In this document: one piece after another, positions 1-64,000 of the stretch | Numbering within the stretch: position 1 is the first letter of the stretch | Layout of the letters: each line of letters begins with the position of its first letter | Assembly (NCBI RefSeq): GCF_017876575.1 | Contig: NZ_JAGIOE010000001.1 | Location: 4,072,443-4,136,442, forward strand | Direction of reading: 5' to 3' | Source: Paeniglutamicibacter psychrophenolicus | GTDB lineage: Bacteria > Actinomycetota > Actinomycetes > Actinomycetales > Micrococcaceae | Length of the DNA stretch: 64,000 bases | Notes under the pieces: model-generated | Databases searched by the model: none | What the model was told of the DNA's origin: nothing | What the model saw: the letters and a program-made list of their open reading frames with translations, nothing else | Program-made: the position numbers and the translations under genes

Positions 1-2
1 GC

Positions 3-1763
3 GCCGCAGCGGCCGCCACCGAAGCCGGCGGAATGGGCGGTGAAGTGCGCCTGCTGCGCCGCGCCCTGGAGCTCCAGGGCAGCCTCGGCCACGACCCGCA
101 GGAACGTGAAGCGCTGCTCAAGTCCTTGCGCGCCGCCGCGGCAAACGCCGGGGCCATGGAAGACGAGCTGGAAGTCATCGAGGCCTTGATCGCGGAGACC
201 GCCGCCGCACATCGGCCGCTTGAGCTGGCCGAATTGCTGGTGCGGGATGCCGAGCTGCGCTTCACCACCGGCCGGGAGTTCCTGGCACGTGCCCGGATGC
301 AGCGCGCCGTCGAACTGGCCGGTGCGGATGTGGACAGCCGGCAATATGCCCTGGCCCTGGCCGGGCTTGCCGCCGCCGAGTTGTGGAACAACGAACCCCG
401 CGGCGCCGCCCATGCATCCGAGGCCCTGGCCGCCGCCCGGCGGCCGGGCAATTCCCGGGCCCTGTCGTCCGCCCTGAGCGCCAACGCCATGGCCGCCATC
501 GCCACCGGTGACCTGGCCCGGTGCCGCGAGCTGTCGGTGACGGCGGTGGAAGCAGCGGCACACACCCGGGATTTCTGGGCCTTGTTCAGCGCCATCATGT
601 GGCAGGCAAGCGCCACGGAGGCCTGGGACAGCCAGCCCTATATCGATTGCCTCGAGGCCGGGCGCCAGACCCTGGCCGGGTTGGGGGCCCCGCACGTGTA
701 CATCGCCACGATTTCCGGATACATGGCAAGCAGCTACATGGCCATTGGCCGGTGGAAGGAATGCGGCCTGGCGCTTCGCGTGGCCCTGGGATCGGACCCC
801 GGGGTCATGGGAGACGCCGGGGTCCGGCTGACGGCCGCCCGGCTGGCGCTGTGGCAGGGCAGGCAACACGAGGCGGAAACACACCTGGCCCGCGCCGAGG
901 AGATATCGGCGCAGAAGTCCGAGTTCATGAACCTTCCCTTTGATCCCGTCAGGGCCGAGGTCTTTCTGGCGGCGGGCAATCCCGGCGCGGCCTATGAGAT
1001 TGCCATGCGAAACGCCAACCCCGAACGCATGGGCCGGAACATGAACGAATGGAAGCTGCCGCTGGCCGCCCGCGCACTGGCCGACCTCATCGAAAGAGCC
1101 AAGGGCGAGGGCCGGCCCACAGAGGAGCTGTTGGCGCTCGCCGACGACCTGCTGCGGCGTTTCCCCAGCCTGCCGCACGAGGCCTTCGAATCCGAGCTGT
1201 ACACCCGGCAGCTGGAGGCCTTCACCCTGCTGTACCGGGCCGAGATCGGCCGTGCCCGTTCGGCCCCCGGGAACCCGGAAGAATGGGTAGTGGCCGCTGA
1301 CGCATTCCGGGACACATCGCTTTGCTGGGAGGAAGCCTATGCCTGTTGGCGGGCCGTGGAGGCCCTGCTGGTGCCTTCGGGCACCGATCGCGCCAAGGCC
1401 ACCGAATTCCTTCGCCGCGGACTTGGGCTGTCTCGGCAGCTCCAGGCGCTTCCGCTCCTCACCGCGCTGCAGGAAATTGCCGCCCAGGCCAGGATCGCCA
1501 CGCTCGGCCCGGTCCCGGGATCCCCTGCGGGCGGCTCGGTGCAATGGCCGGGCCTGACCGTGCGCGAACGGGAGCTGCTTGGCCATGTGGTCTCCGGTGC
1601 CACCTACGCCCAGATCGCCCGGGCGTTGGACATCAGCGAGAAGACCGTCAGCACGCACGTGTCGAGCATGCTGCGCAAGACGGGCACGGCAAACCGCAAG
1701 GAACTCTCCCGGCTGGTCACGGGCCAGGCAAACGCCCGGGCCCCCGGGCACGGCGGGCCCTGA
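3..1763 (+). CDS. LuxR-family large regulator, C-terminal part (5' end outside window)
   Basis: The reading frame is open from base 3, so the first ATG (base 33) is internal and the gene is cut by the window edge. The visible part is an alpha-helical, TPR-like region rich in Ala/Leu/Glu followed by a C-terminal LuxR helix-turn-helix starting near base 1552 (LTVRERELLGHVVSG, then ISEKTVSTHVSSMLRKTGTA). It aligns along its whole length with the C-terminal two thirds of the complete protein at 2270-5203, sharing for example GAMEDEL, GAPHVY and MLRKTGTANR. By analogy the missing N-terminus should carry an AAA/NACHT-like ATPase of the LAL type. These regulators bind DNA through the HTH after an ATP-dependent conformational change; the inducer cannot be told. 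A GC-rich hairpin at 1820-1851 follows the stop codon. Confidence 0.85.
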   Translation, partial: AAAAATEAGGMGGEVRLLRRALELQGSLGHDPQEREALLKSLRAAAANAGAMEDELEVIEALIAETAAAHRPLELAELLVRDAELRFTTGREFLARARMQRAVELAGADVDSRQYALALAGLAAAELWNNEPRGAAHASEALAAARRPGNSRALSSALSANAMAAIATGDLARCRELSVTAVEAAAHTRDFWALFSAIMWQASATEAWDSQPYIDCLEAGRQTLAGLGAPHVYIATISGYMASSYMAIGRWKECGLALRVALGSDPGVMGDAGVRLTAARLALWQGRQHEAETHLARAEEISAQKSEFMNLPFDPVRAEVFLAAGNPGAAYEIAMRNANPERMGRNMNEWKLPLAARALADLIERAKGEGRPTEELLALADDLLRRFPSLPHEAFESELYTRQLEAFTLLYRAEIGRARSAPGNPEEWVVAADAFRDTSLCWEEAYACWRAVEALLVPSGTDRAKATEFLRRGLGLSRQLQALPLLTALQEIAAQARIATLGPVPGSPAGGSVQWPGLTVRERELLGHVVSGATYAQIARALDISEKTVSTHVSSMLRKTGTANRKELSRLVTGQANARAPGHGGP

Positions 1764-1819
1764 GCAGGCCACCGGCGGCAGGACACCGCGGTCCACGCGT
1801 GTCTTGGACCCGACATGGG

Positions 1820-1851
1820 CTTGCCGGCCGGGCCGAAGCCCGGCCGGCAAG
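1820..1851. terminator. Bidirectional GC-rich hairpin between convergent genes
   Basis: A perfect 13-bp stem (arms 1820-1832 and 1839-1851) closes a 6-nt loop. It lies in the short gap between the end of the truncated LuxR gene and the end of the minus-strand secreted-protein gene. No T-run follows on either side, so it is a likely terminator by position and shape only. Confidence 0.5.
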
Positions 1852-1867
1852 CCGGTGTCGTTGATGC

Positions 1868-2122
1868 CTAACGCTCGGGGACCCAGGACGGGGCCACGAC
1901 GCCGGCCCCGGTCAGGCTGTCGCAGTGGACCAGTTGCGTTCCGATCCGTGTCAGCGAACACGTGGAGGTATCCGTGGTGACGGTGCTGACCGTGGTTTGT
2001 TCATCGACGATTGGTCCTCCGGGATCCAGCTGGCCATAGGCCGGGGAGGAAGCAGCGAGGGCCACTGCCAGCGAGGCGAAGACCAGGCCGGCGAACCGTG
2101 TTGTCTTGCGTGCGGAATACAT
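1868..2122 (-). CDS. Small secreted protein of unknown function
   Basis: The product is 84 residues. The chosen ATG at 2122 has a GAAAGG ribosome site about 7 nt upstream; the frame remains open upstream (to 2161) without a comparable site. Residues 1-30 form a typical Sec signal peptide: positive MYSARKTTR, a hydrophobic stretch, then SSPAYG as a likely signal-peptidase site. The mature part is only about 54 residues, Thr/Ser/Val-rich, with two Cys 13 residues apart (CSLTRIG...HC) that could form a disulfide. I do not recognise the family. It sits antisense between two paralogous LuxR-type regulators, so it could be a target of either, but no operator is visible to prove it. Confidence 0.6.
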   Translation of the reverse strand: MYSARKTTRFAGLVFASLAVALAASSPAYGQLDPGGPIVDEQTTVSTVTTDTSTCSLTRIGTQLVHCDSLTGAGVVAPSWVPER

Positions 2123-2269
2123 GGGACTTGCCTTTCGTGTGCAGTGATTCCGATACCTCAACCTTGCTCGCTGGACCCACTCGGGGGCATCGGGAACGGC
2201 CCCTTAAAAAACCGGCCAAAACCCTGAGATTATGGCTCCCTCGGGGCCCGATGGTGGGAAACTGGTTTT

Positions 2270-5203
2270 GTGGCACTGGAGCTTGGGGTGATGGGCCCGG
2301 AACTCATGGGGAGGGCGACGGAGCTGGATGACATCGGCGCGTCCTTGGAGGCGGCGATATCCGGTGCGGCCTGCACCCTGGTGGTCTCCGGGGATCCCGG
2401 TGTCGGGAAAACCGCTCTCGTGCAGCACGCCTGCGCGGCGGTCTCCTCCGAGATGTGGATCCTGGCCGGGGCCGCGCTGCCGCTGGCCTCGATGACCGTC
2501 CCGTTCCTGCCGCTGCGCTCGGCCCTCCGGCGCGGCCCGGTTCTCGAGGGGATCCCGAACCCCGGTCTCGGTCCGGGAGGCTGGGCGGCCAACGACGTGA
2601 TTGTCGCAATCGATGACTGGTTGACCGAGCTGTGCCTGGTACGGCCGGTGGTCTTGGTCGTCGATGACCTGCAGTGGGCGGACCAGGGCACCCTGGATGC
2701 GCTGATGTACCTGATTGCAGGGCCCGCGGACCGGCGCCTGGCCATCCTCGCCACGCAGCGCAGCGGCGAGCTGGGGGAACTGCACCCGCTGCAGCGCTGG
2801 CTGGCCGACATCCGGCGCATGCCGCGGATCTCCTGGGTGGCACTGGAGCCGCTGGACCGCACCTCGACCGGGGCCCAGATTGCCCAGGCCATGGGGTCCG
2901 CCCCGCACCAGTCGCTGGTGCAGGAGGTTTTTTCACGCACCGCCGGAAACGCATATCTCAACCGGCTCATGGTCAGCGGCCTGCGCCCCGAGACCAGGCA
3001 CCTGCCCCAGACGCTGCCCGAGGACCTCAAGTCGGCCGTGCTGCGGTCCTGGCGCGGAATGTCCGACGGCGCGCGGCAGCTGACCCAGCTCATGGCCGTG
3101 GGCGGTCGTCCCATCCGTGCCCAGGACCTGGCCGGCCTGTCGCAACAGGCCGGGACCCGGCACGACGCCGCGGCCATCCTGCGGGAGACGACGGAGGCTG
3201 GGATCACCGAATGCTGGCCGAACGGGACGCACTGGTGGTTCCATCATCCGATGATCTCCGAGGTCCTGGAACAGGGGATGGAAAGCGGGCAGCGCCGGGA
3301 CTGGCACGCGCTGTTCGCCGCCTACGGGGCACGACTGCTGGCCCAGGGAACCACCCCGGACTTCGAATTCATGGCTTCCCTGGCCCAGCACCACTACGAT
3401 GCCGGAAACGCCGGCGAGGCCTACCGCTGGACGCTGCGGGCAGCAGCGGCCGCTGGGTCGGCCGGCGGGTCAAACGAGATCCTGCGCTTGCTGCATCGGG
3501 CGCTGGCCCTGCACGGACAGCTGCCGCAGGTCGATGAAAGCCGCGAGGAGTTGCTGCATCGGTTGCGCACCGCTGCCGAGGCGGCCGGGGCCATGGAGGA
3601 TGAACTCGATGCCCTGGAGGCCCTGTTGGCGGGGCTCGACCCGGCGCAGCGGCCCCTGGAGGTCGCCGAGCTACTGGTCCGGCGCACGCTGCTGCGTTTT
3701 TCCTCGGGGCTGGAATTCTTTTCGGTCGATGCGCTGCTCCAGGCCGTCCGACTGGCCGAGGCCTCCCCCGAGAGCTGGCAATATGCCTACGCCCTGGCCG
3801 AGCTCGCCCATGTGGGCCTGTGGAAGGACGATCCCGACGCGCACCGAACAGCCGCCACGGCGCTGGAGGTGGCCCGAAAGGCCGGAAACCCGCGGGCCCT
3901 GTCCTACGCCCTGACGGCCAATTCCATGGCCGCGCTGTTCGGGGAACGCCCCGACGAGGCACGCCTGCTGGCCGCCCAGGGAGCCGCGGCCGCCGTGCGC
4001 GCCCGGGATTTCTGGGCCCTGCTCCACGCAACGATGTGGCAGGCCAACGCGACCGAGGCCTGGTCCAGCCAGGCGTTTGCCGATCTGATGCGCTCGGGCA
4101 GGCAGCAGCTGTCGATGCTCGGGGCCCCGCACGTGTACCTGTCGAAGATGGCGGCCGACGAGGCCAGCAGCTACCTTTCGATCGGCCGCTGGCGCGAATG
4201 CGGGCAGGCGTTGCGTGTGGCCCTGGGCACGGACCCCGGCCCACTGGGCGATGTGGCCGCCCGCCTGACGGCCGCCCGGCTGGCTGCCCTGCAGGGCAGC
4301 CAGGACGAAGCCCGGGCGCACCTGGCCCGGGCCGAGGAACTGTTCGCGCACAAGTCCGGGTACAACAACCTCGACTTCGACGCGGTCCGGGCGGAGGTGT
4401 TCCTGGCCGAGGGCGACCCCGCGGCGGCCTACCTCGCGGCCATGGCCGGGGCCGGCAAGGAGGGCCAGCCCCCGACCATGTGCGAGTGGCTGGTGCCGCT
4501 GGCAGCCCGCGCCCTGGCGGACATGGTCCAGGGTGCCCGCGACGAGGGCGCCGACACGGCCGACATGCTTGCGTCCATCGACGAGTTGGTGGCACGTTTC
4601 CCCTCCGTGCTGCGGGAATCGGGCAACGACACCCCGTTCTATTCGGCGCAGGTGGAGGCCTTCGAGTTGCTCTACCGGGCGGAGACCGGACGGGCCCGAT
4701 CCGATGCCGAGAACGCGGCGCAGTGGATCGCCGCCGCCGATGCCTGCCAATCGGGTTCCCTGCGCTGGGAGGAGGCCTATTGCTGCTGGCGGGCGGTGCA
4801 GGCGCTGCTGCTTCATGGCCATTCCGGCCACGGGCAGGCCGCTTCGTTCCTTCGCCGGGGACTCATCCTGGCCAACGAACTTCATGCACGTCCCCTCCAG
4901 GATTCGCTGCTGGAGATCGCCGCCCGGGCCAGGATCGCCACCTACCAGCCGAGCATCGGGCAGGCATCGGGCGGATCCATTGAATTGCCGGGGCTGACGG
5001 TGCGCGAACGGGAGATCCTTGGCTACGTCGTGGCCGGGCGCACCTATGGTGAAATCGCCAGGTCCCTGGTCATCAGCGAAAAGACCGTCAGCTCGCACAT
5101 CTCAAACATGCTGCGCAAGACCGGAACCGCCAACCGCCTGGATCTCTCGCGCCTGGCAACCCGCCACGGCCCGGAGCATTTCTCCCCGGACGGACGTCGC
5201 TGA
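2270..5203 (+). CDS. LuxR-family large ATP-binding regulator (LAL type)
   Basis: The 977-residue product has the LAL layout. An N-terminal P-loop ATPase carries Walker A GDPGVGKT at about 41-48 and Walker B VVLVVDD at about 127-133. A long helical Ala/Leu-rich middle follows, and a C-terminal LuxR helix-turn-helix starts at about residue 907 (LTVREREILGYVV, ISEKTVSSHISNMLRKTG). The start at 2270 is GTG; an ATG at 2291 with GGAG about 10 nt upstream is a real alternative and would remove seven residues. It is a close paralogue of the gene at 3-1763, so the pair is a tandem duplication interrupted by a small secreted-protein gene. Family members are transcription activators of catabolic or secondary-metabolite genes. 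The target here is unknown. Confidence 0.85.
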   Translation: MALELGVMGPELMGRATELDDIGASLEAAISGAACTLVVSGDPGVGKTALVQHACAAVSSEMWILAGAALPLASMTVPFLPLRSALRRGPVLEGIPNPGLGPGGWAANDVIVAIDDWLTELCLVRPVVLVVDDLQWADQGTLDALMYLIAGPADRRLAILATQRSGELGELHPLQRWLADIRRMPRISWVALEPLDRTSTGAQIAQAMGSAPHQSLVQEVFSRTAGNAYLNRLMVSGLRPETRHLPQTLPEDLKSAVLRSWRGMSDGARQLTQLMAVGGRPIRAQDLAGLSQQAGTRHDAAAILRETTEAGITECWPNGTHWWFHHPMISEVLEQGMESGQRRDWHALFAAYGARLLAQGTTPDFEFMASLAQHHYDAGNAGEAYRWTLRAAAAAGSAGGSNEILRLLHRALALHGQLPQVDESREELLHRLRTAAEAAGAMEDELDALEALLAGLDPAQRPLEVAELLVRRTLLRFSSGLEFFSVDALLQAVRLAEASPESWQYAYALAELAHVGLWKDDPDAHRTAATALEVARKAGNPRALSYALTANSMAALFGERPDEARLLAAQGAAAAVRARDFWALLHATMWQANATEAWSSQAFADLMRSGRQQLSMLGAPHVYLSKMAADEASSYLSIGRWRECGQALRVALGTDPGPLGDVAARLTAARLAALQGSQDEARAHLARAEELFAHKSGYNNLDFDAVRAEVFLAEGDPAAAYLAAMAGAGKEGQPPTMCEWLVPLAARALADMVQGARDEGADTADMLASIDELVARFPSVLRESGNDTPFYSAQVEAFELLYRAETGRARSDAENAAQWIAAADACQSGSLRWEEAYCCWRAVQALLLHGHSGHGQAASFLRRGLILANELHARPLQDSLLEIAARARIATYQPSIGQASGGSIELPGLTVREREILGYVVAGRTYGEIARSLVISEKTVSSHISNMLRKTGTANRLDLSRLATRHGPEHFSPDGRR

Positions 5204-5227
5204 ACCACCGGCACGGCCGCCTTGGCT

Positions 5228-5818
5228 TCAGATGGTGGCGTGCATGGATTCGATCGGATCGAGCAGTGCGCCACGCATGTCCTCACTGAGTAGCGGGGGC
5301 ACATCGATGTCCACGGCCAGGGCCTGCAGGATCCTGCTGAGGTAGTTCCTGGCCGCCGCCGCGAGCGTGATGTCAACGATCTCGCGGTCGGAGAATCCGA
5401 GGTCCCGCAGGCGCCGGCTGTCCGACTCGTCCATGGCCGCCGAGTCGCCGCTGAGCTTCACGGCGTAATCCATCATTGCGACCTCGGCCTCGTCCAGGCC
5501 GGCGGAACGGTAGTCCCTGGCGATCCGAAGCAGTTCCTGCTCATCGAGGTATTTCAGGGCCTTGCTCCCGTGGGCCAGCCGGCAGTGCCGGGAGCCGATG
5601 CCCAGCGCCGCGGCCAGGGTCACCAGTTCGTAGCGGCGCATGCCCATGGATTTGGCGATCGAGGACTGCAGGGCCTTCCACGCCTCGAAGGCCTCCGGGT
5701 TCAGGGCCAGGACCCTGGTGTGGCTGGGCACGTAGCCCAGCGCGGCGCGGTCCGCGGCGTAGGCTGCGGCGGTTGCGCCGACGGCATCGGCCTCGCTGGT
5801 GGTCTGGAGAATGCCCAT
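5228..5818 (-). CDS. AhpD-like / carboxymuconolactone decarboxylase family protein
   Basis: The 196-residue product starts at an ATG (5818) with AAGGAG about 9 nt upstream. The much longer open frame upstream of this start is antisense shadow of the transporter genes. The central helical segment with ALGIGSRHCRLAHGSKAL (Cys79, His83) is the AhpD/CMD core and the C-terminus resembles the peroxidase-related subfamily. In AhpD the redox centre is CxxC-x2-H; here the first Cys position is Ser (S-R-H-C), leaving one Cys, which is common in this subfamily and argues against a classical two-Cys peroxidase cycle. A protective or detoxification role is likely but the substrate is unknown. It lies 24 bp beyond the LuxR gene, tail to tail. 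Confidence 0.75.
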   Translation of the reverse strand: MGILQTTSEADAVGATAAAYAADRAALGYVPSHTRVLALNPEAFEAWKALQSSIAKSMGMRRYELVTLAAALGIGSRHCRLAHGSKALKYLDEQELLRIARDYRSAGLDEAEVAMMDYAVKLSGDSAAMDESDSRRLRDLGFSDREIVDITLAAAARNYLSRILQALAVDIDVPPLLSEDMRGALLDPIESMHATI

Positions 5819-5961
5819 GGCGTCCTGCTCCTTGGTCCTTCGGATGTTCCTGTTCCATCCAAAGAGTAGAAGCGCCGGCCGCCGCGGCGCATGGGGAAGA
5901 TGCCCCATCTTCGCCGCCGGGGTGCGGAGGCTGCCTCCGCGCAAGGAAGCCGGCCGCACCG

Positions 5962-6951
5962 CTATTTCCGCAGGCGCCGGAACGCGCTGCCGGGGATCGA
6001 GGCCAGCGACACCGCGGCCAGGGTGAGCAGCGTCCCGGCAATGGTCGCGGCATCGATGACGGTGCCGGGGGCCGGCACCAGTACATCGATCAACAGGGAA
6101 CCAAGAAGCTGCCCGCAGATCATGCCCAGCCCGGTCAAAAGGACCCCGAGGTGCTTGACCAGGAACGCCGAGAGCCCGATGAACACGCAGCCCAGCGGGC
6201 CGCCAAGGTAGTACCACCACTGCTCGGGCAGCGCCGCCGGGGGGCCGCTGACCGGCATGCGCACCAGCAACAGGATCGTCAGCAGGATCCCGCCGACCAC
6301 GAAGTTCACCAGTGTCGCTGCCACCGGGGTCCCGTACGCCTGGGCCTGGACCCCGTTCATGGCGGCCTGGAATCCCATGAGGAAACCCACCACCAGGGGC
6401 ACGGCCATGGGCACCAGCAATGTGGCGATGGCCCCGGCCGAACCCATCCGCGGACTGACCGCCCAAATGACCCCGGCAATGGTAAGCCCGGCTCCCAGCG
6501 CACGGATGGCGCTGACGCGCCGCCGGCCCCCGGGTCCGAACCCCAGGCTGTCGACCAGCAGGGAACCCAGCGTCTGGCCCGTGACGATGGATACCGTGAA
6601 CAGCGCGACACCGACCAGCGGCACGGTGAGCGTCTGGGAGATCACCACGAACGCGCCGACACAACCGGCGGCCAGGTACCAGAGCGGGAAGCGCCTTTCC
6701 CGCAGGGCCCGCGGTATGGCCAGGGCCCCGGCCCGCGGCCCCGGCAGAACCAGGGAGGCGAGCACCAACAGGATGAGCCCGGTGGTGAAGCTGACCAGCG
6801 AGGCGGCGACCGGGTCCCCGAGCTTGGCGCCCAGGGCTCCGTTGATGCGGCTCTGGATCGGCATTGCCAGCCCGGCAAACACCGCCGTCGCCAGGTACAG
6901 GGGCATCAGCGAACGCTGGTTGCCCCGGGCGGCTGCTGTTGTTGGACTCAT
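5962..6951 (-). CDS. YdcZ/DUF606-type DMT-superfamily membrane transporter, second of a pair
   Basis: The 329-residue product is almost entirely hydrophobic, with about ten predicted membrane segments arranged as two similar halves: PLYLATAVFAGLAMPIQSRING in the first and LVVGFLMGFQAAMNGVQAQA in the second. That is the DUF606 (YdcZ) pattern within the drug/metabolite transporter superfamily. An ATG at 6972 is possible, but the ATG at 6951 overlaps the upstream gene's TGA as ATGA, so coupled translation from 6951 is more likely. The partner gene at 6948-7928 encodes a paralogue, so the two proteins may form a heteromeric transporter. The substrate cannot be read from sequence. Confidence 0.8.
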   Translation of the reverse strand: MSPTTAAARGNQRSLMPLYLATAVFAGLAMPIQSRINGALGAKLGDPVAASLVSFTTGLILLVLASLVLPGPRAGALAIPRALRERRFPLWYLAAGCVGAFVVISQTLTVPLVGVALFTVSIVTGQTLGSLLVDSLGFGPGGRRRVSAIRALGAGLTIAGVIWAVSPRMGSAGAIATLLVPMAVPLVVGFLMGFQAAMNGVQAQAYGTPVAATLVNFVVGGILLTILLLVRMPVSGPPAALPEQWWYYLGGPLGCVFIGLSAFLVKHLGVLLTGLGMICGQLLGSLLIDVLVPAPGTVIDAATIAGTLLTLAAVSLASIPGSAFRRLRK

Positions 6952-7928
6952 GGTGTCTTTCGTGTCTTCCATCGTGGTCGGCCATTGGGTTGCCAGGAGG
7001 CCACCAGGACCGCCAGCAGGGTGACCAGTGTTCCAATGATTTCATTGACCCCGACCTTCTCCGGCGTCAGGATCAGGTCCATCGCCAGGGATCCGGCCAG
7101 CTGTCCGGTGACCAACCCGATTCCCAGCACCAGGGCGCCAAGCCGGGGCACCAGGGTGACCCCGGTGACCACAAACAGGATACCCAGCGGCCCGGCAAGG
7201 TACATCCACCACAGCGGCACCGAGGTGAACCCGAACGACTCGATCTTCAGCAGGGCCAAGACGGCCATGGCGATGAGCAGCCCGGCGGTGGAGGCCAGGT
7301 AGTTGATGGCCGTGGCGGTGGTCGTGGAGCCATACGCCTGTCCGGCGCGGCCGTTCATCGATTGCTGGAAGCTCACCAAGAGACCCGCCCCCATGGCCAC
7401 GGCCAGGGAAGCCCAGGCCAGCGGCGACTCGGCAGAGCGGGCTCCGGTCCCCCAGGAAGCGATCACGGCGCCAACGACCAACAGCGCCGCCCCGAGGATC
7501 CGGATGCGGGTCACGGGCTGCTTTCCGGCCGGGCTGAATCCGATCACGTCGATGACGATGCTGGTCAGGGTCCGGGCGCCGACCACGGCAACGGCGAAGA
7601 GCGCCAGGCCGATGTTGCTCACGCTCATGGCCTGGGCCACCATGTAGTACGCCCCCACCAGCCCGGCCAGCAGGAACCAGCGCGGGATCTGGCGCTCGCG
7701 CCACACGGAACCGAATTTCCTCCAGCCCGCCCGGGCCCCGGGAAGCGCAATGCTTGCCACCATCAGGCAGGCCAGGGAGGTCAGGGCGCTGATCAACGCC
7801 GCGGCGAAATAGCCGCCCAGGAAGCCCGCCGCGTTGGAGGTGATCAGTGCCTGCAGGGGCATCAACATGCCCGCCGAACCTGCCAACGCCAGGGGAACTG
7901 CGTGCGAGCGGGGTTCGGGGCGTGCCAC
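6948..7928 (-). CDS. YdcZ/DUF606-type DMT-superfamily membrane transporter, first of a pair
   Basis: The 326-residue product again has about ten hydrophobic segments in two repeated halves; QALITSNAAGFLGGYFAAAL and LVSFQQSMNGRAGQAYGST mark the equivalent positions of each half. It is paralogous to the next gene downstream and overlaps it by 4 bp, so both are made from one message. Small conserved Asn/Gly motifs (MNG) are shared with the partner. Expression probably starts in the 149-bp gap shared with the divergent S4-protein gene. Family membership is clear; substrate, direction of transport and whether the pair works as a heterodimer are inference. Confidence 0.8.
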   Translation of the reverse strand: MARPEPRSHAVPLALAGSAGMLMPLQALITSNAAGFLGGYFAAALISALTSLACLMVASIALPGARAGWRKFGSVWRERQIPRWFLLAGLVGAYYMVAQAMSVSNIGLALFAVAVVGARTLTSIVIDVIGFSPAGKQPVTRIRILGAALLVVGAVIASWGTGARSAESPLAWASLAVAMGAGLLVSFQQSMNGRAGQAYGSTTTATAINYLASTAGLLIAMAVLALLKIESFGFTSVPLWWMYLAGPLGILFVVTGVTLVPRLGALVLGIGLVTGQLAGSLAMDLILTPEKVGVNEIIGTLVTLLAVLVASWQPNGRPRWKTRKTP

Positions 7929-8077
7929 AGCTCTCCTTGGGGACGGGGGTTTTTCCTACTACTGAAACCTACTGTTAACCGTCCGCGGCCCCGGCATTGT
8001 GTCGTTCACAGCACAGTGCGGGCCCTTGGCCCCGTATTGGTGCACGGGCATGGACCCGCATGCGCCATGATGGATAC

Positions 8078-8305
8078 ATGGCAAAATCCGAAGCATTCCA
8101 CCTCCAAATCCGCGACGAATCGATCCGACTGGGCCAGCTGCTGAAGCTCGCCTCGTTCGCCGAAGACGGATTCCATGCAAAGCAGATGATTGAAGACGGC
8201 CTGGTGAAGGTCAACGGTGAGATCGAAACCCGTCGCGGCGCCCAGATCCGCAACGGCGACACCGTGAGCGTCAACGGCGAATCCATCACCGTCGAGTCGG
8301 CATAG
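8078..8305 (+). CDS. S4-domain RNA-binding protein (YbcJ/YaaA type)
   Basis: The 75-residue product is essentially one S4 domain: IRLGQLLKLASFAEDG, then KQMIEDGLVKVNGEIETRRG, then NGDTVSV. S4 domains bind structured RNA such as rRNA. Small free-standing members like YbcJ and YaaA are thought to act in ribosome or translation quality control. The ATG at 8078 was chosen because the S4 homology starts soon after it; no good Shine-Dalgarno is visible upstream (GATGGATAC), so the message may be leaderless or poorly initiated. The gene is divergent from the transporter pair and stands alone. Confidence 0.85.
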   Translation: MAKSEAFHLQIRDESIRLGQLLKLASFAEDGFHAKQMIEDGLVKVNGEIETRRGAQIRNGDTVSVNGESITVESA

Positions 8306-8611
8306 CTCCCCGCATCGTACCGGCGGTGGCCATCGGCCCTGCCGGCTGACCGCCACCGGTCCCGGTATTTCCGCTGGGTGTCCGGCTCCTGCCGGTACCG
8401 GGGCGCCCAAGGCCTTGCTCGGATTCACCCGCGCGCCGTTGGTGCGCCCTGCCTGCTCCGACCTTTCAGGGGGCAGGAGGGCACCGGGGCATCCCGGTAC
8501 ACGCTGCGGGTTCTTTGCCTTTTGGGCAAAAACAGCGACCTCCCGTTTGCACCGATATCCGGGGCAAGCGGGAGGTCGCTGTTTGGGTCAACGACCCGAC
8601 AGCTGGGAACG
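8306..8611. other. 306-bp convergent intergenic stretch
   Basis: This gap lies between the S4 gene (plus) and the esterase gene (minus), which converge. Apart from the strong hairpin at 8530-8584 I see no coding frame with a ribosome site and no promoter that could be defended. Confidence 0.6.
8530..8584 (-). terminator. Intrinsic terminator of the esterase gene
   Basis: A perfect 16-bp inverted repeat (arms 8530-8545 and 8569-8584) flanks a 23-nt loop. Read on the minus strand, the second arm ends in five T residues (CTGTTTTTGCC), giving a classical rho-independent terminator 28 bp after the esterase stop codon. On the plus strand no T-run follows. Confidence 0.8.
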
Positions 8612-9280
8612 CTAGATCGAGGCGCCCTTGAGCACGACGTGGCTCAGGAATTCATGGACGTGCGCCATTTCCTGCGCATTGACCGAGTGGAGCATGTTCG
8701 CATAGAGCACCTTGGTGACGTGCACGTCGGTGGTTGCCCAGGCGTGGGTGTATTCGATCTTGTCCTGGGTGATGACCGGGTCGGCCTGGTCGCGCCCCCA
8801 GAACATCGGCTTCTTCATGTCCTTGAGCAGCTCGTCCCGGAAGAAGCCCTCGCCCTCTTCCGGGACGGCGAATCCGGACAGGCCAATGACCGTGGAAATA
8901 GCCTGGGGCTGGTGGCGCAGCAGGGAGGTGGCCACGGCCATGCCCATGGAGAAGCCCAGGAGGCTCACCGAAGAGTGCTGCTTGGAGACCGGCTCCAACC
9001 ACTCCCACAGGTCGGCAATGGACTTCTTGACGGCATCGAACGAGTAGTCGAGGTCCTGCATCAGCGGGAACCAGGTGTATCCGGGGCCCAAGGCCTGGGG
9101 CGCCCTCACCGATACCACGGTGAACTCCTCGGGCAGCATGGGGGCCAGGCCCATCAAGTCTTCTTCATTGGACAGGTACCCGTGCAGAAGCACCAAAAGC
9201 GGGGTGCCGGCACGTTCGGCTTCCGGGCGGGACCAAATGACAGTGGGGTTCCAACTTGTTTCACTCACCCGACCAGTCAA
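8612..9280 (-). CDS. Alpha/beta-hydrolase, carboxylesterase/phospholipase type
   Basis: The 222-residue product has the alpha/beta-hydrolase pattern: oxyanion strand PLLVLLHGYLSNEED, nucleophile elbow GFSMG (Ser111), a probable acid Asp167 in GRDQADPV, and His198 near the C-terminus (ANMLHSV). Size and HGYLSNEEDL resemble the small cytosolic esterase/lysophospholipase group. The start is ambiguous: a TTG at 9280 with GGAGG 11 nt upstream is preferred, and a GTG four codons later is possible. No signal peptide is seen, so the enzyme should be cytoplasmic. It runs away from the GDSL hydrolase gene, leaving a 78-bp divergent promoter gap. Substrate is unknown. Confidence 0.85.
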   Translation of the reverse strand: MTGRVSETSWNPTVIWSRPEAERAGTPLLVLLHGYLSNEEDLMGLAPMLPEEFTVVSVRAPQALGPGYTWFPLMQDLDYSFDAVKKSIADLWEWLEPVSKQHSSVSLLGFSMGMAVATSLLRHQPQAISTVIGLSGFAVPEEGEGFFRDELLKDMKKPMFWGRDQADPVITQDKIEYTHAWATTDVHVTKVLYANMLHSVNAQEMAHVHEFLSHVVLKGASI

Positions 9281-9358
9281 GCAGAAATCCGCCTCCCCTG
9301 GGAATCAGGAAGAAACCTACGCTTAGGTAACTTACGTATTCTTTGGTAGGAATAAGTT

Positions 9359-10219
9359 GTGAACAACATCAGCGAGACCCCTTCCGTGGAAACAGCCGCC
9401 ACTGGCTCCGCCCTTCATCCCTGGCGACGCTACGTGGCCCTGGGCGATTCCTTCACGGAGGGCATCGGCGATGTCGACCCACAGAGCCCGGGCGGTTACC
9501 GCGGCTGGGCAGACCGTGTGGCCGAACAGCTCAGCCACGGCATTGACGGCTTTGCCTATGCCAACCTGGCCATCCGTGGCCGGCTCATCACCCAGATCTT
9601 TGACGAACAGGCCGGCCCGGCCCTCGAGCTTAAGCCCGATCTCATCAGCCTTTGCGCGGGCGGCAACGACGTCATCCGCCCCGGCGGGGACCCTGATGCC
9701 ATTGCCGACAAGCTCGATGCCTTGATGCGCATCCTGGCGACGTCCAACGCAACCATCCTGCTCTTCACCGGACCCGACATCCGTGACACCCCGGTTCTCG
9801 GCGGCATTCGGGGCAAGGTCGCGATCTACAACGAAAACGTCCGCACCATCGCAGCCCGCTACGACGCGGTGGTCGCCGACATGTGGTCCCTGCGCGAATT
9901 GCACGAACCGCGGATGTGGGCCGACGACCGCCTTCATTTCTCGCCCCTGGGCCACCACACGATTGCGGCCATGGCCCTTGACGCGCTGAACGTGCCGCAC
10001 GACCTTCAGCACCTCGGGCCCGGCGAGGTCGAGGTCAAGAACTGGCGCGAAGCCCGGCGCGACGACTTCATTTGGGCACGCACGCATCTGGCCCCCTGGG
10101 TCCTGCGCCGCATCCGGCATCAGTCCTCGGGCGATGGAATCTCGGCCAAGCGGCCGCTGGCCACGACGTTCACGGTGCAGCCACCCAACGACTCGCTGGG
10201 AAACGGCCCGGCGATTTAG
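9359..10219 (+). CDS. SGNH/GDSL-family hydrolase
   Basis: The 286-residue product carries the SGNH blocks: GDSFTEG (catalytic Ser31), the block II Gly region YANLAIRG, GGND at about 101-104, and a C-terminal D-x-x-H element in DDRLHFSPLGHH at about 188-200. Such enzymes hydrolyse esters of lipids, acetylated sugars or polysaccharides. No signal peptide precedes block I, so an intracellular site is likely. A 70-residue tail after the catalytic His (AREDF-like helix, then basic residues) is typical of actinobacterial members. The start is GTG at 9359 with TAGGAA upstream. It is divergent from the esterase gene, which makes a hydrolase pair around one promoter region, but no common operator is evident. 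Confidence 0.88.
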   Translation: MNNISETPSVETAATGSALHPWRRYVALGDSFTEGIGDVDPQSPGGYRGWADRVAEQLSHGIDGFAYANLAIRGRLITQIFDEQAGPALELKPDLISLCAGGNDVIRPGGDPDAIADKLDALMRILATSNATILLFTGPDIRDTPVLGGIRGKVAIYNENVRTIAARYDAVVADMWSLRELHEPRMWADDRLHFSPLGHHTIAAMALDALNVPHDLQHLGPGEVEVKNWREARRDDFIWARTHLAPWVLRRIRHQSSGDGISAKRPLATTFTVQPPNDSLGNGPAI

Positions 10220-10387
10220 TGGCCCGAAGGATCGACACCAGAACTGCAGCCAACCATCAAAGGTGAGGTCACGGTAGGAAAACGTTTCCGGGTTTGGGGT
10301 CCACGGTTCGCCGCTGCGTGATCTACTGGTGCAAGGCAAAGGATGCCCGTCGGCCCCACGGGCCGGCCCCACGAGAACGGCTGATGC

Positions 10388-10774
10388 ATGAACCTCACCG
10401 AGGATTTCCTGGTCGAGCAGGAATCTGTCGACTTTGGCATGGTGCAACCCGACCCCTTCGGAAACCCAAACCCGTGGAACGACCTGGTGGTTGGATTCGG
10501 TGTTTTCGGCGTGCTCTTCGCGATCGCCTTTGTGGCGATGATCGGATTCATCGTCTTCGTGGTCGTCCGGAATTACAAGGCCAGCAAGAACGCGGGCCTG
10601 GATCCCTTCACGCTGCAAACCGAACTGGCGGTCCGCGCCGCAAAGTCGCAAATGCTGGCACCCCGGCAAAGCCGCGAACAACGCCTGGCCGAGCTCGAGG
10701 ACCTGCTGGCCCGCCGGGTGATCACGCCCGAGGAATACCAACAGGCACGGATGAAGATCCTGACCGAGGACTGA
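10388..10774 (+). CDS. Membrane protein with C-terminal SHOCT domain
   Basis: The 128-residue product has an acidic N-terminus, one long hydrophobic segment at about 36-63 (VVGFGVFGVLFAIAFVAMIG) and a cytoplasmic tail ending in a SHOCT motif: RLAELEDLLARRVITPEEYQQARMKIL. SHOCT domains are short C-terminal modules thought to mediate oligomerisation; the protein's role is unknown. It is a single gene 168 bp after the GDSL hydrolase gene. A hairpin shared with the convergent metX gene follows at once. Confidence 0.75.
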   Translation: MNLTEDFLVEQESVDFGMVQPDPFGNPNPWNDLVVGFGVFGVLFAIAFVAMIGFIVFVVVRNYKASKNAGLDPFTLQTELAVRAAKSQMLAPRQSREQRLAELEDLLARRVITPEEYQQARMKILTED

Positions 10775-10786
10775 AGGAAAGAAAGA

Positions 10787-10829
10787 CGGCCGGGCCCGAG
10801 GAAGGTTCCACTTCCTCGGGCCCCGGCCG
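10787..10829 (-). terminator. Terminator hairpin of metX, probably bidirectional
   Basis: Arms 10787-10804 and 10811-10829 pair over 18 bp with one bulged base and a 6-nt loop. On the minus strand the stem is followed by a pyrimidine/T-rich tract (GTCTTTCTTTCC), so it should end the metY-metX message. It also sits 13 bp after the SHOCT gene. Confidence 0.75.
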
Positions 10830-10864
10830 CTTGTCCGCACCGCGGAAGTGCGGGCGAGAATGCG

Positions 10865-12013
10865 TCAGCTGAAGATCTCCCGCTTGAGCGGCTCGCTGAG
10901 CTGCTCGATGTCGGTCAGGAATCCGTCGTGGCCGATCGGCGAGGTGATGTATCTGACTTCACACGGGTTCGGCAGCGTCTTGGCCAGAAGCTCGGACTGC
11001 TCGGGCCAGTACAGGCGGTCCGAGTCGACGGCACCCACCAGGAAATTCACGCCTTCGAGCCTGCCCAGGGCATCCCGGAGCGATCCGTGCCCGCGGCCCA
11101 CGTCGTGGCTCATCAAGGCCTCGGTCAGCACCAGGTAGCTGTTGGCATCGAAGCGACCCACCAGTTTGTCGGCCTGGTGGTCCAGGTAGCTTTCCACCTG
11201 GTATCGGCCCCGATCCAGGCCGGCGCTGGCCACCGGCTGCTCGGACCCCTGCGGGGCGCGGCCGAACCGCACATCCAGCTCGGCAGCCGTCCGGTAGGTG
11301 ATGTGCGCAATGCGCCGTGCGATGCCCAGGCCTGCCGAAGGAACGCGTTCATTGGCGTAGTAGTCGCCCCCGGCAAAGTCCGGGTCCAACCGGATGGCCG
11401 CGGACTGCGCCTGCGCAAAGGCGATCTGCTCGGCCGAGGACTCGGCGGTGGCAGCGACCACCACGCAGTTGCGCACCCGTTCGGGGAACTCCACGGCCCA
11501 TTCCAGGGCACGTGCTCCGCCCATGGAACCGCCCAGCACGGTGTGCCAGGCCTTGATGCCCAGCGCATCGGCAAGCCGCGCCTCCAGGCGCACCGAATCC
11601 TTGATGGTGGTGAAGGGAAAACGGGATCCCCAGGGCACGCCCTGCGGATCAAGGCTGGCCGGACCGGTGGAACCGGAGCAGCCGCCAACCATGTTGGCCG
11701 CCACAACAAAGTAGCGGTTGGTGTCCACGGTCTTGCCCGGGCCCACGAAACCATCCCACCAACCGGGTTCGGTCGATGCACCCCGGGCCACGTGGCTGTC
11801 GCCGGTCAGCGCATGGGCGATGTAGACGGCATTGGTGGCCTCGGCGTTCAGCGTGCCCCAGGTTTCATACCCCAGCACGATCTGCGGGAGCGTCGCACCG
11901 GTTTCGAAGGTGTAGGGCCCGGTAGGCAAGTGCCGCAGGATTCCGTCCGGCGCCTGGTCCAGCGCCGCGGCGGTTTCTGCGTCGTAGAGCACCACGTTGG
12001 TCTCCACGCTCAC
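10865..12013 (-). CDS. metX: Homoserine O-acetyltransferase
   Basis: The 382-residue product is a full-length MetX of the alpha/beta-hydrolase fold. It makes O-acetylhomoserine from homoserine and acetyl-CoA, the first committed step to methionine. Visible signatures are LGYETWGTLN, HALTGDSH, GPASLDPQG, the nucleophile elbow GGSMGG (Ser163) and the C-terminal PIGHDGFL carrying the catalytic His. The GTG start at 12013 overlaps the metY stop as GTGA, so translation is coupled. The two enzymes together convert homoserine to homocysteine in the cytoplasm, and both should be under the SAM-IV riboswitch upstream of metY. Confidence 0.95.
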   Translation of the reverse strand: MSVETNVVLYDAETAAALDQAPDGILRHLPTGPYTFETGATLPQIVLGYETWGTLNAEATNAVYIAHALTGDSHVARGASTEPGWWDGFVGPGKTVDTNRYFVVAANMVGGCSGSTGPASLDPQGVPWGSRFPFTTIKDSVRLEARLADALGIKAWHTVLGGSMGGARALEWAVEFPERVRNCVVVAATAESSAEQIAFAQAQSAAIRLDPDFAGGDYYANERVPSAGLGIARRIAHITYRTAAELDVRFGRAPQGSEQPVASAGLDRGRYQVESYLDHQADKLVGRFDANSYLVLTEALMSHDVGRGHGSLRDALGRLEGVNFLVGAVDSDRLYWPEQSELLAKTLPNPCEVRYITSPIGHDGFLTDIEQLSEPLKREIFS

Positions 12014-13353
12014 CGAGTGGCCTGCAGTTCAACATCGCCCAGCGAGGCCACGGCTTCGAAGCCCCCACGCAGGTCGGCGATGATGTCTGCAATGTTTTCG
12101 ATGCCCACGCTCAGTCGGACCAGGCCCGGGGAAACACCTGCGGCGAGCTGCTCGGCCTCGGTGAGCTGGGAGTGCGTGGTGGAGGCCGGGTGGACCACCA
12201 GCGAGCGCACATCCCCCAGGTTGGCGACGTGGGAGTGCAGCTTCAACGCGTCGACGAAGCCCTGGCCTGCCTCGCGGCCGCCGGAAATCTCGAAGGAGAC
12301 GATGGCGCCGGTGCCCTTGGGTCCGTACTTGCGTCCGCGCTCGAACCACGGGCTCGAGGGGATCCCGGCGTAAATGACGCGTTCGACCTGTGGCTGGGCC
12401 TCGAGCCATTCGGCCACTGCCACGGCGTTGGAGACGTGTCGCTCGATGCGCAGCGAGAGGGTCTCGAGCCCCTGGGCGATGAGGAAGGCGTTGAAGGGAG
12501 CAACCGCCGAGCCAAGGTCGCGCAGCAGCTGCACGCGCGCCTTGAGCACGTAGGCGAGGTTCGCACCCAGGGCACCGTCGACGCCCAGGTCCCGGGCGTA
12601 CACCAGGCCGTTGTAGGACTCGTCGGGGGTGTTGAAACCGGGAAACTTCTCCGGATCGGCGGCAAAGTCGAAGTTGCCCGAATCAACGATGACCCCGGCC
12701 ATCGCGGTGCCGTGCCCGCCGAGGTACTTGGTCGCCGAGTGCACGACGATGTCAGCTCCCCATTCGATGGGGCGGATCAGGTACGGGGTGGACAAGGTGT
12801 TGTCGACGATCAGCGGGACGCCTGCCTCGTGGGCAATCGCCGAGACGGCTTCGATGTCGAGCACGTCCTGGCGGGGGTTGGAAACCACTTCCCCGAAGAA
12901 GGCCTTGGTGTTTGGCTTGACAGCTGCCTTCCAGCCCTCGAGGTCGTCGGGTTCCGAGACGAAGGTGACCTCGATGCCGAGCTTGCGCAGCGTGTGCTTG
13001 AACAGGTTCTGGGTTCCGCCATAGAGGCTGGGGCTTGCAACGATGTGGTCGCCGGCCTCGGCAATGTTCAGGATCGCGAAGGTGGTTGCCGCCTGGCCCG
13101 AGGCCAGCAGCAGCGCACCCACGCCGCCCTCGAGGCTGGCGATGCGCTGTTCAACGGCATCCTGGGTGGGGTTGCCGATGCGCGTGTAGATGGGCCCCAG
13201 GTCGCCCAGGGCGAAGCGTGCCGCGGCGGTCTCCGCGCTCGGGAACACAAAGGCGGTGGTCTGGTAGATCGGCAGTGCGCGCGCGCCGGTCGTGGCGTCG
13301 GGCTCCTGCCCTGCGTGGATCTGACGTGTTTCAAAGGACCAGTCGTTAGACAT
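12010..13353 (-). CDS. metY: O-acetylhomoserine sulfhydrylase (aminocarboxypropyltransferase)
   Basis: The 447-residue product belongs to the Cys/Met-metabolism PLP family. N-terminal FETRQIHAGQEPDATTGARA and IYQTTAFVF are typical of MetY, the PLP-binding Lys lies in HSATKYLGGHG, and IYTRIGNPTQDAVEQRIASLEGG is the family substrate region. It replaces the acetyl group of O-acetylhomoserine with sulfide to give homocysteine, so the organism has direct sulfhydrylation. The ATG at 13353 has a GAAGGGGAA ribosome site. It is the first gene of the metY-metX operon and follows a riboswitch leader of about 200 nt. Confidence 0.95.
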   Translation of the reverse strand: MSNDWSFETRQIHAGQEPDATTGARALPIYQTTAFVFPSAETAAARFALGDLGPIYTRIGNPTQDAVEQRIASLEGGVGALLLASGQAATTFAILNIAEAGDHIVASPSLYGGTQNLFKHTLRKLGIEVTFVSEPDDLEGWKAAVKPNTKAFFGEVVSNPRQDVLDIEAVSAIAHEAGVPLIVDNTLSTPYLIRPIEWGADIVVHSATKYLGGHGTAMAGVIVDSGNFDFAADPEKFPGFNTPDESYNGLVYARDLGVDGALGANLAYVLKARVQLLRDLGSAVAPFNAFLIAQGLETLSLRIERHVSNAVAVAEWLEAQPQVERVIYAGIPSSPWFERGRKYGPKGTGAIVSFEISGGREAGQGFVDALKLHSHVANLGDVRSLVVHPASTTHSQLTEAEQLAAGVSPGLVRLSVGIENIADIIADLRGGFEAVASLGDVELQATR

Positions 13354-13439
13354 TTCTTCCCCTTCAAGGATTCAAGGGGTATGCCCATGGCCGGCTCCGC
13401 GATGGAGTCGTTGATGTGCTGGGGCATTCCCGCGCTTGT

Positions 13440-13548
13440 CCCACGTCTTTTTGACGCGGGGCCTGGTCTTCACCCGGGGCACCCCACCGCGGTGGAGGGT
13501 TGCCGTTCAGCAAGCCGGGGCCTTCTGCTGAAACTCATGACCTTGTCA
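13440..13548 (-). promoter_or_regulatory. SAM-IV riboswitch in the metY-metX leader
   Basis: Read on the minus strand, the leader contains GGTCATGAGTTTCAGCAGAA, then CCCCGGCTTGCTGAACGGCA, then ACCCTCCACCGCGGTGGGGT, then GCCCCGGGTGAAGACCAGGC. These blocks, in this order and spacing, match my knowledge of the actinobacterial SAM-IV class, including the closing GGTC/GACC stem. A small 3' hairpin (CCGCGTC AAAAA GACGTGG) follows, as expected for the class-specific 3' pseudoknot element. S-adenosylmethionine binding would shut down metY-metX. About 90 nt lie between the aptamer and the start codon. Confidence 0.85.
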
Positions 13549-13660
13549 ATAAGTCTGGCCCACGGCCCCGCAGCTCCGCAACCACGTCTCAAAATGTGAC
13601 GAAACGATTCGACGCTACACCGCCCCTGCGCGTACCCCGAACAGCCAACCCGGACGCAAG

Positions 13661-13674
13661 TTAGGCAAACCTAA
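13661..13674. promoter_or_regulatory. DtxR/IdeR-like iron box
   Basis: TTAGGCAAACCTAA is a perfect 5-bp inverted repeat (TTAGG/CCTAA) around CAAA and matches the core of the actinobacterial DtxR/IdeR operator. It lies 36 bp before the VOC-protein ATG and also upstream of the metY leader. Function is inferred from motif and position only. Confidence 0.45.
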
Positions 13675-13710
13675 GTCGAGAGCCAGATCACAAAGTGCCA
13701 TGATAGGCAC

Positions 13711-14355
13711 ATGATGAGGTTGGACCATGTAACTTACGCTTGTGGACCCGACGGCCTCGCGGCTACTGCCGCTCGGATCGGCGAGGCCCTTGGACTCGAA
13801 TCTGTAAAGGGCGGTGTACACCCACGTTTTGGTACGCGCAATGTCATCTTCCCGATGAAGAATGGCCAGTACCTGGAAGTTGTTGAAGTCTTGAACCACC
13901 CGTCGTCGGACAAGGCGCCGTTTGGCCAGGCCGTTCGCGCCCGCTCCGAACTCGGTGGCGGCTGGATGGGCTGGTGCGTCGCTGTTGACGACCTGGCTCC
14001 GGCGGAAGCGCGGCTGGGCCGGGGTTCGGTTCCGGGCAACCGGAAATTCCCGGATGGACAGGAACTGACCTGGCGCCAGATCGGCATCAATGGCTTGATC
14101 GCCGATCCGCAGGTTCCCTACCTTCTGCGCTGGGATGACGGAACCGAGGACCTGCATCCGTCAAAGGCCCTGGAACCGGTTGGCAAGATCTCCTCGATCA
14201 GCATTGCCGGTTCCAGCGAACGCGTTGCCGACTGGCTCGGACAGCCCGAGCAGCTGCCTGTCGGCGAGGTCGTTGTCGATTGGCAGGCTCCCAACGGGAC
14301 ACCGGGTATCCTCTCGGTGACCTTTGAAACGCCAAAGGGATCTATCACGCTGTAG
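13711..14355 (+). CDS. VOC-superfamily (glyoxalase-like) protein
   Basis: The 214-residue product begins with MRLDHVTYACGPDGLAATAA, a beta-strand with the His expected at the first metal-ligand position of vicinal-oxygen-chelate proteins. HPRFGTRNVIFPMKNGQYLE follows, as in the glyoxalase-like domain group that contains two unequal VOC modules. The enzyme class covers dioxygenases, isomerases and resistance proteins, and no specific substrate can be assigned. Two ATGs in tandem (13711, 13714) are possible starts. A DtxR-like box lies just upstream, so iron control is conceivable. Confidence 0.8.
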   Translation: MMRLDHVTYACGPDGLAATAARIGEALGLESVKGGVHPRFGTRNVIFPMKNGQYLEVVEVLNHPSSDKAPFGQAVRARSELGGGWMGWCVAVDDLAPAEARLGRGSVPGNRKFPDGQELTWRQIGINGLIADPQVPYLLRWDDGTEDLHPSKALEPVGKISSISIAGSSERVADWLGQPEQLPVGEVVVDWQAPNGTPGILSVTFETPKGSITL

Positions 14356-14380
14356 CGATGCAGTCGCAGGATTCTCCGCC

Positions 14381-14420
14381 AAGGCGGGGGCCGACCGGTT
14401 CACCGGCCGGCCCCCGCCTT
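14381..14420 (+). terminator. Terminator hairpin after the VOC gene
   Basis: Arms 14381-14399 and 14402-14420 pair over 19 positions with one mismatch; the inner pairs probably open to form the loop. The stem is GC-rich (AAGGCGGGGGCC) and is followed by GCTTCGTTAG. It lies between the convergent VOC gene and the small membrane-protein genes and may serve both. Confidence 0.6.
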
Positions 14421-14426
14421 GCTTCG

Positions 14427-14717
14427 TTAGTGGTTGGTACCGCCACCGGGTGTGTTGCCCTCGGCGGCGTTGCGCAGTTCGTCCTTCAGGATCTCGAAGT
14501 GCCTGACCATGATCGATCCGGCGGCCAGGAACAGGCCTCCCATGAACAATGCCAGTTGGAGGCACAGGGTCAGCGAGCGGACAATCCCCGGGCCCGGCAA
14601 CGTCGTGTCGTAGTACCAGCTGGCGATCGGGTCTCCCAACAAGACGTAGGCCACTCCCGCCAGGAGCATCACCAATCCCAGCCGGAACATCGTTTGGGAG
14701 CTCAGGAGCCTGGGCAT
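14427..14717 (-). CDS. Small membrane protein, paralogue of the neighbour
   Basis: The 96-residue product starts at an ATG (14717) with AAAGGCGGGAA upstream. It begins MPRLLSSQTMFRLGLVMLLA and has two or three hydrophobic segments, one of them ALFMGGLFLAAGSIMVRHFE. The C-terminus is polar and Gly/Asn-rich. It is clearly related to the next upstream gene (SS-x-TMFR-x-G near the start; F-x-GGLFL-x-AGS-x-VR near the end). I do not recognise a named family. The 84-bp gap between the two genes and their shared orientation suggest one transcript. Confidence 0.65.
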   Translation of the reverse strand: MPRLLSSQTMFRLGLVMLLAGVAYVLLGDPIASWYYDTTLPGPGIVRSLTLCLQLALFMGGLFLAAGSIMVRHFEILKDELRNAAEGNTPGGGTNH

Positions 14718-14801
14718 GTGGTTCCCGCCTTTCCGGGGTCGGCAATGGCGCTGCCGCACGTGCCCGAATCCGCCGTCGGTGCCGGTACCCGGGGCGGGCA
14801 G

Positions 14802-15095
14802 TCAGTCATCGGAGGACCCGGACCGCGGGGCCCCGCCTCCACGCACCCCTGCCACGGCTTCCTCGGCGGAGCGCACCACGAAGGACCCTGCCATCAGGAA
14901 CAGGCCGCCGAAGAACGTGCCTTGCTGAAGCAGCGAGAAAAGCCCTCCCAGCATCGTGATTCCGGCGTTGTAGAAGCTGAACCGGGTGATCGCCCAGCCC
15001 AGAAGCGGTGTCAGGACGACGTAGAAGATCACACCGATGATCCCCAGGAGCACTCCCATCCGGAACATCGTCTTCGAGCTCATGGCATGTGGCAT
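14802..15095 (-). CDS. Small membrane protein, paralogue of the neighbour
   Basis: The 97-residue product begins MPHAMSSKTMFRMGVLLGII; the ATG at 15095 has AAGGAG with 6-nt spacing. Two hydrophobic segments at about 11-35 and 50-80 (QQGTFFGGLFLMAGSFVVRS) match those of the downstream gene product, and a short Gly/Asp-rich tail follows. Function is unknown. Both proteins keep the same SS-x-TMFR opening, which looks like a membrane-entry or partner-binding motif rather than a signal peptide. Confidence 0.65.
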   Translation of the reverse strand: MPHAMSSKTMFRMGVLLGIIGVIFYVVLTPLLGWAITRFSFYNAGITMLGGLFSLLQQGTFFGGLFLMAGSFVVRSAEEAVAGVRGGGAPRSGSSDD

Positions 15096-15244
15096 GTTCA
15101 ACTCCTTGATCGATGCGCCGGGGATTCCCCTGCCGCCGGATGGCCGGCAGGAAGGTGCGCCCCGCGCGCGGACGCCGGTTCCCCGAGCCTAACGGGGCCG
15201 CCCAGGAACTCAAGTGTTTGCATCAAACGTAATCAAACCGTATT

Positions 15245-16057
15245 TTATGTCCCCAACCCGATGGCCGGACCGAGCAGCGCGTAACCGACGAACCCGGCGA
15301 TATCCAGCAAGGCGTGGGCGATCACCAGCGGCATGACCCTGCCCTTCTTCGAATACACCCAGCCAAAAATCACCCCCATGGCGACGTTGCCGATGAATGG
15401 CCCGATCCCCTGGTACAGGTGGTAGCTGCCGCGCAGCACGGCACTGGCGCAAATGATCTGCCACTTGCCCCAGCCCAGGCGCGCCAGGCGCTCAAAGAAG
15501 TACCCGACGACGATGACTTCCTCCAGGATGCCGTGGCGGATCGCGGAGAAGACCAGCACCGGAATCGTCCACCAGTAGTCGTCCAGCGCCGCCGGCACGA
15601 TGATGGTGGTCAGCCCCAGGGCCCGGCCGGCCGCGTAGACGCCCAGGGTCCCGAGCCCCATGGCCAGAAACAATCCGGCTCCCCACCCCAGGTCACGAAA
15701 CGGCCTGGCCAGGTCGAAGCCGAGCCGGACAAAGGGGTTGCCTCCGGGAATCCTCCAGAGCAGGTAGAAGACCAGCATCACCGGCGCCAGCGCAAAGAAG
15801 ATGTCCAGCAACTGGTAGGTCAAGTCGAAGTACTGGCGCTGGTTCAGCGAGTTGTTCAACGAGGTCGTCTGCGAGCCCAGCGGCGCCCGCGTCATCTTGT
15901 CGATGAGGTTCACGATCGAGTAGATGCCAGATTGCCCCAAGGACAGCCCCAGGACGATCAGCAGCTCGATCTTCAGCCCGCGGCGGGTGCCCGGCTCGGG
16001 GCCGGTGCGCCCCAAGGCCTCGCTGGATGCGGTGTTCTCCGATGCTTTTGGGCTCAT
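15245..16057 (-). CDS. CPBP-family intramembrane protein (CAAX-protease-like)
   Basis: The 270-residue product has about eight hydrophobic segments. The CPBP core is in the last 100 residues: HGILEEVIVVGYFFERL (motif 1 with the Glu pair), GSYHLYQG (motif 2 with the catalytic-type His) and FIGNVAMGVIFGW, HALLD (motif 3). In the consensus EExxxR the Arg is Val here, as in some actinobacterial relatives. The ATG at 16057 begins MSPKASENTASS; the long frame upstream of it is shadow of the phosphotransferase gene. Members are membrane-embedded metal-type peptidases involved in self-immunity or envelope maturation. No toxin or peptide gene is adjacent. Confidence 0.82.
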   Translation of the reverse strand: MSPKASENTASSEALGRTGPEPGTRRGLKIELLIVLGLSLGQSGIYSIVNLIDKMTRAPLGSQTTSLNNSLNQRQYFDLTYQLLDIFFALAPVMLVFYLLWRIPGGNPFVRLGFDLARPFRDLGWGAGLFLAMGLGTLGVYAAGRALGLTTIIVPAALDDYWWTIPVLVFSAIRHGILEEVIVVGYFFERLARLGWGKWQIICASAVLRGSYHLYQGIGPFIGNVAMGVIFGWVYSKKGRVMPLVIAHALLDIAGFVGYALLGPAIGLGT

Positions 16058-16120
16058 GCCTTCGATCCTACGTGCTGGGCCTGTGCACCCACATACCTGC
16101 TGACCTGCAAGGATGGAAGG

Positions 16121-16960
16121 ATGAGTAGAGAAGCCCTGCCCCGTGAACTTCGGCTGGCCGACGCCCTTTTCCCGGGTCCGGATTGGAAGAAAGGGCATGT
16201 CGATGAGGGCGGGCAGTTCCACCTGGTGCTGGTGGCCCCCGGCGAGGCGGTGATGCGCATGAGCCGCACCCCCGGCGCAGCCCGGGACATGCAACGGTCC
16301 GTGGACCTCGTCGAGGCGCTCTCGGGCCGGTTCAGTTTCCTGCTGCCCACCGCATTGAGCGAGGTGTGGCACGGCGAGGGGTTCTCCGCCGTCATCCAGC
16401 GCTATGTCCCGGGCGCCGCGCATCCTCCGCACACCGGGGATCCGGCGGCGCTGCGCGCGGTGTTGGAGGAACTTGCCGCCGTGGACCCGCGGCCGATCGC
16501 GCACCTGCTGGCACCGCCATTTTCCTTCCGGGGACCTTGGACAGGGGCGAAGGCCGACGCGACACTGGCGGCACTGCCGGCGGATTTGGCGGGGGCCGCG
16601 GCCCTGGTGTTGGAGGCCATCAAGGCCTTTGCGTCGGCACCCGTCTCGCTGGTCCACGGCGATTTGGCGGGGCACAACATGCGCTGGAGCGGAGGCACGC
16701 TGCGCGGAATCATCGACTGGGACCTGGCCTCGGCCTGGGATCCGGCGCTGAACACCGCATACCTGTCCATGTGGCACGGCGCGGATGTCATCGATGCCAT
16801 CGCCCCGAACCCGCAGGAGTCCTGGCGTGCCCGCATATGGCTGGGCGCCATGGCCCTGGAAAGCGTGTACGACGCGTCGCTGAATCCGGGTCGGGACTTG
16901 GCCCCGCTGGTGGAAAAGGTCGGGCCGCGGCTGCTGGCCGCCGCGGCCGCCGCCGGCTAG
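16121..16960 (+). CDS. Aminoglycoside-phosphotransferase-family kinase
   Basis: The 279-residue product has the APH/choline-kinase fold signatures: catalytic loop LVHGDLAGHNMRW at about 176-188 (Brenner motif with Asp and Asn) and IIDWDLASAWDPA at about 196-208 carrying the metal-binding Asp. The N-terminal lobe lacks an obvious Gly-rich loop, as usual in this family. The ATG at 16121 has GGAAGG directly upstream, with little spacing. The phosphate acceptor may be a small metabolite or an antibiotic. The gene ends 4 bp into the convergent DeoR-type regulator gene and faces away from the CPBP gene. Confidence 0.82.
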   Translation: MSREALPRELRLADALFPGPDWKKGHVDEGGQFHLVLVAPGEAVMRMSRTPGAARDMQRSVDLVEALSGRFSFLLPTALSEVWHGEGFSAVIQRYVPGAAHPPHTGDPAALRAVLEELAAVDPRPIAHLLAPPFSFRGPWTGAKADATLAALPADLAGAAALVLEAIKAFASAPVSLVHGDLAGHNMRWSGGTLRGIIDWDLASAWDPALNTAYLSMWHGADVIDAIAPNPQESWRARIWLGAMALESVYDASLNPGRDLAPLVEKVGPRLLAAAAAAG

Positions 16961-17760
16961 AGGACGCCGGCCCCCGGGTCGGCGACGATGACCGGGATGC
17001 CCGCCTCCACCAGTCCGCGCTTCTGCTCCTCGGTGATCCCGTCATCGGTGATCAGGGCGCTGAAGGTCGAGCGGGTCAGGGTGGCGAAGGCGCTGTGCCC
17101 GATCTTCGAGGAGTCGCAGACCAGGTAGCTGCGCCGTGCCCGGCGGATCATCAGGTCGTTGATGGAGGCCTCGAACTCGTCCGAGACCGTCGGACCGATG
17201 TGCGCTTCCAACCCGTTGATGCCCACGAAGGCCACGTCGAGGGTGACCTTCTCCAGGGTCTGCTCGGCAAAGGGGCCGACCAGCTCGTAGGACCTGGGGT
17301 TGAGCACTCCCCCGGTGACCATGACCTTCACGTGCGTGCGGACCGCCAGCATCGAGGCGATGTTCACGGCATTGGTCACCACGGTGAAGGTGGTGCGCCC
17401 GGAGTCGTCGACCAGGTCGCGGCGCATCCCCAGCTGCGTGGCGATGGCACTCGAGGTGGTGCCCCCGGACAGGCCCACCACCATGTCCCGGGTGACCAGG
17501 GAGGCGGCGAGCACCGCGATGGCGTGCTTCTGCACCGCGGCGTCTTCCTTTTGGTAGCGCACCGGCAGGTCGTAGGCCACGGTGTTGGACACCGCTCCCC
17601 CGTGGGTGCGCGAGAGCAGCGAGGAGGCAGCCAGCGAGTCAAGGTCCCGGCGTGCGGTGGCCGGGGAGACCTCGAGCCTGCGCACGATCTCCTCGACCTC
17701 GATCTTCCCGAACCGCGATAGCAGTTCGAGGATGGTGTTGAGGCGTTCTTCGCGTTTCAC
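16957..17760 (-). CDS. DeoR-family transcriptional regulator of the sugar cluster
   Basis: The 267-residue product starts MKREERLNTILELLSRFGKI with an N-terminal DeoR helix-turn-helix (VEEIVRRLEVSPATARRDLDSL) and the LSRTHGGAV signature. The C-terminal sensor domain shows the phosphosugar-binding pattern (VVGLSGGTTSSAIA; FVGINGLEA). Members repress sugar operons and release DNA on binding a phosphorylated intermediate, so a sugar phosphate made by the kinases at 22-24 kb would be the inducer. It is the last gene of the permease transcript, 153 bp after the second permease. Its probable sites are the TGATCGT elements at 21104, 21154 and 25091. Confidence 0.88.
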   Translation of the reverse strand: MKREERLNTILELLSRFGKIEVEEIVRRLEVSPATARRDLDSLAASSLLSRTHGGAVSNTVAYDLPVRYQKEDAAVQKHAIAVLAASLVTRDMVVGLSGGTTSSAIATQLGMRRDLVDDSGRTTFTVVTNAVNIASMLAVRTHVKVMVTGGVLNPRSYELVGPFAEQTLEKVTLDVAFVGINGLEAHIGPTVSDEFEASINDLMIRRARRSYLVCDSSKIGHSAFATLTRSTFSALITDDGITEEQKRGLVEAGIPVIVADPGAGVL

Positions 17761-17913
17761 CCTTGCACCCCTCTGTCTTCATGTGGCTGGTTTGGGCCGG
17801 CTCCGGCCCCCTTGCGGCACCCGGGCCTTCGGTTGCCCGCGGCCCGGCTCCGCCGGGGCGGTGCAAGGCCATGTCGCCAACGAGTTGGCGGCCCGGGACG
17901 CGGGCACGGAAAC

Positions 17914-18771
17914 CTACTTTACAGCTCCGGCGGACAGTCCGCCGATCAGCCGCTTCTCAATGAGCATGAACAGCACGATCACCGGGATGATGGCCACGAT
18001 CGAGACGCCGAAGACGTACTGCCAGGCCGTGGAGTACTGGCCGACGAACTTGGTCAGCGCCACCGACAGCGGCTGGTTTTCCGCGGTGGAGAGGATCACC
18101 AGCGAGGCGGCGAATTCGTTCCAGCAGGAGACGAAGGTGAAGATCACCGCGGTGACGATGCCGGGCCAGACCAGCGGCAGGTTGATCTTGAACAGCACCC
18201 GCAGCTTTCCGGCCCCGTCGATCTGGGCCGCCTCGTCGACCTCCTTGGGCACCGAGGCGAAGAAGGAGTGCATGATCCACACCGCGAAGGCCAGGTTGAA
18301 GGCCGCATTGATCAGGATCATGGCCAGCCAGGTGTCGTACAGGTTCATCGCGAGCATCTGCTTGAACAGGCCCGCGGTCAGCACCGCCGGCTGCAGCATC
18401 TGGGTGACGATCACCAGGAACATGAAGACCATCTTGCCCGGGAACTTGAAGCGCGCGGTGTAGTAGGCCGCCGGGGTGGCCACCAGCAGCACCAGCAAGG
18501 TGGCGCAGAGCGAAATCACGATGGTGGAGATGAGGTTGTAGGCCACCGGTGTTTCGGGGGTGTCCCACATGGTCAGGTAGTTGGACCACTGGGCGCCCTC
18601 GCGGGGCATGTAGCTGGGCGGGATCGAAAGGATCTCGGAGCGGGTCTTGAGCGAGCCGATGAGCATGACCGCGTACGGGACCAGGAACAGGGCGGCGACG
18701 CCGAGTCCGGCGACCATGCGCCAGATGACGGTCTTTTGGGAGGCGCGGTCTTCGGTAACCAGGAACGACAT
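17914..18771 (-). CDS. Carbohydrate ABC transporter permease (MalG-like)
   Basis: The 285-residue product has six hydrophobic segments and the EAA loop VDEAAQIDGAGKLRVLFKI that docks to the ATPase. Ser/Thr-rich cytosolic ends and LPLVWPGI after the loop are typical of CUT1 MalG-type permeases. It starts 4 bp after the MalF-like gene stop, with AGGAAA as ribosome site. No ATPase gene is present, so the pair probably uses a shared MsiK-like ATPase encoded elsewhere, as is usual in actinobacteria. Confidence 0.92.
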   Translation of the reverse strand: MSFLVTEDRASQKTVIWRMVAGLGVAALFLVPYAVMLIGSLKTRSEILSIPPSYMPREGAQWSNYLTMWDTPETPVAYNLISTIVISLCATLLVLLVATPAAYYTARFKFPGKMVFMFLVIVTQMLQPAVLTAGLFKQMLAMNLYDTWLAMILINAAFNLAFAVWIMHSFFASVPKEVDEAAQIDGAGKLRVLFKINLPLVWPGIVTAVIFTFVSCWNEFAASLVILSTAENQPLSVALTKFVGQYSTAWQYVFGVSIVAIIPVIVLFMLIEKRLIGGLSAGAVK

Positions 18772-18775
18772 TTTC

Positions 18776-19699
18776 CTAGACCTCCTTCATGGGCTTGACG
18801 GTCTTGACGTAGATCGCGACGATGACCAGCACGATCGCGAAGTTGACCACCGAGAGCGCGGAGGAGATGTCCAGCCGGCGGTCGAATTGCAGGACCTTGA
18901 AGATGTAGGTCATCAGCGTGTCGGCGCTGTAGCCGGGGATGGCCCCGGTGATGATCTTCAGGATCGGCAGGTTGTTGAAGACGTTGATGATGTTGATCAG
19001 CACCGCGACGGCCAGGGCCCCGCGCAGCTGCGGCAGGATCACGAAGAGGTAGGTTCCCCAGCGGTTGGCGCCGTCCATGCGGGCGGCTTCCAGGGTCTCG
19101 TTGGGGATGGCCTGCAGCCCGGCGAGGATCGTGTAGGTGGTGAACGGGATGGAGACGAAGATGGCCACCACGATGGCCACGGCCATGGCCGGGACCGCGT
19201 TCTTGGTGAAGCCGAAGCCCTCGTCCAGGATGCCGATGTCGGTGAGGAACTTGTTGAAGATCCCGTAGTTGGGGTCCGCCGCGTAGTAGAACACGGTGGT
19301 GGTCATGACGACCGAGGCGGCCCAGGGGACGATGACTGCCATGCGGATCAGGGTCCGGCCGGGGAAGGGCTTGTTCAGGAACTGGGCCAGGGCCAGGGAG
19401 ATCAGCACCGTGAACGCCACCACGACCACGACCCAGACCACGGTGTTCAGCAGGATGCGCGGCAGCGCGGGGTCGGCAAAGACCTTGGCGAAGTTGTCCA
19501 GGCCCACGCCCTTGAGGTCGGTGCCGACCTGCGAGATCTTCCGGGTGGAGTTGTAGATCATGTACCCGGCCGGGAACACCACGATCGCCAGGATCAGCAA
19601 GAGAGCAGGGCCGATCCACGGCAACGCGGCAAGGAACGATCCCCCTTCCCGGGCGGATGCGCGCTTGGCGGTGCGCTTCGGTGCGGTGGCGACGCTCAT
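18776..19699 (-). CDS. Carbohydrate ABC transporter permease (MalF-like)
   Basis: The 307-residue product has six hydrophobic segments and the EAA loop LEAARMDGANRWGTYLFVI. The N-terminus is basic (KRTAKRASAREGG), then the first segment follows at about 25-48. The ATG at 19699 has AGGAG upstream. It forms a heterodimer with the MalG-like protein encoded next. A terminator-like hairpin separates it from the upstream binding-protein gene, so permeases should be made in smaller amounts than the binding protein. Confidence 0.92.
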   Translation of the reverse strand: MSVATAPKRTAKRASAREGGSFLAALPWIGPALLLILAIVVFPAGYMIYNSTRKISQVGTDLKGVGLDNFAKVFADPALPRILLNTVVWVVVVVAFTVLISLALAQFLNKPFPGRTLIRMAVIVPWAASVVMTTTVFYYAADPNYGIFNKFLTDIGILDEGFGFTKNAVPAMAVAIVVAIFVSIPFTTYTILAGLQAIPNETLEAARMDGANRWGTYLFVILPQLRGALAVAVLINIINVFNNLPILKIITGAIPGYSADTLMTYIFKVLQFDRRLDISSALSVVNFAIVLVIVAIYVKTVKPMKEV

Positions 19700-19749
19700 G
19701 GGGGTTCTCCTGCGTAACGGGGGTGAAAATTCTGTTGCCCGGCCATGCG

Positions 19750-19783
19750 ACGGGGCCCACCCGTTGGTTCAGGTGGGCCCCGT
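19750..19783 (-). terminator. Attenuating hairpin between binding-protein and permease genes
   Basis: Perfect 12-bp arms (19750-19761 and 19772-19783, ACGGGGCCCACC) enclose a 10-nt loop in the 113-bp gap after the binding-protein stop. There is no T-run. Partial termination or 3'-end protection would explain higher binding-protein levels. Confidence 0.55.
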
Positions 19784-19812
19784 TGCGTGGTTGGGCGGCA
19801 AGGCCGGTGCGG

Positions 19813-21078
19813 CTACTTGGCCGCGTCGGCCTTGGCCTGGATTTCCTTCAGGACATCCGGGGCGGACTTGCCGGTGGCGATCTGGCCCATCAGCGACTTG
19901 AAGGCACCGTCGGTGGCGTTCCAGGCCGGGTTGGTGGTCGGGTAGAACACCGCGTTGGGCAGCATGTCCAGGAACGGCTTGAGGGTTTCGTCGCCGGCCA
20001 TCTTTTCCGATCCCGACTTGGTGGTCGGCAGGAAGCCCTCGGTGGAGACCCATTCGGAGTAGACATCGGCGGAGAAGAAGTAGTCCATGAACTTCTTGAC
20101 CGCGCCGGCCTTGGAACCATCGTTCTTGAAGGACATCAGGCGGTCTGCAACGCCCAGGGTTGCCGGCTCGCCGGACTTGGTGGCAACCGGTGCGATGCCA
20201 TATTCAAGCTTCGGGTTCTCGGTCTTGATCTGTCCCACGGTCTGCGGCAGGCCGTAGGCGAAGCCGAGCTTGCCCTGGATGAAGGTGTTGAGCATCGGGG
20301 TGCGCTGGGTGGCGCCCGGATCCTTCTGGGTGACGCCGTCCTTGACCATCTTCTGCATGAACTCGGCGGCCTCGACGTTGGCCGGGGTGTCGACGGCGAT
20401 GTTGGTGGCGTCGCCGAAGTTCCCGCCGTTGCCGGCGAACCAGATCAGCGATTCGCCCTGGGCCTCTTCGTTGCCCAGCGGCATGCCGTAGCCGTCAGAC
20501 TTGGTCTTGTCGCTGATGGCCTTGGCCGCGTCGTGCAGCTCGTCCCAGGTCTTGGGGACCTCGGTGACACCCGCCTCTTCCATCAGGGTCTTGTTGTAGA
20601 ACAGGGCGCGGGCCGAGGCGATCAGCGGCAGGCCGTACTGGGTGCCGTCGACCTTCTCGTTCTCCGCGAAGGACGGCTGGAAGTCGGCCACTGTTGCCTC
20701 GGAGGCAATGTCGGTGGCCGGTGCGAGCAGGCCCTCGGCGGCGAACTCGGCGAAGGCTCCGCCGTTGTAGATGTCCGGTGCCTTGTTGCCCTGGATCTTG
20801 GTCTTGAGCACGCCTTCGATGTTTTCCCACGACTGCATTTCAAGGTTGACCTTGACGTCCGTGTTGGCTGCCTCGAAGTCCTTGATGACCTTTTCCCAGA
20901 GGGCCTTGGTGCCGTCGGAGTAGCTCGGGACCATCATGTCCAGGGTGGTGACGGCGCCGGGTGAGCCGGCATCGTCGTTTCCGCCGGTGTTTCCCCCGCC
21001 AAAGCCGCAAGAGGTCAGCAGCAGTGCGGCGGCGGCAGCACCGGCAACGACCACTCCTCGGAGATTGCGCTTTTTCAT
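19813..21078 (-). CDS. Sugar-binding lipoprotein of the ABC transporter
   Basis: The 421-residue product starts MKKRNLRGVVVAGAAAAALL with a lipobox LLTSC (Cys24), so it should be a lipid-anchored extracytoplasmic receptor. After a Gly/Asn/Asp-rich linker comes the family 1 solute-binding fold (ALWEKVIKDFEAANTDVKVN; GKLGFAYGLPQ). The ATG at 21078 has GAGG with 5-nt spacing; an upstream in-frame ATG (21117) would put nearly 40 bp of operator DNA into the gene. It is the first gene of the transport transcript, whose leader holds three TGATCGT repeats. The ligand is probably an amino sugar or a galactosamine-type oligosaccharide, judged from the catabolic genes alone. Confidence 0.9.
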   Translation of the reverse strand: MKKRNLRGVVVAGAAAAALLLTSCGFGGGNTGGNDDAGSPGAVTTLDMMVPSYSDGTKALWEKVIKDFEAANTDVKVNLEMQSWENIEGVLKTKIQGNKAPDIYNGGAFAEFAAEGLLAPATDIASEATVADFQPSFAENEKVDGTQYGLPLIASARALFYNKTLMEEAGVTEVPKTWDELHDAAKAISDKTKSDGYGMPLGNEEAQGESLIWFAGNGGNFGDATNIAVDTPANVEAAEFMQKMVKDGVTQKDPGATQRTPMLNTFIQGKLGFAYGLPQTVGQIKTENPKLEYGIAPVATKSGEPATLGVADRLMSFKNDGSKAGAVKKFMDYFFSADVYSEWVSTEGFLPTTKSGSEKMAGDETLKPFLDMLPNAVFYPTTNPAWNATDGAFKSLMGQIATGKSAPDVLKEIQAKADAAK

Positions 21079-21103
21079 TGATCCTCGTTCCATGTGGTCG
21101 TTG

Positions 21104-21169
21104 TGATCGTTTGACATTTCACAACGACAAGAATGATGTTATGTGCTTTATTTACGATCAGAACGATCA
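21104..21169 (-). promoter_or_regulatory. Operator region of the binding-protein gene
   Basis: TGATCGTTTGAC at 21104-21115 recurs exactly at 25091-25102 before the SIS gene. At 21154-21169 lie two further copies in the opposite sense (ACGATCA-GA-ACGATCA). The repeats sit within 100 bp of the start codon in an AT-rich stretch and are good candidates for the DeoR regulator of this cluster. Confidence 0.6.
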
Positions 21170-21340
21170 ATAAAGTACATGCACTCTTGATTATGGTGTG
21201 ACGACGGACACGGGTCAAGCCGATTGGGTCACAAAGCAGATACATTTCGCACGGATCATGGTTTTGCCCCGAACCGCCCTCGTTTTCGGGCTCGCCGGAC
21301 TCCCCCGACGCCCGAAAGGGGGCCGGCAAGCGGGGTCGGA

Positions 21341-22183
21341 CTAGTTCGATTCCCCGGCAAAGAGGCGCAGCAAGCGGGCGCTCTCCCCCGCCATGGCCTC
21401 GCGGCCACGGGACAGGTACTTGCGCGAATCCACGACGCTCGGGTTCTCCTCGAGGTATTCGCGGATGGCCCGTGTGAAGAAGCCGTTCAGGTGCGTGGAG
21501 ACGTTGATCTTGGTCATGCCCGCCGCGATCGCGGCCACGATGTTCTCGTCGCTGACGCCCGAGGAGCCGTGAAGCACCAGCGGAACGCCCAGGGCAGCCC
21601 GGATGCGGGCGATCAGCTCGATGTCCAGGGCGGCTGAGCGGTCCAGCATGGCGTGGGAGGAACCCACGGCCACGGCCAGGGCGTCGACTCCGGTGGCCTG
21701 GACAAACGCGCGGGCCTCGTCGGGGTCGGTGCGCACCCCCGGTGCGTGGGCTCCGTCCTTGCCGCCGACCTTCCCCAGCTCGGCCTCGACGTAGACGCCT
21801 GCCGCGTGGGCATACTCGGCCACCCGCCGGGTGGCCGCGACGTTCTGCTCGTAGTCCAGGTGCGCGCCGTCGAACATGATCGATCCAAAGCCCAAATCGA
21901 CCGCGGCCTTGGCCAGGTCCTCGGATTCGGCGTGGTCAAGGTGAACGGCGACCGGGACGCTCGCATGGCGGGCGGCGGCCAAGGATGCCAGGGCAACGGG
22001 CTCCAGGGAGCCGTGGTAGCCCACGCAGTTTTCGGAGATCTGCAGGATCACCGGGGTTTGGGCGAGCTCGGCGCCGCGGATGAGCGCCTCGGCGCTTTCC
22101 AGGTGGATGACGTTGAAGGCGCCCTGGCCGATGTTGGCGGCGCGCGCGGCGTTCATGATTTCAGCGGTGTTGACCAGGGGCAC
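21341..22183 (-). CDS. Class II (zinc) fructose/tagatose-bisphosphate aldolase
   Basis: The 280-residue product is a class II aldolase of the GatY/KbaY size. HLDHAES (His81, Asp83, His84) gives catalytic Asp and zinc ligand, VEAELGKVGGKDG follows, LHGSSGVSDE holds the next zinc His with the Gly/Ser phosphate loop, and KINVSTHLN closes the site. It splits a ketose 1,6-bisphosphate into glyceraldehyde 3-phosphate and dihydroxyacetone phosphate. With the PfkB kinase next to it, tagatose 1,6-bisphosphate is the likely substrate, though fructose cannot be excluded. The start is GTG at 22183 with AAAGGA upstream. Confidence 0.88.
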   Translation of the reverse strand: MPLVNTAEIMNAARAANIGQGAFNVIHLESAEALIRGAELAQTPVILQISENCVGYHGSLEPVALASLAAARHASVPVAVHLDHAESEDLAKAAVDLGFGSIMFDGAHLDYEQNVAATRRVAEYAHAAGVYVEAELGKVGGKDGAHAPGVRTDPDEARAFVQATGVDALAVAVGSSHAMLDRSAALDIELIARIRAALGVPLVLHGSSGVSDENIVAAIAAGMTKINVSTHLNGFFTRAIREYLEENPSVVDSRKYLSRGREAMAGESARLLRLFAGESN

Positions 22184-22218
22184 GTTGGGTGCGTCCTTTC
22201 AAGGAGGGTGGGTGCGCC

Positions 22219-23154
22219 CTAGGGCGCCATGGAGGAGGAAAGCACCAGGGTCGTGGCCAGTTCGGGGTGGGAAGCGTGCAGTTCCCCGGCCGTGGGCATG
22301 AGCACCGCGGAGGCCGACCAGGCCGCGGCCCGCGGCAGGATCGCCGTCGCGTGGTCCGCCCCCAGGTGCAGGCCCGCCGCGATGGCCGCGACCACCGCGT
22401 CCCCGGCCCCGGTGGGATTGCCCACCAGCGGTTCGCGCAGCCGGGCGCCGTTCCAGTGTGCCGGGGCGTCGGCCCCGAAGTGGAAGAGGCCCTCTTCCCC
22501 GGCGCTGGCATAGACGTGCTTGGCGCCGGCGGCCAACAGGGTCGCGGCACCGGCCTGGAGCGAATCGGTGCCGGTGATCTCGGCCAGCTCGTGGTGGTTG
22601 GGCTTGAGCACCGTGGCACCGGCGCGCGCGGCGGCCAGCAGCGCGGGGCCGGAGGTGTCGATGATGCTGGGGATTCCCCGGCGTGCGGCCTCGCGCACGC
22701 ACCACGGATAGAAGTCCTCATCCGCGCCCTCGGGCAGCGAGCCGGAGGCGGCCAGCACGGTGGCGCCCTGGTCCAGCAGGGCAATGACCTGTGCGCGCAG
22801 GGAGTCCCATTCGTGCCCGTCCAGGGCGCCGCCGCGTTCGTTCAGGACCGTGGTGCGCCCGGTGCCGTGTTCGACCACGGCCATGCTGCGCCGGGTTTCG
22901 GGGGCGACGTGGACCAGCGAGTGGGCTACGCCGGCGGCCTCGAGCTCCTTGGCGAACACCCGCCCGTTGGCGCCACCCACCGGGGCCAGCGCGATGACGG
23001 GCAAGCCCTGGGAGTGCAGCACCCGGGCCACATTCAGGCCCTTGCCGCCGGCCCGGCGGTGCGGGGCATCGACGCGGTTGGAACCGCCGACATCCAGCGC
23101 CTGGAGGCCGTAGGTTTCATCCACGGCGGGGTTCGGGGTGAGGGTCAGGATCAC
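22219..23154 (-). CDS. PfkB-family sugar-phosphate kinase (1-phosphofructokinase / tagatose-6-phosphate kinase type)
   Basis: The 311-residue product opens with ILTLTPNPAVDETY, diagnostic of the FruK/LacC branch of PfkB kinases. It has the RAGGKGLNVARVL substrate motif near 35 and the C-terminal GNPTGAGDAVVA signature with the catalytic Asp. The GTG start at 23154 overlaps the ROK gene stop (GTGA). It should phosphorylate a ketohexose phosphate to the 1,6-bisphosphate for the adjacent aldolase. Tagatose 6-phosphate is favoured by the neighbours, fructose 1-phosphate by family resemblance alone. The C-terminus ends in a short hydrophobic Ser-rich tail. Confidence 0.88.
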   Translation of the reverse strand: MILTLTPNPAVDETYGLQALDVGGSNRVDAPHRRAGGKGLNVARVLHSQGLPVIALAPVGGANGRVFAKELEAAGVAHSLVHVAPETRRSMAVVEHGTGRTTVLNERGGALDGHEWDSLRAQVIALLDQGATVLAASGSLPEGADEDFYPWCVREAARRGIPSIIDTSGPALLAAARAGATVLKPNHHELAEITGTDSLQAGAATLLAAGAKHVYASAGEEGLFHFGADAPAHWNGARLREPLVGNPTGAGDAVVAAIAAGLHLGADHATAILPRAAAWSASAVLMPTAGELHASHPELATTLVLSSSMAP

Positions 23155-24080
23155 GGGTGCACTTCCCTGGCTTCGGCTGCCTTCAGGTACGCGCCGCGCA
23201 GGCCTGCGTCCTGGCCCAGCCGGGCCGGGACGATCAGCGGTTCGCGGTGGTAGGAGAGCTTGTTGCGCAGCGAGCGGCGCAGCGGTTCCAGCAGGGCCTC
23301 GCCGGCCTGGGCCAGCCCGCCGCCGATGATCACTGCCTCGGGTGCGATCGAGGAGCACAGCTGGGCGATGGAGAAGGCGATGGCCTCCACGGCCTCGTTC
23401 CAAATCCGGGCCGCCACGGGGTCACCGGTCTCCATGGCCTCGAGCACCTCGCGGGCGCCGTCGACGCTCCGGCCGCTGGCCTGGGTGTAGCGCTTGGCGA
23501 TGGCACCGGCCGAGCCGATGGTTTCGAGGCAACCGTGGGCGCCGCACGGGCAGTCGAACCCGACGGGAACCGCGGCGTGGCCCAGTTCCCCGGCGTAGCC
23601 GCCGGCCGAGACCGCGTGTCCGTCAACGAAGAGGGCAGCGGCGATCCCGGTGCCGATCACCAGCACCACCGCGTTGCGCACCTTGGTGCCCAGGGCGGCG
23701 CCGGCACCGAAGCGCAGCTCTGCCGCCCCGGCCGTTGACACGTCATGGCCGAAGCCCACCGGCAGGGCGAAGGCCTTGGAGGCCATCTCCCGCAACGGCG
23801 CATCGCGCCAGCCGAGGTTTGCGGAGAAGACCCCGAGCCCCGCGTCCTCGTCGACGATTCCACAGACCAGCAGGCCCACGGCCTGCGGAACGAGAAGGGG
23901 CGATTGGGCCATCAGGTCGCTTCCCAGGCCGTGGAGCTGGTCGATCAGCGAGGCCGCCGGATCGGGAGTGCCGCGCCGGGTGGGGACCCGGCGGATGCCC
24001 AACAGGTTTCCCGCTTCGTCGGACAGCGCCGATTTGATGTCGGTGCCTCCCACGTCAAAGAGCAGGTATGGAGGATTCAT
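23151..24080 (-). CDS. ROK-family sugar kinase
   Basis: The 309-residue product has the ROK/actin-like ATPase phosphate loop LLFDVGGTDIKSAL at the N-terminus, GTGIAAALFVDGHAVSAGGY, and the ROK zinc motif CPCGAHGCLETIGSA. No N-terminal helix-turn-helix is present, so this is a kinase and not a ROK repressor. It should phosphorylate the incoming hexose or hexosamine at C6. A GTG at 24092 is an alternative start; the ATG at 24080 leaves better room for the GGGAG ribosome site. Translation is coupled to the PfkB gene. Confidence 0.88.
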   Translation of the reverse strand: MNPPYLLFDVGGTDIKSALSDEAGNLLGIRRVPTRRGTPDPAASLIDQLHGLGSDLMAQSPLLVPQAVGLLVCGIVDEDAGLGVFSANLGWRDAPLREMASKAFALPVGFGHDVSTAGAAELRFGAGAALGTKVRNAVVLVIGTGIAAALFVDGHAVSAGGYAGELGHAAVPVGFDCPCGAHGCLETIGSAGAIAKRYTQASGRSVDGAREVLEAMETGDPVAARIWNEAVEAIAFSIAQLCSSIAPEAVIIGGGLAQAGEALLEPLRRSLRNKLSYHREPLIVPARLGQDAGLRGAYLKAAEAREVHP

Positions 24081-24106
24081 GGTGTGCGGCACTCCCGATC
24101 GGATCC

Positions 24107-25015
24107 CTAGGCGTCTTCGGACAGGATGACCGAGCGCGAGAGGTTGCGCGGGGTATCCGGGTTCATGCCGCGGGCGCGGGCACGGTCCAGGGTGACGCGG
24201 TGGATGCGCGCCAGCTCGGCCAGGGGATGCACGTCGTTGTTGATGTACAGGGCGCCGGTGCGCACCATGTCCCCGGCCAGTCCCTCGGGTTCTTCGCCCA
24301 GCATCCAGGTCACGCGGTTCGGTGCGGCGATGGAGATCGGGCCGTGGCGGTAGTCCATGGCCGGGTAGGACTCGGTCCAGCCCTGCACGGCCTCGCGCAT
24401 CTTCAGCGCCGCCTCGTGGGCCAGGCCGATGGTCCAGCCGCGGCCCAGGAAGGTGAACTGCTCGGCATCGATCAGTTCCTTCGGGGTTTCGGCGGTGACT
24501 GCGGTGCGGGCATCGGCCACGGCCGCGGTCAAGTCGAACCCGACGCTGGTCAGCAGGTAGGCCAGAGCGGTGGTGGCAAAGCGGGTCTGCACGACCGACT
24601 CCTCGTCGGCGTAGGGCAGCTCGACCACGGCATCGACCTTGGAGACGATCGGGGAGGTGGTGTCTCCGATGACCGCGACGGTCCGGATCGAACCGTCAAG
24701 TTGGCCCAGCAGTTCCAGGACCTCGGAGGTGGTGCCCGAGCGGGTGATGGCCACCAGCACGTCGTAGCCGCGCGTGGCGATGAAGGCCTCGGAGGCGGCG
24801 AATGCGTCGGTGACGCCCTTGCCTGCGGATTCGCGGGCGGCGGCGTAGGCCTGGGCCATGAACCAGGAGGTTCCGCAACCGACAACCGCTACGCGCAGGC
24901 CGTCCGCGGGAAGCAGGGACTCGGTCTTGGACTGGGCGATGGCGCGTTCCCACATCTGGGGCTGCGAGGTGAGTTCGATGTCCATGTGGTGGCCAAGCTG
25001 GCTGATGTCGCTCAA
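24107..25015 (-). CDS. SIS-domain sugar-phosphate isomerase/deaminase (AgaS-like)
   Basis: The roughly 302-residue product contains two SIS modules. The first shows VAVVGCGTSWFMAQAYAAA and VAITRSGTTSEVLELL, the second FLGRGWTIGLAHEAALKMRE and TESYPAMDYRHGPIS. This is the arrangement of the isomerase half of GlmS and of AgaS-type galactosamine-6-phosphate deaminase/isomerases. No glutaminase domain is present. A TTG at 25015 has AAGGAG with 6-nt spacing and is preferred; an ATG at 24985 is the alternative. It is the first gene of the catabolic transcript, so a hexosamine 6-phosphate is the likely substrate. Confidence 0.85.
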   Translation of the reverse strand: MSDISQLGHHMDIELTSQPQMWERAIAQSKTESLLPADGLRVAVVGCGTSWFMAQAYAAARESAGKGVTDAFAASEAFIATRGYDVLVAITRSGTTSEVLELLGQLDGSIRTVAVIGDTTSPIVSKVDAVVELPYADEESVVQTRFATTALAYLLTSVGFDLTAAVADARTAVTAETPKELIDAEQFTFLGRGWTIGLAHEAALKMREAVQGWTESYPAMDYRHGPISIAAPNRVTWMLGEEPEGLAGDMVRTGALYINNDVHPLAELARIHRVTLDRARARGMNPDTPRNLSRSVILSEDA

Positions 25016-25090
25016 GGCTGTCTCCTTCTGTGACCCGGGGCCCACGAATGTGCCCGGGAATGGCAAGTTCTTCCCTACTATGATTGCTTA

Positions 25091-25116
25091 TGATCGTTTG
25101 ACTTGTCTACCGATCA
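25091..25116 (-). promoter_or_regulatory. Operator upstream of the SIS gene
   Basis: TGATCGTTTGAC (25091-25102) is identical to the element before the binding-protein gene, and CGATCA at 25111-25116 makes an inverted partner for TGATCG. It lies about 75-100 bp before the SIS start codon in AT-rich DNA. Likely bound by the cluster's DeoR protein. Confidence 0.6.
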
Positions 25117-25285
25117 CAAAAAATCTTCAATGGTGCATCTTAATTTGGGCCATGCAGCGGCTTTACCCGAGCCAGCGGCCCATGGATCTTGCACATCCCA
25201 GAGGGCCCCTGCTTCCCCTGGTCCCGGACCCGATCGAGGGCCCGACTGGTTATCCGCAAAATGCCCGACCGCCTTAAACAGTGAA

Positions 25286-25327
25286 GCCCCGGCACCAAGA
25301 ATCTGAAGAGATTCCGGGTGCCGGGGC
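25286..25327 (-). terminator. Terminator hairpin of tpx
   Basis: Perfect 11-bp arms (25286-25296, 25317-25327; GCCCCGGCACC) enclose a 20-nt loop that itself contains a short GAATCT/AGATTC stem. It is about 50 bp after the tpx stop; the following minus-strand sequence is CTTCACTGTTTAA. Confidence 0.6.
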
Positions 25328-25380
25328 CCACCCCCAGGCTGCGGCCCGGCTGCGAGGCAGCCAAGCCGAAGTAAGGATGC

Positions 25381-25878
25381 TTAGGACAGCGCGGCGATTG
25401 CTGCGTCGTAGTTCGGCTCGGTGGTGATTTCCGGAACCACCTCGTGGTGCAGGACCACGCCGTTCTCGTCGAGGACCACAACGGCGCGGGCCAGCAGGCC
25501 GCGCAGCGGTCCGTCGGCCTGGGTCAGGCCGAATTCTGCACCGAAGTCGGAGCGGAAGCTCGACGCCGGAACAACGTTTTCGATGCCTTCGGCACCGCAG
25601 AAGCGGCCCAGGGCGAACGGCAGGTCGGCCGAAGCACACACCACGGCGGTGTTCTCCAGGCCGGCGGCCAGTTCGTTGAACTTGCGGACCGAGGAGGCGC
25701 AGACGCCGGTGTCGATCGACGGGAAGACGTTGAGCACGACGCGTTTGCCGCGAAGCTCGCCGCTGTTTACCTCGCCGAGGTCGGCGCCGGTGAAAGCGAA
25801 GTCGGGAGCGGTTGCGCCTACGGCGGGCAGTTCGCCAACGGTTTGGACAGGGGTACCTTTGAGTGCAGTAATAGCCAT
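25381..25878 (-). CDS. tpx: Thiol peroxidase
   Basis: The 165-residue product is a full-length atypical 2-Cys peroxiredoxin of the Tpx type. FPSIDTGVCASSVRKFNE carries the peroxidatic Cys60 with the neighbouring Thr, and RFCGAEGIENVVPASSFR carries the resolving Cys94 at the expected distance. It reduces hydroperoxides in the cytoplasm with electrons from thioredoxin. The gene is alone, with its own terminator, and its promoter must lie in the 398-bp gap upstream. Confidence 0.95.
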   Translation of the reverse strand: MAITALKGTPVQTVGELPAVGATAPDFAFTGADLGEVNSGELRGKRVVLNVFPSIDTGVCASSVRKFNELAAGLENTAVVCASADLPFALGRFCGAEGIENVVPASSFRSDFGAEFGLTQADGPLRGLLARAVVVLDENGVVLHHEVVPEITTEPNYDAAIAALS

Positions 25879-26276
25879 GCTCCTTGTTTATCACGAGCGC
25901 GACCGGCATCACTAAAAAATTCGCTGGCGGCGTCCGACATCACGTCAGGAGCGTAATATCCGCTTCGGCGGGGAAGCTCCAGTCGCAGGTTGCAGAACGG
26001 CGATCAGGCGTTCAAGGATGATTCCCGCTTCCCGGCGCACCCAATCTCTGGCCGATTCGGCCCATGTCCCCACGGGATGATCTTCACACCCCAAGAACGA
26101 TCCCTCGAGACCTTCATTCGCGAGTCATGCACAACTCATGCGTTTCCGGCAGGCCTGCTTCCCGAACTGCCGACCCCGAGTCCTTGCCCACCGCCAAGGC
26201 ATCGGCTCGGAACACCGCCAACATACTCCGGCCGCCGGGCGAGCTTGCACGTCACTGATCCCGGGCGGTTTCGGGA
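25879..26276. other. 398-bp gap upstream of tpx
   Basis: This holds the tpx promoter and the 3' flank of the TetR gene. The open frames in it have shadow-like composition and no ribosome site, and I see no repeat or hairpin worth naming. Confidence 0.55.
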
Positions 26277-26969
26277 CTATCGAAGGCCCGCCCCAGCCAG
26301 GTAGTCAACGATGATGCCAGCGAACATGTCATCCGGCGCCTCGGGTTCGTGCCCTCCAGCGAGCGCGCCGGCGAGCCTCGGGTAATTGCCTGACCGAACC
26401 GCCTCTGAGAGATACTCCAGTCGATCGTTCGCTGCACCGTTGTCCGACCCGGAAGTTCCGGGCTGGGACAGCTCATTTTGCACGAAAGCGGAGGTTAGCG
26501 CCGTCAACATGGCCACGGTCTGAAGTTTGGAGGTGCCTGGCATGTCAGTCGACTCCATGGCGGACAGGGCGCGTTCCAGGTAGCGGAGGGCACCGGGTCC
26601 CATTGACGGCCTGGTCGGCAGCAGCGCGGCCAGCCACGGGTGCCGGTGCATGATGCTCCGGCCTTGCCGGGCCAGGGCAAGCAGTTGGTCCCTCGGTGTT
26701 TCGCCGGAAGGACCAAGGTCGTATTCACCGCTCACGGTGTCGACCATGAGTTCGATGAGCTCGTCGTGGGATCGCAGGTACCTGTAGAGGGACGCAGGGC
26801 CGGTCCCCATGTCCCGGGCCACTCGCCGTATAGACACCGCCGCCAATCCGTCCCGGTCGGCGATGTCGATCGCCGCGGCGGCAATCTGCCCACGGGAGTG
26901 TTGCGGTTTCGGCCCGACGCCGGAACGCTCCGGCCTTCGCCAAATATCAATGGGGTCGCGAGCAGTCAT
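26277..26969 (-). CDS. TetR-family transcriptional regulator
   Basis: The 230-residue product has a basic, Pro-rich leader (about 25 residues), then the TetR helix-turn-helix: AAAAIDIADRDGLAAVSIRRVARDMGTG in two parts, ending ASLYRYLRSHDELIELMVD. The C-terminal ligand domain (LAALLPTRPSMGPGALRYLE) resembles TetR proteins that control export or tailoring genes. The ATG at 26969 follows a GGCGGACC region. It is divergent from a glycosyltransferase gene, with a perfect 27-bp palindrome between the two, so it very likely represses both. Confidence 0.85.
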   Translation of the reverse strand: MTARDPIDIWRRPERSGVGPKPQHSRGQIAAAAIDIADRDGLAAVSIRRVARDMGTGPASLYRYLRSHDELIELMVDTVSGEYDLGPSGETPRDQLLALARQGRSIMHRHPWLAALLPTRPSMGPGALRYLERALSAMESTDMPGTSKLQTVAMLTALTSAFVQNELSQPGTSGSDNGAANDRLEYLSEAVRSGNYPRLAGALAGGHEPEAPDDMFAGIIVDYLAGAGLR

Positions 26970-27029
26970 TCTTGGTCCGCCTTTCCTTCGGTCACCGGCG
27001 TTGGGTCCTGCAACCATTTCACTATATCC

Positions 27030-27056
27030 TTGATTGCGAACACCGTTCGCAATCAA
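27030..27056. promoter_or_regulatory. Palindromic TetR operator between divergent genes
   Basis: Perfect 12-bp arms TTGATTGCGAAC (27030-27041) and GTTCGCAATCAA (27045-27056) flank ACC. The right arm ends 18 bp before the glycosyltransferase ATG, and TATAGT, a fair -10 for the TetR gene, lies at 27021-27026 on the minus strand. Size and symmetry fit a TetR dimer site. Confidence 0.8.
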
Positions 27057-27074
27057 TAGGAATGAGGATCCCCC

Positions 27075-28295
27075 ATGCGCGTACTCATGGTTACCCCCGG
27101 CACCCGGGGCGATGTCGCCCCGATGGCAGGACTAGGCAGCAGGCTCCAGTCCGCCGGGTTCGACGTCGCAATCGCGGCCAACGCCGCCCATGCCCCGTTG
27201 ATCACCGCGGTCGGGTGCGAGCATCGCGAACTGCCCGGAGACATGGGCAGCCTGGTCAATCCTGCGGCCCCCGGAAAAAGGGCGTCGGCAACGGACCTGT
27301 TCCGGTACATGCGCGAACTCGGTGAATACATGGAGCTGGCCGCGACAGGTACGGCGGCCGCGGCAGAGCGCGGTGCCGACGTGATACTGGCCAATTCGGT
27401 CGCGCCCTATGCCTACGACGTAGCCGAGGCCCTGGGCATCCCCGCCATTGGCGCACACCTGCAGCCGATCGAACCCAGCTCCGCCTACCCGCCCGTGGCA
27501 CTGGGGACCGCCCGCAGCCTGGGCCCGGTCGGAAACAAGCTGCTTGGCTCCCTGGTGTCCGCCGGCAGGGCGCCCTACGACCTCCCGAGCGCACGCATCC
27601 GCCAGGCCCTCGGGCTGGCGAAAAAATCACGGGCCGGCAGCGAACGGCTCCGCCGAAAAACCAACCGTCCCGTACTCCACGGATTCAGTCCCACCGTGTT
27701 TCCAGCACCGTTGGACTGGCGATCAGGACTAGTGGTGACCGGCTACTGGTGGCCGGAAACCGATCCGGCTTGGCGCCCGTCCACCGAGCTGCTCGAATTC
27801 CTCGCCGACGGACCGCCCCCGGTCTTCATCGGTTTTGGCAGCAGCGAGGCCATGGACGCCGAATTCATGCTCGACACGATTCGCCGCGCCGGCGTCCGAG
27901 CGGTGTTGCAGGGTGCGGAAGGCATCACCGGTCCCGATGTTCTTGGCATTGGAGCCGTTCCCCACGAATGGCTGTTCCCGCAGATGGCGGCGGTGGTCCA
28001 CCACGCCGGAGCGGGGACCACTGCGGCCGGGTTGCGCGCCGGGGTCCCAACCGTCAGCGTCCCGATCTACACCGACCAGCCATTCTGGGCCGCCCGGATC
28101 ACGTCCCTCGGTGCGGGCCCCCAACCGGTCCCCTACAAACACCTCACCACCGAACGGCTGGCCACCGCCATCAAGCAGGCCACCACAACGCCGGCCTATG
28201 CCGCCAAGGCACGCCAAGTCGCCGCGGCGCTCGCCACGGAAGACGGAACTGCTCCGGTGGTTTCCGCGCTTCACGATGCCGCTCGGCGGATGTAG
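27075..28295 (+). CDS. GT1-type (MGT-like) glycosyltransferase
   Basis: The 406-residue product has the two-domain GT-B layout of the UGT/macrolide glycosyltransferase family. The N-terminus MRVLMVTPGTRGDVAPMAGL fits acceptor-domain enzymes of this group. The C-terminal donor domain shows PPPVFIGFGSSEAMDAE and the signature VPHEWLFPQMAAVVHHAGAG followed by TTAAGLRAGVP and YTDQPFWAARI. It transfers a nucleotide-sugar-derived residue to a lipophilic acceptor such as a sterol-like compound, macrolide or flavonoid. The divergent TetR gene suggests induction by that acceptor, so a detoxification role is plausible. Confidence 0.88.
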   Translation: MRVLMVTPGTRGDVAPMAGLGSRLQSAGFDVAIAANAAHAPLITAVGCEHRELPGDMGSLVNPAAPGKRASATDLFRYMRELGEYMELAATGTAAAAERGADVILANSVAPYAYDVAEALGIPAIGAHLQPIEPSSAYPPVALGTARSLGPVGNKLLGSLVSAGRAPYDLPSARIRQALGLAKKSRAGSERLRRKTNRPVLHGFSPTVFPAPLDWRSGLVVTGYWWPETDPAWRPSTELLEFLADGPPPVFIGFGSSEAMDAEFMLDTIRRAGVRAVLQGAEGITGPDVLGIGAVPHEWLFPQMAAVVHHAGAGTTAAGLRAGVPTVSVPIYTDQPFWAARITSLGAGPQPVPYKHLTTERLATAIKQATTTPAYAAKARQVAAALATEDGTAPVVSALHDAARRM

Positions 28296-28421
28296 TCCAT
28301 GCGGAAAGCGACCGCGCCGCTGGATTCCGTCGGCACCTGTTCCAACCACGACCAAGGATACTGTTGGTGATCCTCCGCCCTGTCGGCGACCAAATACGGG
28401 GGTTCCCCCGACAATGCGCAC

Positions 28422-29627
28422 CTATCCCGGGAGTTTGCCCGCGACCAGCTTCCCTGCCCGGAACACCGGGCCCGAAAGGTTCATCCCCGGCCGGTAGGCC
28501 AGGTGCGCCACCGAGGGTGCGTTGAGCAACTGGATGTCCGCGCGCTTGCCCACTACCAGGGTGCCGATCTTATCCTGCACGCCCAGGGCGAGCGCCCCGC
28601 CGTAGGTCGCGGCGATGACCGCTTCCTCGATGCTTAGCTTCATCTGCAGCACGGCCGTGGCCACGCAGAAAGACATAGAGGAGGTGTAGGAGGTGCCCGG
28701 GTTGCAGTTCGAGGCCAGCGCGATCTGCACGCCCGCATCGATCAGTTCCCGCCCCGGGGCCAACGGCTGCCGGGTGGAAAGGTCACAGGCCGGCAGGCAG
28801 GTCGCCACCGTCCCGGCGACACCGCTGCGGGTGGCCGGATCCCAGCCCTGCCAGGAGCCGGCCAGCGCCGCCACGTCCTGCTCGTCCAGATAATTCACGT
28901 GGTCCACGCTGGAAGCGCCAAACTCCACGGCCAGCCGGGTTCCGGGACCGGGGCCCAGCTGGTTCCCGTGCACGCGCAGACCCAGCCCGGCGTCCCGCGC
29001 CGCGGTGAGCACCTGGCGGGACTGGGCCTCGTTGAAGGCCCCGCGTTCGCAGAAGACGTCGGCAAACTGGACGTAGGGGCGGACCCGCTCGAGCATTTCG
29101 CCGCAGACCAGGTCCGTGTATTCCTGCGCGTCCATCCCCGCGGGCACCAGGTGGGCGCCCAGGAACGTTACCTGGTCCACCACGGTGGAGGCGATGCGGG
29201 CGTGCCGCGTTTCCTCCTCCACGGACAGCCCGTAGCCGGTCTTGGTCTCGAGGTAGGTGGTTCCCCCGGCCAGGGCCTCGGCGGCCCGGCCCATGACCAG
29301 CCGGGTGAGGTCGTAGTCGCTGGCCGCCCGCGTGGCCGCGGTGGTCACGGCGATGCCGCCGGCGGCGTAGTCCTGCCCGGCCATGCGGGCGACGAATTCG
29401 CGGCTGCGGTCCCCGGCGAAGACCAGGTGGCTGTGCGAGTCGACCCAGCCCGGCAGCGCCGCCCGGTATCCGGCGTCGATGACGGTGTCGGCCTCCGGGG
29501 CGTCGACTGCCTTCCCGATCCAGGCGATCTTCTCCCCGTCGATGAGGATCGCCGCGTCGGTGACAAGCGTGGCGGCGGCATCGGAGGTGAAGGCCTCGGA
29601 CAGGTTGGTGATCAAGGTGGTGGTCAT
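28422..29627 (-). CDS. hutI: Imidazolonepropionase
   Basis: The 401-residue product is a full-length amidohydrolase-superfamily HutI, which opens 4-imidazolone-5-propanoate to N-formimidoylglutamate. DSHSHLVFAGDRSREF carries the metal-binding HxH (His65, His67), then ETKTGYGL and FLGAHLVPAG follow. The downstream VHGNQLGPGPG, SSVDHVNYL and LASNCNPGT supply further metal and substrate residues. The ATG at 29627 overlaps the hutF stop (ATGA). It is the last gene of the minus-strand hut operon. Confidence 0.95.
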   Translation of the reverse strand: MTTTLITNLSEAFTSDAAATLVTDAAILIDGEKIAWIGKAVDAPEADTVIDAGYRAALPGWVDSHSHLVFAGDRSREFVARMAGQDYAAGGIAVTTAATRAASDYDLTRLVMGRAAEALAGGTTYLETKTGYGLSVEEETRHARIASTVVDQVTFLGAHLVPAGMDAQEYTDLVCGEMLERVRPYVQFADVFCERGAFNEAQSRQVLTAARDAGLGLRVHGNQLGPGPGTRLAVEFGASSVDHVNYLDEQDVAALAGSWQGWDPATRSGVAGTVATCLPACDLSTRQPLAPGRELIDAGVQIALASNCNPGTSYTSSMSFCVATAVLQMKLSIEEAVIAATYGGALALGVQDKIGTLVVGKRADIQLLNAPSVAHLAYRPGMNLSGPVFRAGKLVAGKLPG

Positions 29628-30853
29628 GAAAACTCCGGGTATCTCTCGAAGAAGGCTTGATAGAGGTCGGCCGGGTCGCCCAGCCTGGTGTGGATGCCGT
29701 TGCGGGCCACCAGTTGGCCGTTGATGTGGACCTCGACCACATCCGCGGCGGTGGCGGTGAGCGGGAGTTGGACGGCGCGCGATCCGGAGGTCCGCAGGCT
29801 GTCGGTGCGCACTTCCAGGTGGTCGTCGTTCTCCGCCAGGCCCAGCGAGCGCAGGCCCCCGGCCCGGGCCGCTGCGGAGATCTCCGCCGGCGAGAAGCGC
29901 CCGCGCTGACCGCTGCGCAGCCGCTCGCCGTGTTCCAGGGCGCGCTGCTCCAGGTAGGGGTCCAGCACCGCGTGCTGGTCGCTGCCCAGGGCGATGACCG
30001 CCCCGGCGTCGGCCAGTTCACGGGCCGGGCCGATGCCGTCGCCCAAATCCGCCTCGGTGCTCGGGCACATCACGATGCCCGCGCGCGCCGCACCGAGCGC
30101 GGCGATGTCCGCCTCGGACAGGTGCGTGGCATGCACCGCGGAAAGCCGTTGCGCCAGCAGGCCGGAGCGTTCCAGCAGCCCGGTGGGGCTCAGCCCATAG
30201 GCCGCCTGGCAGGATTCGTTCTCCGCCGGCTGCTCGCTCAGGTGCACATGCAGCGGCAGTGCCGGATCCAGTCCGGCGGCGATCTGTTCCAGGGCCGTGG
30301 GCGGGACGGCACGCACCGAGTGGATGGCCGCACCCAGGGACACCAGCCCCTCCCCCGCGTCGACGTCGGCCAGCGCCGCGGCCAGCGATCCGTGGCGTTC
30401 CAGCCAGCCGGCGACATCGCCGTCGGAGAAACGCCGTTGGGTTTCGTTGAGTTCCAGCACGGTGCCTGAGGCATCCAACCCGCCCTGCAGGTAGCAGGTG
30501 TCCAGCAGCACCAGGCGGATCCCCGCGGCCTTCGCCGCACGGGCCAGCGCAAGCTCCATCCCGTGCTCATGTTCCCCCGCATAGCGGGCGCCGTCCACGT
30601 CGTGGTGCAGGTAATGGAATTCGCCCACGGCGCTCCACCCGGAAACCACCATCTCGGCGAACACGGCGGTGGCCAGCTGCTGGTATCCGGCAGGGTCCAG
30701 TCCGGCCGCGGCCTCGTACATCTGCTCGCGCCAGGTCCAGAAGTTCCCGGCCCCGCCGTCCGCTCCCTGGTGGGTGCGCCCGCGCAGGATCCGGTGGAAG
30801 GCGTGCGAGTGAGCGTTGACCGGGGCCGGAACCCGGGTGGTGGACCGGCTCAC
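29624..30853 (-). CDS. hutF: Formimidoylglutamate deiminase
   Basis: The 409-residue product matches actinobacterial HutF (VNAHSHAFHRILRGRTH; NFWTWREQMYEAA; SGWSAVGEFHYLHH; LHVHLSEQPAEN; ALGSDQHAVLDPYLEQR). It converts N-formimidoylglutamate to N-formylglutamate plus ammonia. The GTG start at 30853 overlaps the upstream M20 gene stop (GTGA) and leaves only 13 residues before the metal-binding His15 and His17. Family members I know have roughly 50 residues before this point, forming a small beta domain. The upstream frame is open but does not resemble that domain, so the protein is either naturally short or N-terminally decayed. Confidence 0.88.
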   Translation of the reverse strand: MSRSTTRVPAPVNAHSHAFHRILRGRTHQGADGGAGNFWTWREQMYEAAAGLDPAGYQQLATAVFAEMVVSGWSAVGEFHYLHHDVDGARYAGEHEHGMELALARAAKAAGIRLVLLDTCYLQGGLDASGTVLELNETQRRFSDGDVAGWLERHGSLAAALADVDAGEGLVSLGAAIHSVRAVPPTALEQIAAGLDPALPLHVHLSEQPAENESCQAAYGLSPTGLLERSGLLAQRLSAVHATHLSEADIAALGAARAGIVMCPSTEADLGDGIGPARELADAGAVIALGSDQHAVLDPYLEQRALEHGERLRSGQRGRFSPAEISAAARAGGLRSLGLAENDDHLEVRTDSLRTSGSRAVQLPLTATAADVVEVHINGQLVARNGIHTRLGDPADLYQAFFERYPEFS

Positions 30854-32127
30854 AGCAGGTCCTCCAAGGCGTCGGCCAGCGCCAGCACGCCGGCGGCGGC
30901 GTCGTCGTCCTCGACGTATTCCTCCGGCGAGTGGCTGATGCCGGAGGGGTTGCGCACATAGAGCATGCCCGAGGGCACCAAAGCGGCGAGCACCCCGGCG
31001 TCGTGGCCGGCGCCGGTGGGCAGCAGCGGGGCGTCGGGCACCAGGCGGCGCACCGAGTTGGACAGCGAGCGGGTCAGCCCGGCGTCGAAGTGCACGGTGT
31101 TGGAGAAGGATTCCTCGGTCAGCAGCACGCTGCAGCCCTCGAAGGCGGCGAGCTTCTGCGCCTGCCCGTGGATCTTTTCCACCAGCATCGCGGTGATCGC
31201 ATCGTCCGGGTGGCGCACATCCAGCCACACGTCCACGCGGGAGGCGATGACGTTGGTGCCCCCGGGCACCGGCTCGAGCCGGCCCACGGTGGCCCGGGCG
31301 TTGTCCTGCGCGGCGGCGATCTGGCGCACCGCCACGATGGTCTGCGCCGCGGCGATCATCGGGTCGGAGCGGTCGGCCATGAGCGTGGTGCCGGCGTGGT
31401 TGCCCTGGCCGGAGAAGGACAGGCGCCAACGGCCGTGGCCCAGGATGGAGTCGCCCACCGCGATGGCCGGGCCGCGCCCGGCGGCATCGGTGTGCTCCTC
31501 GGAGTTCAGGCCCTTGCCCTGCTCCACGTGCAGTTCGATGAAGTCCCCGATCCGGGCCAATGCCGCGTCGTCGCGGCCCATGCGCGCCGGGTCCAGTCCG
31601 TGGGCGGCCGCGACGTCGGCGAAGGTGTTGCCGGCTTCATCGCGCAGGTTCAGCGCGCGCACCGGGTCGATGGCGCCGGTGAGCAGGCGCGAGCCCAGGC
31701 AGGCCACGCCGAAGCGCGAGCCCTCCTCCTCGGGGAACACCGTCAGGGCCAGGGCGCGGTTGCGCACCAGCGAGCCGGCGGTCTCCCGTGCGGCCAGCTC
31801 GTCGTAGGCGGCCAGCGCACTGGCCACGCCCAGCGGGCCGTCGAACGCGCCGCCGCCGGGCACCGAGTCCAGGTGGGACCCGGTGACCAGGGCGCCGCGG
31901 CGCGAGGCCTCGTCCCTGGCCGACCCGGGCATATCCCACCAGGCCCAGATGATGCCGTTGGCATCGGTGGAGACCTCCAGGGACCGGGCTGTGGCCTCGG
32001 CGATGAACCATTCGCGCAGCGTGTTTTCGGCGGCCGAATACACGGGACGCGAATAGCCGCCGCGCTTGGCGTCGCGGCCGATGTCTTCGATGGCCCCCAG
32101 CAGGGAGTTGACGGTTTGGGTGTGCAC
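30850..32127 (-). CDS. M20-family amidohydrolase (allantoate amidohydrolase / N-carbamoylase type)
   Basis: The 425-residue product has the hydantoinase/carbamoylase signatures of peptidase family M20: GSHLDSVPGGGAFDGPLGV with metal ligands His85 and Asp96 and catalytic Asp87, then FPEEEGSRFG with the Glu pair, IELHVEQGKGL, GQGNHAGTTLM, and ISHSPEEYVEDDD at the end. Relatives hydrolyse allantoate, N-carbamoyl or N-formyl amino acids. It sits between the transporter and hutF, where hutG would be expected, and overlaps hutF by 4 bp. It is therefore the best candidate for N-formylglutamate hydrolysis. The start is GTG at 32127 with AGGAAA upstream. Confidence 0.85.
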   Translation of the reverse strand: MHTQTVNSLLGAIEDIGRDAKRGGYSRPVYSAAENTLREWFIAEATARSLEVSTDANGIIWAWWDMPGSARDEASRRGALVTGSHLDSVPGGGAFDGPLGVASALAAYDELAARETAGSLVRNRALALTVFPEEEGSRFGVACLGSRLLTGAIDPVRALNLRDEAGNTFADVAAAHGLDPARMGRDDAALARIGDFIELHVEQGKGLNSEEHTDAAGRGPAIAVGDSILGHGRWRLSFSGQGNHAGTTLMADRSDPMIAAAQTIVAVRQIAAAQDNARATVGRLEPVPGGTNVIASRVDVWLDVRHPDDAITAMLVEKIHGQAQKLAAFEGCSVLLTEESFSNTVHFDAGLTRSLSNSVRRLVPDAPLLPTGAGHDAGVLAALVPSGMLYVRNPSGISHSPEEYVEDDDAAAGVLALADALEDLL

Positions 32128-32138
32128 GTTCGTATTTC

Positions 32139-33482
32139 CTATCTGCCGACCATCAGGAAGGCAATCGGGCTGGCGAGGAGGATGGTCAGGGCCACGCGTT
32201 GGGCCCAGATGACGACCAGGTGCCAGACCTTCAACGGTATCCGGGTCGCCAGGATGCAGGGCACCACGGCGGAGAAGAAGATGATGGCCGAGACGCAGAC
32301 CACGCCGATGACCAGGCGCAGGTACTCGGATTCGTGCCCGGCGACCACGGTGGCCGGCAGGAACATCTCGGCGATGCCCACTGCGGAGGCCTTGGCGGCC
32401 AGCAGCGGATCGGGCAGGCCCACGACCCAGGTGAACGGGAGGAAGATGTAGCCGAGCCAGTCGAAGATCGGGGTGAAGCGGGCCAGCAGCAGCCCGATCA
32501 GCCCCACCGAGAGGATCGAGGGCAGGATGGCCATGGCCATCAGCAGCCCGTCGCGGAAGTTGACCCAGATATTGCGTCCCAGGGAGGGTGCGGAATCGAG
32601 CATTTCCATGGCCTCGTTCCACGCGGTGGCCAGGCGGCGGGTGGTGACCGTCTCCTCCGGGGAGGCGACGGCTTCCGGGTAGTACTCGTCCTTGATGCGG
32701 CTGAGCGGGGGGATCCGCACGCAAATGGCCGTGACCAGGAAGGTGACGCCGAAGGAGAGGAAGAAGTACGGCAGCCACAGGTGCATGATGTCCAGCGTCT
32801 TGGCCACGATCACCATGAACGTGACCGAGACGGTGGAGAAGCCCGTGGCGATGATCGCCGACTCCCGGGCGGTGTAGCGCCCGGACTGGTACATCCGGTC
32901 GGTGATCAGCAGGCCCAGCGAGTAGCTGCCCACGAAGGAGGCGACGGCGTCGACGGCCGATCGTCCCGGGGTGCGCCAGATCGGCCGCATGACCCGCTGG
33001 ACCAGCACGCCGACGAACTCCATCAACCCGTATCCCACCAGCAGGGCCAGGAAGATGGCCCCGACCGGAACGATCATGCCCACGGGAACCACGAGCTTGT
33101 TGAAGAGGAAGGGCCCCAGGTCCGGTTCGAACAACAGTGCCGGGCCCGCCTTGAACACCAGCATGGTGCCGACCACCAGGCCGATGATGTTCAAGAATGC
33201 GAACACCTTCTTGACACCCGACTCGCGCCAGCGTCCGGAGGCGAAGGGGTAGATGGTGCCGGCGATGATCAGCCCCAGCGCCACAAAGCGCACGGACTCC
33301 CCGAGCCCGGCGATGATCCAGCCGACCAGGTGGTCAAGCGGGATCGTCTCCTTGCCGCCAATGTTGATCGGTATGAAAAACATGAAGACGCCGATGAGGC
33401 TGTAGACGAAGAATCGCCATTTGCCTCGCGGCTGCGCGGAGGTGCGTTGGACATCGAGCTCGGTGTTGTTCGTTCCAGACAT
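32139..33482 (-). CDS. YjiH-family membrane transporter of the hut operon
   Basis: The 447-residue product has about eleven hydrophobic segments and nucleoside-recognition (Gate) features of the YjiH family: FFIPINIGGKETIPLDHLVG near the N-terminus, GPFLFNKLVVPVGMIVPVGA, VDAVASFVGSYSLGLLITDR and GIAEMFLPATVVAG. It lies 36 bp after hutU and 12 bp before the M20 gene, so it is co-transcribed with histidine catabolic genes. Transport of histidine or urocanate is inferred from this context; the family's substrates are not well established to my knowledge. Confidence 0.8.
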   Translation of the reverse strand: MSGTNNTELDVQRTSAQPRGKWRFFVYSLIGVFMFFIPINIGGKETIPLDHLVGWIIAGLGESVRFVALGLIIAGTIYPFASGRWRESGVKKVFAFLNIIGLVVGTMLVFKAGPALLFEPDLGPFLFNKLVVPVGMIVPVGAIFLALLVGYGLMEFVGVLVQRVMRPIWRTPGRSAVDAVASFVGSYSLGLLITDRMYQSGRYTARESAIIATGFSTVSVTFMVIVAKTLDIMHLWLPYFFLSFGVTFLVTAICVRIPPLSRIKDEYYPEAVASPEETVTTRRLATAWNEAMEMLDSAPSLGRNIWVNFRDGLLMAMAILPSILSVGLIGLLLARFTPIFDWLGYIFLPFTWVVGLPDPLLAAKASAVGIAEMFLPATVVAGHESEYLRLVIGVVCVSAIIFFSAVVPCILATRIPLKVWHLVVIWAQRVALTILLASPIAFLMVGR

Positions 33483-33517
33483 GGGAGTTGTCCTATTTCG
33501 AGTGGGTTGTCAGGGGT

Positions 33518-35197
33518 CTATTGCGCCATCGGGATGCGCACGCCGCGGTCGCGGGCGACCTCGATGGCGCGCTCGTAGCCGGCATCCACGTGGCGGATCA
33601 CGCCCATGCCCGGGTCGTTGGTCAGCAGCGCCTCGAGCTTGGCCGCGGCCAGCTCGGTGCCATCGGCCAGCGAAACCTGTCCGGCGTGGATGGAACGGCC
33701 GATGCCGACGCCGCCGCCGTGGTGGATCGAGACCCAGGTGGCACCGGAGGCGGTGGCGGTCAGGGCGTTGAGCAGCGGCCAGTCGGCAATGGCGTCCGAG
33801 CCGTCCTTCATGGATTCGGTCTCGCGGTAGGGGGAGGCAACGGAGCCGGAGTCCAGGTGGTCGCGGCCGATGACGATCGGCGCGGAGACCTTGCCCTCGG
33901 CCACCAGCTGGTTGAACAGCAGGCCGGCCTTCTGGCGTTCGCCGTAGCCCAGCCAGCAGATGCGGGCCGGCAGGCCCTCGAATTCGACGTGCTCGGCCGC
34001 GGCATCGAGCCAGCGGTGCAGGTGCTCGTTTTCCGGGAAGAGTTCCTTCAGTGCCTCGTCGGTGACGCGGATGTCCTCCGGGTCGCCGGAGAGTGCCACC
34101 CAGCGGAACGGTCCCAGGCCCTCGCAGAAGAGCGGGCGGATGTAGGCCGGGACGAAGCCCGGGAATTCGAAGGCACGGTCGTAGCCGCCCTGGCGTGCCT
34201 CGTCGCGGATGGAGTTTCCGTAGTCGAAGACCTCGGCCCCGATGTCCTGGAAACCGACCATCGCCTCAACGTGGCGGGCCATGGAGACCTGGGCCTTCTT
34301 GGTGAAGCCCTCCGGATCGGCCTGTGCCTCGGCATCCCACTGCTCCAGGGTGTACTCGACCGGCAGGTAGGAAAGCGGGTCGTGTGCGGAGGTCTGGTCG
34401 GTGACGATGTCGATGGCCACTTCGCCGGCCTTCTGGCGGCGCAGCAATTCCGGGAAGACCTCGGCGGCGTTGCCGACATAGCCGACGGACAGCCCGCGGC
34501 CCTCGTTCTTCGCGGCGGTGACCTTGGCGATGGCCGCATCCAGGTCCAGCTCGACGTCGTCGAGGTAGCGCTTGCCCAGGCGGCGGCGCAGGCGGTCCTC
34601 GGAAACATCCACGATCAGGCAGGCACCGCCGTTGAGGGTGACGGCCAGCGGCTGGGCGCCGCCCATGCCGCCGCAGCCGCCGGTCAGGGTCAGGGTGTTG
34701 GCCAGGGTGCCGTTGAAGCGCTTGGCGCCGATGGCGGCGAAGGTCTCGTAGGTGCCCTGCAGGATGCCCTGGGTGCCGATGTAGATCCAGGACCCGGCGG
34801 TCATTTGGCCGTACATCATCAGGCCCTCGGCCTCGAGCTTGCGGAACTCGGGCCAGGTGGCCCAGTCGCCGACCAGGTTGGAGTTGGCGATCAGCACGCG
34901 CGGGGCCCACTTGTTGGTGCGGAACACGCCGACAGGCTTGCCGGACTGGACCAGCAGGGTCTCATCCTCTTCCAAATCGGTCAGGGTCTTGATAATTGCG
35001 TCGTAGGCTTCCCAGGAGCGGGCCGCGCGTCCGGTGCCGCCGTAGACGACCAGATCCTCGGGGCGCTCGGCGACCTCCGGGTCGAGGTTGTTCATCAGCA
35101 TGCGCAGCGGGGCCTCGGTCTGCCAGCTCTTGGCCGTCAGCTTGGTGCCGCGGGGGGCGCGGATGACGCGGGAGGGATCATGTCGGGTGAAGCTCAT
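33518..35197 (-). CDS. hutU: Urocanate hydratase
   Basis: The 559-residue product is a full-length HutU, which adds water to urocanate with a tightly bound NAD+ to give imidazolonepropionate. Visible family blocks are [50 protein letters not shown] (NAD-binding), [21 protein letters not shown] (with the conserved Cys), [13 protein letters not shown] and [17 protein letters not shown]. The ATG at 35197 has AAGGAG upstream. It is the first gene of the operon hutU, yjiH-like, M20, hutF, hutI. Confidence 0.97.
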
Positions 35198-35293
35198 GGG
35201 TTTGTTCTCCTTGCCGGTGATACTGAAATGTGGTGTTGTTTGAGGAAATTCTTATGGGCGGTTGGTGGTTGTGCTGCCGGATTCGCCCCGGGT

Positions 35294-35980
35294 TCAGCTG
35301 CCGACGGCGGCACCCAGGAGAGCCCGGGCCTCGGCGGCGACCAGTTGTCCGATGCGCTCGATCTCCGCCGGATTCATCCGGTAGCTGGGTGCGACCACGG
35401 ATATCGCGGCCACCGGCCCGTCCAGCTCTGCAGCTCCGGTTGCCCCGAATTGCCGCAGCGGAGCGGCGATGGCGGTCACATCGGCTTCAACTCCCTTGTC
35501 GGAGACCGCATAGCCGGATTCCGGGGTTTTTCCGGCGAAGACGAGGCCCAGGCTGGAGCCCTTCAACGGCACGCTGCGGCCCACCCAGGAGGCGTGGCGC
35601 ACCGAGTGGGTGCCCTCGGCGATGGCCAGGTACACGGCGTGATCGCTACCGGTGCCGTGGTGGCCGCGCACCGAAAGGTAGGCTGATTCACCCGTCGCAT
35701 CGACCAGGCGCTGCAGGGCCGGGGCGGCCAGGTGGATCAGCGATTCGTGGCTCAGCGCCTGGGCGCCAAGCTGGACCAGGCGCAGTCCCGGCCGATACTC
35801 GCCCACCTCGTCCTTGCGAACGAAGCCGCTGTTTTCCAGGGTGCGCAGCAGGCGCAGTGCGGTGGACGCGGAGAGCTCGGTGCCCCTGGCAACCTCAGCC
35901 AGCGTTACCGCCCCGGCATCGCAGACGGCGCCCAGCAACTGCAGTGCCCGCTCCACGGTGCGTGTAGACGGTTCCGCCAC
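35294..35980 (-). CDS. IclR-family regulator of the hut genes
   Basis: The 228-residue product has the IclR winged helix at the N-terminus (TVERALQLLGAVCDAGAVTL, ASTALRLLRTLENSGFVRKD) and a GAF-like ligand domain ending near LVAAEARALLG. The start is GTG at 35980, chosen for the strong GGAGG 6 nt upstream; longer frames lack a site. It stands 96 bp before hutU and is divergent from hutH, with a palindrome in between. It probably controls both hut transcripts in response to urocanate or histidine, though the ligand is inference. Confidence 0.88.
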   Translation of the reverse strand: MAEPSTRTVERALQLLGAVCDAGAVTLAEVARGTELSASTALRLLRTLENSGFVRKDEVGEYRPGLRLVQLGAQALSHESLIHLAAPALQRLVDATGESAYLSVRGHHGTGSDHAVYLAIAEGTHSVRHASWVGRSVPLKGSSLGLVFAGKTPESGYAVSDKGVEADVTAIAAPLRQFGATGAAELDGPVAAISVVAPSYRMNPAEIERIGQLVAAEARALLGAAVGS

Positions 35981-36089
35981 GGTTATCCTCCATCTGGGTG
36001 GTTCTTGCTTGAAAGTGTTGGCTTGAGAGGCCATCTGGCACCCCTGGACAAAATTCAAACGTCCGGGGGCTTGCCCCAAAGCCAGTGAT

Positions 36090-36110
36090 GCGTTTCACTT
36101 ATTGAAACGC
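36090..36110. promoter_or_regulatory. Palindromic operator between IclR gene and hutH
   Basis: GCGTTTCA (36090-36097) and TGAAACGC (36103-36110) form a perfect 8-bp inverted repeat around CTTAT. It lies 110 bp before the IclR start and 82 bp before hutH. IclR dimers usually bind short palindromes of this size, so it is a good site for the adjacent regulator. Confidence 0.65.
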
Positions 36111-36191
36111 TAATTTCATCCTTTGGCAAGTGTTCGCGAGATTTGGCTCACACGAAACCACGGAAACCGACCCCTGTGAGAAGGAAACACC

Positions 36192-37775
36192 ATGAACGCC
36201 AGCATCACCCTGTCAAGCGACAGCATCACCATTTCAACCGGCGCACTGCGCCCGCAGGACGTCGTGGCCGTTGCACGCCACGACGCGAAGGTGGAACTGG
36301 GCGCCGAGGCCCTGGCTGCCATCGAGTCTTCCCGCGCCGTCATCGAGGATCTGGTCAGCGACACCGTCCCGCACTACGGCGTGTCCACCGGCTTCGGTGC
36401 GCTGGCCACCAAGCAGATCCCGATTGAATTGCGCGCCCAATTGCAGCGCTCGTTGATCCGTTCGCACGCTGCCTCGTCCGGCGCCGAGGTGCCGCGCGAA
36501 GTGGTCCGCGCACTGATGCTCAACCGCATCTCCACCCTGGCCACCGGCCGCACCGGAGTCCGCCCGGTCGTGGCCTCCACCTACGTGGATATCCTCAATG
36601 CCGGAATCACCCCGGTCATCGGCGAATATGGGTCACTGGGCTGCTCCGGGGACCTGGCTCCGCTCTCGCACGCCGCGCTGCTGCTGATGGGCGAAGGCCC
36701 GGTCCGCAACGCCGAAGGCGTGGCCATGGACGCCTCCGAGGCCTTGGCGGCCGCAGGGATCGAACCGGTGGTGCTGGCCGAGAAGGAGGGCCTGGCCCTG
36801 GTCAACGGCACCGACGGAATGCTCGGCATGCTGCTGATAGCCGCCGCCGATCTGCACGCATTGGTGAGCATCGCCGATATTTCCGCCGCCATGAGCGTCG
36901 AGGGCCTGCTGGGCACCGATGCCGTCTTCGCACAGGACCTGCACGCCCTGCGCCCACACCCGGGCCAGCGCGACTCGGCCGCCAACATGCGCAACGTACT
37001 GGCCGGCTCGACGCTGATTGAGGAGCAGAAGGCCGGTGCCCACAAGTTCACCCGCGTACAGGATGCCTATTCGCTGCGCTGCGCCCCACAGGTGCACGGA
37101 GCGGTGCGCGCCACGCTGGCCCACGCCGAATCGGTGGCCGCGATCGAGCTGGCTTCGGCCATCGACAACCCCGTGGTCACCCACGACGGCCGGGTGGAAT
37201 CCAACGGCAACTTCCACGGCGCCCCCGTCGGCTACGTGCTGGACTTCCTGGCCATCGCGGTCGCCGATTTGGCCTCGATCTCCGAACGCCGCACCGACCG
37301 TTTCCTGGACAAGGCCCGCAACCACGGCCTGAACGCCTTCCTGGCCGACGACCCGGGCGTCGACTCCGGCCACATGATCGCCCAGTACACCGCTGCCGGC
37401 ATCGTCTCGGAGCTCAAGCGCCTGGCCGTTCCGGCCTCGGTGGACTCGATCCCCTCCTCCGCCATGCAGGAAGACCACGTGTCCATGGGCTGGCACGCGG
37501 GGCTGAAGCTGCGCAAGGGCATCGACGGACTGGCCCGCGTGCTGGCCATCGAGCTGCTCACCAGCGCCCGCGCGCTGGACATGCGCGACGGCGGGTTGGA
37601 GTCCTCCAAGTCCTCCCCCGTGATCACCGCGGTGCGCGAAGCCATCCGCACCAAGGTCGAAGGCCCGGGCACCGACCGCTTCCTCTCCCCCGAGATCGAG
37701 TCCGTGTTCCAGCTGGTGGTTGACGGTTCGCTGCTCGCTGCAGCCAACTCGGCGCTCGACGCCCCGCTGGCCTAA
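36192..37775 (+). CDS. hutH: Histidine ammonia-lyase
   Basis: The 527-residue product is a full-length HutH, which deaminates histidine to urocanate. The MIO electrophile forms from three residues in YGSLGCSGDLAPLSH: here Cys151-Ser152-Gly153, where many homologues have Ala-Ser-Gly. Cys is accepted at this place in the family pattern. Other blocks are YGVSTGFGALATKQIP, RVQDAYSLRCAPQVHG, ESNGNFHGAPVG and PSSAMQEDHVSMG. AAGGAA precedes the ATG. It is divergent from the rest of the pathway and its TAA overlaps the hutD ATG by one base. Confidence 0.97.
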   Translation: MNASITLSSDSITISTGALRPQDVVAVARHDAKVELGAEALAAIESSRAVIEDLVSDTVPHYGVSTGFGALATKQIPIELRAQLQRSLIRSHAASSGAEVPREVVRALMLNRISTLATGRTGVRPVVASTYVDILNAGITPVIGEYGSLGCSGDLAPLSHAALLLMGEGPVRNAEGVAMDASEALAAAGIEPVVLAEKEGLALVNGTDGMLGMLLIAAADLHALVSIADISAAMSVEGLLGTDAVFAQDLHALRPHPGQRDSAANMRNVLAGSTLIEEQKAGAHKFTRVQDAYSLRCAPQVHGAVRATLAHAESVAAIELASAIDNPVVTHDGRVESNGNFHGAPVGYVLDFLAIAVADLASISERRTDRFLDKARNHGLNAFLADDPGVDSGHMIAQYTAAGIVSELKRLAVPASVDSIPSSAMQEDHVSMGWHAGLKLRKGIDGLARVLAIELLTSARALDMRDGGLESSKSSPVITAVREAIRTKVEGPGTDRFLSPEIESVFQLVVDGSLLAAANSALDAPLA

Positions 37776-38425
37776 TGCCCGCGTCCCCATCCACCCCGGA
37801 CCGGGGCACGGGCACCAAAGGGACCCGCGCCCTGGCTCCCGGGACTGTCATCGCCTATTCCGGGCTCCGGCCCGTCCCGTGGCGCAACGGCGGCGGGGTC
37901 ACCCGGCAGATCGCGGCCGGCCGACTGGATTCCTCCGGCAACCCGGAGGAATCCACCGGGGATGACTGGAGCTGGCGACTGAGCATTGCCGATGTCCGCG
38001 AGTCGGGGGATTTCTCCGTCTTCACCGGGATGGCGCGGATCTTGACCGTCATCGAGGGCGCGGGCATGGTGCTGTGCACCGACGGGATCGAGCGGCGGCT
38101 GGAACGCTACGCTCCGTATGGCTTCGACGGAGCGGCCACCACCAGTGCGACATTGCCCGGGGGACCGATTCGGGACTTCAACCTGATCACCCGCAACGGA
38201 TCGGTGCATGGGCGCGTTGGGCTTGTGGAGCTGGTGCCGGGGCATCCGCTGCCGCTCACCGGAGGCAGCCTCGGCGTGCTTCTGGCGGGCACGGCCACAC
38301 TGCTGGCGGACGGCCACCGCCGCCATGAGCTGGAACGCTACGACACCGTCGTGGGCGGAGGGGAATCCGCACCCGTCCTGGAAGGCCGCGGCTCCATGGC
38401 CGTGGTCTGCCTGACCCCGGCATAG
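37775..38425 (+). CDS. hutD: HutD-family protein, first copy
   Basis: The 216-residue product belongs to the HutD/Ves cupin-like family: LRPVPWRNGGGVTRQIA near the N-terminus, WSWRLSIADVRESGDFSVF, RILTVIEGAGMVL, RDFNLITRNG and GRGSMAVVCL. Family proteins bind small carboxylates such as formylglutamate or urocanate and are thought to tune histidine degradation. Translation is coupled to hutH (TAATG). A second, more diverged HutD lies 800 bp downstream, beyond a LysE-type exporter gene. Confidence 0.88.
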   Translation: MPASPSTPDRGTGTKGTRALAPGTVIAYSGLRPVPWRNGGGVTRQIAAGRLDSSGNPEESTGDDWSWRLSIADVRESGDFSVFTGMARILTVIEGAGMVLCTDGIERRLERYAPYGFDGAATTSATLPGGPIRDFNLITRNGSVHGRVGLVELVPGHPLPLTGGSLGVLLAGTATLLADGHRRHELERYDTVVGGGESAPVLEGRGSMAVVCLTPA

Positions 38426-38563
38426 CCCACGGCGGGGCCGGTGCCCCTGCGAGGTACCGGCCGGCCGTGCCGGGCGCCGTCGGGATGTGGGCGCGGCCCC
38501 AGGCCGCGAGATCGCCCGCGTCAAATTGGCGCGGGCAGGTGTCTGGCCCGGATAATTTCTTCC

Positions 38564-39220
38564 ATGCCGTCTTCTTCCGTCCTGGGTTTCGCCGGGGTTG
38601 CCCTGGTCGTGGTGCTGGCCCCCGGTCCCGACACCTTCCTTGCCCTTCGCTATGCCCTGAACCGTCCACGCAACGGGATCGCCGCCGCGCTGGGGATGAT
38701 GGTCTCCATCATGGGTTGGGCGGCATTGGCGGGGCTGGGCGTGGCGGCACTGTTGCAGACCTACCCGGCCATCCACCAAGCCATCGCCATCGTCGGCGGC
38801 GCGTACCTGCTCTACCTGGGCCTCGGGTCGCTGATCAAGGCCAAGTTCCTGGCCGGAGCCACGGCGGCGACCGCACGCACGACCACGCGATCGGCAACGG
38901 TTCCCGGGACCGAATACACGATCATCCAATCCATCCGTGCCGGCGTGATTTCTTCGGCATTGAACCCGAAGCTGGGCCTGCTGTTCCTGGCGTTGATGCC
39001 ACCATTCATACCCGCCGGCTCGAACATGCTCGGCTCCGCCATGATCCTCGGTGCCATCTTTGCGGCCATGGGATTTGCCTACCTGGCCGTCCTGACGGCC
39101 ATCGCCGCCCGGGCCATGGCATGGTTCAAGAGCCCGACCGTGGGCATCTGGCTCGAGCGGGTGTCCTCCGCAGCCCTGGCCATCATGGGCGTCGTGGTGC
39201 TCATCGGGGCCTTCCTCTAG
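38564..39220 (+). CDS. LysE/RhtB-family amino-acid exporter
   Basis: The 218-residue product has five to six hydrophobic segments and LysE-family motifs: VLAPGPDTFLALRYALN near the N-terminus, GMMVSIMGWAALAGLGVAAL, GGAYLLYLGLGSL and SALNPKLGLLFLALMPPFI. It exports amino acids or related compounds. The ATG at 38564 was chosen because the family begins with this short hydrophobic N-terminus; TTTCTTCC upstream is a poor ribosome site. Its place between two hutD genes suggests overflow export of histidine or glutamate, which is inference. Confidence 0.85.
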   Translation: MPSSSVLGFAGVALVVVLAPGPDTFLALRYALNRPRNGIAAALGMMVSIMGWAALAGLGVAALLQTYPAIHQAIAIVGGAYLLYLGLGSLIKAKFLAGATAATARTTTRSATVPGTEYTIIQSIRAGVISSALNPKLGLLFLALMPPFIPAGSNMLGSAMILGAIFAAMGFAYLAVLTAIAARAMAWFKSPTVGIWLERVSSAALAIMGVVVLIGAFL

Positions 39221-39239
39221 CCCCATTAGACTTCTTCCC

Positions 39240-39845
39240 ATGACAACCACGAACCGCGCGCTGGCCACCGGCACCGTCTTGCATCTTGCAGATTCCCCCA
39301 AACGGAAATGGGCCCACGGCGACGTGCGGGAAATTGCCGCCGGAAGGTTGGGCCCGGATGCCGGCTTGCTGCCTGCCGAAGGCAGCCATTGGAATTGGCG
39401 CCTGAGCGTCGCCTCGATCGAGCGCGCCGGGGAGTTCACTCCCTATGATGGATTCGACCGCACGCTGACAGTGATTTCCGGGGAGCTGCTCGAACTGACC
39501 GTCGACGGCGCCGCCCAGGCGGTGGAGGCCCTGCGTCCCTTGAGGTTCTCCGGCGGCAGCGCGGTCAAAGCCGCGCTGCCCACCGGTGAGGTGCTGGCGC
39601 TGAACCTGATCACCCGTACCGGATCGGTGCGAGGCAGCGTGCGCATCGTGGAGCTGTCCAAGAAGCGCGAGCAGCATCTGTTCGGCGCCCAGTTCGGCGT
39701 GCTGCTGCAGGGCAGGGCCGTCGTGCGGCACGCCGACACCGAAGAGCCGCTGGAACTGCGCGACACCGTCATTGGCGGCGAGGAGGACTCCCCGCGAATT
39801 TCCGGCCGCGGCTTCATGGCCGTGGTGTCACTGGATCTTCCATAG
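39240..39845 (+). CDS. HutD-family protein, second copy
   Basis: The 201-residue product shares the HutD frame: WNWRLSVASIERAGEFTPYD, RTLTVISGELLEL, LALNLITRTGSVRGSV, FGVLLQGRAVV and RGFMAVVSLD. The N-terminal motif differs from copy one: PWRNGGGVTRQIA is replaced by RKWAHGDVREIA, so the conserved WRNG-type segment is lost. That change may alter ligand binding. It starts 19 bp after the exporter gene and probably shares its message. Confidence 0.82.
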   Translation: MTTTNRALATGTVLHLADSPKRKWAHGDVREIAAGRLGPDAGLLPAEGSHWNWRLSVASIERAGEFTPYDGFDRTLTVISGELLELTVDGAAQAVEALRPLRFSGGSAVKAALPTGEVLALNLITRTGSVRGSVRIVELSKKREQHLFGAQFGVLLQGRAVVRHADTEEPLELRDTVIGGEEDSPRISGRGFMAVVSLDLP

Positions 39846-39908
39846 TTCCTGGCCCGGGCAACGGCGGCGTTGCCCGGGGCCGTCGGCGAACGCCGACCGG
39901 GTCTTGGA

Positions 39909-40172
39909 CTACTTGGTGAGGCCCGGCGAGACCGGCACGAATTCGATGGCGTTCTTGCGGTGGATCTTCACCGGCGAGCGCGAGAAGCCCTTGGCGTCCA
40001 TGTTGTTCCCCAGGCGGAAATCTGCCAGGGCAGCGTCATAGAGCTCGTTCATCCGGCGACCGCTGACCTCTTCCTGGGTCCCGTCGGCGAAGGTGACCGT
40101 CAGGGTCATCTTTTCGGGAAAGTGCCGGTTCATCCGAACAAATCCGTCGGAGTCCTGCTTGAGGTTGATCAT
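39909..40172 (-). CDS. Small conserved-looking protein of unknown function
   Basis: The 87-residue product begins MINLKQDSDGFVRMNRHFPE, with TLTVTFADGTQEEVSGRRMN in the middle and HRKNAIEFVPVSPG at the end. It has no membrane segment or signal peptide. The ATG at 40172 (the second in-frame ATG) is favoured by AAGGA 5 nt upstream. Alternating hydrophobic strands suggest a small beta-rich fold. I do not recognise a family. Confidence 0.55.
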   Translation of the reverse strand: MINLKQDSDGFVRMNRHFPEKMTLTVTFADGTQEEVSGRRMNELYDAALADFRLGNNMDAKGFSRSPVKIHRKNAIEFVPVSPGLTK

Positions 40173-40275
40173 GTGCATCCTTCAGTCGATAGCGTGTGTC
40201 CCCCAAGTCTTCACCATGCCCCGCCGATTTCTGCGGCGCCTTGCATTGCAACGGCAAGTTTTTCGCGCCGGCCCT

Positions 40276-40539
40276 TCAGGCCAGGTGCGCAGCCAACGCC
40301 TCACGCATGATCTCGGAACGGGTCTTGTGTTCCTTCCTTGCCCGGGCGTCGATGGTTCCCAGCTCCTCCACGGTCAGCCGCACCGGGACCACCTGTGACG
40401 GCAGGGCCCCACGACCGGGTCGACCGCGCCCACGTTTCTTGAGGGTCTGCACGTTGTATCCGCGCTCAGCTTCTGCTGCCCAGGCCTCTATTTGATCCTC
40501 GGAGACCGGAACCCCATTGATCGTCTCGCGCTCGCTCAT
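40276..40539 (-). CDS. Ribbon-helix-helix (CopG-like) protein
   Basis: The 87-residue product has a polar N-terminal half with a basic linker (LKKRGRGRPGRG) and a C-terminal ribbon-helix-helix: VVPVRLTVEELGTIDARARK then EHKTRSEIMREALAAHL. Such proteins bind DNA as dimers through the beta ribbon and are often antitoxins. The minus-strand gene downstream (39909-40172) has no toxin fold that I recognise, so pairing is doubtful. It may be a stand-alone regulator. Confidence 0.7.
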   Translation of the reverse strand: MSERETINGVPVSEDQIEAWAAEAERGYNVQTLKKRGRGRPGRGALPSQVVPVRLTVEELGTIDARARKEHKTRSEIMREALAAHLA

Positions 40540-40623
40540 ACGAATATCGTCATACGGAAAGATCGTTGCTGGAAGGTTTGCACCAGCCAGGCCCAGCTTC
40601 GCCCCAAGCGACCCGTGCAGGTG

Positions 40624-41016
40624 TCAGGGTTCGGGCGCATCCCAGGGCATGACACACCGGGATCGGCAGTCTTCCTGTCTCTTGCCCGGCCACTGGGTGC
40701 CAAAGGAACGGTTGCAGGGACAGCGGTTCGGGGTGTTCGGGTTACCGATGACTCGGAAGCGCGGCGGCTTGATGCGCGCGCTGTAGTCGAGGGTGGCGGA
40801 GGGCAGCAGCGCCGCGGCACTGTCGCTGACGACCAGCTCGGCCCCCGGGCAGCCATAGACGACGTCCCGCGGCCCGCCGGTTTCGAGGGTGAACACGTAG
40901 GTGTCCCCGCAGCAACCTCCGGGTTCGACATCGATCCGCACGGTCCCGCCGAGGGCCTCCAACTGCAGGATGGCCGCCGGGGTGACGCGGAAGGGAGGGA
41001 ACACGGTTTCGCTCAT
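40624..41016 (-). CDS. HesB/IscA-like iron-sulfur protein
   Basis: The 130-residue product follows the A-type carrier layout: VTPAAILQLEALGG, RIDVEPGGCCGDTYVFTLE, YSARIKPPRFRVIGNPN, then NRCPCNRSFG. The last matches the CGCGxSF Cys pair of IscA, with Cys99 and Cys101, and Cys35-Cys36 sit near the usual first Cys. A 25-residue tail adds two more Cys (EDCRSRCVMPW). It may carry Fe-S clusters or iron in the cytoplasm. The ATG at 41016 begins the homology. It is divergent from the HicB-like gene, with a compact palindromic promoter between. Confidence 0.75.
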   Translation of the reverse strand: MSETVFPPFRVTPAAILQLEALGGTVRIDVEPGGCCGDTYVFTLETGGPRDVVYGCPGAELVVSDSAAALLPSATLDYSARIKPPRFRVIGNPNTPNRCPCNRSFGTQWPGKRQEDCRSRCVMPWDAPEP

Positions 41017-41107
41017 GCCCGCCAGCCTTGACACCGCTGCCACGGGACCCCCCTGCCTCGCCACCCCGAGGCCAACATGCATGACACCAATTTGTTGGCG
41101 CAAGTCA

Positions 41108-41142
41108 TTGACGTGACGTCATTGTGGTGTCACTCTGACATT
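41108..41142 (+). promoter_or_regulatory. Compact promoter/operator of the HicB-like gene
   Basis: TTGACG (41108-41113) is followed after 17 nt by CACTCT, a weak -10, which ends only 6 nt before the GTG start, so the message is probably leaderless. TGACGTCA is a perfect palindrome overlapping the spacer, and GTGAC (41113-41117) pairs with GTCAC (41129-41133). Autoregulation by the RHH protein is a reasonable guess. Confidence 0.45.
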
Positions 41143-41658
41143 GTGAATGTTTCCCGTTACGTCAAGAACCTGCAGAACCAGCTCTCTGCGGCCGCCCAGG
41201 CATCGGGCGACGAGGCCCAGGCCGTCGCCGAACGGCTGGCCCCGACGCTTGATGCCTCCCTCAGGCTGCTGCTGCTTGAGGTCCTCTCGGACGCCGCCGC
41301 AGAAATCACCACCGACCTGGCACCGGGCTCGGTCGATGTGCGCCTGCGCGGCGCCGACCCCGAATTCGTCGTCACCGCTCCCCCTGCGGCTTCCCCCGGT
41401 TCCGCCGACCACGAATCCTCCCCGGCCGAACCCTCGTTGCCGGAACCGGGCCAGGACGCCGATTCGGCGACCTCGCGCCTGACCCTGCGGCTGCCAGAAG
41501 GCCTCAAGGCCCAGGTCGAGGCCGCCGCCGCGCGCGAGGGCCTCTCGGTCAACACGTGGCTGGTGCGTGCCGTCTCGGCCACGCTCACCACCCCTCCCGG
41601 GGCCGCAGCACAGCGCCCGAGGAACTCCGGCCACCGTTTCACCGGCTGGGTCAGTTAG
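41143..41658 (+). CDS. HicB-like ribbon-helix-helix protein
   Basis: The 171-residue product has a helical N-terminus (VNVSRYVKNLQNQLSAAAQA), then EVLSDAAAEITTDLAPGSVD and VRLRGADPEFVVTAPP. A Pro/Ser/Glu-rich linker follows, and the end is a ribbon-helix-helix of the HicB antitoxin type (LTLRLPEGLKAQVEAAAARE, SVNTWLVRAV). No HicA toxin is adjacent. Instead it is 9 bp before a DUF4097 gene, a pairing I know from other actinobacteria. The start is GTG with no Shine-Dalgarno, consistent with a leaderless message. Confidence 0.8.
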   Translation: MNVSRYVKNLQNQLSAAAQASGDEAQAVAERLAPTLDASLRLLLLEVLSDAAAEITTDLAPGSVDVRLRGADPEFVVTAPPAASPGSADHESSPAEPSLPEPGQDADSATSRLTLRLPEGLKAQVEAAAAREGLSVNTWLVRAVSATLTTPPGAAAQRPRNSGHRFTGWVS

Positions 41659-41667
41659 GACAACGCC

Positions 41668-42525
41668 ATGCACACCTTCCAGCCATCGGGCCCGGTCACC
41701 GCCTCCATCGACCTGTCCATGGGCAACATCCGCATTCTCGCCGGCGACGGCGAGGTCCTCACCGTGCGGGTTGAGCCGTCCAACCCCGCCAAGGCCGCCG
41801 ATGTCCGCTCGGCCGAGTCCACCGTCGTCGACTTTTCCGGCAACCGGCTGGAAGTCACCCAGCCCAAGTCGCTGCGCACCTACACGTGGTTCAGCTCCGG
41901 CAGCTCCATCGAACTCACCGTCCACCTTCCTTCCGGCTCCCGCGTCGGGGCAAGCACCGCCTACGGGGACATCCGCACAGAGGGGGCCCTCGGGCCCTCG
42001 AGCCTCAAGACCTCCTACGGGGACATCGCGGTGGAGCAAGGCGAGGACCTGCGGCTGCGCACCGCCTACGGGAAGGTGGAACTGGACCGCGGCACCGGAC
42101 ACACCGACATCCGCGGCGGGAAGGTCCGCGTGGGGCAGCTCGACGGTACCGCCGCGATCAGGAGCGCCGAGCACGGCACCCACGTGGGCCTGGCCACCGG
42201 CGACCTGCGGATAGCCTCCTCCTACGGCGACATCGAGGTCGACAGCGCCCTGGCAACCGTCGTGGCCAAGACCGCCTACGGGAAGGTGCGCATCCACGAT
42301 GCGCTGCGCGGGGCCATCGACATGCGCAGTTCCTACGGCGAGCTGGAACTCGGCATCCGCGAGGGCAGCGCGGCCTGGCTGGATCTGGAGACCGGCCACG
42401 GCACCGTGCGCAACAACCTCACCGCCACCGGTTCGGTTCCCGGGGATTCGGCAGACACCCTGCGGGTCACCGGCCGTACGTCCCACGGCGACATCACCAT
42501 CGTCCGTGCCCGCCCGGTGTGCTGA
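41668..42525 (+). CDS. DUF4097 beta-strand-repeat protein
   Basis: The 285-residue product is built of repeated short beta strands. The motif [A/S]YG-[D/K]-[I/V/L] recurs about every 16-25 residues (TAYGDI, TSYGDI, TAYGKV, SSYGDI, TAYGKV, SSYGEL), as expected for a right-handed beta-helix or beta-solenoid. No signal peptide or membrane segment is present, so it should be cytoplasmic. Function is unknown; related proteins are called putative adhesins without good evidence. It is co-transcribed with the HicB-like gene. Confidence 0.82.
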   Translation: MHTFQPSGPVTASIDLSMGNIRILAGDGEVLTVRVEPSNPAKAADVRSAESTVVDFSGNRLEVTQPKSLRTYTWFSSGSSIELTVHLPSGSRVGASTAYGDIRTEGALGPSSLKTSYGDIAVEQGEDLRLRTAYGKVELDRGTGHTDIRGGKVRVGQLDGTAAIRSAEHGTHVGLATGDLRIASSYGDIEVDSALATVVAKTAYGKVRIHDALRGAIDMRSSYGELELGIREGSAAWLDLETGHGTVRNNLTATGSVPGDSADTLRVTGRTSHGDITIVRARPVC

Positions 42526-42621
42526 GCGGCATGGGAACACACACCCCGCGTCGGGCCCTGCCGAGAACGGGCGGGAACCCCGGGGCAGGCTCTTGCCTCC
42601 ATCCGGTCACGGGGCCTACAT

Positions 42622-42644
42622 TTAGAGAACGCATAGTTCTCTAA
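42622..42644. promoter_or_regulatory. Palindromic TetR operator before the Rph-like gene
   Basis: TTAGAGAAC (42622-42630) and GTTCTCTAA (42636-42644) are perfect 9-bp arms around GCATA. The site ends 53 bp before the ATG of the Rph-like gene, whose last partner gene encodes a TetR protein. It is well placed as the operator of an autoregulated operon. Confidence 0.75.
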
Positions 42645-42697
42645 CGCGTTCGGGTTCCCGGCCGTGCAACGCAGGTCCACATCCCCCAGGAGGAAAC

Positions 42698-45235
42698 ATG
42701 GGCACCAGGACGACTTCCCGCCCCGTGGCAGTTGCACCGCTGGCCGGGTTCGGCTCGGCAGACCTCCCCGTGGTCGGCGGCAAGGCGGCCCACCTCGGCG
42801 AGCTCATGCGTGCGGGACTGCCCGTGCCCCAGGGATTCGTTGTCACCACCGACGCCTACGCGCAGGCTGCGCAGCTCGCCGGGCTGCAGGCGCTCTTCAC
42901 CGACCCGGCCGCCACGCCGGCGGCCCTGCGAGAGGCGATCCTGTCCACCGGGATGCCGAAGGACATCGGCCAGGCGGTCACCGCAGCCTACCGCCGGCTC
43001 GGGGAAAACGTCCCGGTCGCGGTGCGCTCCAGCGCCACGGCCGAGGATCTTCCCGGCGCCGCCTTCGCCGGGCAGCAGGACACCTACCTCAACGTCGTCG
43101 GGGCCGATGCGGTCATCGATGCGGTGGGCCGCTGCTGGGCCTCGTTGTTCACCGACCGCGCCGTCGACTACCGGCGCCAGCGCCTGATCACCCCGGCCGA
43201 GGTCCGCATCGCCGTGGTGGTGCAGGTGATGGTCGAATCCGACACCGCCGGGGTGATGTTCACCGCGGACCCGCTCAGCGGGGCGCGGGACCGCATCCTC
43301 ATCGACGCCGGCGCCGGACTGGGCGAGGCCGTGGTTTCCGGCCTTGTCACCCCCGACCACTACGTCCTGGAGACCGGCGGGAAGCTGCTGGAATGGAAGC
43401 CCGGACGCGGCGAGGTCGTCATCCGCCCGGCTGCAGGCGGCGGGGTGGCCCACGAGGCGGCGACGCGAGAGACGGCGCCGGCCGGCGGAACAGATCTTCA
43501 CGGCGCGCTGCTCACCGCCGCGAACCTGGCGTCCCTGGCAGGCCATGCGCGCACCATTGCCGGGCACTTCGGCCGCCCGCAGGACATCGAATGGGCGATC
43601 GCCGCCGGCAAGACCTGGATCGTGCAGGCCCGGCCCATGACGGCACTGCCCGAGCCCACCGCACCTCTCGGGCGCTTCCGCCGGCTGCAGGGCGCCATCC
43701 TGGCCGAGTACCTGCCCGTGCGGCCCTACCCGCTGGATGTGACCACGCAGGTCGCCCACGGACCGGCCGAAATGATGCACGGGATCACCGAATACTTCGG
43801 GCTGGAGGGCGCCTTCACCAACTACCTGCGCGAACAGGACGGGGTGGTCGTTGCCCTGGTCCTGCCATCCCCCCGCCCCACCCCGCGCATGCTCCTCACC
43901 CCGGCGAAGCTGGCCCGCAAGGCCCGCCGCTTCAAGCCCGCAAGCTGGTCCGCCGATCCCCGGCAGGCCGCCTTCCTCGCCGAGGTCCACGCGCTGGAGT
44001 CGCTCGAGCTTGCGGCGCTGCCCTGGGCCGCGCTGCTGGATGTGCCGGCCCGCGCCATGGCCACGCAGGATTATTGCCGGGACCTGCGGATCGACTACCT
44101 GCCCGGCAGCGGGCTTGCCCTGGCGCGAATGATCGTGTTCACCGCCGTGCTGGGCCGCCGCAAGCTCGTCGCGGACCTGCTCGGAGGCGCGCAGACCCGC
44201 ACCGAGGATTCCAACCAGGCCCTGGCCAGGCTTGCCGACGAGCTGCGGGCCGACCCGCGGCTGCGCGAGGCACTCACCGGACTCGACGCGGAACAGGTTT
44301 CCCTCGCACTTTCGCAGGATCCGCGGCTTGCCGGATTCGCCGCCCGGCTTGAAGCGTTCCTTGCCGAGTTCGGCCGCCGCGAAACCACCTCCCCGCTGCT
44401 GGTCAGCGCCCCGACCCTGGCCGAGTCCCCGCAGATCGTGCTGGGCATGGTGCTCTCCCTGGCCGGCGCCCCGGCCGCGAAAGGCGCAGCGAACTCGCGC
44501 TCCGCCGCCGCCCTGGAGAACCTGCTGGAACACCGGCTGCTGCGCGGCCCGCGCCTGGCCAAACTCGCCCGCGCCCGGGTCCAGGCCGCCCGGGAAGCGG
44601 TGGCCTTCCGCGAGGACACCCACTTCCACTTCACCGCCGCGCTGCCGGTGCTGCGCCGCTCGCTGCTGCAGATCGGGGCCCGGCTGCAGAAAGCGGGGGT
44701 GCTGCACGAACCGGAGGAGGTCTTCCACCTGCGCTGGGAGGAACTCACCGGGATCTTCGACGCCGCGGCCATCCCCGCCGGGCAGGCCGAGCGGCTGCGC
44801 TTGGCCATCCGGGCGCGCACGGCCAAGCGCGCCGAGCTCGCCGGCGTGCCGATGTTCAACGCCTCGGTGTTCTTCCCCGCGGCGGCCGCCTCGGATGCCC
44901 TGGCCACCGGCACCCCGGCGGGCTCAGGCACCGCCACCGGCATCGCCCGGATCATCCGCGACGCCGCCGACTTCGAGCGGCTGGGGCACGGCGAGATCCT
45001 GGTGTGCCCCTACACCAACCCGGCCTGGACGCCGCTGTTCCGCCGGGCCGCCGCCGTGGTGGTGGACACCGGGTCCGTGGCCTCGCACGCGGCGATCGTG
45101 GCGCGCGAGTACGGGATCCCGGCCGTCATGGGGACCGGAAACGGAACCGCGGTGATCTCCGACGGGGAGAAGGTCACCGTGGACGGGACGCGCGGGCGCA
45201 TCACCCGCGCAGCGCAGGCAGCGGCCACGGCATGA
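42698..45235 (+). CDS. PEP-synthase-like enzyme, rifampin-phosphotransferase type
   Basis: The 845-residue product has the three-part layout of rifampin phosphotransferases. The N-terminal ATP-binding domain shows VVGGKAAHLGELMRAGLPVP and PVAVRSSATAEDLPGAAFAG. A long middle domain of about 330-740 is not similar to PEP synthase. The C-terminal swivelling His domain is DTGSVASHAAIVAREYGIP with the phosphorylated His near 797. Rph enzymes have about 865 residues and transfer the beta-phosphate of ATP to rifamycins. The middle domain decides the substrate, so rifampin is only one option. The gene's TGA overlaps the TetR ATG, and a palindrome precedes it. No rifamycin-associated element is seen upstream. 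Confidence 0.8.
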   Translation: MGTRTTSRPVAVAPLAGFGSADLPVVGGKAAHLGELMRAGLPVPQGFVVTTDAYAQAAQLAGLQALFTDPAATPAALREAILSTGMPKDIGQAVTAAYRRLGENVPVAVRSSATAEDLPGAAFAGQQDTYLNVVGADAVIDAVGRCWASLFTDRAVDYRRQRLITPAEVRIAVVVQVMVESDTAGVMFTADPLSGARDRILIDAGAGLGEAVVSGLVTPDHYVLETGGKLLEWKPGRGEVVIRPAAGGGVAHEAATRETAPAGGTDLHGALLTAANLASLAGHARTIAGHFGRPQDIEWAIAAGKTWIVQARPMTALPEPTAPLGRFRRLQGAILAEYLPVRPYPLDVTTQVAHGPAEMMHGITEYFGLEGAFTNYLREQDGVVVALVLPSPRPTPRMLLTPAKLARKARRFKPASWSADPRQAAFLAEVHALESLELAALPWAALLDVPARAMATQDYCRDLRIDYLPGSGLALARMIVFTAVLGRRKLVADLLGGAQTRTEDSNQALARLADELRADPRLREALTGLDAEQVSLALSQDPRLAGFAARLEAFLAEFGRRETTSPLLVSAPTLAESPQIVLGMVLSLAGAPAAKGAANSRSAAALENLLEHRLLRGPRLAKLARARVQAAREAVAFREDTHFHFTAALPVLRRSLLQIGARLQKAGVLHEPEEVFHLRWEELTGIFDAAAIPAGQAERLRLAIRARTAKRAELAGVPMFNASVFFPAAAASDALATGTPAGSGTATGIARIIRDAADFERLGHGEILVCPYTNPAWTPLFRRAAAVVVDTGSVASHAAIVAREYGIPAVMGTGNGTAVISDGEKVTVDGTRGRITRAAQAAATA

Positions 45236-45846
45236 AAACGGAGCCCCTGGACCACCGCACGCTGCCGCGCCGGCGCGGGCAGGAACTGGACGAGGCCATC
45301 CTCGCCGCGGCCCTGGCCGAGCTTTCCGAGCACGGCTACCCGGCCTTGACGATGGAGGCGGTCGCCAAGCGGGCCGGTGCCGGCAAGGCCTCGCTGTACC
45401 GGAGGTGGGAGACCCGTGCGGCACTGGTCATGGACGCCGTCTACACGCTGGCCCCTTCCCCGCAGGACCTGCCCGACACCGGCGCGCTGCGTGGGGACCT
45501 GTTCGCGGCCCTCCGCCTGGGCGCGGCCGCGCTGCGGGGCCCGGCCGGGGAGGCCATGCGCGGGATGCTCGCCGAGGCGCTTCCGGATGCCGAACGAAGC
45601 AAGGCGCTGCGGGCCCGCTCCCAGGGCAGGAACCGCCAGCTGATGGCCGAGGTGCTGCGCCGCGCGAGCGCACGGGGCCAGGTCCCGGACGGAGCGGTGA
45701 CCCCCGCGCGGCTGGAGGTCGGGGCCGCCTTGCTGCGCAACCACTTCCTCTTTCGCGGGGAACCGCTGGACGATGGCACGCTCGTGGGCTTCGTGGACGA
45801 GGTGCTGCTGCCGCTCTTTGGCACGCTCCCGAACCAGCCAGGCTGA
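45232..45846 (+). CDS. TetR-family regulator coupled to the Rph-like gene
   Basis: The 204-residue product has the TetR helix-turn-helix at about 19-65: AILAAALAELSEHGYPALTM then AVAKRAGAGKASLYRRWETR. The C-terminal part resembles TetR proteins with a TetR_C-type ligand domain (LRGDLFAALRLGAAALRGPA). ATGA overlap with the Rph-like gene ensures co-expression. The likely site is the palindrome at 42622-42644, giving negative autoregulation of both genes, with the Rph substrate as possible inducer. Confidence 0.85.
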   Translation: MKTEPLDHRTLPRRRGQELDEAILAAALAELSEHGYPALTMEAVAKRAGAGKASLYRRWETRAALVMDAVYTLAPSPQDLPDTGALRGDLFAALRLGAAALRGPAGEAMRGMLAEALPDAERSKALRARSQGRNRQLMAEVLRRASARGQVPDGAVTPARLEVGAALLRNHFLFRGEPLDDGTLVGFVDEVLLPLFGTLPNQPG

Positions 45847-45917
45847 GCCGCGGGTCCTCTCGGCGGCCCGGTTAGAATGGCTGCTTCACCGCCAACCGGG
45901 ATTGGGCGCCGGCAGCC

Positions 45918-46316
45918 ATGGACTACAACGACTTCGAGCTCGTCGCCTTCTGGGTGCTCTGCTTCGCCGCGGCACTGCCGCTGGTGGCCATCGGGATCCA
46001 CGTGCATCTGAGCCGCGGTGCCAGGGCACTGGACTGGTACATGTTCCTGGGATGCCTCGGCTCGATCGTCTACGGGCTCTTCGCCGGACTGGCCGTCGGG
46101 GCGGCGTTCCCCCCGCCCCATGTCCCGGGCCTCTCCGAAGGCAAGGGCCTGGACCTGCGCGGAATCTCCTTGGTCTTCGGCTCCTGGTTCGGTGGAATCC
46201 TCGGTTTCCTCGCCACCCTGGCCAGCTTCGCGACATCCAAGGCCGTCCGCTGGCGCCGGCAGCGCCGGGCCGCCCGATCCCACCTTATGCAGGCACCAGG
46301 CACCGGGCAGCAATAG
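45918..46316 (+). CDS. Small membrane protein of unknown function
   Basis: The 132-residue product has three hydrophobic segments: about 7-30 (LVAFWVLCFAAALPLVAIGI), 41-65 (MFLGCLGSIVYGLFAGLAVG) and 88-105 (GSWFGGILGFLATLASFA). A basic cytoplasmic tail (RWRRQRRAAR) follows. It starts MDYNDFELVAFW with no clear ribosome site. I do not recognise a family. It converges on the PLP decarboxylase gene with 13 bp between. Confidence 0.6.
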   Translation: MDYNDFELVAFWVLCFAAALPLVAIGIHVHLSRGARALDWYMFLGCLGSIVYGLFAGLAVGAAFPPPHVPGLSEGKGLDLRGISLVFGSWFGGILGFLATLASFATSKAVRWRRQRRAARSHLMQAPGTGQQ

Positions 46317-46329
46317 CGCCCCTCCCGGC

Positions 46330-47742
46330 TCAGGCGCGCAACACCCGGTCCTCGATCCGATCGGGCACCCAACCGCCCCCGTCCCGGACCAGGTTCACCG
46401 CCAGCGGCAATTGGTGCGAGGCGCTTTCCACGATGTGCATCAGGTAGCCCGCGGTGTTGGGAAACGCGATGAGGTCGTTCGGGGCGGCACCGCGCGGGAA
46501 GACGAATCGCCGGCGCAGGATCAGCTCCTCCTCGATGCAGTAGGCACCCACCAAAAACCCGCTGAACGGCTCGCGTGCCCGCCGCGGTTCTGCCGCGTGC
46601 AGCAGGATCGGGTCCAGCAGGAAGTCGGCCGAGGTCGAGCGGCACTGGGTCCGGTTCATGTGCAGGCCCAGCAGCGGCACCCCGTCGCTGCGTTCCTTCA
46701 CGAAGGCCACCGCGGCCAGGGTCATGCCGCACCCGTCCAGCAGTGAACGCCCCGGTTCGCAGCGCAGCTGCAGGTTCCGTGCAACCAGCAACTCCGCGAT
46801 GGTTTCCGGGGTTCCCGCGGGCCGGGAGCCCAGGACGGCATCGAGCCACGGTCCGCGGACCGGCTCCTGGTGGTAGGGGTACACGCCGGTGCCCGGGTTC
46901 GTCCCCACGGACCCCAGCGAATCGGCCTTCCAGGTGACGTCCTCGCTCCCGGCGGGCTGGCCCGCGAGCGCCTCCCAAAACGCCGTCCACTGCCCGGAGT
47001 CATCCAGGTAGGACATCGGGATGCCGCCTCCCATGTCGATGAAACCTGGTGCATGCCCCAACCCGGCCAGCGCGTCGACAAGTCGGAGGGATTCGGCAAG
47101 CACCAGGGCGCGATGTTCGGCGCTGTACCCGTTGAGGTGGAAGTGGATCCCGGCGACCTCAAGCCGATCGGGGACGTGAACCCCGCGCAGGAACCCGAGC
47201 CAGCGATCTGCCCGCAGGCCGAAGCGGGTGGGCGGCAGCAGGGGGTTGGCCGAGGCCAGGCGCAGCGCGACCCTGGCCCGCACCCCGCGGACGGCGGCAA
47301 CCTCCAGGAGGTCTTCGGCTTCGTCCCGGTTGTCCAGGCTCACCACCACGCCGTTGTCCAGGGCCAGGGCCAGCAGCGCCCGGGACTTGACGGCCGCCGT
47401 GACGATGACCTGGTCGGGGTCCACGCCGCGGCGCAGGGCCTGGTTGAGCTCGTGGAAGCTGGCCACGTCGACACCGCCGTCCGCATTCACCGCCGCATCG
47501 ATGGCACCGATGGTCTTGTTGGCCTTGCACGCCAGGTACACCTGGAAATCCACGGAGTGCTCCGCGGCTGCCGCACGCAGCTCGCCGGCGTTGCGCCCCA
47601 GGGCGGAGAAGTCGTGGAGGTTCACCGGGGAGCCGAAGGTCTCGATCAGCTCCCGGCACCCCGCGGGATCCGCCAGCACCGCCTCCATCCAGGGTTCGAG
47701 GCGGGCGGTGAGCGGGAGCGTTCCGTGCATCAGGGGTTTCAT
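46330..47742 (-). CDS. Fold-III PLP decarboxylase (SbnH-like / ornithine-DAP decarboxylase family)
   Basis: The 470-residue product has the alanine-racemase-fold decarboxylase signatures. The PLP Lys is Lys73 in YLACKANKT; GIHFHLNGYS, FIDMGGGIP and LRCEPGRSLLDG bind the cofactor phosphate; VGAYCIEEELI takes the place of the usual Cys/Asp substrate motif; and FPNTAGYLMH ends the site. Siderophore enzymes such as SbnH decarboxylate a citryl-diaminopropionate intermediate, and this protein is closer to that group than to LysA by its YCIEEEL and NTAGYLMH motifs. ATGA overlap links it to the FAD-protein gene upstream. Confidence 0.82.
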   Translation of the reverse strand: MKPLMHGTLPLTARLEPWMEAVLADPAGCRELIETFGSPVNLHDFSALGRNAGELRAAAAEHSVDFQVYLACKANKTIGAIDAAVNADGGVDVASFHELNQALRRGVDPDQVIVTAAVKSRALLALALDNGVVVSLDNRDEAEDLLEVAAVRGVRARVALRLASANPLLPPTRFGLRADRWLGFLRGVHVPDRLEVAGIHFHLNGYSAEHRALVLAESLRLVDALAGLGHAPGFIDMGGGIPMSYLDDSGQWTAFWEALAGQPAGSEDVTWKADSLGSVGTNPGTGVYPYHQEPVRGPWLDAVLGSRPAGTPETIAELLVARNLQLRCEPGRSLLDGCGMTLAAVAFVKERSDGVPLLGLHMNRTQCRSTSADFLLDPILLHAAEPRRAREPFSGFLVGAYCIEEELILRRRFVFPRGAAPNDLIAFPNTAGYLMHIVESASHQLPLAVNLVRDGGGWVPDRIEDRVLRA

Positions 47743-49355
47743 GAGCGTTCTCCAAGGTGCTGCGGCATCCGTTGCCGCACGATGCGCTGGGCCCACCGCC
47801 GGTGTTCGTCGTGCAGCGTGCGGTTCAGGGTGTCGTGGCCCAGCGTGGGGCCCTCGGTGGGGCGTCCGAGCGCGGCCAGGGATTCGTTGCGGTTGCCGCG
47901 TGCGTCGAGGCAGGTTCCATCCGTGTCGGTCAACAGCCCGGTTTCCCCCGCGCGCACCATGACCTGTCCGGACGACAGCAGGCCCGCGACGAGGGGCGAG
48001 AAGGCTTCTCCGCCGGGTGCCGGGGCCGCCAGGACGCCGGGAGGCGGCGTGACCGCATCGATGAGCAGGGTGTCGGTCGGCGGTCGTGGCGGGAATGTGC
48101 CCTGCTCCAGCAGGCCCGCATCGAACAGCGCCAGCAGCTTCAAGGCAGTGTGTTCGGGAGGCCCGAAGGCCATGCGCTCCATCGACCTGGCCACGCGCCG
48201 GAAAATCCGCTCCTGCGCGGGATCCCAGCGCACCCGGGAGACTGCGTGCACCAGCTGGGGATACAGGCCCGACCACACCCTGCCCCACACCCACGCCGTG
48301 CCGGGAAGCGTGTGCCCCCGGTTCACCTCAATGCTGAGGCGGAGGTGTTCGGCGGCCGTTTCGGTGCCGCGTCCCGGTTCCCCGCGCCCGGTCAGGGCCG
48401 TGCGCCACAGGTCCAGGGGCGTGGCAGGTGCCCCGGAGAGGCGCGCGCATTCCATCGCGCAGGCCAGCAGGATGCCAAAGAGCCCGGTGCATCGGGCGCC
48501 GGGCCCGCCCGGGCGTGCGGCGAGGCCGGCACCCCACGCCAGGACCTGGTCCCGGTACGCGTCGAGGCACCGGTTGATCGTTTCGGGCACCTGCGCGGGC
48601 TTGGGTTCCATGGGCAGGTTGCCCAACGATCCCATGGTGATCTTGGCCGGTTCCCGCCCGCCGGGAACATAGCCCAGCGACGGGCCGCCGGCGCCCTCGA
48701 TCGGCATCCATTGCCCGCCGCGGCCCTCGGTCAGCAGGAGCACCGCATCGTAGGCGGTCAGCGCGGCACCCCGGATCAGGACCGCGCTTCCGGCCGGGAC
48801 GGCTGCCTCCCCCAGCGCTCCGTAGTCCCCGATGAGGGCGTCCGGGTTGCACGCGCCGGCGAGCGGTGGCCCGGGGGCCTCGCCGGGCAGCCCGTGTCCG
48901 GTCGCCAGCACCACCTCGTCATAGAACCCGGTCCCGGCGTCGCTGGCAACCTCCCATTGATCCCCGGCGCGTGCCACGCCCGTGACGCGGGCCGGCACGT
49001 GGGCCAGCGGGAACCTGGCGGTGTCGGCCAGAGTCCGGAACCGCTCCTGCAGGTACCTGCCGACCACGGCCCGGGGCGGGTAGGGCTCGGTGCCGTACCG
49101 GGGCTCGACCCGGGCCACCCAGGAAGCGAAGGACCCGTCTCCTTCGTCGGTTGTGGCGTCAACGATGCCCGCCGCCACGTTCAGCCGCACATGTCTGGGC
49201 TGGCCCGCCTGCCAGACCCGCCCGGCACCGGGCGGGTAGGGGTCGAAGACCTCGACGACCGGGCCTTCGGCGCTTGCGGGGGAACATCGGTCATTCAGTT
49301 CCAGCAACGCAAACAGGGTCTTGGGCCCTCCCCCGACGAAGGCTATGCGTGTCAT
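47739..49355 (-). CDS. FAD/NAD(P)-binding oxidoreductase of the SbnA-like cluster
   Basis: The 538-residue product opens MTRIAFVGGGPKTLFALLEL, a Rossmann dinucleotide motif of the FAD-NAD(P)-binding family. VEVFDPYPPGAGRVWQAGQP and RHVRLNVAAGIVD follow, as in the proteins of this family with a built-in FAD site. VVLATGHGLPG is the second strand typical of flavin mono-oxygenase-like folds. The last 200 residues are helical. No partner reductase is seen. It lies between SbnA-like and decarboxylase genes with 4-bp overlaps on both sides, so it must act in the same pathway, perhaps replacing the SbnB dehydrogenase. Confidence 0.78.
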   Translation of the reverse strand: MTRIAFVGGGPKTLFALLELNDRCSPASAEGPVVEVFDPYPPGAGRVWQAGQPRHVRLNVAAGIVDATTDEGDGSFASWVARVEPRYGTEPYPPRAVVGRYLQERFRTLADTARFPLAHVPARVTGVARAGDQWEVASDAGTGFYDEVVLATGHGLPGEAPGPPLAGACNPDALIGDYGALGEAAVPAGSAVLIRGAALTAYDAVLLLTEGRGGQWMPIEGAGGPSLGYVPGGREPAKITMGSLGNLPMEPKPAQVPETINRCLDAYRDQVLAWGAGLAARPGGPGARCTGLFGILLACAMECARLSGAPATPLDLWRTALTGRGEPGRGTETAAEHLRLSIEVNRGHTLPGTAWVWGRVWSGLYPQLVHAVSRVRWDPAQERIFRRVARSMERMAFGPPEHTALKLLALFDAGLLEQGTFPPRPPTDTLLIDAVTPPPGVLAAPAPGGEAFSPLVAGLLSSGQVMVRAGETGLLTDTDGTCLDARGNRNESLAALGRPTEGPTLGHDTLNRTLHDEHRRWAQRIVRQRMPQHLGERS

Positions 49356-50344
49356 CGGGTGCTGGTGCCCTGCACCCGGTCCACGGCGCTTGGTTCCGGC
49401 TCGCAGCCGAGGTTGTTGCGGACCCAGTCGTCGTCATAGACGGTGTGCAGGTACGGCACGCCGGAATCGTGGACCAGGAAGCCGATGCGCGAGCCTTCCC
49501 CGAGGCCAGGCATGTGCCGTTCCATGGCCGCAACGATCGCCCCGGTGGAGGCGCCCGCGAGGATCCCTTCGCGTTGGGCAAGCCTGCGGCACCCGCGGAC
49601 CATGTCGATCTCCTCGATCCTGCACACCACGTCGGGGTCCGCCTGCAGGGACAGCTCCGTCACGATGCCCGCACCCAGACCCGGAAAGCGCCGCAGGCCT
49701 TCCTCGCCGCCAAACAGCACCGATCCGACGGCGTCCACGGCCACCAGCGTGGTTTGAAGCTGGTGTTGGCGCAGGTACCGTTGGCAGCCCAGGAGCGTGC
49801 CGGTGGTGCTGGTGGCCACGAACAGCATGTCCAGCCGCCCGTCAACCGCCTCCATGAATTCGGGCATCGTCGTGCTGAAGTGCGCGTCCGGGTTGGCCGG
49901 CGATCCGTATTGGTTGGTGGTCACCGCACCTGGGTGCTCGTCCAGCAGCTGTTGGACCCGTTGCCGCCGGGCGGCGAGCTTGTTGCCGTCGGGCGGCGTT
50001 GGCACCAGCTCGACCCTGGCCCCGTAGGCCCGCATTATCTCCAGCGCCGAGCGGTTCGCGTTCTCGTCGACGACCGCCACGAAACCGATCCCGCGGACCA
50101 CCGATTGCCGAGCCAGCGCGATGCCGAGGTTCCCGGAGGTCGATTCCACGATCAGGCCGCCGGGTTCGAGACGTCCGGAAGCCACGAGCGATTCAATGAG
50201 ACTGTTGGCCGTTCGCTCCTTGGTGCTGCCCGAGAGCTGGAGCAGGTCCAACTTGGCAAAGATCTCCATCCCGGAGCCCTCGAAAAGACGTTTCAGCTTG
50301 GCCGTCGGGGAACTCATCGGGCTCAGTGTTCCGTCGCTGTACAT
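49352..50344 (-). CDS. SbnA-like 2,3-diaminopropionate biosynthesis enzyme (cysteine-synthase fold)
   Basis: The 330-residue product is a fold-II PLP enzyme. Lys42 in LSGSTKERTA binds PLP, ESTSGNLGIALARQSV is the substrate loop, and TSTTGTLLGCQRYL holds the phosphate. SbnA condenses O-phosphoserine with glutamate on the way to 2,3-diaminopropionate. The STKER, ESTSGNLG and STTGTLLG forms are closer to SbnA than to CysK (where GSVKDR and TSGNTGI are usual). The ATG at 50344 has AAGGAG with 5-nt spacing; a longer frame upstream lacks a site. It is the first gene of the trio; no SbnB (ornithine-cyclodeaminase-like) gene is present. Confidence 0.82.
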   Translation of the reverse strand: MYSDGTLSPMSSPTAKLKRLFEGSGMEIFAKLDLLQLSGSTKERTANSLIESLVASGRLEPGGLIVESTSGNLGIALARQSVVRGIGFVAVVDENANRSALEIMRAYGARVELVPTPPDGNKLAARRQRVQQLLDEHPGAVTTNQYGSPANPDAHFSTTMPEFMEAVDGRLDMLFVATSTTGTLLGCQRYLRQHQLQTTLVAVDAVGSVLFGGEEGLRRFPGLGAGIVTELSLQADPDVVCRIEEIDMVRGCRRLAQREGILAGASTGAIVAAMERHMPGLGEGSRIGFLVHDSGVPYLHTVYDDDWVRNNLGCEPEPSAVDRVQGTSTR

Positions 50345-50626
50345 CTTCGCTCCTTGCATTTGGTTGGACAGATCATCCGGCCCGGCGGCCCTGGAACGGA
50401 AGGGACCTGGCTGGAGCCGAGGCCATCCGGCGATTCGCCCCGGCGCGGGGAACGCCGAAACCGACATCACGGACGCACCCGTGGTGGCGGGTTACGACTG
50501 TGGCCAGTCTAGGAGCGGGGTACGGGTTCTGAACAGGGAATATCGACAGAATCGACTTTCCCCCGGGAAACTCGCAGGAATGACGTGCCCGACGTGCACA
50601 AGCGCCCCGCGTGGCAAAATAGTGCC

Positions 50627-51172
50627 ATGGACATGCCCCTGGATTCCCTCCCCAAGCGTCTGGTCGGACAGCAATTCCCGCTGCTGTCCCTTCCGTCCAC
50701 CACCGGGGAAACCCTGGGGCCGATGGACTTCGCCACCGGTTCCTTCGTGCTGTTCATCTATCCGCGCACCGGGCGCCCGGACCGTGTGGAACCGCCCGAA
50801 TGGTCCCTGGTTCCCGGCGCCAAGGGCTGCACCCCGGAGGCTTGCGAATTCCGCGACCTCGCCTCCGACTTCGCGTCAATCGGCTACCGCGTCTTTGGCC
50901 TGTCGAGCCAGGACACCGACTACCAGCGCGAGGCCGCCGAACGCCTGCACCTGCCCTACCCGCTGCTTTCGGATCCCGGCTTCGTGCTGGCCACTGCGTG
51001 CGGCCTGCCGACCTTCGGCTTCGACGGTGAACTGCTCCACGTCCGCAGCACTCTGGTCGTGCGCGAACGCATGATCACCCACGCATTCCTGGGCATCAAC
51101 GACGCAGCAACACATCCCGCGGCACTTCTGGAGGAATTGCGGCGATCCCGCCCGGGCGTCGGCCTCCATTGA
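50627..51172 (+). CDS. Peroxiredoxin-like (AhpC/TSA, BCP type) protein
   Basis: The 181-residue product shows the thioredoxin fold: LVGQQFPLLSLPSTTGETLG, FVLFIYPRTGRPD, then GAKGCTPEACEFRDLASDFA where GCTPEAC carries the two candidate Cys. GYRVFGLSSQDTDYQREAAE follows. It looks like a BCP-type peroxiredoxin with the usual TPGCT changed, the Cys sitting one strand later than in standard members. It stands alone on the plus strand between the SbnA-like trio and the ATP-grasp operon. No strong ribosome site precedes the ATG at 50627. Confidence 0.72.
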   Translation: MDMPLDSLPKRLVGQQFPLLSLPSTTGETLGPMDFATGSFVLFIYPRTGRPDRVEPPEWSLVPGAKGCTPEACEFRDLASDFASIGYRVFGLSSQDTDYQREAAERLHLPYPLLSDPGFVLATACGLPTFGFDGELLHVRSTLVVRERMITHAFLGINDAATHPAALLEELRRSRPGVGLH

Positions 51173-51930
51173 GACGATGGCCGCACCCATTGATATCAAT
51201 CGATTCAGAATAAAAATTGAAATCGACTCAAGGGTCTGAAGAATATTTTTAGTTGTTTTATTTCGATCGAACACGCCCCCAAATCCACGGTACCGACCAG
51301 TAGGTTTCTCGCGGGTAATTTAATTGCTTCGCCTACGGCGATTCGAATTGGACTCGTCGACGACGATGCACAACTGAAATTCGGCGTTACACATTGCGAC
51401 ATCACAAGTAATAAAAGGAAATCTTCCAGTTGACGCTAAATCTTTGCGATTGATTTTCTTCCGTAGAAAACCACCAGACTGCCCAGCCAAGAGGCGCCGG
51501 CAACGGCGGCCCACCGGAGAACTCTCAAAACCTACATTGGCCCATGTCGCGCTAGATTTCGCGGAAGAACAGGCGCAACCCCGCCATCACATCCCGGCCC
51601 GCGTCACCGCTCATTCGGCATGCCTGGAGCACCCGCCAAGCCAGTCACTCCGCCCGCGAATCGTTCGTTCATGGCACGCGTCACAATCACCTTCCGTACA
51701 TGCGCAGTTCACTTTTCCGCACTACGTTTGCTGAACTTGATCATTGAAATGGTGAATCCGAAATGACCAGCACACACTTGTGCGTGCAATTCGGTCTTGG
51801 GGGTTGGTGCTCACCTTGGTGCCGCATTCCCCGTGCATTCCGACATGGACCGGAATGCACGGGAACGCGGCGACGCGGGCCTGCCTGCCTCCGCCGGATT
51901 CAGCTAAGTCACGACGGAAGGAGTAGGAAA
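51173..51930. other. 758-bp AT-rich non-coding stretch before the ATP-grasp operon
   Basis: From about 51175 to 51480 the base composition falls well below the surrounding GC level, with runs such as AGAATATTTTTAGTTGTTTT and the palindrome TTGATATCAA. The open frames here have no ribosome site or recognisable product. The stretch must contain the promoter of the ATP-grasp operon; a foreign or regulatory origin is possible. Confidence 0.6.
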
Positions 51931-54603
51931 ATGACCGCGAATGCGAACAAGACCGGCGGCAAGGAGACTGTGCTGCGGAGCCAGACCACCACGACGGTGG
52001 CCAAATTTCCATCAAGCACGAGCAAGGTTGCAAAAAGCCCTGCCCCGAAGAAAACCGGCACGGCTTCAACATCCAAGGCCGTCAGCCCGAACGCGCCGGC
52101 AGACTCCAAGCCGGCACCGACCCCGCGGCCGGCGACCGCTGCGAAACCAGCAGTCTCGGGCGCTACGTCGCCCACCACCGTGAACCCGACCAAATCCTCC
52201 AAGGCAGCGGCCAAACCAGCCGAAAAGTCAACCACCAAGCCCACTGCCCAGAGCACAGGACGCTCGAATGCGGCAACAGCTGCCTTTGAAAAGCTGGCGG
52301 CAAAACCGGCAGTAGGTGCCACCAAGCCCTCCGCCGCAGAGACCAAGACCTCCACCGGTTCCACCTTGGCGGGCGAGACCACTGCGCCCACCAAGAAAGC
52401 GTCCACGAAACCGGCAACGACGCCGGCAACACAGAAGACAGGTGACCCGATCAAGAACACGCCTGAAGCCAAATCCATGACACCGGCGACTACCGCCGCC
52501 AAGCCTGCAGCCGCTACGAGCACCACGACGGACAAGCCCGCGGCCCCGGAGACCGAGCCCGCAGCCGTAAAGCCGGACAAGCCGGCAACCACGGCCACCC
52601 CCGCGAAGACGACGGCTGCGGAAACCGCAACTCCTACGGAATCCACACCAGCTTCCGCATCCGCTGTGGCCCCGAAGGCAACGGCGGCCAAGCCAGCGGC
52701 AACCAAGGAAACCCCCGCCGCGGCCAAGGCAGCAGCCCCGGCCAAGGCAGCAGCCCCGGCCAAGGCAGCAGCCCCGGCCAAGACCGCCACCGCCAAGAAG
52801 TCGACAACTGCGGAAACCGCAGCTCCTACAGAATCCACGACAACTTCCGCATCCGCTGTGGCACCAAAGGCAACGGTGGCCAAGCCAGCGGCAACCAAGG
52901 AAACCCCCGCCGCGACCAAGGCAGCAGCCCCGGCCACGAGCGTTGCCCCGGCTGCGAAGGAATCATCCTCGGCGAAGGCCCCGGCCGTATCGAAGAAACG
53001 AGCGGTAGCCACTACCAAGCCGGCAACGACGACCACCTTGCCACGTGCCACTCCGAGCGGTCCCGAGGCACCGGAGGCGACCATCGGCACCGATGCCGCG
53101 TTCGCCGAGGCGCTCCCCGCCGAGTCGGTTCCGCACACGCTGCACAACATCTCCGAGGTTCGCCATTTCTTCCGCACCAACGACGTGCCGATCTTCTTCA
53201 TCGGAGCCACCCCGTTCAACCTCCTGGGCTTGGACCGCTGGGTGCGGAACTTCACGTACATCAGCTACTACGATGCCTGGGACGGGGCACACCCGCGCGT
53301 GTTCACCCCCGCGAACAAGCCCTACCGGGTGTTCGGCTCCGGCGAGGAAATCAACAACTGGCTCCTGCTGAACCCCGAGGTCCGCGCCCGCATGGGCAAG
53401 GACCTGAACCCCGGCGTGCGCCCGAAGGTCGCCATGGTCTTCTTCGACGAGGAAACCCAGCAGATCTGCGACGAGCTGGGATATGACCTGATCCTGCCCC
53501 CGGCCGAGCTGCGCAGCCGGCTCGATTCCAAGATCGTCACCACCCGCCTGGGCAACGAGGCCGGTGTGGCCTCCGTGCCCAACGTCCTGACCGCGGGCTC
53601 CGACTGGAAGACCCTGCGCGCCGAGGCCGACGCGGCCGGGCTCGGCGACGAACTGGTCGTCCAGACCCCCTACGGGGATTCGGGCAAGACCACCTTCTTC
53701 ATCAACAACGAGTCGGACTGGGACGAGCACAGCGCGCAGATCGTCGGCGAGGACATCAAGGTCATGCGCCGGATCAACAACCTGCCGTTGGCCGTCGAGG
53801 CGGTGCTCACCCGCTCGGGAACCGTCGTGGGCCCGTTCCTCACCGAGCTGGCCGGGCACGACGACCTCACCCCGTACCCGGGCGGCTGGTGCGGCAACGA
53901 GATGCACCCCGACGTCTTGACCGACACGCAGCGCCTGCTCGCCACGGACCTGGTCCAGCGCATGGGGGCCCGCCTGTCCAAGGAGGGCTACCGCGGGTTC
54001 TTCGAGGTCGACGTGCTCGTTGACGTCGACACCGACGAGGTCTACCTGGGCGAGCTGAACCCGCGCATTTCCGGGGCCTCGGCGATCACCAACGTGACCG
54101 CCGGCGCCTATGCGGACGTGCCGCTGTTCCTCTTCCACCTGCTCGAGTACATGGACGTGGAATTCGAGCTGGACATCGAGGAGATCAACAAGCGTTGGGA
54201 AGCGCTCTCCGGGGCCGACACCTGGAGCCAGATGATCATCAAGGAAACCCACGAGACCGTCGAGCTGCTCACCGCCACCCCGGCCACCGGCCAGTACTAC
54301 CTGGATGCCAACGGCGCCATGGTCTTCAACCGGGCGGCGATGGACTGGCACATGCTGCAAAACGAGTCCGAGGCGTTCTTCCTGCGCATCTACGGCCCCG
54401 GCGACTACCGCTGGAAGGGCGCAGACCTGGGGATCCTGGTCACCAAGGGGCGGCTGCAGGTCGACAGGGACGGTTCGCCGAAGCTGAACATCAGGGCCAA
54501 GCACTTCATCGACTGCCTGCGTGCCGGCTTCACCGGCATGCCGCTGGGCGAGGGCGCGCGGCCGCACGGGTCGGAACCCCTCGGTGTGAAGTCCCAGTGG
54601 TAG
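51931..54603 (+). CDS. ATP-grasp ligase with long Lys/Ala/Pro/Thr-rich N-terminus
   Basis: The 890-residue product has two parts. Residues 1 to about 370 are low complexity: mostly Ala, Lys, Pro, Thr with Ser and Glu, no hydrophobic segment, resembling histone H1-like or intrinsically disordered tails. From about 385 a globular domain follows. VVQTPYGDSGKTTFFINNES is a phosphate-binding loop, and FFEVDVLVDVDTDEVYLGEL with NPRISGASAITNVTAG supplies the Glu/Asn metal ligands of an ATP-grasp (biotin-carboxylase-like) enzyme. Such enzymes join a carboxylate to an amine with ATP. The ATG at 51931 has AAGGAG upstream. It is the first gene of a three-gene operon. Confidence 0.78.
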   Translation: MTANANKTGGKETVLRSQTTTTVAKFPSSTSKVAKSPAPKKTGTASTSKAVSPNAPADSKPAPTPRPATAAKPAVSGATSPTTVNPTKSSKAAAKPAEKSTTKPTAQSTGRSNAATAAFEKLAAKPAVGATKPSAAETKTSTGSTLAGETTAPTKKASTKPATTPATQKTGDPIKNTPEAKSMTPATTAAKPAAATSTTTDKPAAPETEPAAVKPDKPATTATPAKTTAAETATPTESTPASASAVAPKATAAKPAATKETPAAAKAAAPAKAAAPAKAAAPAKTATAKKSTTAETAAPTESTTTSASAVAPKATVAKPAATKETPAATKAAAPATSVAPAAKESSSAKAPAVSKKRAVATTKPATTTTLPRATPSGPEAPEATIGTDAAFAEALPAESVPHTLHNISEVRHFFRTNDVPIFFIGATPFNLLGLDRWVRNFTYISYYDAWDGAHPRVFTPANKPYRVFGSGEEINNWLLLNPEVRARMGKDLNPGVRPKVAMVFFDEETQQICDELGYDLILPPAELRSRLDSKIVTTRLGNEAGVASVPNVLTAGSDWKTLRAEADAAGLGDELVVQTPYGDSGKTTFFINNESDWDEHSAQIVGEDIKVMRRINNLPLAVEAVLTRSGTVVGPFLTELAGHDDLTPYPGGWCGNEMHPDVLTDTQRLLATDLVQRMGARLSKEGYRGFFEVDVLVDVDTDEVYLGELNPRISGASAITNVTAGAYADVPLFLFHLLEYMDVEFELDIEEINKRWEALSGADTWSQMIIKETHETVELLTATPATGQYYLDANGAMVFNRAAMDWHMLQNESEAFFLRIYGPGDYRWKGADLGILVTKGRLQVDRDGSPKLNIRAKHFIDCLRAGFTGMPLGEGARPHGSEPLGVKSQW
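52612..52935 (+). repeat. Internal repeats in the ATP-grasp gene
   Basis: A segment of about 130 bp (52612-52743) is repeated at an offset of 192 bp (52804-52935) with a few differences. Between them lie three exact tandem copies of the 18-bp unit GCCAAGGCAGCAGCCCCG (52723-52776), encoding AKAAAP. The array stays in frame and extends the low-complexity N-terminal tail. Confidence 0.85.
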
Positions 54604-54631
54604 GGTCCGAATAATTCCATACGGTGGTGCG

Positions 54632-54707
54632 GTATGCAGATGCCGCACCGCCGCGGACCTGCATCCGCCGCCTGTGCGCGGCAACGAAGAAGCCGCAACG
54701 TTGCGGC
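54632..54707 (+). promoter_or_regulatory. Hairpins in the leader of the serine-hydrolase gene
   Basis: In the 121-bp gap, GGTGCGG and CCGCACC pair around a short loop at about 54626-54651. Further on, GCCGCAACGTTGCGGC (54692-54707) is a perfect 16-bp palindrome ending 4 nt before the AAAGGAA ribosome site. They could attenuate transcription or control translation. Confidence 0.4.
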
Positions 54708-54724
54708 CACGAAAGGAACCAGTC

Positions 54725-56011
54725 GTGGACGGCACAAACCCTGAGCACCGCAACCCGGGCGTCGACATCAAGAACTGGCAATTGCCACAGAACCTTCGTT
54801 GGTCATTCCAGCACATCGCCGATTTCCTGCCCACCGCGATGATCTCGCGCGGACAGGGCCCGGCCTCCGTGTTTCCCGTGGCACTCCGCGACCTGGATTC
54901 GGTTCCCATTCCGGCCGCTTGGCCCGCGGAGCCGCCGATGAGCGTCGGCTCGGTCATGGCCACCACCGATACCGACGGATGGATGCTGATGCACCGCGGG
55001 ACGGTGCTTGCCGAGCAGTATTTCGGCGACCTGTCCGCCGGGGCCCCGCACCTGCTGATGTCGGTCAGCAAGTCGTTGGTTGGAGCGGTGGCCGGGTCGC
55101 TGTGCGACTCGGGGCTGTTGGACCCCGAAGCCCTGTTGACCAGCTACCTTCCGGCCTTGTCCGGCACCGGCTATGACGGGGCAACCGTGCGCCACCTGCT
55201 GGACATGCGCTCGGGCATCGAGTTCTCGGAAGACTATCTTGATCCCCGGGCCGAGGTGCGGATGCTCGAGCAGGCGATCGGCTGGGCCGATCCCGACTCG
55301 GCGGGCCCGATCGGGATGTACACCTTTTTGATGACGCTGCGCCGGAAATGGGAACACGGCGGGGTATTCGAGTACCGCTCCTGCGAGTCCGACATGCTCG
55401 GGTGGGTCTGCGAGGCTGCCGCCGGCGCTCCGATGCCCATGCTGCTCTCGCATCTGGTGTGGGGCAAGCTGGGGGCCGAGTTCGATGCCTCGATCGGGAT
55501 CGACCAGTACGGCACCGGCATGTTCGACGGCGGGATCAACGCCACGCTGCGCGACATGGCCCGCTTCGGCAGCCTCTTCCTGAACGAGGGCAGCTCCCCC
55601 ACCGGCGAGCGCGTGCTCTCCCGCAAGTGGATCCACGAAACCCTGGCGGGGGCCCCGGACTCCCGCGCGGCCTTTGCCCAAAGCCCGGGCGACAACCGGA
55701 TGCCCGGGGGGATGTACCGCAACCAGATGTGGTTCCCCTACGAGGGAAACGACGTATTGCTCTGCCTGGGCATCCACGGGCAGATGGTCTACATCAACCG
55801 GCCCGCCCAGGTGGTCGCCGTGAAATTGTCGAGCTGGCCGCTGCCGCAGGATGCGGCCAAGCTCTTTGGCACCCTGCGTGCCTTCGACGCGATTGCCGCG
55901 GTGCTGTCATCGGAAACCCCGGCGGCATCCCAGGCGTTCCTGCCGCTGTTTGGCGTCCCGGGGCGGGAACACCCGCTGGCCGCCGACAGCGAACCCAGAA
56001 CATCAGCCTGA
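54725..56011 (+). CDS. NylB-like serine hydrolase (beta-lactamase fold)
   Basis: The 428-residue product has the class C beta-lactamase/NylB fold. SxxK is SVSK (Ser113, Lys116) in LLMSVSKSLVGAVAGSL, the Tyr base is probably Tyr217 in VFEYRSCESDMLGWV, and GIHGQMVYINR ends the core. The Ser/Lys/Tyr spacing is nearly that of 6-aminohexanoate-dimer hydrolase (Ser112, Lys115, Tyr215 as I recall), an amidase of linear amides. No signal peptide is present. A GTG at 54725 with AAAGGAA upstream is the start. Its place between a ligase and a decarboxylase suggests amide cleavage or transfer in one pathway. Confidence 0.85.
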   Translation: MDGTNPEHRNPGVDIKNWQLPQNLRWSFQHIADFLPTAMISRGQGPASVFPVALRDLDSVPIPAAWPAEPPMSVGSVMATTDTDGWMLMHRGTVLAEQYFGDLSAGAPHLLMSVSKSLVGAVAGSLCDSGLLDPEALLTSYLPALSGTGYDGATVRHLLDMRSGIEFSEDYLDPRAEVRMLEQAIGWADPDSAGPIGMYTFLMTLRRKWEHGGVFEYRSCESDMLGWVCEAAAGAPMPMLLSHLVWGKLGAEFDASIGIDQYGTGMFDGGINATLRDMARFGSLFLNEGSSPTGERVLSRKWIHETLAGAPDSRAAFAQSPGDNRMPGGMYRNQMWFPYEGNDVLLCLGIHGQMVYINRPAQVVAVKLSSWPLPQDAAKLFGTLRAFDAIAAVLSSETPAASQAFLPLFGVPGREHPLAADSEPRTSA

Positions 56012-56054
56012 CTTGTGCTGCCCGCAACGTGCACACCCAAAGATTGGAACAGAA

Positions 56055-58799
56055 GTGACAGCGCCACTGGCGAAAATCGACGCCACCCCCTATGCCACAC
56101 CCTCCAGCGTGTGGCGACTGCGCACCGATGCCTGGGAATTCCTGGGCTACGGCTCCAAGCAGCTCACGGCACTGGCCACCCCGGGCAAAGGCGTGACAGC
56201 GGCCCACCAGCAAATGCTGGTCGAGGTCAATCGCAAGCTCAACGTCCTCGAAGCCATCGAGCCCTATTGGGCGGTGCCGGGCAAGTCCCACCTGGCGACG
56301 CTGCGCGCCCGCATCGAGGACGGCGACTACCCCGCCGCCCTGGACCTGGTGGAACCGGTCACCCGCGGCTTCGCCCGCTTCAGGCACGAGGTCGATGACC
56401 GGGCCACCGACCTCGATCCCGAGGCCCAGCCCAACGACCAGACGCCGATGTCCGACCGCCGGCCGCGCTTCGAGGTCCTGGTCGTGGACGACATCTCCGA
56501 GACCGTCCGCGAGGAACTCGTCGCGGAAATGGCCGGCCAGCGCCGGGAATCGGACGCCTTCACGTACCAGGTCAACGTGGTTCCGTCCCTCGAGGACGCA
56601 CTCATTGCGGTGATGCTCAATCCCACGATCCAGGCATGCATCCTGCGACCAGGGTTTGCCGTCTCCGCCAGGAACCGTCCCGGCGAGGACCTGCGCCGGT
56701 ACCTCGACGGCATCCTGGACCCCGGGCTGCCGCAGTTCACGCCCAGGGCCCGCATCCTGTCCCTGGCCGACACCCTCAAGGAGCTGCGCCCGGAACTGGA
56801 CCTCTACCTGGTGGCGGATGTGTCCATCGAGGAGCTCGCAGGGTCCTCGAACCGCCGCTTCAATCGGCTCTTCCGCCGCGAGGAGTCCATGGAACTGCAT
56901 CTATCGTTGCTGGGCGGGGTTGCCGAACGCTACAAGACCCCGTTCTTCGACGCCGTGCAGCACCACAGCCGCAAGCCCGCCGCGGTCTTCCACGCCCTGC
57001 CCATCTCCCGCGGCGGATCGGTGGTCAATTCCCGCTGGATCAAGGACATGGGTGAGTTCTATGGATTGAACCTGCTCCACGCCGAGACCTCGGCCACCTC
57101 CGGAGGGCTGGATTCGCTGTTGGACCCGCACGGCTCCATCAAACGGGCCCAGGATCTGGCCGCACGAGCCTTCGGGGCGCGGCGCTCCTACTTCGTCACC
57201 AACGGCACCTCCACGGCCAACAAGATCGTGCACCAGTCGATCCTGGCCCCCGGGGACGTGGTCATCGCCGACCGAAATTGCCACAAGTCGCACCACTACG
57301 CCCTGGTGCTTGCCGGTGCGCAGGTCGCCTACGTCGATGCCTACCCGCTGAACGAGTACGCGTTCTACGGGGCCGTGCCGCTGAAGGCGCTCAAGTCCAT
57401 GTTGCTTGACTACCGCCGTGCCGGGCGGCTGGACGAGGTCAAGATGGTCACGCTGACCAACTGCACCTTCGACGGCATCGTCTACGACGTCGAGCGGGTG
57501 ATGGAGGAATGCCTGGCCATCAAGCCCGATTTGGTCTTCCTCTGGGACGAGGCCTGGTTCGCCTTCGCCGGCTTCCACCCGATCTTCCGCCGGCGGACCG
57601 CCATGGCCGCGGCCGCGCGGCTGCAGGCAAACTTCAAGGACCCCGCCTACCGGGCACGGGCCAAGGCCCAACGGGCGGCCCTCTTCGACCCGGAGACAGG
57701 CGAGCCGGTGGACGACGCGGCATGGCTCAGGACCAGGTTGCTGCCGGATCCGGACGCAACTCGGCTGCGCGTCTACGCCACCCAGTCCACCCACAAGACG
57801 CTGACGGCACTGCGCCAGGGCTCGATGATCCACGTCTTCGACGAGGACTTCAGCCACCTCAACGAGGTGACGTTCAATGCCGCGTACATGACGCACACCT
57901 CCACCTCGCCGAACTACCAGATCCTGGCCTCGCTGGACATCGGCCGCCGCCAGGCGGAACTGGAGGGCTTCGAGCTGGTGCAGCGCCAGGCCTATCTTGC
58001 CCTGTCCGTGGCCCAGGCCGTGGCCCGCCACCCGCTGCTCAAGAAGTACTTCCGGGTGCTGAGCACCTTCGACCTGGTCCCGGAGGAATACCGTGAAACC
58101 CGCCGTCCCATGCCGCTGCGCGACGGGATCGCCGCGATGGACGAGGCCTGGCGCACCGACGAGTTCGTGGTCGACCCGAGCCGGCTGACCCTGCACATCG
58201 GCAACACCGGGGTGGACGGGGACACCTTCAAGCACAAGTACCTGATGGACCTGCACGGGATCCAGGTCAACAAGACCAGTCGGAACACCGTCCTGTTCAT
58301 GACCAACATCGGGACCTCGCGCAGCGCCGTGGCCTACCTCATCGATGTGTTGGTCAAGCTTGCCGAGCACTTCGAGACCGAGCGGGCGGAGATGTCCCCG
58401 CACGCGCTGGCTGCCCGCGAAGCGAAGGCCGCCCGGCTGCTCGCCACGCCCCCGCCGCTGCCCGACTTCAGCCGTTTCGCCGACAAATACCGCAGTGGTG
58501 CGCACACCGTCGACGGGGACATCCGCACGGCCTACTTCACCACCTACAAGAACGATGCCTGCGGCTACATCATGCCGAAGGAACTGATCGACCGGGTGCG
58601 TGCCGGGGAGGAAATCGTCTCCGCGGGGTTCGTGACCCCCTACCCGCCCGGATTCCCGATCCTGGTCCCGGGACAGGTGTTCACCAAGGAGATCCTCTCC
58701 TTCATGGCGGCGCTCGACACCCGTGAGATCCACGGATTCGATGCGGAATTGGGATTCCGGATCATCAACGACGTTCCCGCGCCCAGGGAACGGGGCTAG
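56055..58799 (+). CDS. Fold-I PLP decarboxylase (Orn/Lys/Arg decarboxylase family)
   Basis: The 914-residue product has the prokaryotic inducible decarboxylase layout. An N-terminal helical region precedes a response-regulator-like wing (RFEVLVVDDISETVREELVA). The PLP core carries SYFVTNGTSTANKIVHQSIL, VVIADRNCHKSHHYALVLAG, LVFLWDEAWFAFAGFHPIF and the PLP Lys near 580 in YATQSTHKTLTALRQGSMIH. A C-terminal domain follows with AGEEIVSAGFVTPYPPGFPI. Substrates in this family are ornithine, lysine or arginine; the exact one is not decided. The GTG at 56055 is 43 bp after the hydrolase gene. Confidence 0.88.
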   Translation: MTAPLAKIDATPYATPSSVWRLRTDAWEFLGYGSKQLTALATPGKGVTAAHQQMLVEVNRKLNVLEAIEPYWAVPGKSHLATLRARIEDGDYPAALDLVEPVTRGFARFRHEVDDRATDLDPEAQPNDQTPMSDRRPRFEVLVVDDISETVREELVAEMAGQRRESDAFTYQVNVVPSLEDALIAVMLNPTIQACILRPGFAVSARNRPGEDLRRYLDGILDPGLPQFTPRARILSLADTLKELRPELDLYLVADVSIEELAGSSNRRFNRLFRREESMELHLSLLGGVAERYKTPFFDAVQHHSRKPAAVFHALPISRGGSVVNSRWIKDMGEFYGLNLLHAETSATSGGLDSLLDPHGSIKRAQDLAARAFGARRSYFVTNGTSTANKIVHQSILAPGDVVIADRNCHKSHHYALVLAGAQVAYVDAYPLNEYAFYGAVPLKALKSMLLDYRRAGRLDEVKMVTLTNCTFDGIVYDVERVMEECLAIKPDLVFLWDEAWFAFAGFHPIFRRRTAMAAAARLQANFKDPAYRARAKAQRAALFDPETGEPVDDAAWLRTRLLPDPDATRLRVYATQSTHKTLTALRQGSMIHVFDEDFSHLNEVTFNAAYMTHTSTSPNYQILASLDIGRRQAELEGFELVQRQAYLALSVAQAVARHPLLKKYFRVLSTFDLVPEEYRETRRPMPLRDGIAAMDEAWRTDEFVVDPSRLTLHIGNTGVDGDTFKHKYLMDLHGIQVNKTSRNTVLFMTNIGTSRSAVAYLIDVLVKLAEHFETERAEMSPHALAAREAKAARLLATPPPLPDFSRFADKYRSGAHTVDGDIRTAYFTTYKNDACGYIMPKELIDRVRAGEEIVSAGFVTPYPPGFPILVPGQVFTKEILSFMAALDTREIHGFDAELGFRIINDVPAPRERG

Positions 58800-58801
58800 A
58801 G

Positions 58802-58836
58802 GCACCGTCCGCCGGGGGCCGCCCGGCGGACGGTGC
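58802..58836 (+). terminator. Terminator of the ATP-grasp operon
   Basis: A perfect 15-bp stem (arms 58802-58816 and 58822-58836, GCACCGTCCGCCGGG) closes a 5-nt loop directly after the decarboxylase stop codon. No T-run follows, but position and stability fit termination between convergent genes. Confidence 0.7.
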
Positions 58837-58865
58837 TGCGGCCAGCCCGCACCCATCCCCCGTCC

Positions 58866-59351
58866 TCAGTCCCGCGGCCGCACCACCAGGACCGGGCAGG
58901 CGGCGTGCCGCACGCATTGCTCGCTGACCGAGCCCAGCAGCATCCCCTTCAGTCCCCCGCGCCCGCGCGTTCCCACCACCAGCATGCGCGCGTCGTGCGA
59001 GATGGCCACGAGGCTCTTGAGCGGCGGCGCATGCACCGGGCTGTAGCTGATCCCGACGCCGGGGAACTTCTCGGCGACGGGACGCGCGTCGCGCTCCATC
59101 TCCTCCTTGACCGCGGCGGCGAACTCCTCGAACGGCGGGACATATCCGGAGGTCCACTGTGCCGGCTTCGGTGCCGTGACGATGGACCACGCCCGGGCGA
59201 CGACCACCGGCAGCGCCAACTGCCCGGCCAGTTCCACGGCCATCTCCAGGGCGAGCTGTGCGCCCTTGGACCCGTCGTGCCCCACGACGATGCTGCCTGC
59301 CGGTGCGGGCTCGATGGGGGGTGTTGCGCCAAACGGGTTCTCGGTCTCCAT
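58866..59351 (-). CDS. Universal stress protein (UspA family)
   Basis: The 161-residue product has one Usp domain. SIVVGHDGSKGAQLALEMAV is the N-terminal nucleotide strand, and MLVVGTRGRGGLKGMLLGSV is the ATP-binding Gly motif, followed by HAACPVLVVRP. It is a single-domain ATP-binding member. The ATG at 59351 has AAGGAGA upstream. It is 44 bp after the TerC gene and could share its transcript. Confidence 0.92.
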   Translation of the reverse strand: METENPFGATPPIEPAPAGSIVVGHDGSKGAQLALEMAVELAGQLALPVVVARAWSIVTAPKPAQWTSGYVPPFEEFAAAVKEEMERDARPVAEKFPGVGISYSPVHAPPLKSLVAISHDARMLVVGTRGRGGLKGMLLGSVSEQCVRHAACPVLVVRPRD

Positions 59352-59395
59352 GATCGTTTCTCCTTGCTGGTCGGTTTCCTGCCCGCTGGCAATGG

Positions 59396-60583
59396 CTATT
59401 GCCGCGGGTATTCATCGTGCTGCCGGTGTGCCTCGGCCACCAGCGCGCGGATCTTGTCGACGTCCTTGGCCTTGTTGCGGTATTTCAGGTCCATCGCCTG
59501 GATTTGCGCCTCCTCCTGCGTCAGCAACCGGTAGACGCGTTCGCGCTCGGCGGGATCGGCGGTGTAGCCGAGGTCCATGAATTCAACGGCATGCCGTCGC
59601 GCACTGTTGATCGCCGTCTGTGCCTTTCCCGCCTTGCTCAGCAGGGACACGGCCACCGTCACCAGCAGCACCCCGATGATGAAGCCGAGGGACAGGGCCG
59701 TGGTGATCTCGATGACCGGGACGGGTTCGCCGTCGTTGATGAAGGGCAGGTTGTTCTCGTGCAGCGCGTGGAGCACCAGCTTGACGCCGATGAACGCCAG
59801 GATCGCGGCCAGCCCGTAGGAGAGGTAGATGAGCCGGTCCAGCAGGCCATCGAGCAGGAAGTAGAGCTGGCGCAGCCCCATCAGCGAAAAGGCCGTGGCG
59901 GTGAAGACGATGTAGACGTTCTGCGTCAGGCCGAAGATCGCGGGAATGGAGTCCAGCGCGAACAGGATGTCGGTGCCGCCGATCGACACCATGACCAACA
60001 GCATGGGGGTCAGCGCCCGCTTGCCGTGGTGCATGGTGAACAGCTTGTCGCCGTCGAAGTGGTCGGTCGTGTGCAGGAACCTCTTGGCCAGGCGCATGAT
60101 GAAGTTCTCCGACTGGCCCCTCGCGTGGTCCCCGGGCTTGAGCAGGTTGCCGGCGGTGAGCAGCAGGATCAGGCCAAAGAGGTAGAACACCCAGGCGAAG
60201 GAATTGATCAGCGCCGCACCCAGGAAGATGAAACCGGTCCGGGCGATCAGCGAGAACACGATGCCGAAGAGCAGGACCTTTTGCTGGTCCTCGCGCGGGA
60301 CCCGGAAGCTGGCGATGATGATGAGGAAGACAAACAGGTTGTCGACCGACAGCGCCTTCTCCGTGATGTAGCCGGCGAAGTACTCCGAGCCCATCGTGGT
60401 CCCGCCGAAGACCAGGACCAGGATTCCGAACAGGACGGCGATCCCCACATAGACCGATGACCAGATGGAGGCTTCCTTGAGCGTGGGCACGTGGGCCTTG
60501 CGGATGTGGAAGAAGTAGTCGAAGGCGAGCAGGGCCAGAATGGCGACGACGGTGATGCCCCAGATGAGGGGTGAAACGCTCAT
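59396..60583 (-). CDS. TerC-family membrane protein
   Basis: The 395-residue product has about nine hydrophobic segments and the TerC signature (GYITEKALSVDNLFVFLIII; MVSIGGTDILFALDSIPAIF) with its conserved acidic residues inside the membrane. A soluble C-terminal tail of about 60 residues follows (RRHAVEFMDLGYTADPAERE). TerC-family proteins are linked to tellurite resistance and to metal export during protein secretion. The ATG at 60583 begins MSVSPLIWG. No yybP-ykoY-type riboswitch is visible upstream. Confidence 0.9.
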   Translation of the reverse strand: MSVSPLIWGITVVAILALLAFDYFFHIRKAHVPTLKEASIWSSVYVGIAVLFGILVLVFGGTTMGSEYFAGYITEKALSVDNLFVFLIIIASFRVPREDQQKVLLFGIVFSLIARTGFIFLGAALINSFAWVFYLFGLILLLTAGNLLKPGDHARGQSENFIMRLAKRFLHTTDHFDGDKLFTMHHGKRALTPMLLVMVSIGGTDILFALDSIPAIFGLTQNVYIVFTATAFSLMGLRQLYFLLDGLLDRLIYLSYGLAAILAFIGVKLVLHALHENNLPFINDGEPVPVIEITTALSLGFIIGVLLVTVAVSLLSKAGKAQTAINSARRHAVEFMDLGYTADPAERERVYRLLTQEEAQIQAMDLKYRNKAKDVDKIRALVAEAHRQHDEYPRQ

Positions 60584-60883
60584 GTGTCCCTGCTTTCGGA
60601 CGGCCGTGCGCGGATCGGGCGCCGTGGGCTGCGTGCCGGGCCTGGGCCAGGACACACCCATCGGGGCCGTGGCGGAATCCGCGTTGACTAGCAACGCAGC
60701 AAGTCCATTGCGACAAAAGTAGCATCTGGACTGGTCGTTTGTTAACCCCTGCCGAGGTGCGAGAGGCCCTCGGATCTTTTCTCCGGTCGTGGCGGCAGGA
60801 TCGCTGGCCGTTCCACGCGAAGGGTGTGACCGTCCAAGGCCACGTCCCCGGGAAGGAAAATTCCCCGGCCGACACTCAATGGC
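60584..60883. other. 300-bp gap between TerC and ferritin genes
   Basis: This holds the TerC promoter and the 3' flank of the ferritin gene. I see no coding frame, palindrome or riboswitch that can be defended. Confidence 0.5.
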
Positions 60884-61420
60884 CTACAACGCCCCGCCTG
60901 CGGCTTCCGGGGTCCCGCCCGATCCGCCGGACTGCCCTGAATCTCCCACCGACTCGCGGGCCAGGAACGTTTCGACATCGAAGAGGCTGCTCGCCCGACG
61001 GGCCACGTTCAGCAGCGTCGACATCGAGGCCACCTCCTCGACCTGCTCCTTGAGGAACCACAGCATGAACTGTTCGCCCAATGGGTCGTCCTCGGCACGG
61101 GCCAGGGCAAAGAGCTCCTTGATCCGCTCGGTGACCTCGAGCTCCTGTTCGAGCGCCAGCACCAGCGGATCCTCTGCCGATTCGAAGTCGTTGCGTACCG
61201 CCTCGACGCCCGGGATGCTGGCATTGATGCCGCGATCCAGCATGTACTGGACCATCATCATGGCGTGGTTCCGTTCCTCCAGGGATTGGCGGTAGAAGTG
61301 TTTCGCCAGCTGTGGCAGGTCCTTCCCGTCGTACCAAACCGCGACGGCAATGTACTGCTGGGAGGCGGCGAACTCAATGCCGATCTGGCGCGTCAGCATG
61401 TCGTTGAACTTCGTGCTCAT
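60884..61420 (-). CDS. Ferritin
   Basis: The 178-residue product is a non-heme ferritin. Iron ligands of the ferroxidase centre are visible: Glu16 (QIGIEFAASQQY), Glu49 and His52 (SLEERNHAMMMVQYML), then ALEQELEVTERIKELFALAR and WFLKEQVEEVASMSTLL with the remaining Glu and Gln. A 25-residue Gly/Ser-rich tail is unlike the usual end. The ATG at 61420 has AAGGAGA upstream. It stores iron as a 24-mer in the cytoplasm. Iron control is likely, but no DtxR box is seen nearby. Confidence 0.94.
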   Translation of the reverse strand: MSTKFNDMLTRQIGIEFAASQQYIAVAVWYDGKDLPQLAKHFYRQSLEERNHAMMMVQYMLDRGINASIPGVEAVRNDFESAEDPLVLALEQELEVTERIKELFALARAEDDPLGEQFMLWFLKEQVEEVASMSTLLNVARRASSLFDVETFLARESVGDSGQSGGSGGTPEAAGGAL

Positions 61421-62205
61421 GATGCTCTCCTTGGCTGGGTGTGCTCGGTTGGGGTCCGCCGGCTCTCAACCCACCGGGCCGCAACCGACAGAGTGCCTAG
61501 TTCGAGGTTCCCCGCCCGGGAACGCCGAGTCAAGGGCTTCAGGACCCGCAAGCACCCGCACGACGGACCCTGCGGCTTCTTTGGCTGACCGATCTTGGCC
61601 GTCACCGCGATCCGCCGGAATTTACCGCCGCGAGCCTGATGCCGTGCCAGGCATTCATGAGCCTCCCGGACTTCCACGTTCCATGGCTCCCACGCTTCGG
61701 GTCCTTGCGGACGCGGTGACACCCCGCGAACTCCGCGGTGGGCGGGATCCATGCGGACCGAACAATCATCGCCTATCCCGTCCACGCCATCCGTGAACAA
61801 CGCGAGGGTGGGACCGGTCTGTCATGGCAGCCAAACAGGCTCGCCGACAAACGAGAGAAGCCAGCCGGTGCGCCCACTTCGGGGAAGTGGGCGCACCGGC
61901 AACGACTCGACGGCAACTTTTCCGCCGCAACATTTCCTGGCCCGCCACTCTCGTGAACGCTCATCTCAACCATGGGCTGGCAACGCTGACTCGGAAAAAC
62001 ACTGGCGGCGCGTTCGGTTGCTGGAAGCGGTGACTTGAACGCCGGAATCCCTTTCGCCCGCTCCCGGAAGTTTCCTTCACGTCCCGTACCAAACGTTACA
62101 GCTTTTACGAGTTCTATCTTTTCTGGAATTTATCAGATATCTTTTACATGTGCGCCGACAATGTGGCGCAGCTCATAGGAAGCACTCGTTGGCAAAGGAC
62201 TCAGC
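61421..62205. other. 785-bp gap between ferritin and isoaspartyl-peptidase genes
   Basis: This divergent region should hold both promoters. It contains the hairpin at 61864-61900 and an AT-rich tract at 62085-62150 (GGAATTTATCAGATATCTTT) just before the peptidase gene. Short frames here have no ribosome site and I take none as genes. Confidence 0.55.
61864..61900. repeat. Isolated strong hairpin in intergenic DNA
   Basis: Perfect 16-bp arms (GCCGGTGCGCCCACTT at 61864-61879 and its complement at 61885-61900) surround a 5-nt loop. No gene ends nearby and no T-run follows at once (AACGACTCGACGGCAACTTTT). It could end an unseen transcript or form part of a small RNA. Confidence 0.6.
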
Positions 62206-63120
62206 ATGCGCGTAATCGAAATCCCTTCAAGCCGCAAGGGCTACACATTGGTGTTGCACGGTGGGGCCGGGGGCCGCCTGACGGAGTTTTCACCCGAAGA
62301 GCAGGCCACATACGCCGACGGGCTCGCAGAAGCGTACGAGGCCGGGGCAAACGTCCTTGAATCAGGCGGAAGCGCACTCGACGCCGTGTGCGCCACCGTC
62401 GAGAAATTGGAAAACAACTCGGTGTTCAATGCAGGGCGCGGAGCGGCGCTGACGTCGAAGGGCGAGGCCGAACTGGATGCTTCGGTCATGACGGGCAACG
62501 GGCGTGCCGGCGCGGTGGCCGTGTCCCGACATGCGAAGAACCCCGTGTTCCTCGCCAGGAAGGTCATGGAAGAGAGCGAGCACGTTCTGCTGGTGTCACC
62601 GACCGAAGCGCTCGTTGAGTCCTGGGGGCTGGAGGTCGTTGCACCGTCCTACTTCGTGACCCCGCCACGGCAACAGCAACTCGCCGCGGTCCGGTCCGAG
62701 ACCCTTGCCGGATCGCGCCACGGCACCGTGGGGGCGGTCGCCCTGGACAAGCGGGGCCAGCTGGCCTCCGCGACCTCCACCGGAGGCATGGTCAACCAGC
62801 ACGAGGGCCGCGTCGGTGACACTCCCATCATCGGCGCAGGTACCTACGCACGTGACGGCGTCGTGGCAGTGTCCTGCACCGGAACCGGCGAAGCGTTCAT
62901 CGAGGGCGCGGTTGCCCACGAAATCTATGCCCGCATGCACTACGCCGGCACGCCGCTGGCAGATGCCGTCGTCTCCACGATCGAGGCCGAACTGGTGCCC
63001 CGCGAGGCCGACGGCGGCATCATTGCCGTGGGCGCCGATGGCAGAATCTGCGTTGCCCACAATTCCCCCGACATGTTTGCCGCGTTTGAAGACAACGGCA
63101 CACTCACCACCTGGACGTAG
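62206..63120 (+). CDS. Isoaspartyl peptidase / L-asparaginase (Ntn-hydrolase type)
   Basis: The 304-residue product is a plant-type asparaginase precursor. TLVLHGGAGG is the N-terminal motif, NSVFNAGRGAAL follows, and autocleavage should occur before the Thr near 174 in SRHGTVGAVALDKRG, giving alpha and beta chains. STGGMVNQHEGRVGDTPIIG and CTGTGEAFIEGA complete the active site. The enzyme hydrolyses beta-aspartyl dipeptides and asparagine. The ATG at 62206 has AAAGGA upstream. It is 9 bp before an RpiR regulator gene, which suggests substrate-dependent control. Confidence 0.92.
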   Translation: MRVIEIPSSRKGYTLVLHGGAGGRLTEFSPEEQATYADGLAEAYEAGANVLESGGSALDAVCATVEKLENNSVFNAGRGAALTSKGEAELDASVMTGNGRAGAVAVSRHAKNPVFLARKVMEESEHVLLVSPTEALVESWGLEVVAPSYFVTPPRQQQLAAVRSETLAGSRHGTVGAVALDKRGQLASATSTGGMVNQHEGRVGDTPIIGAGTYARDGVVAVSCTGTGEAFIEGAVAHEIYARMHYAGTPLADAVVSTIEAELVPREADGGIIAVGADGRICVAHNSPDMFAAFEDNGTLTTWT

Positions 63121-63129
63121 GGCAGGGCA

Positions 63130-64000
63130 ATGGCACTCATCAAGGCAAAGATCCACGATCGCATGGACACCATGACTCCTGCCGAGAGGAAGGTGGCCCG
63201 CGCATTGCTGGCCGACTATCCCAGTGCGGGGCTCACCAGCGCAGCAAGCCTGGCCAAGAACGCGGGAACAAGCACCCCGACGGTCCTCCGCCTCGTGAGC
63301 CGGTTGGGCTTGGACGGATACCCGGAACTCCAGGCCCGGCTGCGTGACGAGATCACCATCGATTCCCGGTCCCCGGTGCACCGCGCCGAACAGCAACCGC
63401 CGGAGCCGATGATCAACCCCGAGCTGGGTGCCTTGGTTCTTCCACGCCGGAACCTGATCGACCGCATCGCATCGATGGTGCCCGCGGCCGAATTCGACCG
63501 CCTCGTGAAGGTTCTTGTCTCCCAACCGCGAGCAGTCCTGATATCCGGCGGCTATTTTTCCTCGCACCTCGCAGAAATCCTGGCCGCCCAACTCGACGAG
63601 CTCATTCCCAACGTCAGCATGACGAAGGAACCCTTCGGACGCGATTGCGGCAAGTACCTGGATTTGAAGAAGAACTCGGTTGTCATCGTGATCGACTTCC
63701 GCCGCTACGAGCTTGAAAGCAAGAAGGTCGCCGAATTGGCAAGGCAACGCGGGGCAACCGTCGTCGTCATCACCGACCACGAGCTTTCACCAAGCACCGA
63801 GCACGCAGACATCGTGCTGCCCGTTCCGGTCGAGGGAATCCCCTTTGATTCCTTCGTCGGCCTGCTGGTCCTCATCGAGGCCATCGTCGAGGCAACATTC
63901 AAGCAAACCCGAGAAACCAGCATGAAGCGCATGAAGCAGTGGGAACAAACCTTCCACATCCACCGCTCATTCGCCGAACAACCACATCCCGAGGAAGAAT
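63130..64000 (+). CDS. MurR/RpiR-family regulator, 3' end outside window
   Basis: The frame begins MALIKAKIHDRMDTMTPAER and stays open to the last base, so the gene is cut by the window edge. The N-terminal RpiR helix-turn-helix (GLTSAASLAKNAGTSTPTVL, RLVSRLGLDGYPELQARL) is followed by a SIS-like domain (VLISGGYFSSHLAEILAAQL; VVIVIDFRRYELESKKVAEL; GATVVVITDHELSPSTEHAD). RpiR SIS domains usually bind phosphosugars, but here the neighbour is a peptidase, so the ligand may be an amino acid or a cell-wall fragment. It starts 9 bp after the peptidase stop. Confidence 0.85.
   Translation, partial: MALIKAKIHDRMDTMTPAERKVARALLADYPSAGLTSAASLAKNAGTSTPTVLRLVSRLGLDGYPELQARLRDEITIDSRSPVHRAEQQPPEPMINPELGALVLPRRNLIDRIASMVPAAEFDRLVKVLVSQPRAVLISGGYFSSHLAEILAAQLDELIPNVSMTKEPFGRDCGKYLDLKKNSVVIVIDFRRYELESKKVAELARQRGATVVVITDHELSPSTEHADIVLPVPVEGIPFDSFVGLLVLIEAIVEATFKQTRETSMKRMKQWEQTFHIHRSFAEQPHPEEE

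What the first reader, a model, noticed from the sequence alone, without database searches (positions are those of the whole stretch)
51931..58799. ATP-grasp / NylB-like hydrolase / fold-I decarboxylase operon
A carboxylate-amine ligase, an amide hydrolase close to 6-aminohexanoate-dimer hydrolase and a basic amino-acid decarboxylase are encoded in one operon with its own terminator. Together they could make, join and cleave amides of polyamines or basic amino acids. I know of no characterised pathway with this set. NylB-type activity on synthetic nylon oligomers could derive from such a natural amide role.
Basis: partly seen in the sequence, partly recalled or inferred. Interest (0 to 1): 0.8.

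Follow-up and report, generated by a model that had tools for sequence, protein, structure and literature searches.

The report
Conserved amide ligase–hydrolase pair with decarboxylase
A soil bacterium carries side by side an enzyme that probably makes a small amide bond, a nylon-dimer-hydrolase-like enzyme that probably cuts it, and an uncharacterised amino-acid decarboxylase; relatives of this gene set recur in very different bacteria, which points to an undescribed route of amine metabolism.

Summary
In detail: three + strand genes at 51931-58799. A is an ATP-grasp protein with a 383-aa A/T/P/K-rich tail, B a NylB-like serine hydrolase, C a fold-I OKR-type decarboxylase; a 16-bp hairpin without T-run follows. 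A and a hydrolase form a deeply conserved pair: one lies within 700 nt of A in 102 of 109 actinobacterial loci (two are duplicates), NylB-like in 86, the unrelated C45 Ntn-hydrolase in 15, both in 1. In 12 of 12 Pseudomonadota plasmid loci examined (of 32), C45 or its remnant follows A. A C homologue adjoins A in 15 of 80 actinobacterial and 8 of those 12 plasmid loci. A is labelled biotin carboxylase but lacks QVEH and biotin motifs. C lacks two glutamates of displayed Lys/Arg decarboxylases, so 'basic amino acid' is doubtful. B has an acid where NylB has Asp181, but NylB lies outside B's clade. Best reading: A caps an amine with a gamma-glutamyl or GABA group and B, or C45, uncaps it. Substrates are inferred; no such module appeared in the papers searched.

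The parts
51931..54603 (+). Gene A: ATP-grasp carboxylate-amine ligase-like protein (named 'biotin carboxylase' by NCBIfam), 890 aa
51931..53079 (+). N-terminal low-complexity tail of A (383 aa; 106 Ala, 77 Thr, 49 Pro, 48 Lys); length varies among relatives
   Evidence: composition; no family hit
53080..54603 (+). Core ATP-grasp domain of A; motif ELNPRISG at core residues 325-332
54725..56011 (+). Gene B: NylB-like serine hydrolase, 428 aa; Ser113-x-x-Lys116, Tyr217, acid Glu182 at NylB Asp181 position
56055..58799 (+). Gene C: fold-I PLP decarboxylase of the Rv2531c type, 914 aa; STHK lysine at residue 581
58801..58837 (+). 16-bp GC-rich hairpin directly after C, without T-run; possible terminator

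Best explanation
A is an ATP-dependent carboxylate-amine ligase that joins an acyl group carrying an amino group at its gamma position (gamma-glutamyl or 4-aminobutyryl) to an amine or omega-amino acid, and B is the partner amidase that removes it. Between capping and uncapping, other enzymes (decarboxylase C; elsewhere amine oxidase, aldehyde dehydrogenase, aminotransferase) act on the capped molecule, as in the gamma-glutamyl putrescine (Puu) route but with unrelated cap-adding and cap-removing enzymes. Shown: the genes, their deep co-conservation, exchange of the hydrolase fold beside A, absence of carboxylase motifs in A, an acid at the NylB Asp181 position in B, absence of two glutamates in C. 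Inferred: that A forms the bond that B cuts, the identity of the cap, the order of steps, and that C belongs to the same pathway.
For: In the part drawn by class and phylum, 27 of 29 (12 NylB-like, 15 C45). Of 10 class genomes with a B match at E below 1e-150, 9 also have A. In 12 of 12 plasmid loci examined (of 32 found) C45 follows A (truncated in L118, behind an A-like fragment in L119). C homologues at 51% and 47% identity near A in Roseobacter and R. leguminosarum, upstream of A in 8 of the 12. Within 5 kb versus 5-10 kb of A in 109 loci: decarboxylase 15:0, copper amine oxidase 8:0, GabT-like 9:1. L136 holds GabT-like, flavin amine oxidase, A, B, permease, copper amine oxidase, aldehyde dehydrogenase. 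B: acid at the Asp181 position in 39 of 39 (34 Glu, 5 Asp); Asp181 matters for nylon-dimer hydrolysis and NylB is strict for the acyl side (passages of PMC7019077 and PMC11052090). A C45 enzyme removes a succinyl amide cap in vitro in azaserine synthesis (passages of PMC10445470; that paper notes a rival report that another enzyme does this step). A has ELNPRISG; this genome's carboxylase has EVNTRLQVEH and AMKM.
Against: No substrate is known here for any of the three. Aldehyde dehydrogenase is not enriched near A (14 near, 28 far; 14:12 without Brevibacterium). At most 32 of 109 loci have a decarboxylase, copper amine oxidase or GabT-like gene within 5 kb, and the counts include related species. 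The window's genome has no copper amine oxidase match and has a glutamine-synthetase-like gene with two C26 genes nearby, resembling a Puu-type cluster, so a gamma-glutamyl route may already exist there. C is beside A in only 15 of 80 loci, and C homologues also occur away from A. Seven of 109 A loci have no hydrolase within 700 nt, and G318 has a strong B but no A found, its B ending 67 nt from a contig edge. The acid at the Asp181 position also occurs in hydrolases not beside A (L165, L166, L182 and five rhizobial ones). In Roseateles/Shinella the neighbours are arginine/4-guanidinobutyrate genes, where capping has no obvious need. Foldseek gives only generic ATP-grasp similarity (TM about 0.5, biotin carboxylases first).
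Confidence: 0.45

Rival explanations
1. A and B make and break a storage or signalling dipeptide of GABA or another omega-amino acid (homocarnosine-like), not a protective cap. GABA-forming routes feed it.
For: GABA is the common end product, by my reading, of the better-annotated neighbourhoods: GabT-like genes, guanidinobutyrate genes, a GntR-aminotransferase regulator in Cupriavidus. NylB, which carries Asp181, is strict for an omega-amino acyl group (passages).
Against: No dipeptide known; oxidising enzymes in L074-L076 and L136 fit a catabolic route better.
Confidence: 0.2
2. C is an unrelated passenger and only A plus hydrolase is a functional unit.
For: C is absent within 5 kb in 65 of 80 loci and occurs without A nearby, in three plasmid records next to aspT-annotated antiporters.
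Against: C adjoins A in several Micrococcaceae lineages and Flexivirga, and in Roseobacter, Pseudorhodobacter, Cupriavidus, Rhizobium and Sinorhizobium; 0 of 109 loci have C at 5-10 kb versus 15 within 5 kb.
Confidence: 0.2
3. A is a carboxylase of the biotin-carboxylase type and B and C are unrelated neighbours.
For: NCBIfam name and weak pyruvate-carboxylase similarity (E 3e-4); Foldseek tops are biotin carboxylases.
Against: No QVEH motif, no biotin motif in A; hydrolase partner nearly always present.
Confidence: 0.05
4. B is a nylon-oligomer or xenobiotic hydrolase acquired with the cluster.
For: Fold and catalytic residues of NylB.
Against: B's clade spans many actinobacterial genera and excludes NylB; Glu replaces Asp181 and Asp replaces Asn266.
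Confidence: 0.04

Closest known systems
gamma-glutamyl-putrescine (Puu) pathway of E. coli (recalled)
   Same: Logic of capping an amine by an ATP-dependent ligase and removing the cap by an amidase; in some relatives amine oxidase, aldehyde dehydrogenase and GabT-type aminotransferase lie near A (L074, L075, L136)
   Different: Ligase is ATP-grasp, not glutamine-synthetase fold; hydrolase is beta-lactamase fold or C45, not C26; decarboxylase attached; cap not proven to be glutamyl
NylB 6-aminohexanoate-dimer hydrolase
   Same: Fold, Ser-x-x-Lys and Tyr, acid at position 181, Tyr170
   Different: Glu for Asp181, Asp for Asn266, Arg179 where NylB has Gln; NylB outside B's clade
Rv2531c 'probable amino acid decarboxylase' of M. 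tuberculosis (structures 9n0n/9n0o)
   Same: Nearly full-length sequence match of C, same PGQ and NKT motifs
   Different: Its activity is not established (passages of PMC12910592); whether an A homologue lies near it was not examined
Glutathionylspermidine synthetase/amidase (recalled)
   Same: ATP-dependent ligase and amidase for one amide
   Different: Two domains of one protein, other hydrolase fold
AzsT, C45 amidase of azaserine biosynthesis (PMC10445470, passages)
   Same: C45 family enzyme removing an acyl cap from a nitrogen
   Different: Cap there is succinyl, added by an N-acyltransferase; the window has NylB-like B instead of C45

Membership tests
Biotin carboxylase | NCBIfam NF005096 score above cut-off | tested here: met
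   725.3 bits against 684; this gives the name only
Biotin carboxylase | ExNxR followed by QVEH; biotin attachment motif | tested here: not met
   A: ELNPRISGASAIT, no MKM/MKL; own genome's carboxylase: EVNTRLQVEHTIS with AMKM. That QVEH is diagnostic is recalled
ATP-grasp superfamily | Fold and ExNxR motif | tested here: met
   Model pLDDT 86; Foldseek E 1e-15 to ATP-grasp enzymes, TM about 0.5; motif
ATP-grasp carboxylate-amine ligase | Amide formation with ATP | not testable with these tools
   No assay
NylB-like serine hydrolase (beta-lactamase fold) | Ser-x-x-Lys and Tyr, fold | tested here: met
   39 of 39; Foldseek to NylB E about 1e-29
6-aminohexanoate-dimer hydrolase (NylB proper) | Asp181 and Asn266 | tested here: not met
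   Glu182 and Asp268 at these positions
6-aminohexanoate-dimer hydrolase (NylB proper) | Grouping with NylB in a tree | tested here: not met
   NylB pairs with L166 (100/97) outside the 42-row clade (100/99) (one alignment, midpoint root, some long branches)
OKR decarboxylase (fold I) | Pfam OKR_DC_1 above cut-off and PLP lysine motif STHK | tested here: met
   246.8 bits against 27; STHK lysine 581. The C-terminal domain model OKR_DC_1_C is just under its cut-off (23.7 against 24.2)
Lys/Arg/Orn decarboxylase (basic substrate) | Glu at LdcI position 526 (VEKT) and PGE | tested here: not met
   NKT pattern matched in 29 of 33 family rows; PGQ in 30 of 33, PGE in 1, 2 not covered; LdcI and lysine decarboxylase 6y3x show VEK and PGE, LdcC and arginine decarboxylase 6q6i PGE. 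Role of Glu526 recalled
Puu pathway | Glutamine-synthetase-type ligase and C26 hydrolase | tested here: not met
   Neither among A, B, C; such genes lie elsewhere in this genome

The most novel reading that the evidence does not exclude
A and its hydrolase are a general cap-uncap module, a distinct solution to amine protection: A attaches a gamma-amino acyl cap to the side-chain amine of an amino acid, C decarboxylates the capped amino acid (which would explain why two glutamates of Lys/Arg decarboxylases are Asn and Gln in it), later enzymes oxidise it, and a hydrolase of either of two unrelated folds removes the cap. NylB's recognition of nylon dimers is then an exaptation of cap recognition in a sister lineage, and the Rv2531c-type decarboxylases act on capped or otherwise non-basic substrates.
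Probability: 0.2. Interest if true: 0.82.

Novelty: new variant of a known kind. Interest (0 to 1): 0.62.

Why it matters
It would give a pathway to a ligase family named biotin carboxylase on weak grounds, a context for an uncharacterised decarboxylase family (activity not established), and a natural role for NylB-type hydrolases, whose origin as nylon enzymes is a classic question (recalled). The exchange of two unrelated hydrolases beside the same ligase makes the shared reaction directly testable.

Tried and rejected
Biotin carboxylation by A: rejected on motifs. NylB descending from the A-linked hydrolases: not supported, since NylB lies outside their clade (long branches are present, so its exact place is unsure). 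A straightforward Puu replacement in this organism: weakened by a separate Puu-like cluster and no copper amine oxidase match. Enrichment of aldehyde dehydrogenase near A: tested and not found. A permease test was uninformative because tblastn recovered few permeases (3:1). L154 (22% identity) was dropped before the counts. Arginine transamination in rhizobia (PMC7268258, passages): no mention of A in the passages seen. beta-Lactone peptide ligases (PMC11427300, passages) and a polyamide-4 enzyme (PMC13269358, passages): no bearing on this gene set found. Papers: searches returned none; others (1 paper; 6; 5) returned nothing on this gene set by title. Not held: PMC12329521 and the LdcI structure paper.

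Full report
What is there. The window lies in an actinobacterial genome (4.9 Mb) whose nearest named relatives by gene A are Paeniglutamicibacter and Arthrobacter (A of P. psychrophenolicus is 95% identical). The three genes and their boundaries are as given in the observation check. A carries a 383-aa tail rich in Ala, Thr, Pro and Lys; relatives have tails from about a dozen to several hundred residues (upper bounds from open frames).

Co-conservation, first sample. A scan of GTDB genomes with A kept 80 loci (124 were found). A NylB-like gene lies within 700 nt of A in 75 of 80. The five others: L046 ends at the contig edge, L063 has it 6.1 kb away, and L020, L024, L027 are second A copies in genomes whose other A (L076, L075, L074) has one nearby. 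C lies within 5 kb in 15 of 80, in both orientations.

Second sample. The family NF005096 at E up to 1e-60 occurs in 19 of 394 genomes of the class and over its cut-off in 13 of 296 of the phylum, the window's own included in both. I fetched 30 stretches: 29 around these matches, the window's own left out, and one around a weaker match (L154, 22% identity), which was dropped from the counts. Of the 29, 12 have a NylB-like gene and 15 a C45 gene within 700 nt of A, none both; 2 have neither. L143 ends 138 nt after A; in L135 a NylB-like gene lies 19 kb off on the same contig. In the reverse direction, of 246 class genomes searched with B, 10 match at E below 1e-150; 9 of these have A, and in the tenth (G318) B ends 67 nt from a contig edge.

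Another phylum. Plasmid records hold A in 32 cases; I examined 12. All 12 have a C45 gene or remnant after A (in L118 only about 75 residues beside an IS30 transposase; in L119 behind an A-like fragment). Eight have C upstream of A: Roseobacter, Pseudorhodobacter, Cupriavidus oxalaticus, four R. leguminosarum and S. meliloti SM11. Pairwise, C is 51% identical to the Roseobacter and 47% to an R. leguminosarum homologue. A carbon-nitrogen hydrolase sits just upstream of C or A in four and about 7.5 kb upstream of A in three. In Roseateles, Shinella and Sinorhizobium RAC02 the neighbours are permease, universal stress protein, agmatinase-like, 5-guanidino-2-oxopentanoate decarboxylase, aldehyde dehydrogenase, D-amino acid dehydrogenase and alanine racemase, which I read as arginine to 4-guanidinobutyrate to GABA. 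In rhizobia a peptide-type ABC transporter, an amidase and a NylB-like hydrolase follow in most of the five; L118 is rearranged around IS elements.

Neighbour test. Comparing genes within 5 kb of A with those 5-10 kb away in the same 109 loci (tblastn, E up to 1e-20): NylB-like 87:1, C45 17:1, decarboxylase 15:0, copper amine oxidase 8:0, GabT-like 9:1, aldehyde dehydrogenase 14:28 (14:12 without Brevibacterium, where it is a fixed distant neighbour). So amine oxidase, GabT-like and decarboxylase lie near A rather than further off, aldehyde dehydrogenase does not, and the counts include related species and the duplicates named above. L136 is the richest locus seen: GabT-like, flavin amine oxidase, A, B, permease, acetyltransferase, copper amine oxidase, aldehyde dehydrogenase. 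In L125-L132 none of the queried amine genes was found beside A and B.

Gene A. The predicted fold (pLDDT 86) matches ATP-grasp enzymes in general, biotin carboxylases, PurK and PurD-type ligases among the first. The motif ELNPRISG replaces the EVNTRLQVEH of this genome's own biotin carboxylase, and A has no biotin motif. I take A as a carboxylate-amine ligase by exclusion and by its partner; this is inference.

Gene B. The catalytic Ser-Lys-Tyr of NylB is invariant in 39 of 39 hydrolases from A loci, and the position of NylB Asp181 is Glu in 34 and Asp in 5; Arg in 34 and His in 5 stand three residues earlier on one predicted helix. A NylB homologue differing at Asp181 and Asn266 was suggested to have another substrate (PMC7019077 passages), and NylB is strict for the acyl side and loose for the leaving side (PMC11052090 passages). 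Among other relatives, L165, L166, L182, L117 and five rhizobial ones also have an acid there, while L167-L170, L181, L183 and L184 have Arg, Phe or Gly and L171-L180 a gap. So the acid marks a wider group than the A-linked hydrolases. I infer that B binds an ammonium of the acyl group; the paired Arg could bind a carboxylate, which would fit gamma-glutamyl; GABA fits without it. The tree puts the 39 hydrolases from A loci with L117, L163 and L164 in one clade (100/99) and NylB outside with L166.

Gene C. C matches nearly along its length the protein 9n0n; this decarboxylase, Rv2531c, has no established activity (PMC12910592 passages). In the displayed alignments LdcI and 6y3x have VEK and PGE, LdcC and 6q6i PGE, where the C family has NKT and PGQ. 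From recall, LdcI Glu526 binds the substrate's side-chain amine; its absence argues for a capped or non-basic substrate. Unlinked C homologues in three plasmid records sit beside aspT-annotated antiporters, which hints at acidic amino acids as another option.

Mechanism and its limits. The adjacency of one ligase with either of two unrelated amidases is best explained if both undo a bond of the same kind that A makes. The Puu pathway (recalled) and the azaserine C45 enzyme (the paper notes a rival report) suggest such caps. The steps from C to B, the cap and the physiological role are not shown. The window's genome gave no copper amine oxidase match and has a separate Puu-like cluster, so the module there would serve another amine, another cap or another condition.

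Verdict. I rate it a new variant of a known kind, interest 0.62, with the bolder reading given separately.

Noticed in passing
window 46330-50470, - strand: Three adjacent genes: a type III-fold PLP decarboxylase, a FAD/NAD(P)-binding protein and a PALP-family enzyme, siderophore-like in make-up (my reading). ORF clusters of matching length lie near the A-B-C set in L002-L005 and L010; not compared directly.
   Followed up: partly
window 51931-53079: Ala/Thr/Pro/Lys-rich 383-aa tail on A; other lineages have tails of very different length, in L074-L076 about 35% Ala and 23% Lys. Role unknown.
   Followed up: partly
window 58866-59351, - strand: Universal stress protein gene convergent with C; universal stress protein genes also lie near A in L026, L071, L078, L114, L116.
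   Followed up: partly
L192 5660-6748 and 9998-11422: In G331, which also has an A-C45 pair (L138), the nearest NylB relative in my tree (L166) lies about 3 kb from an amidase-signature gene; NylA is an amidase too (passage). Possibly a natural counterpart of the nylon gene set.
   Followed up: partly
L200, L201, L202: C homologues without A nearby sit beside aspT-annotated antiporters, in two also an aspartate 4-decarboxylase: possible acid-stress use with an acidic amino acid.
   Followed up: partly
L118 12141-22750: Rhizobial C-A-C45 set about 10 kb from nifA/nifB with C split over two frames and C45 cut short next to IS elements; described only.
   Followed up: no
L193 (G000:C1:4566500-4586400): Glutamine-synthetase-like gene with two C26 genes, oxidoreductase, permease and GntR-FCD regulator: a Puu-like cluster in the same genome.
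   Followed up: partly
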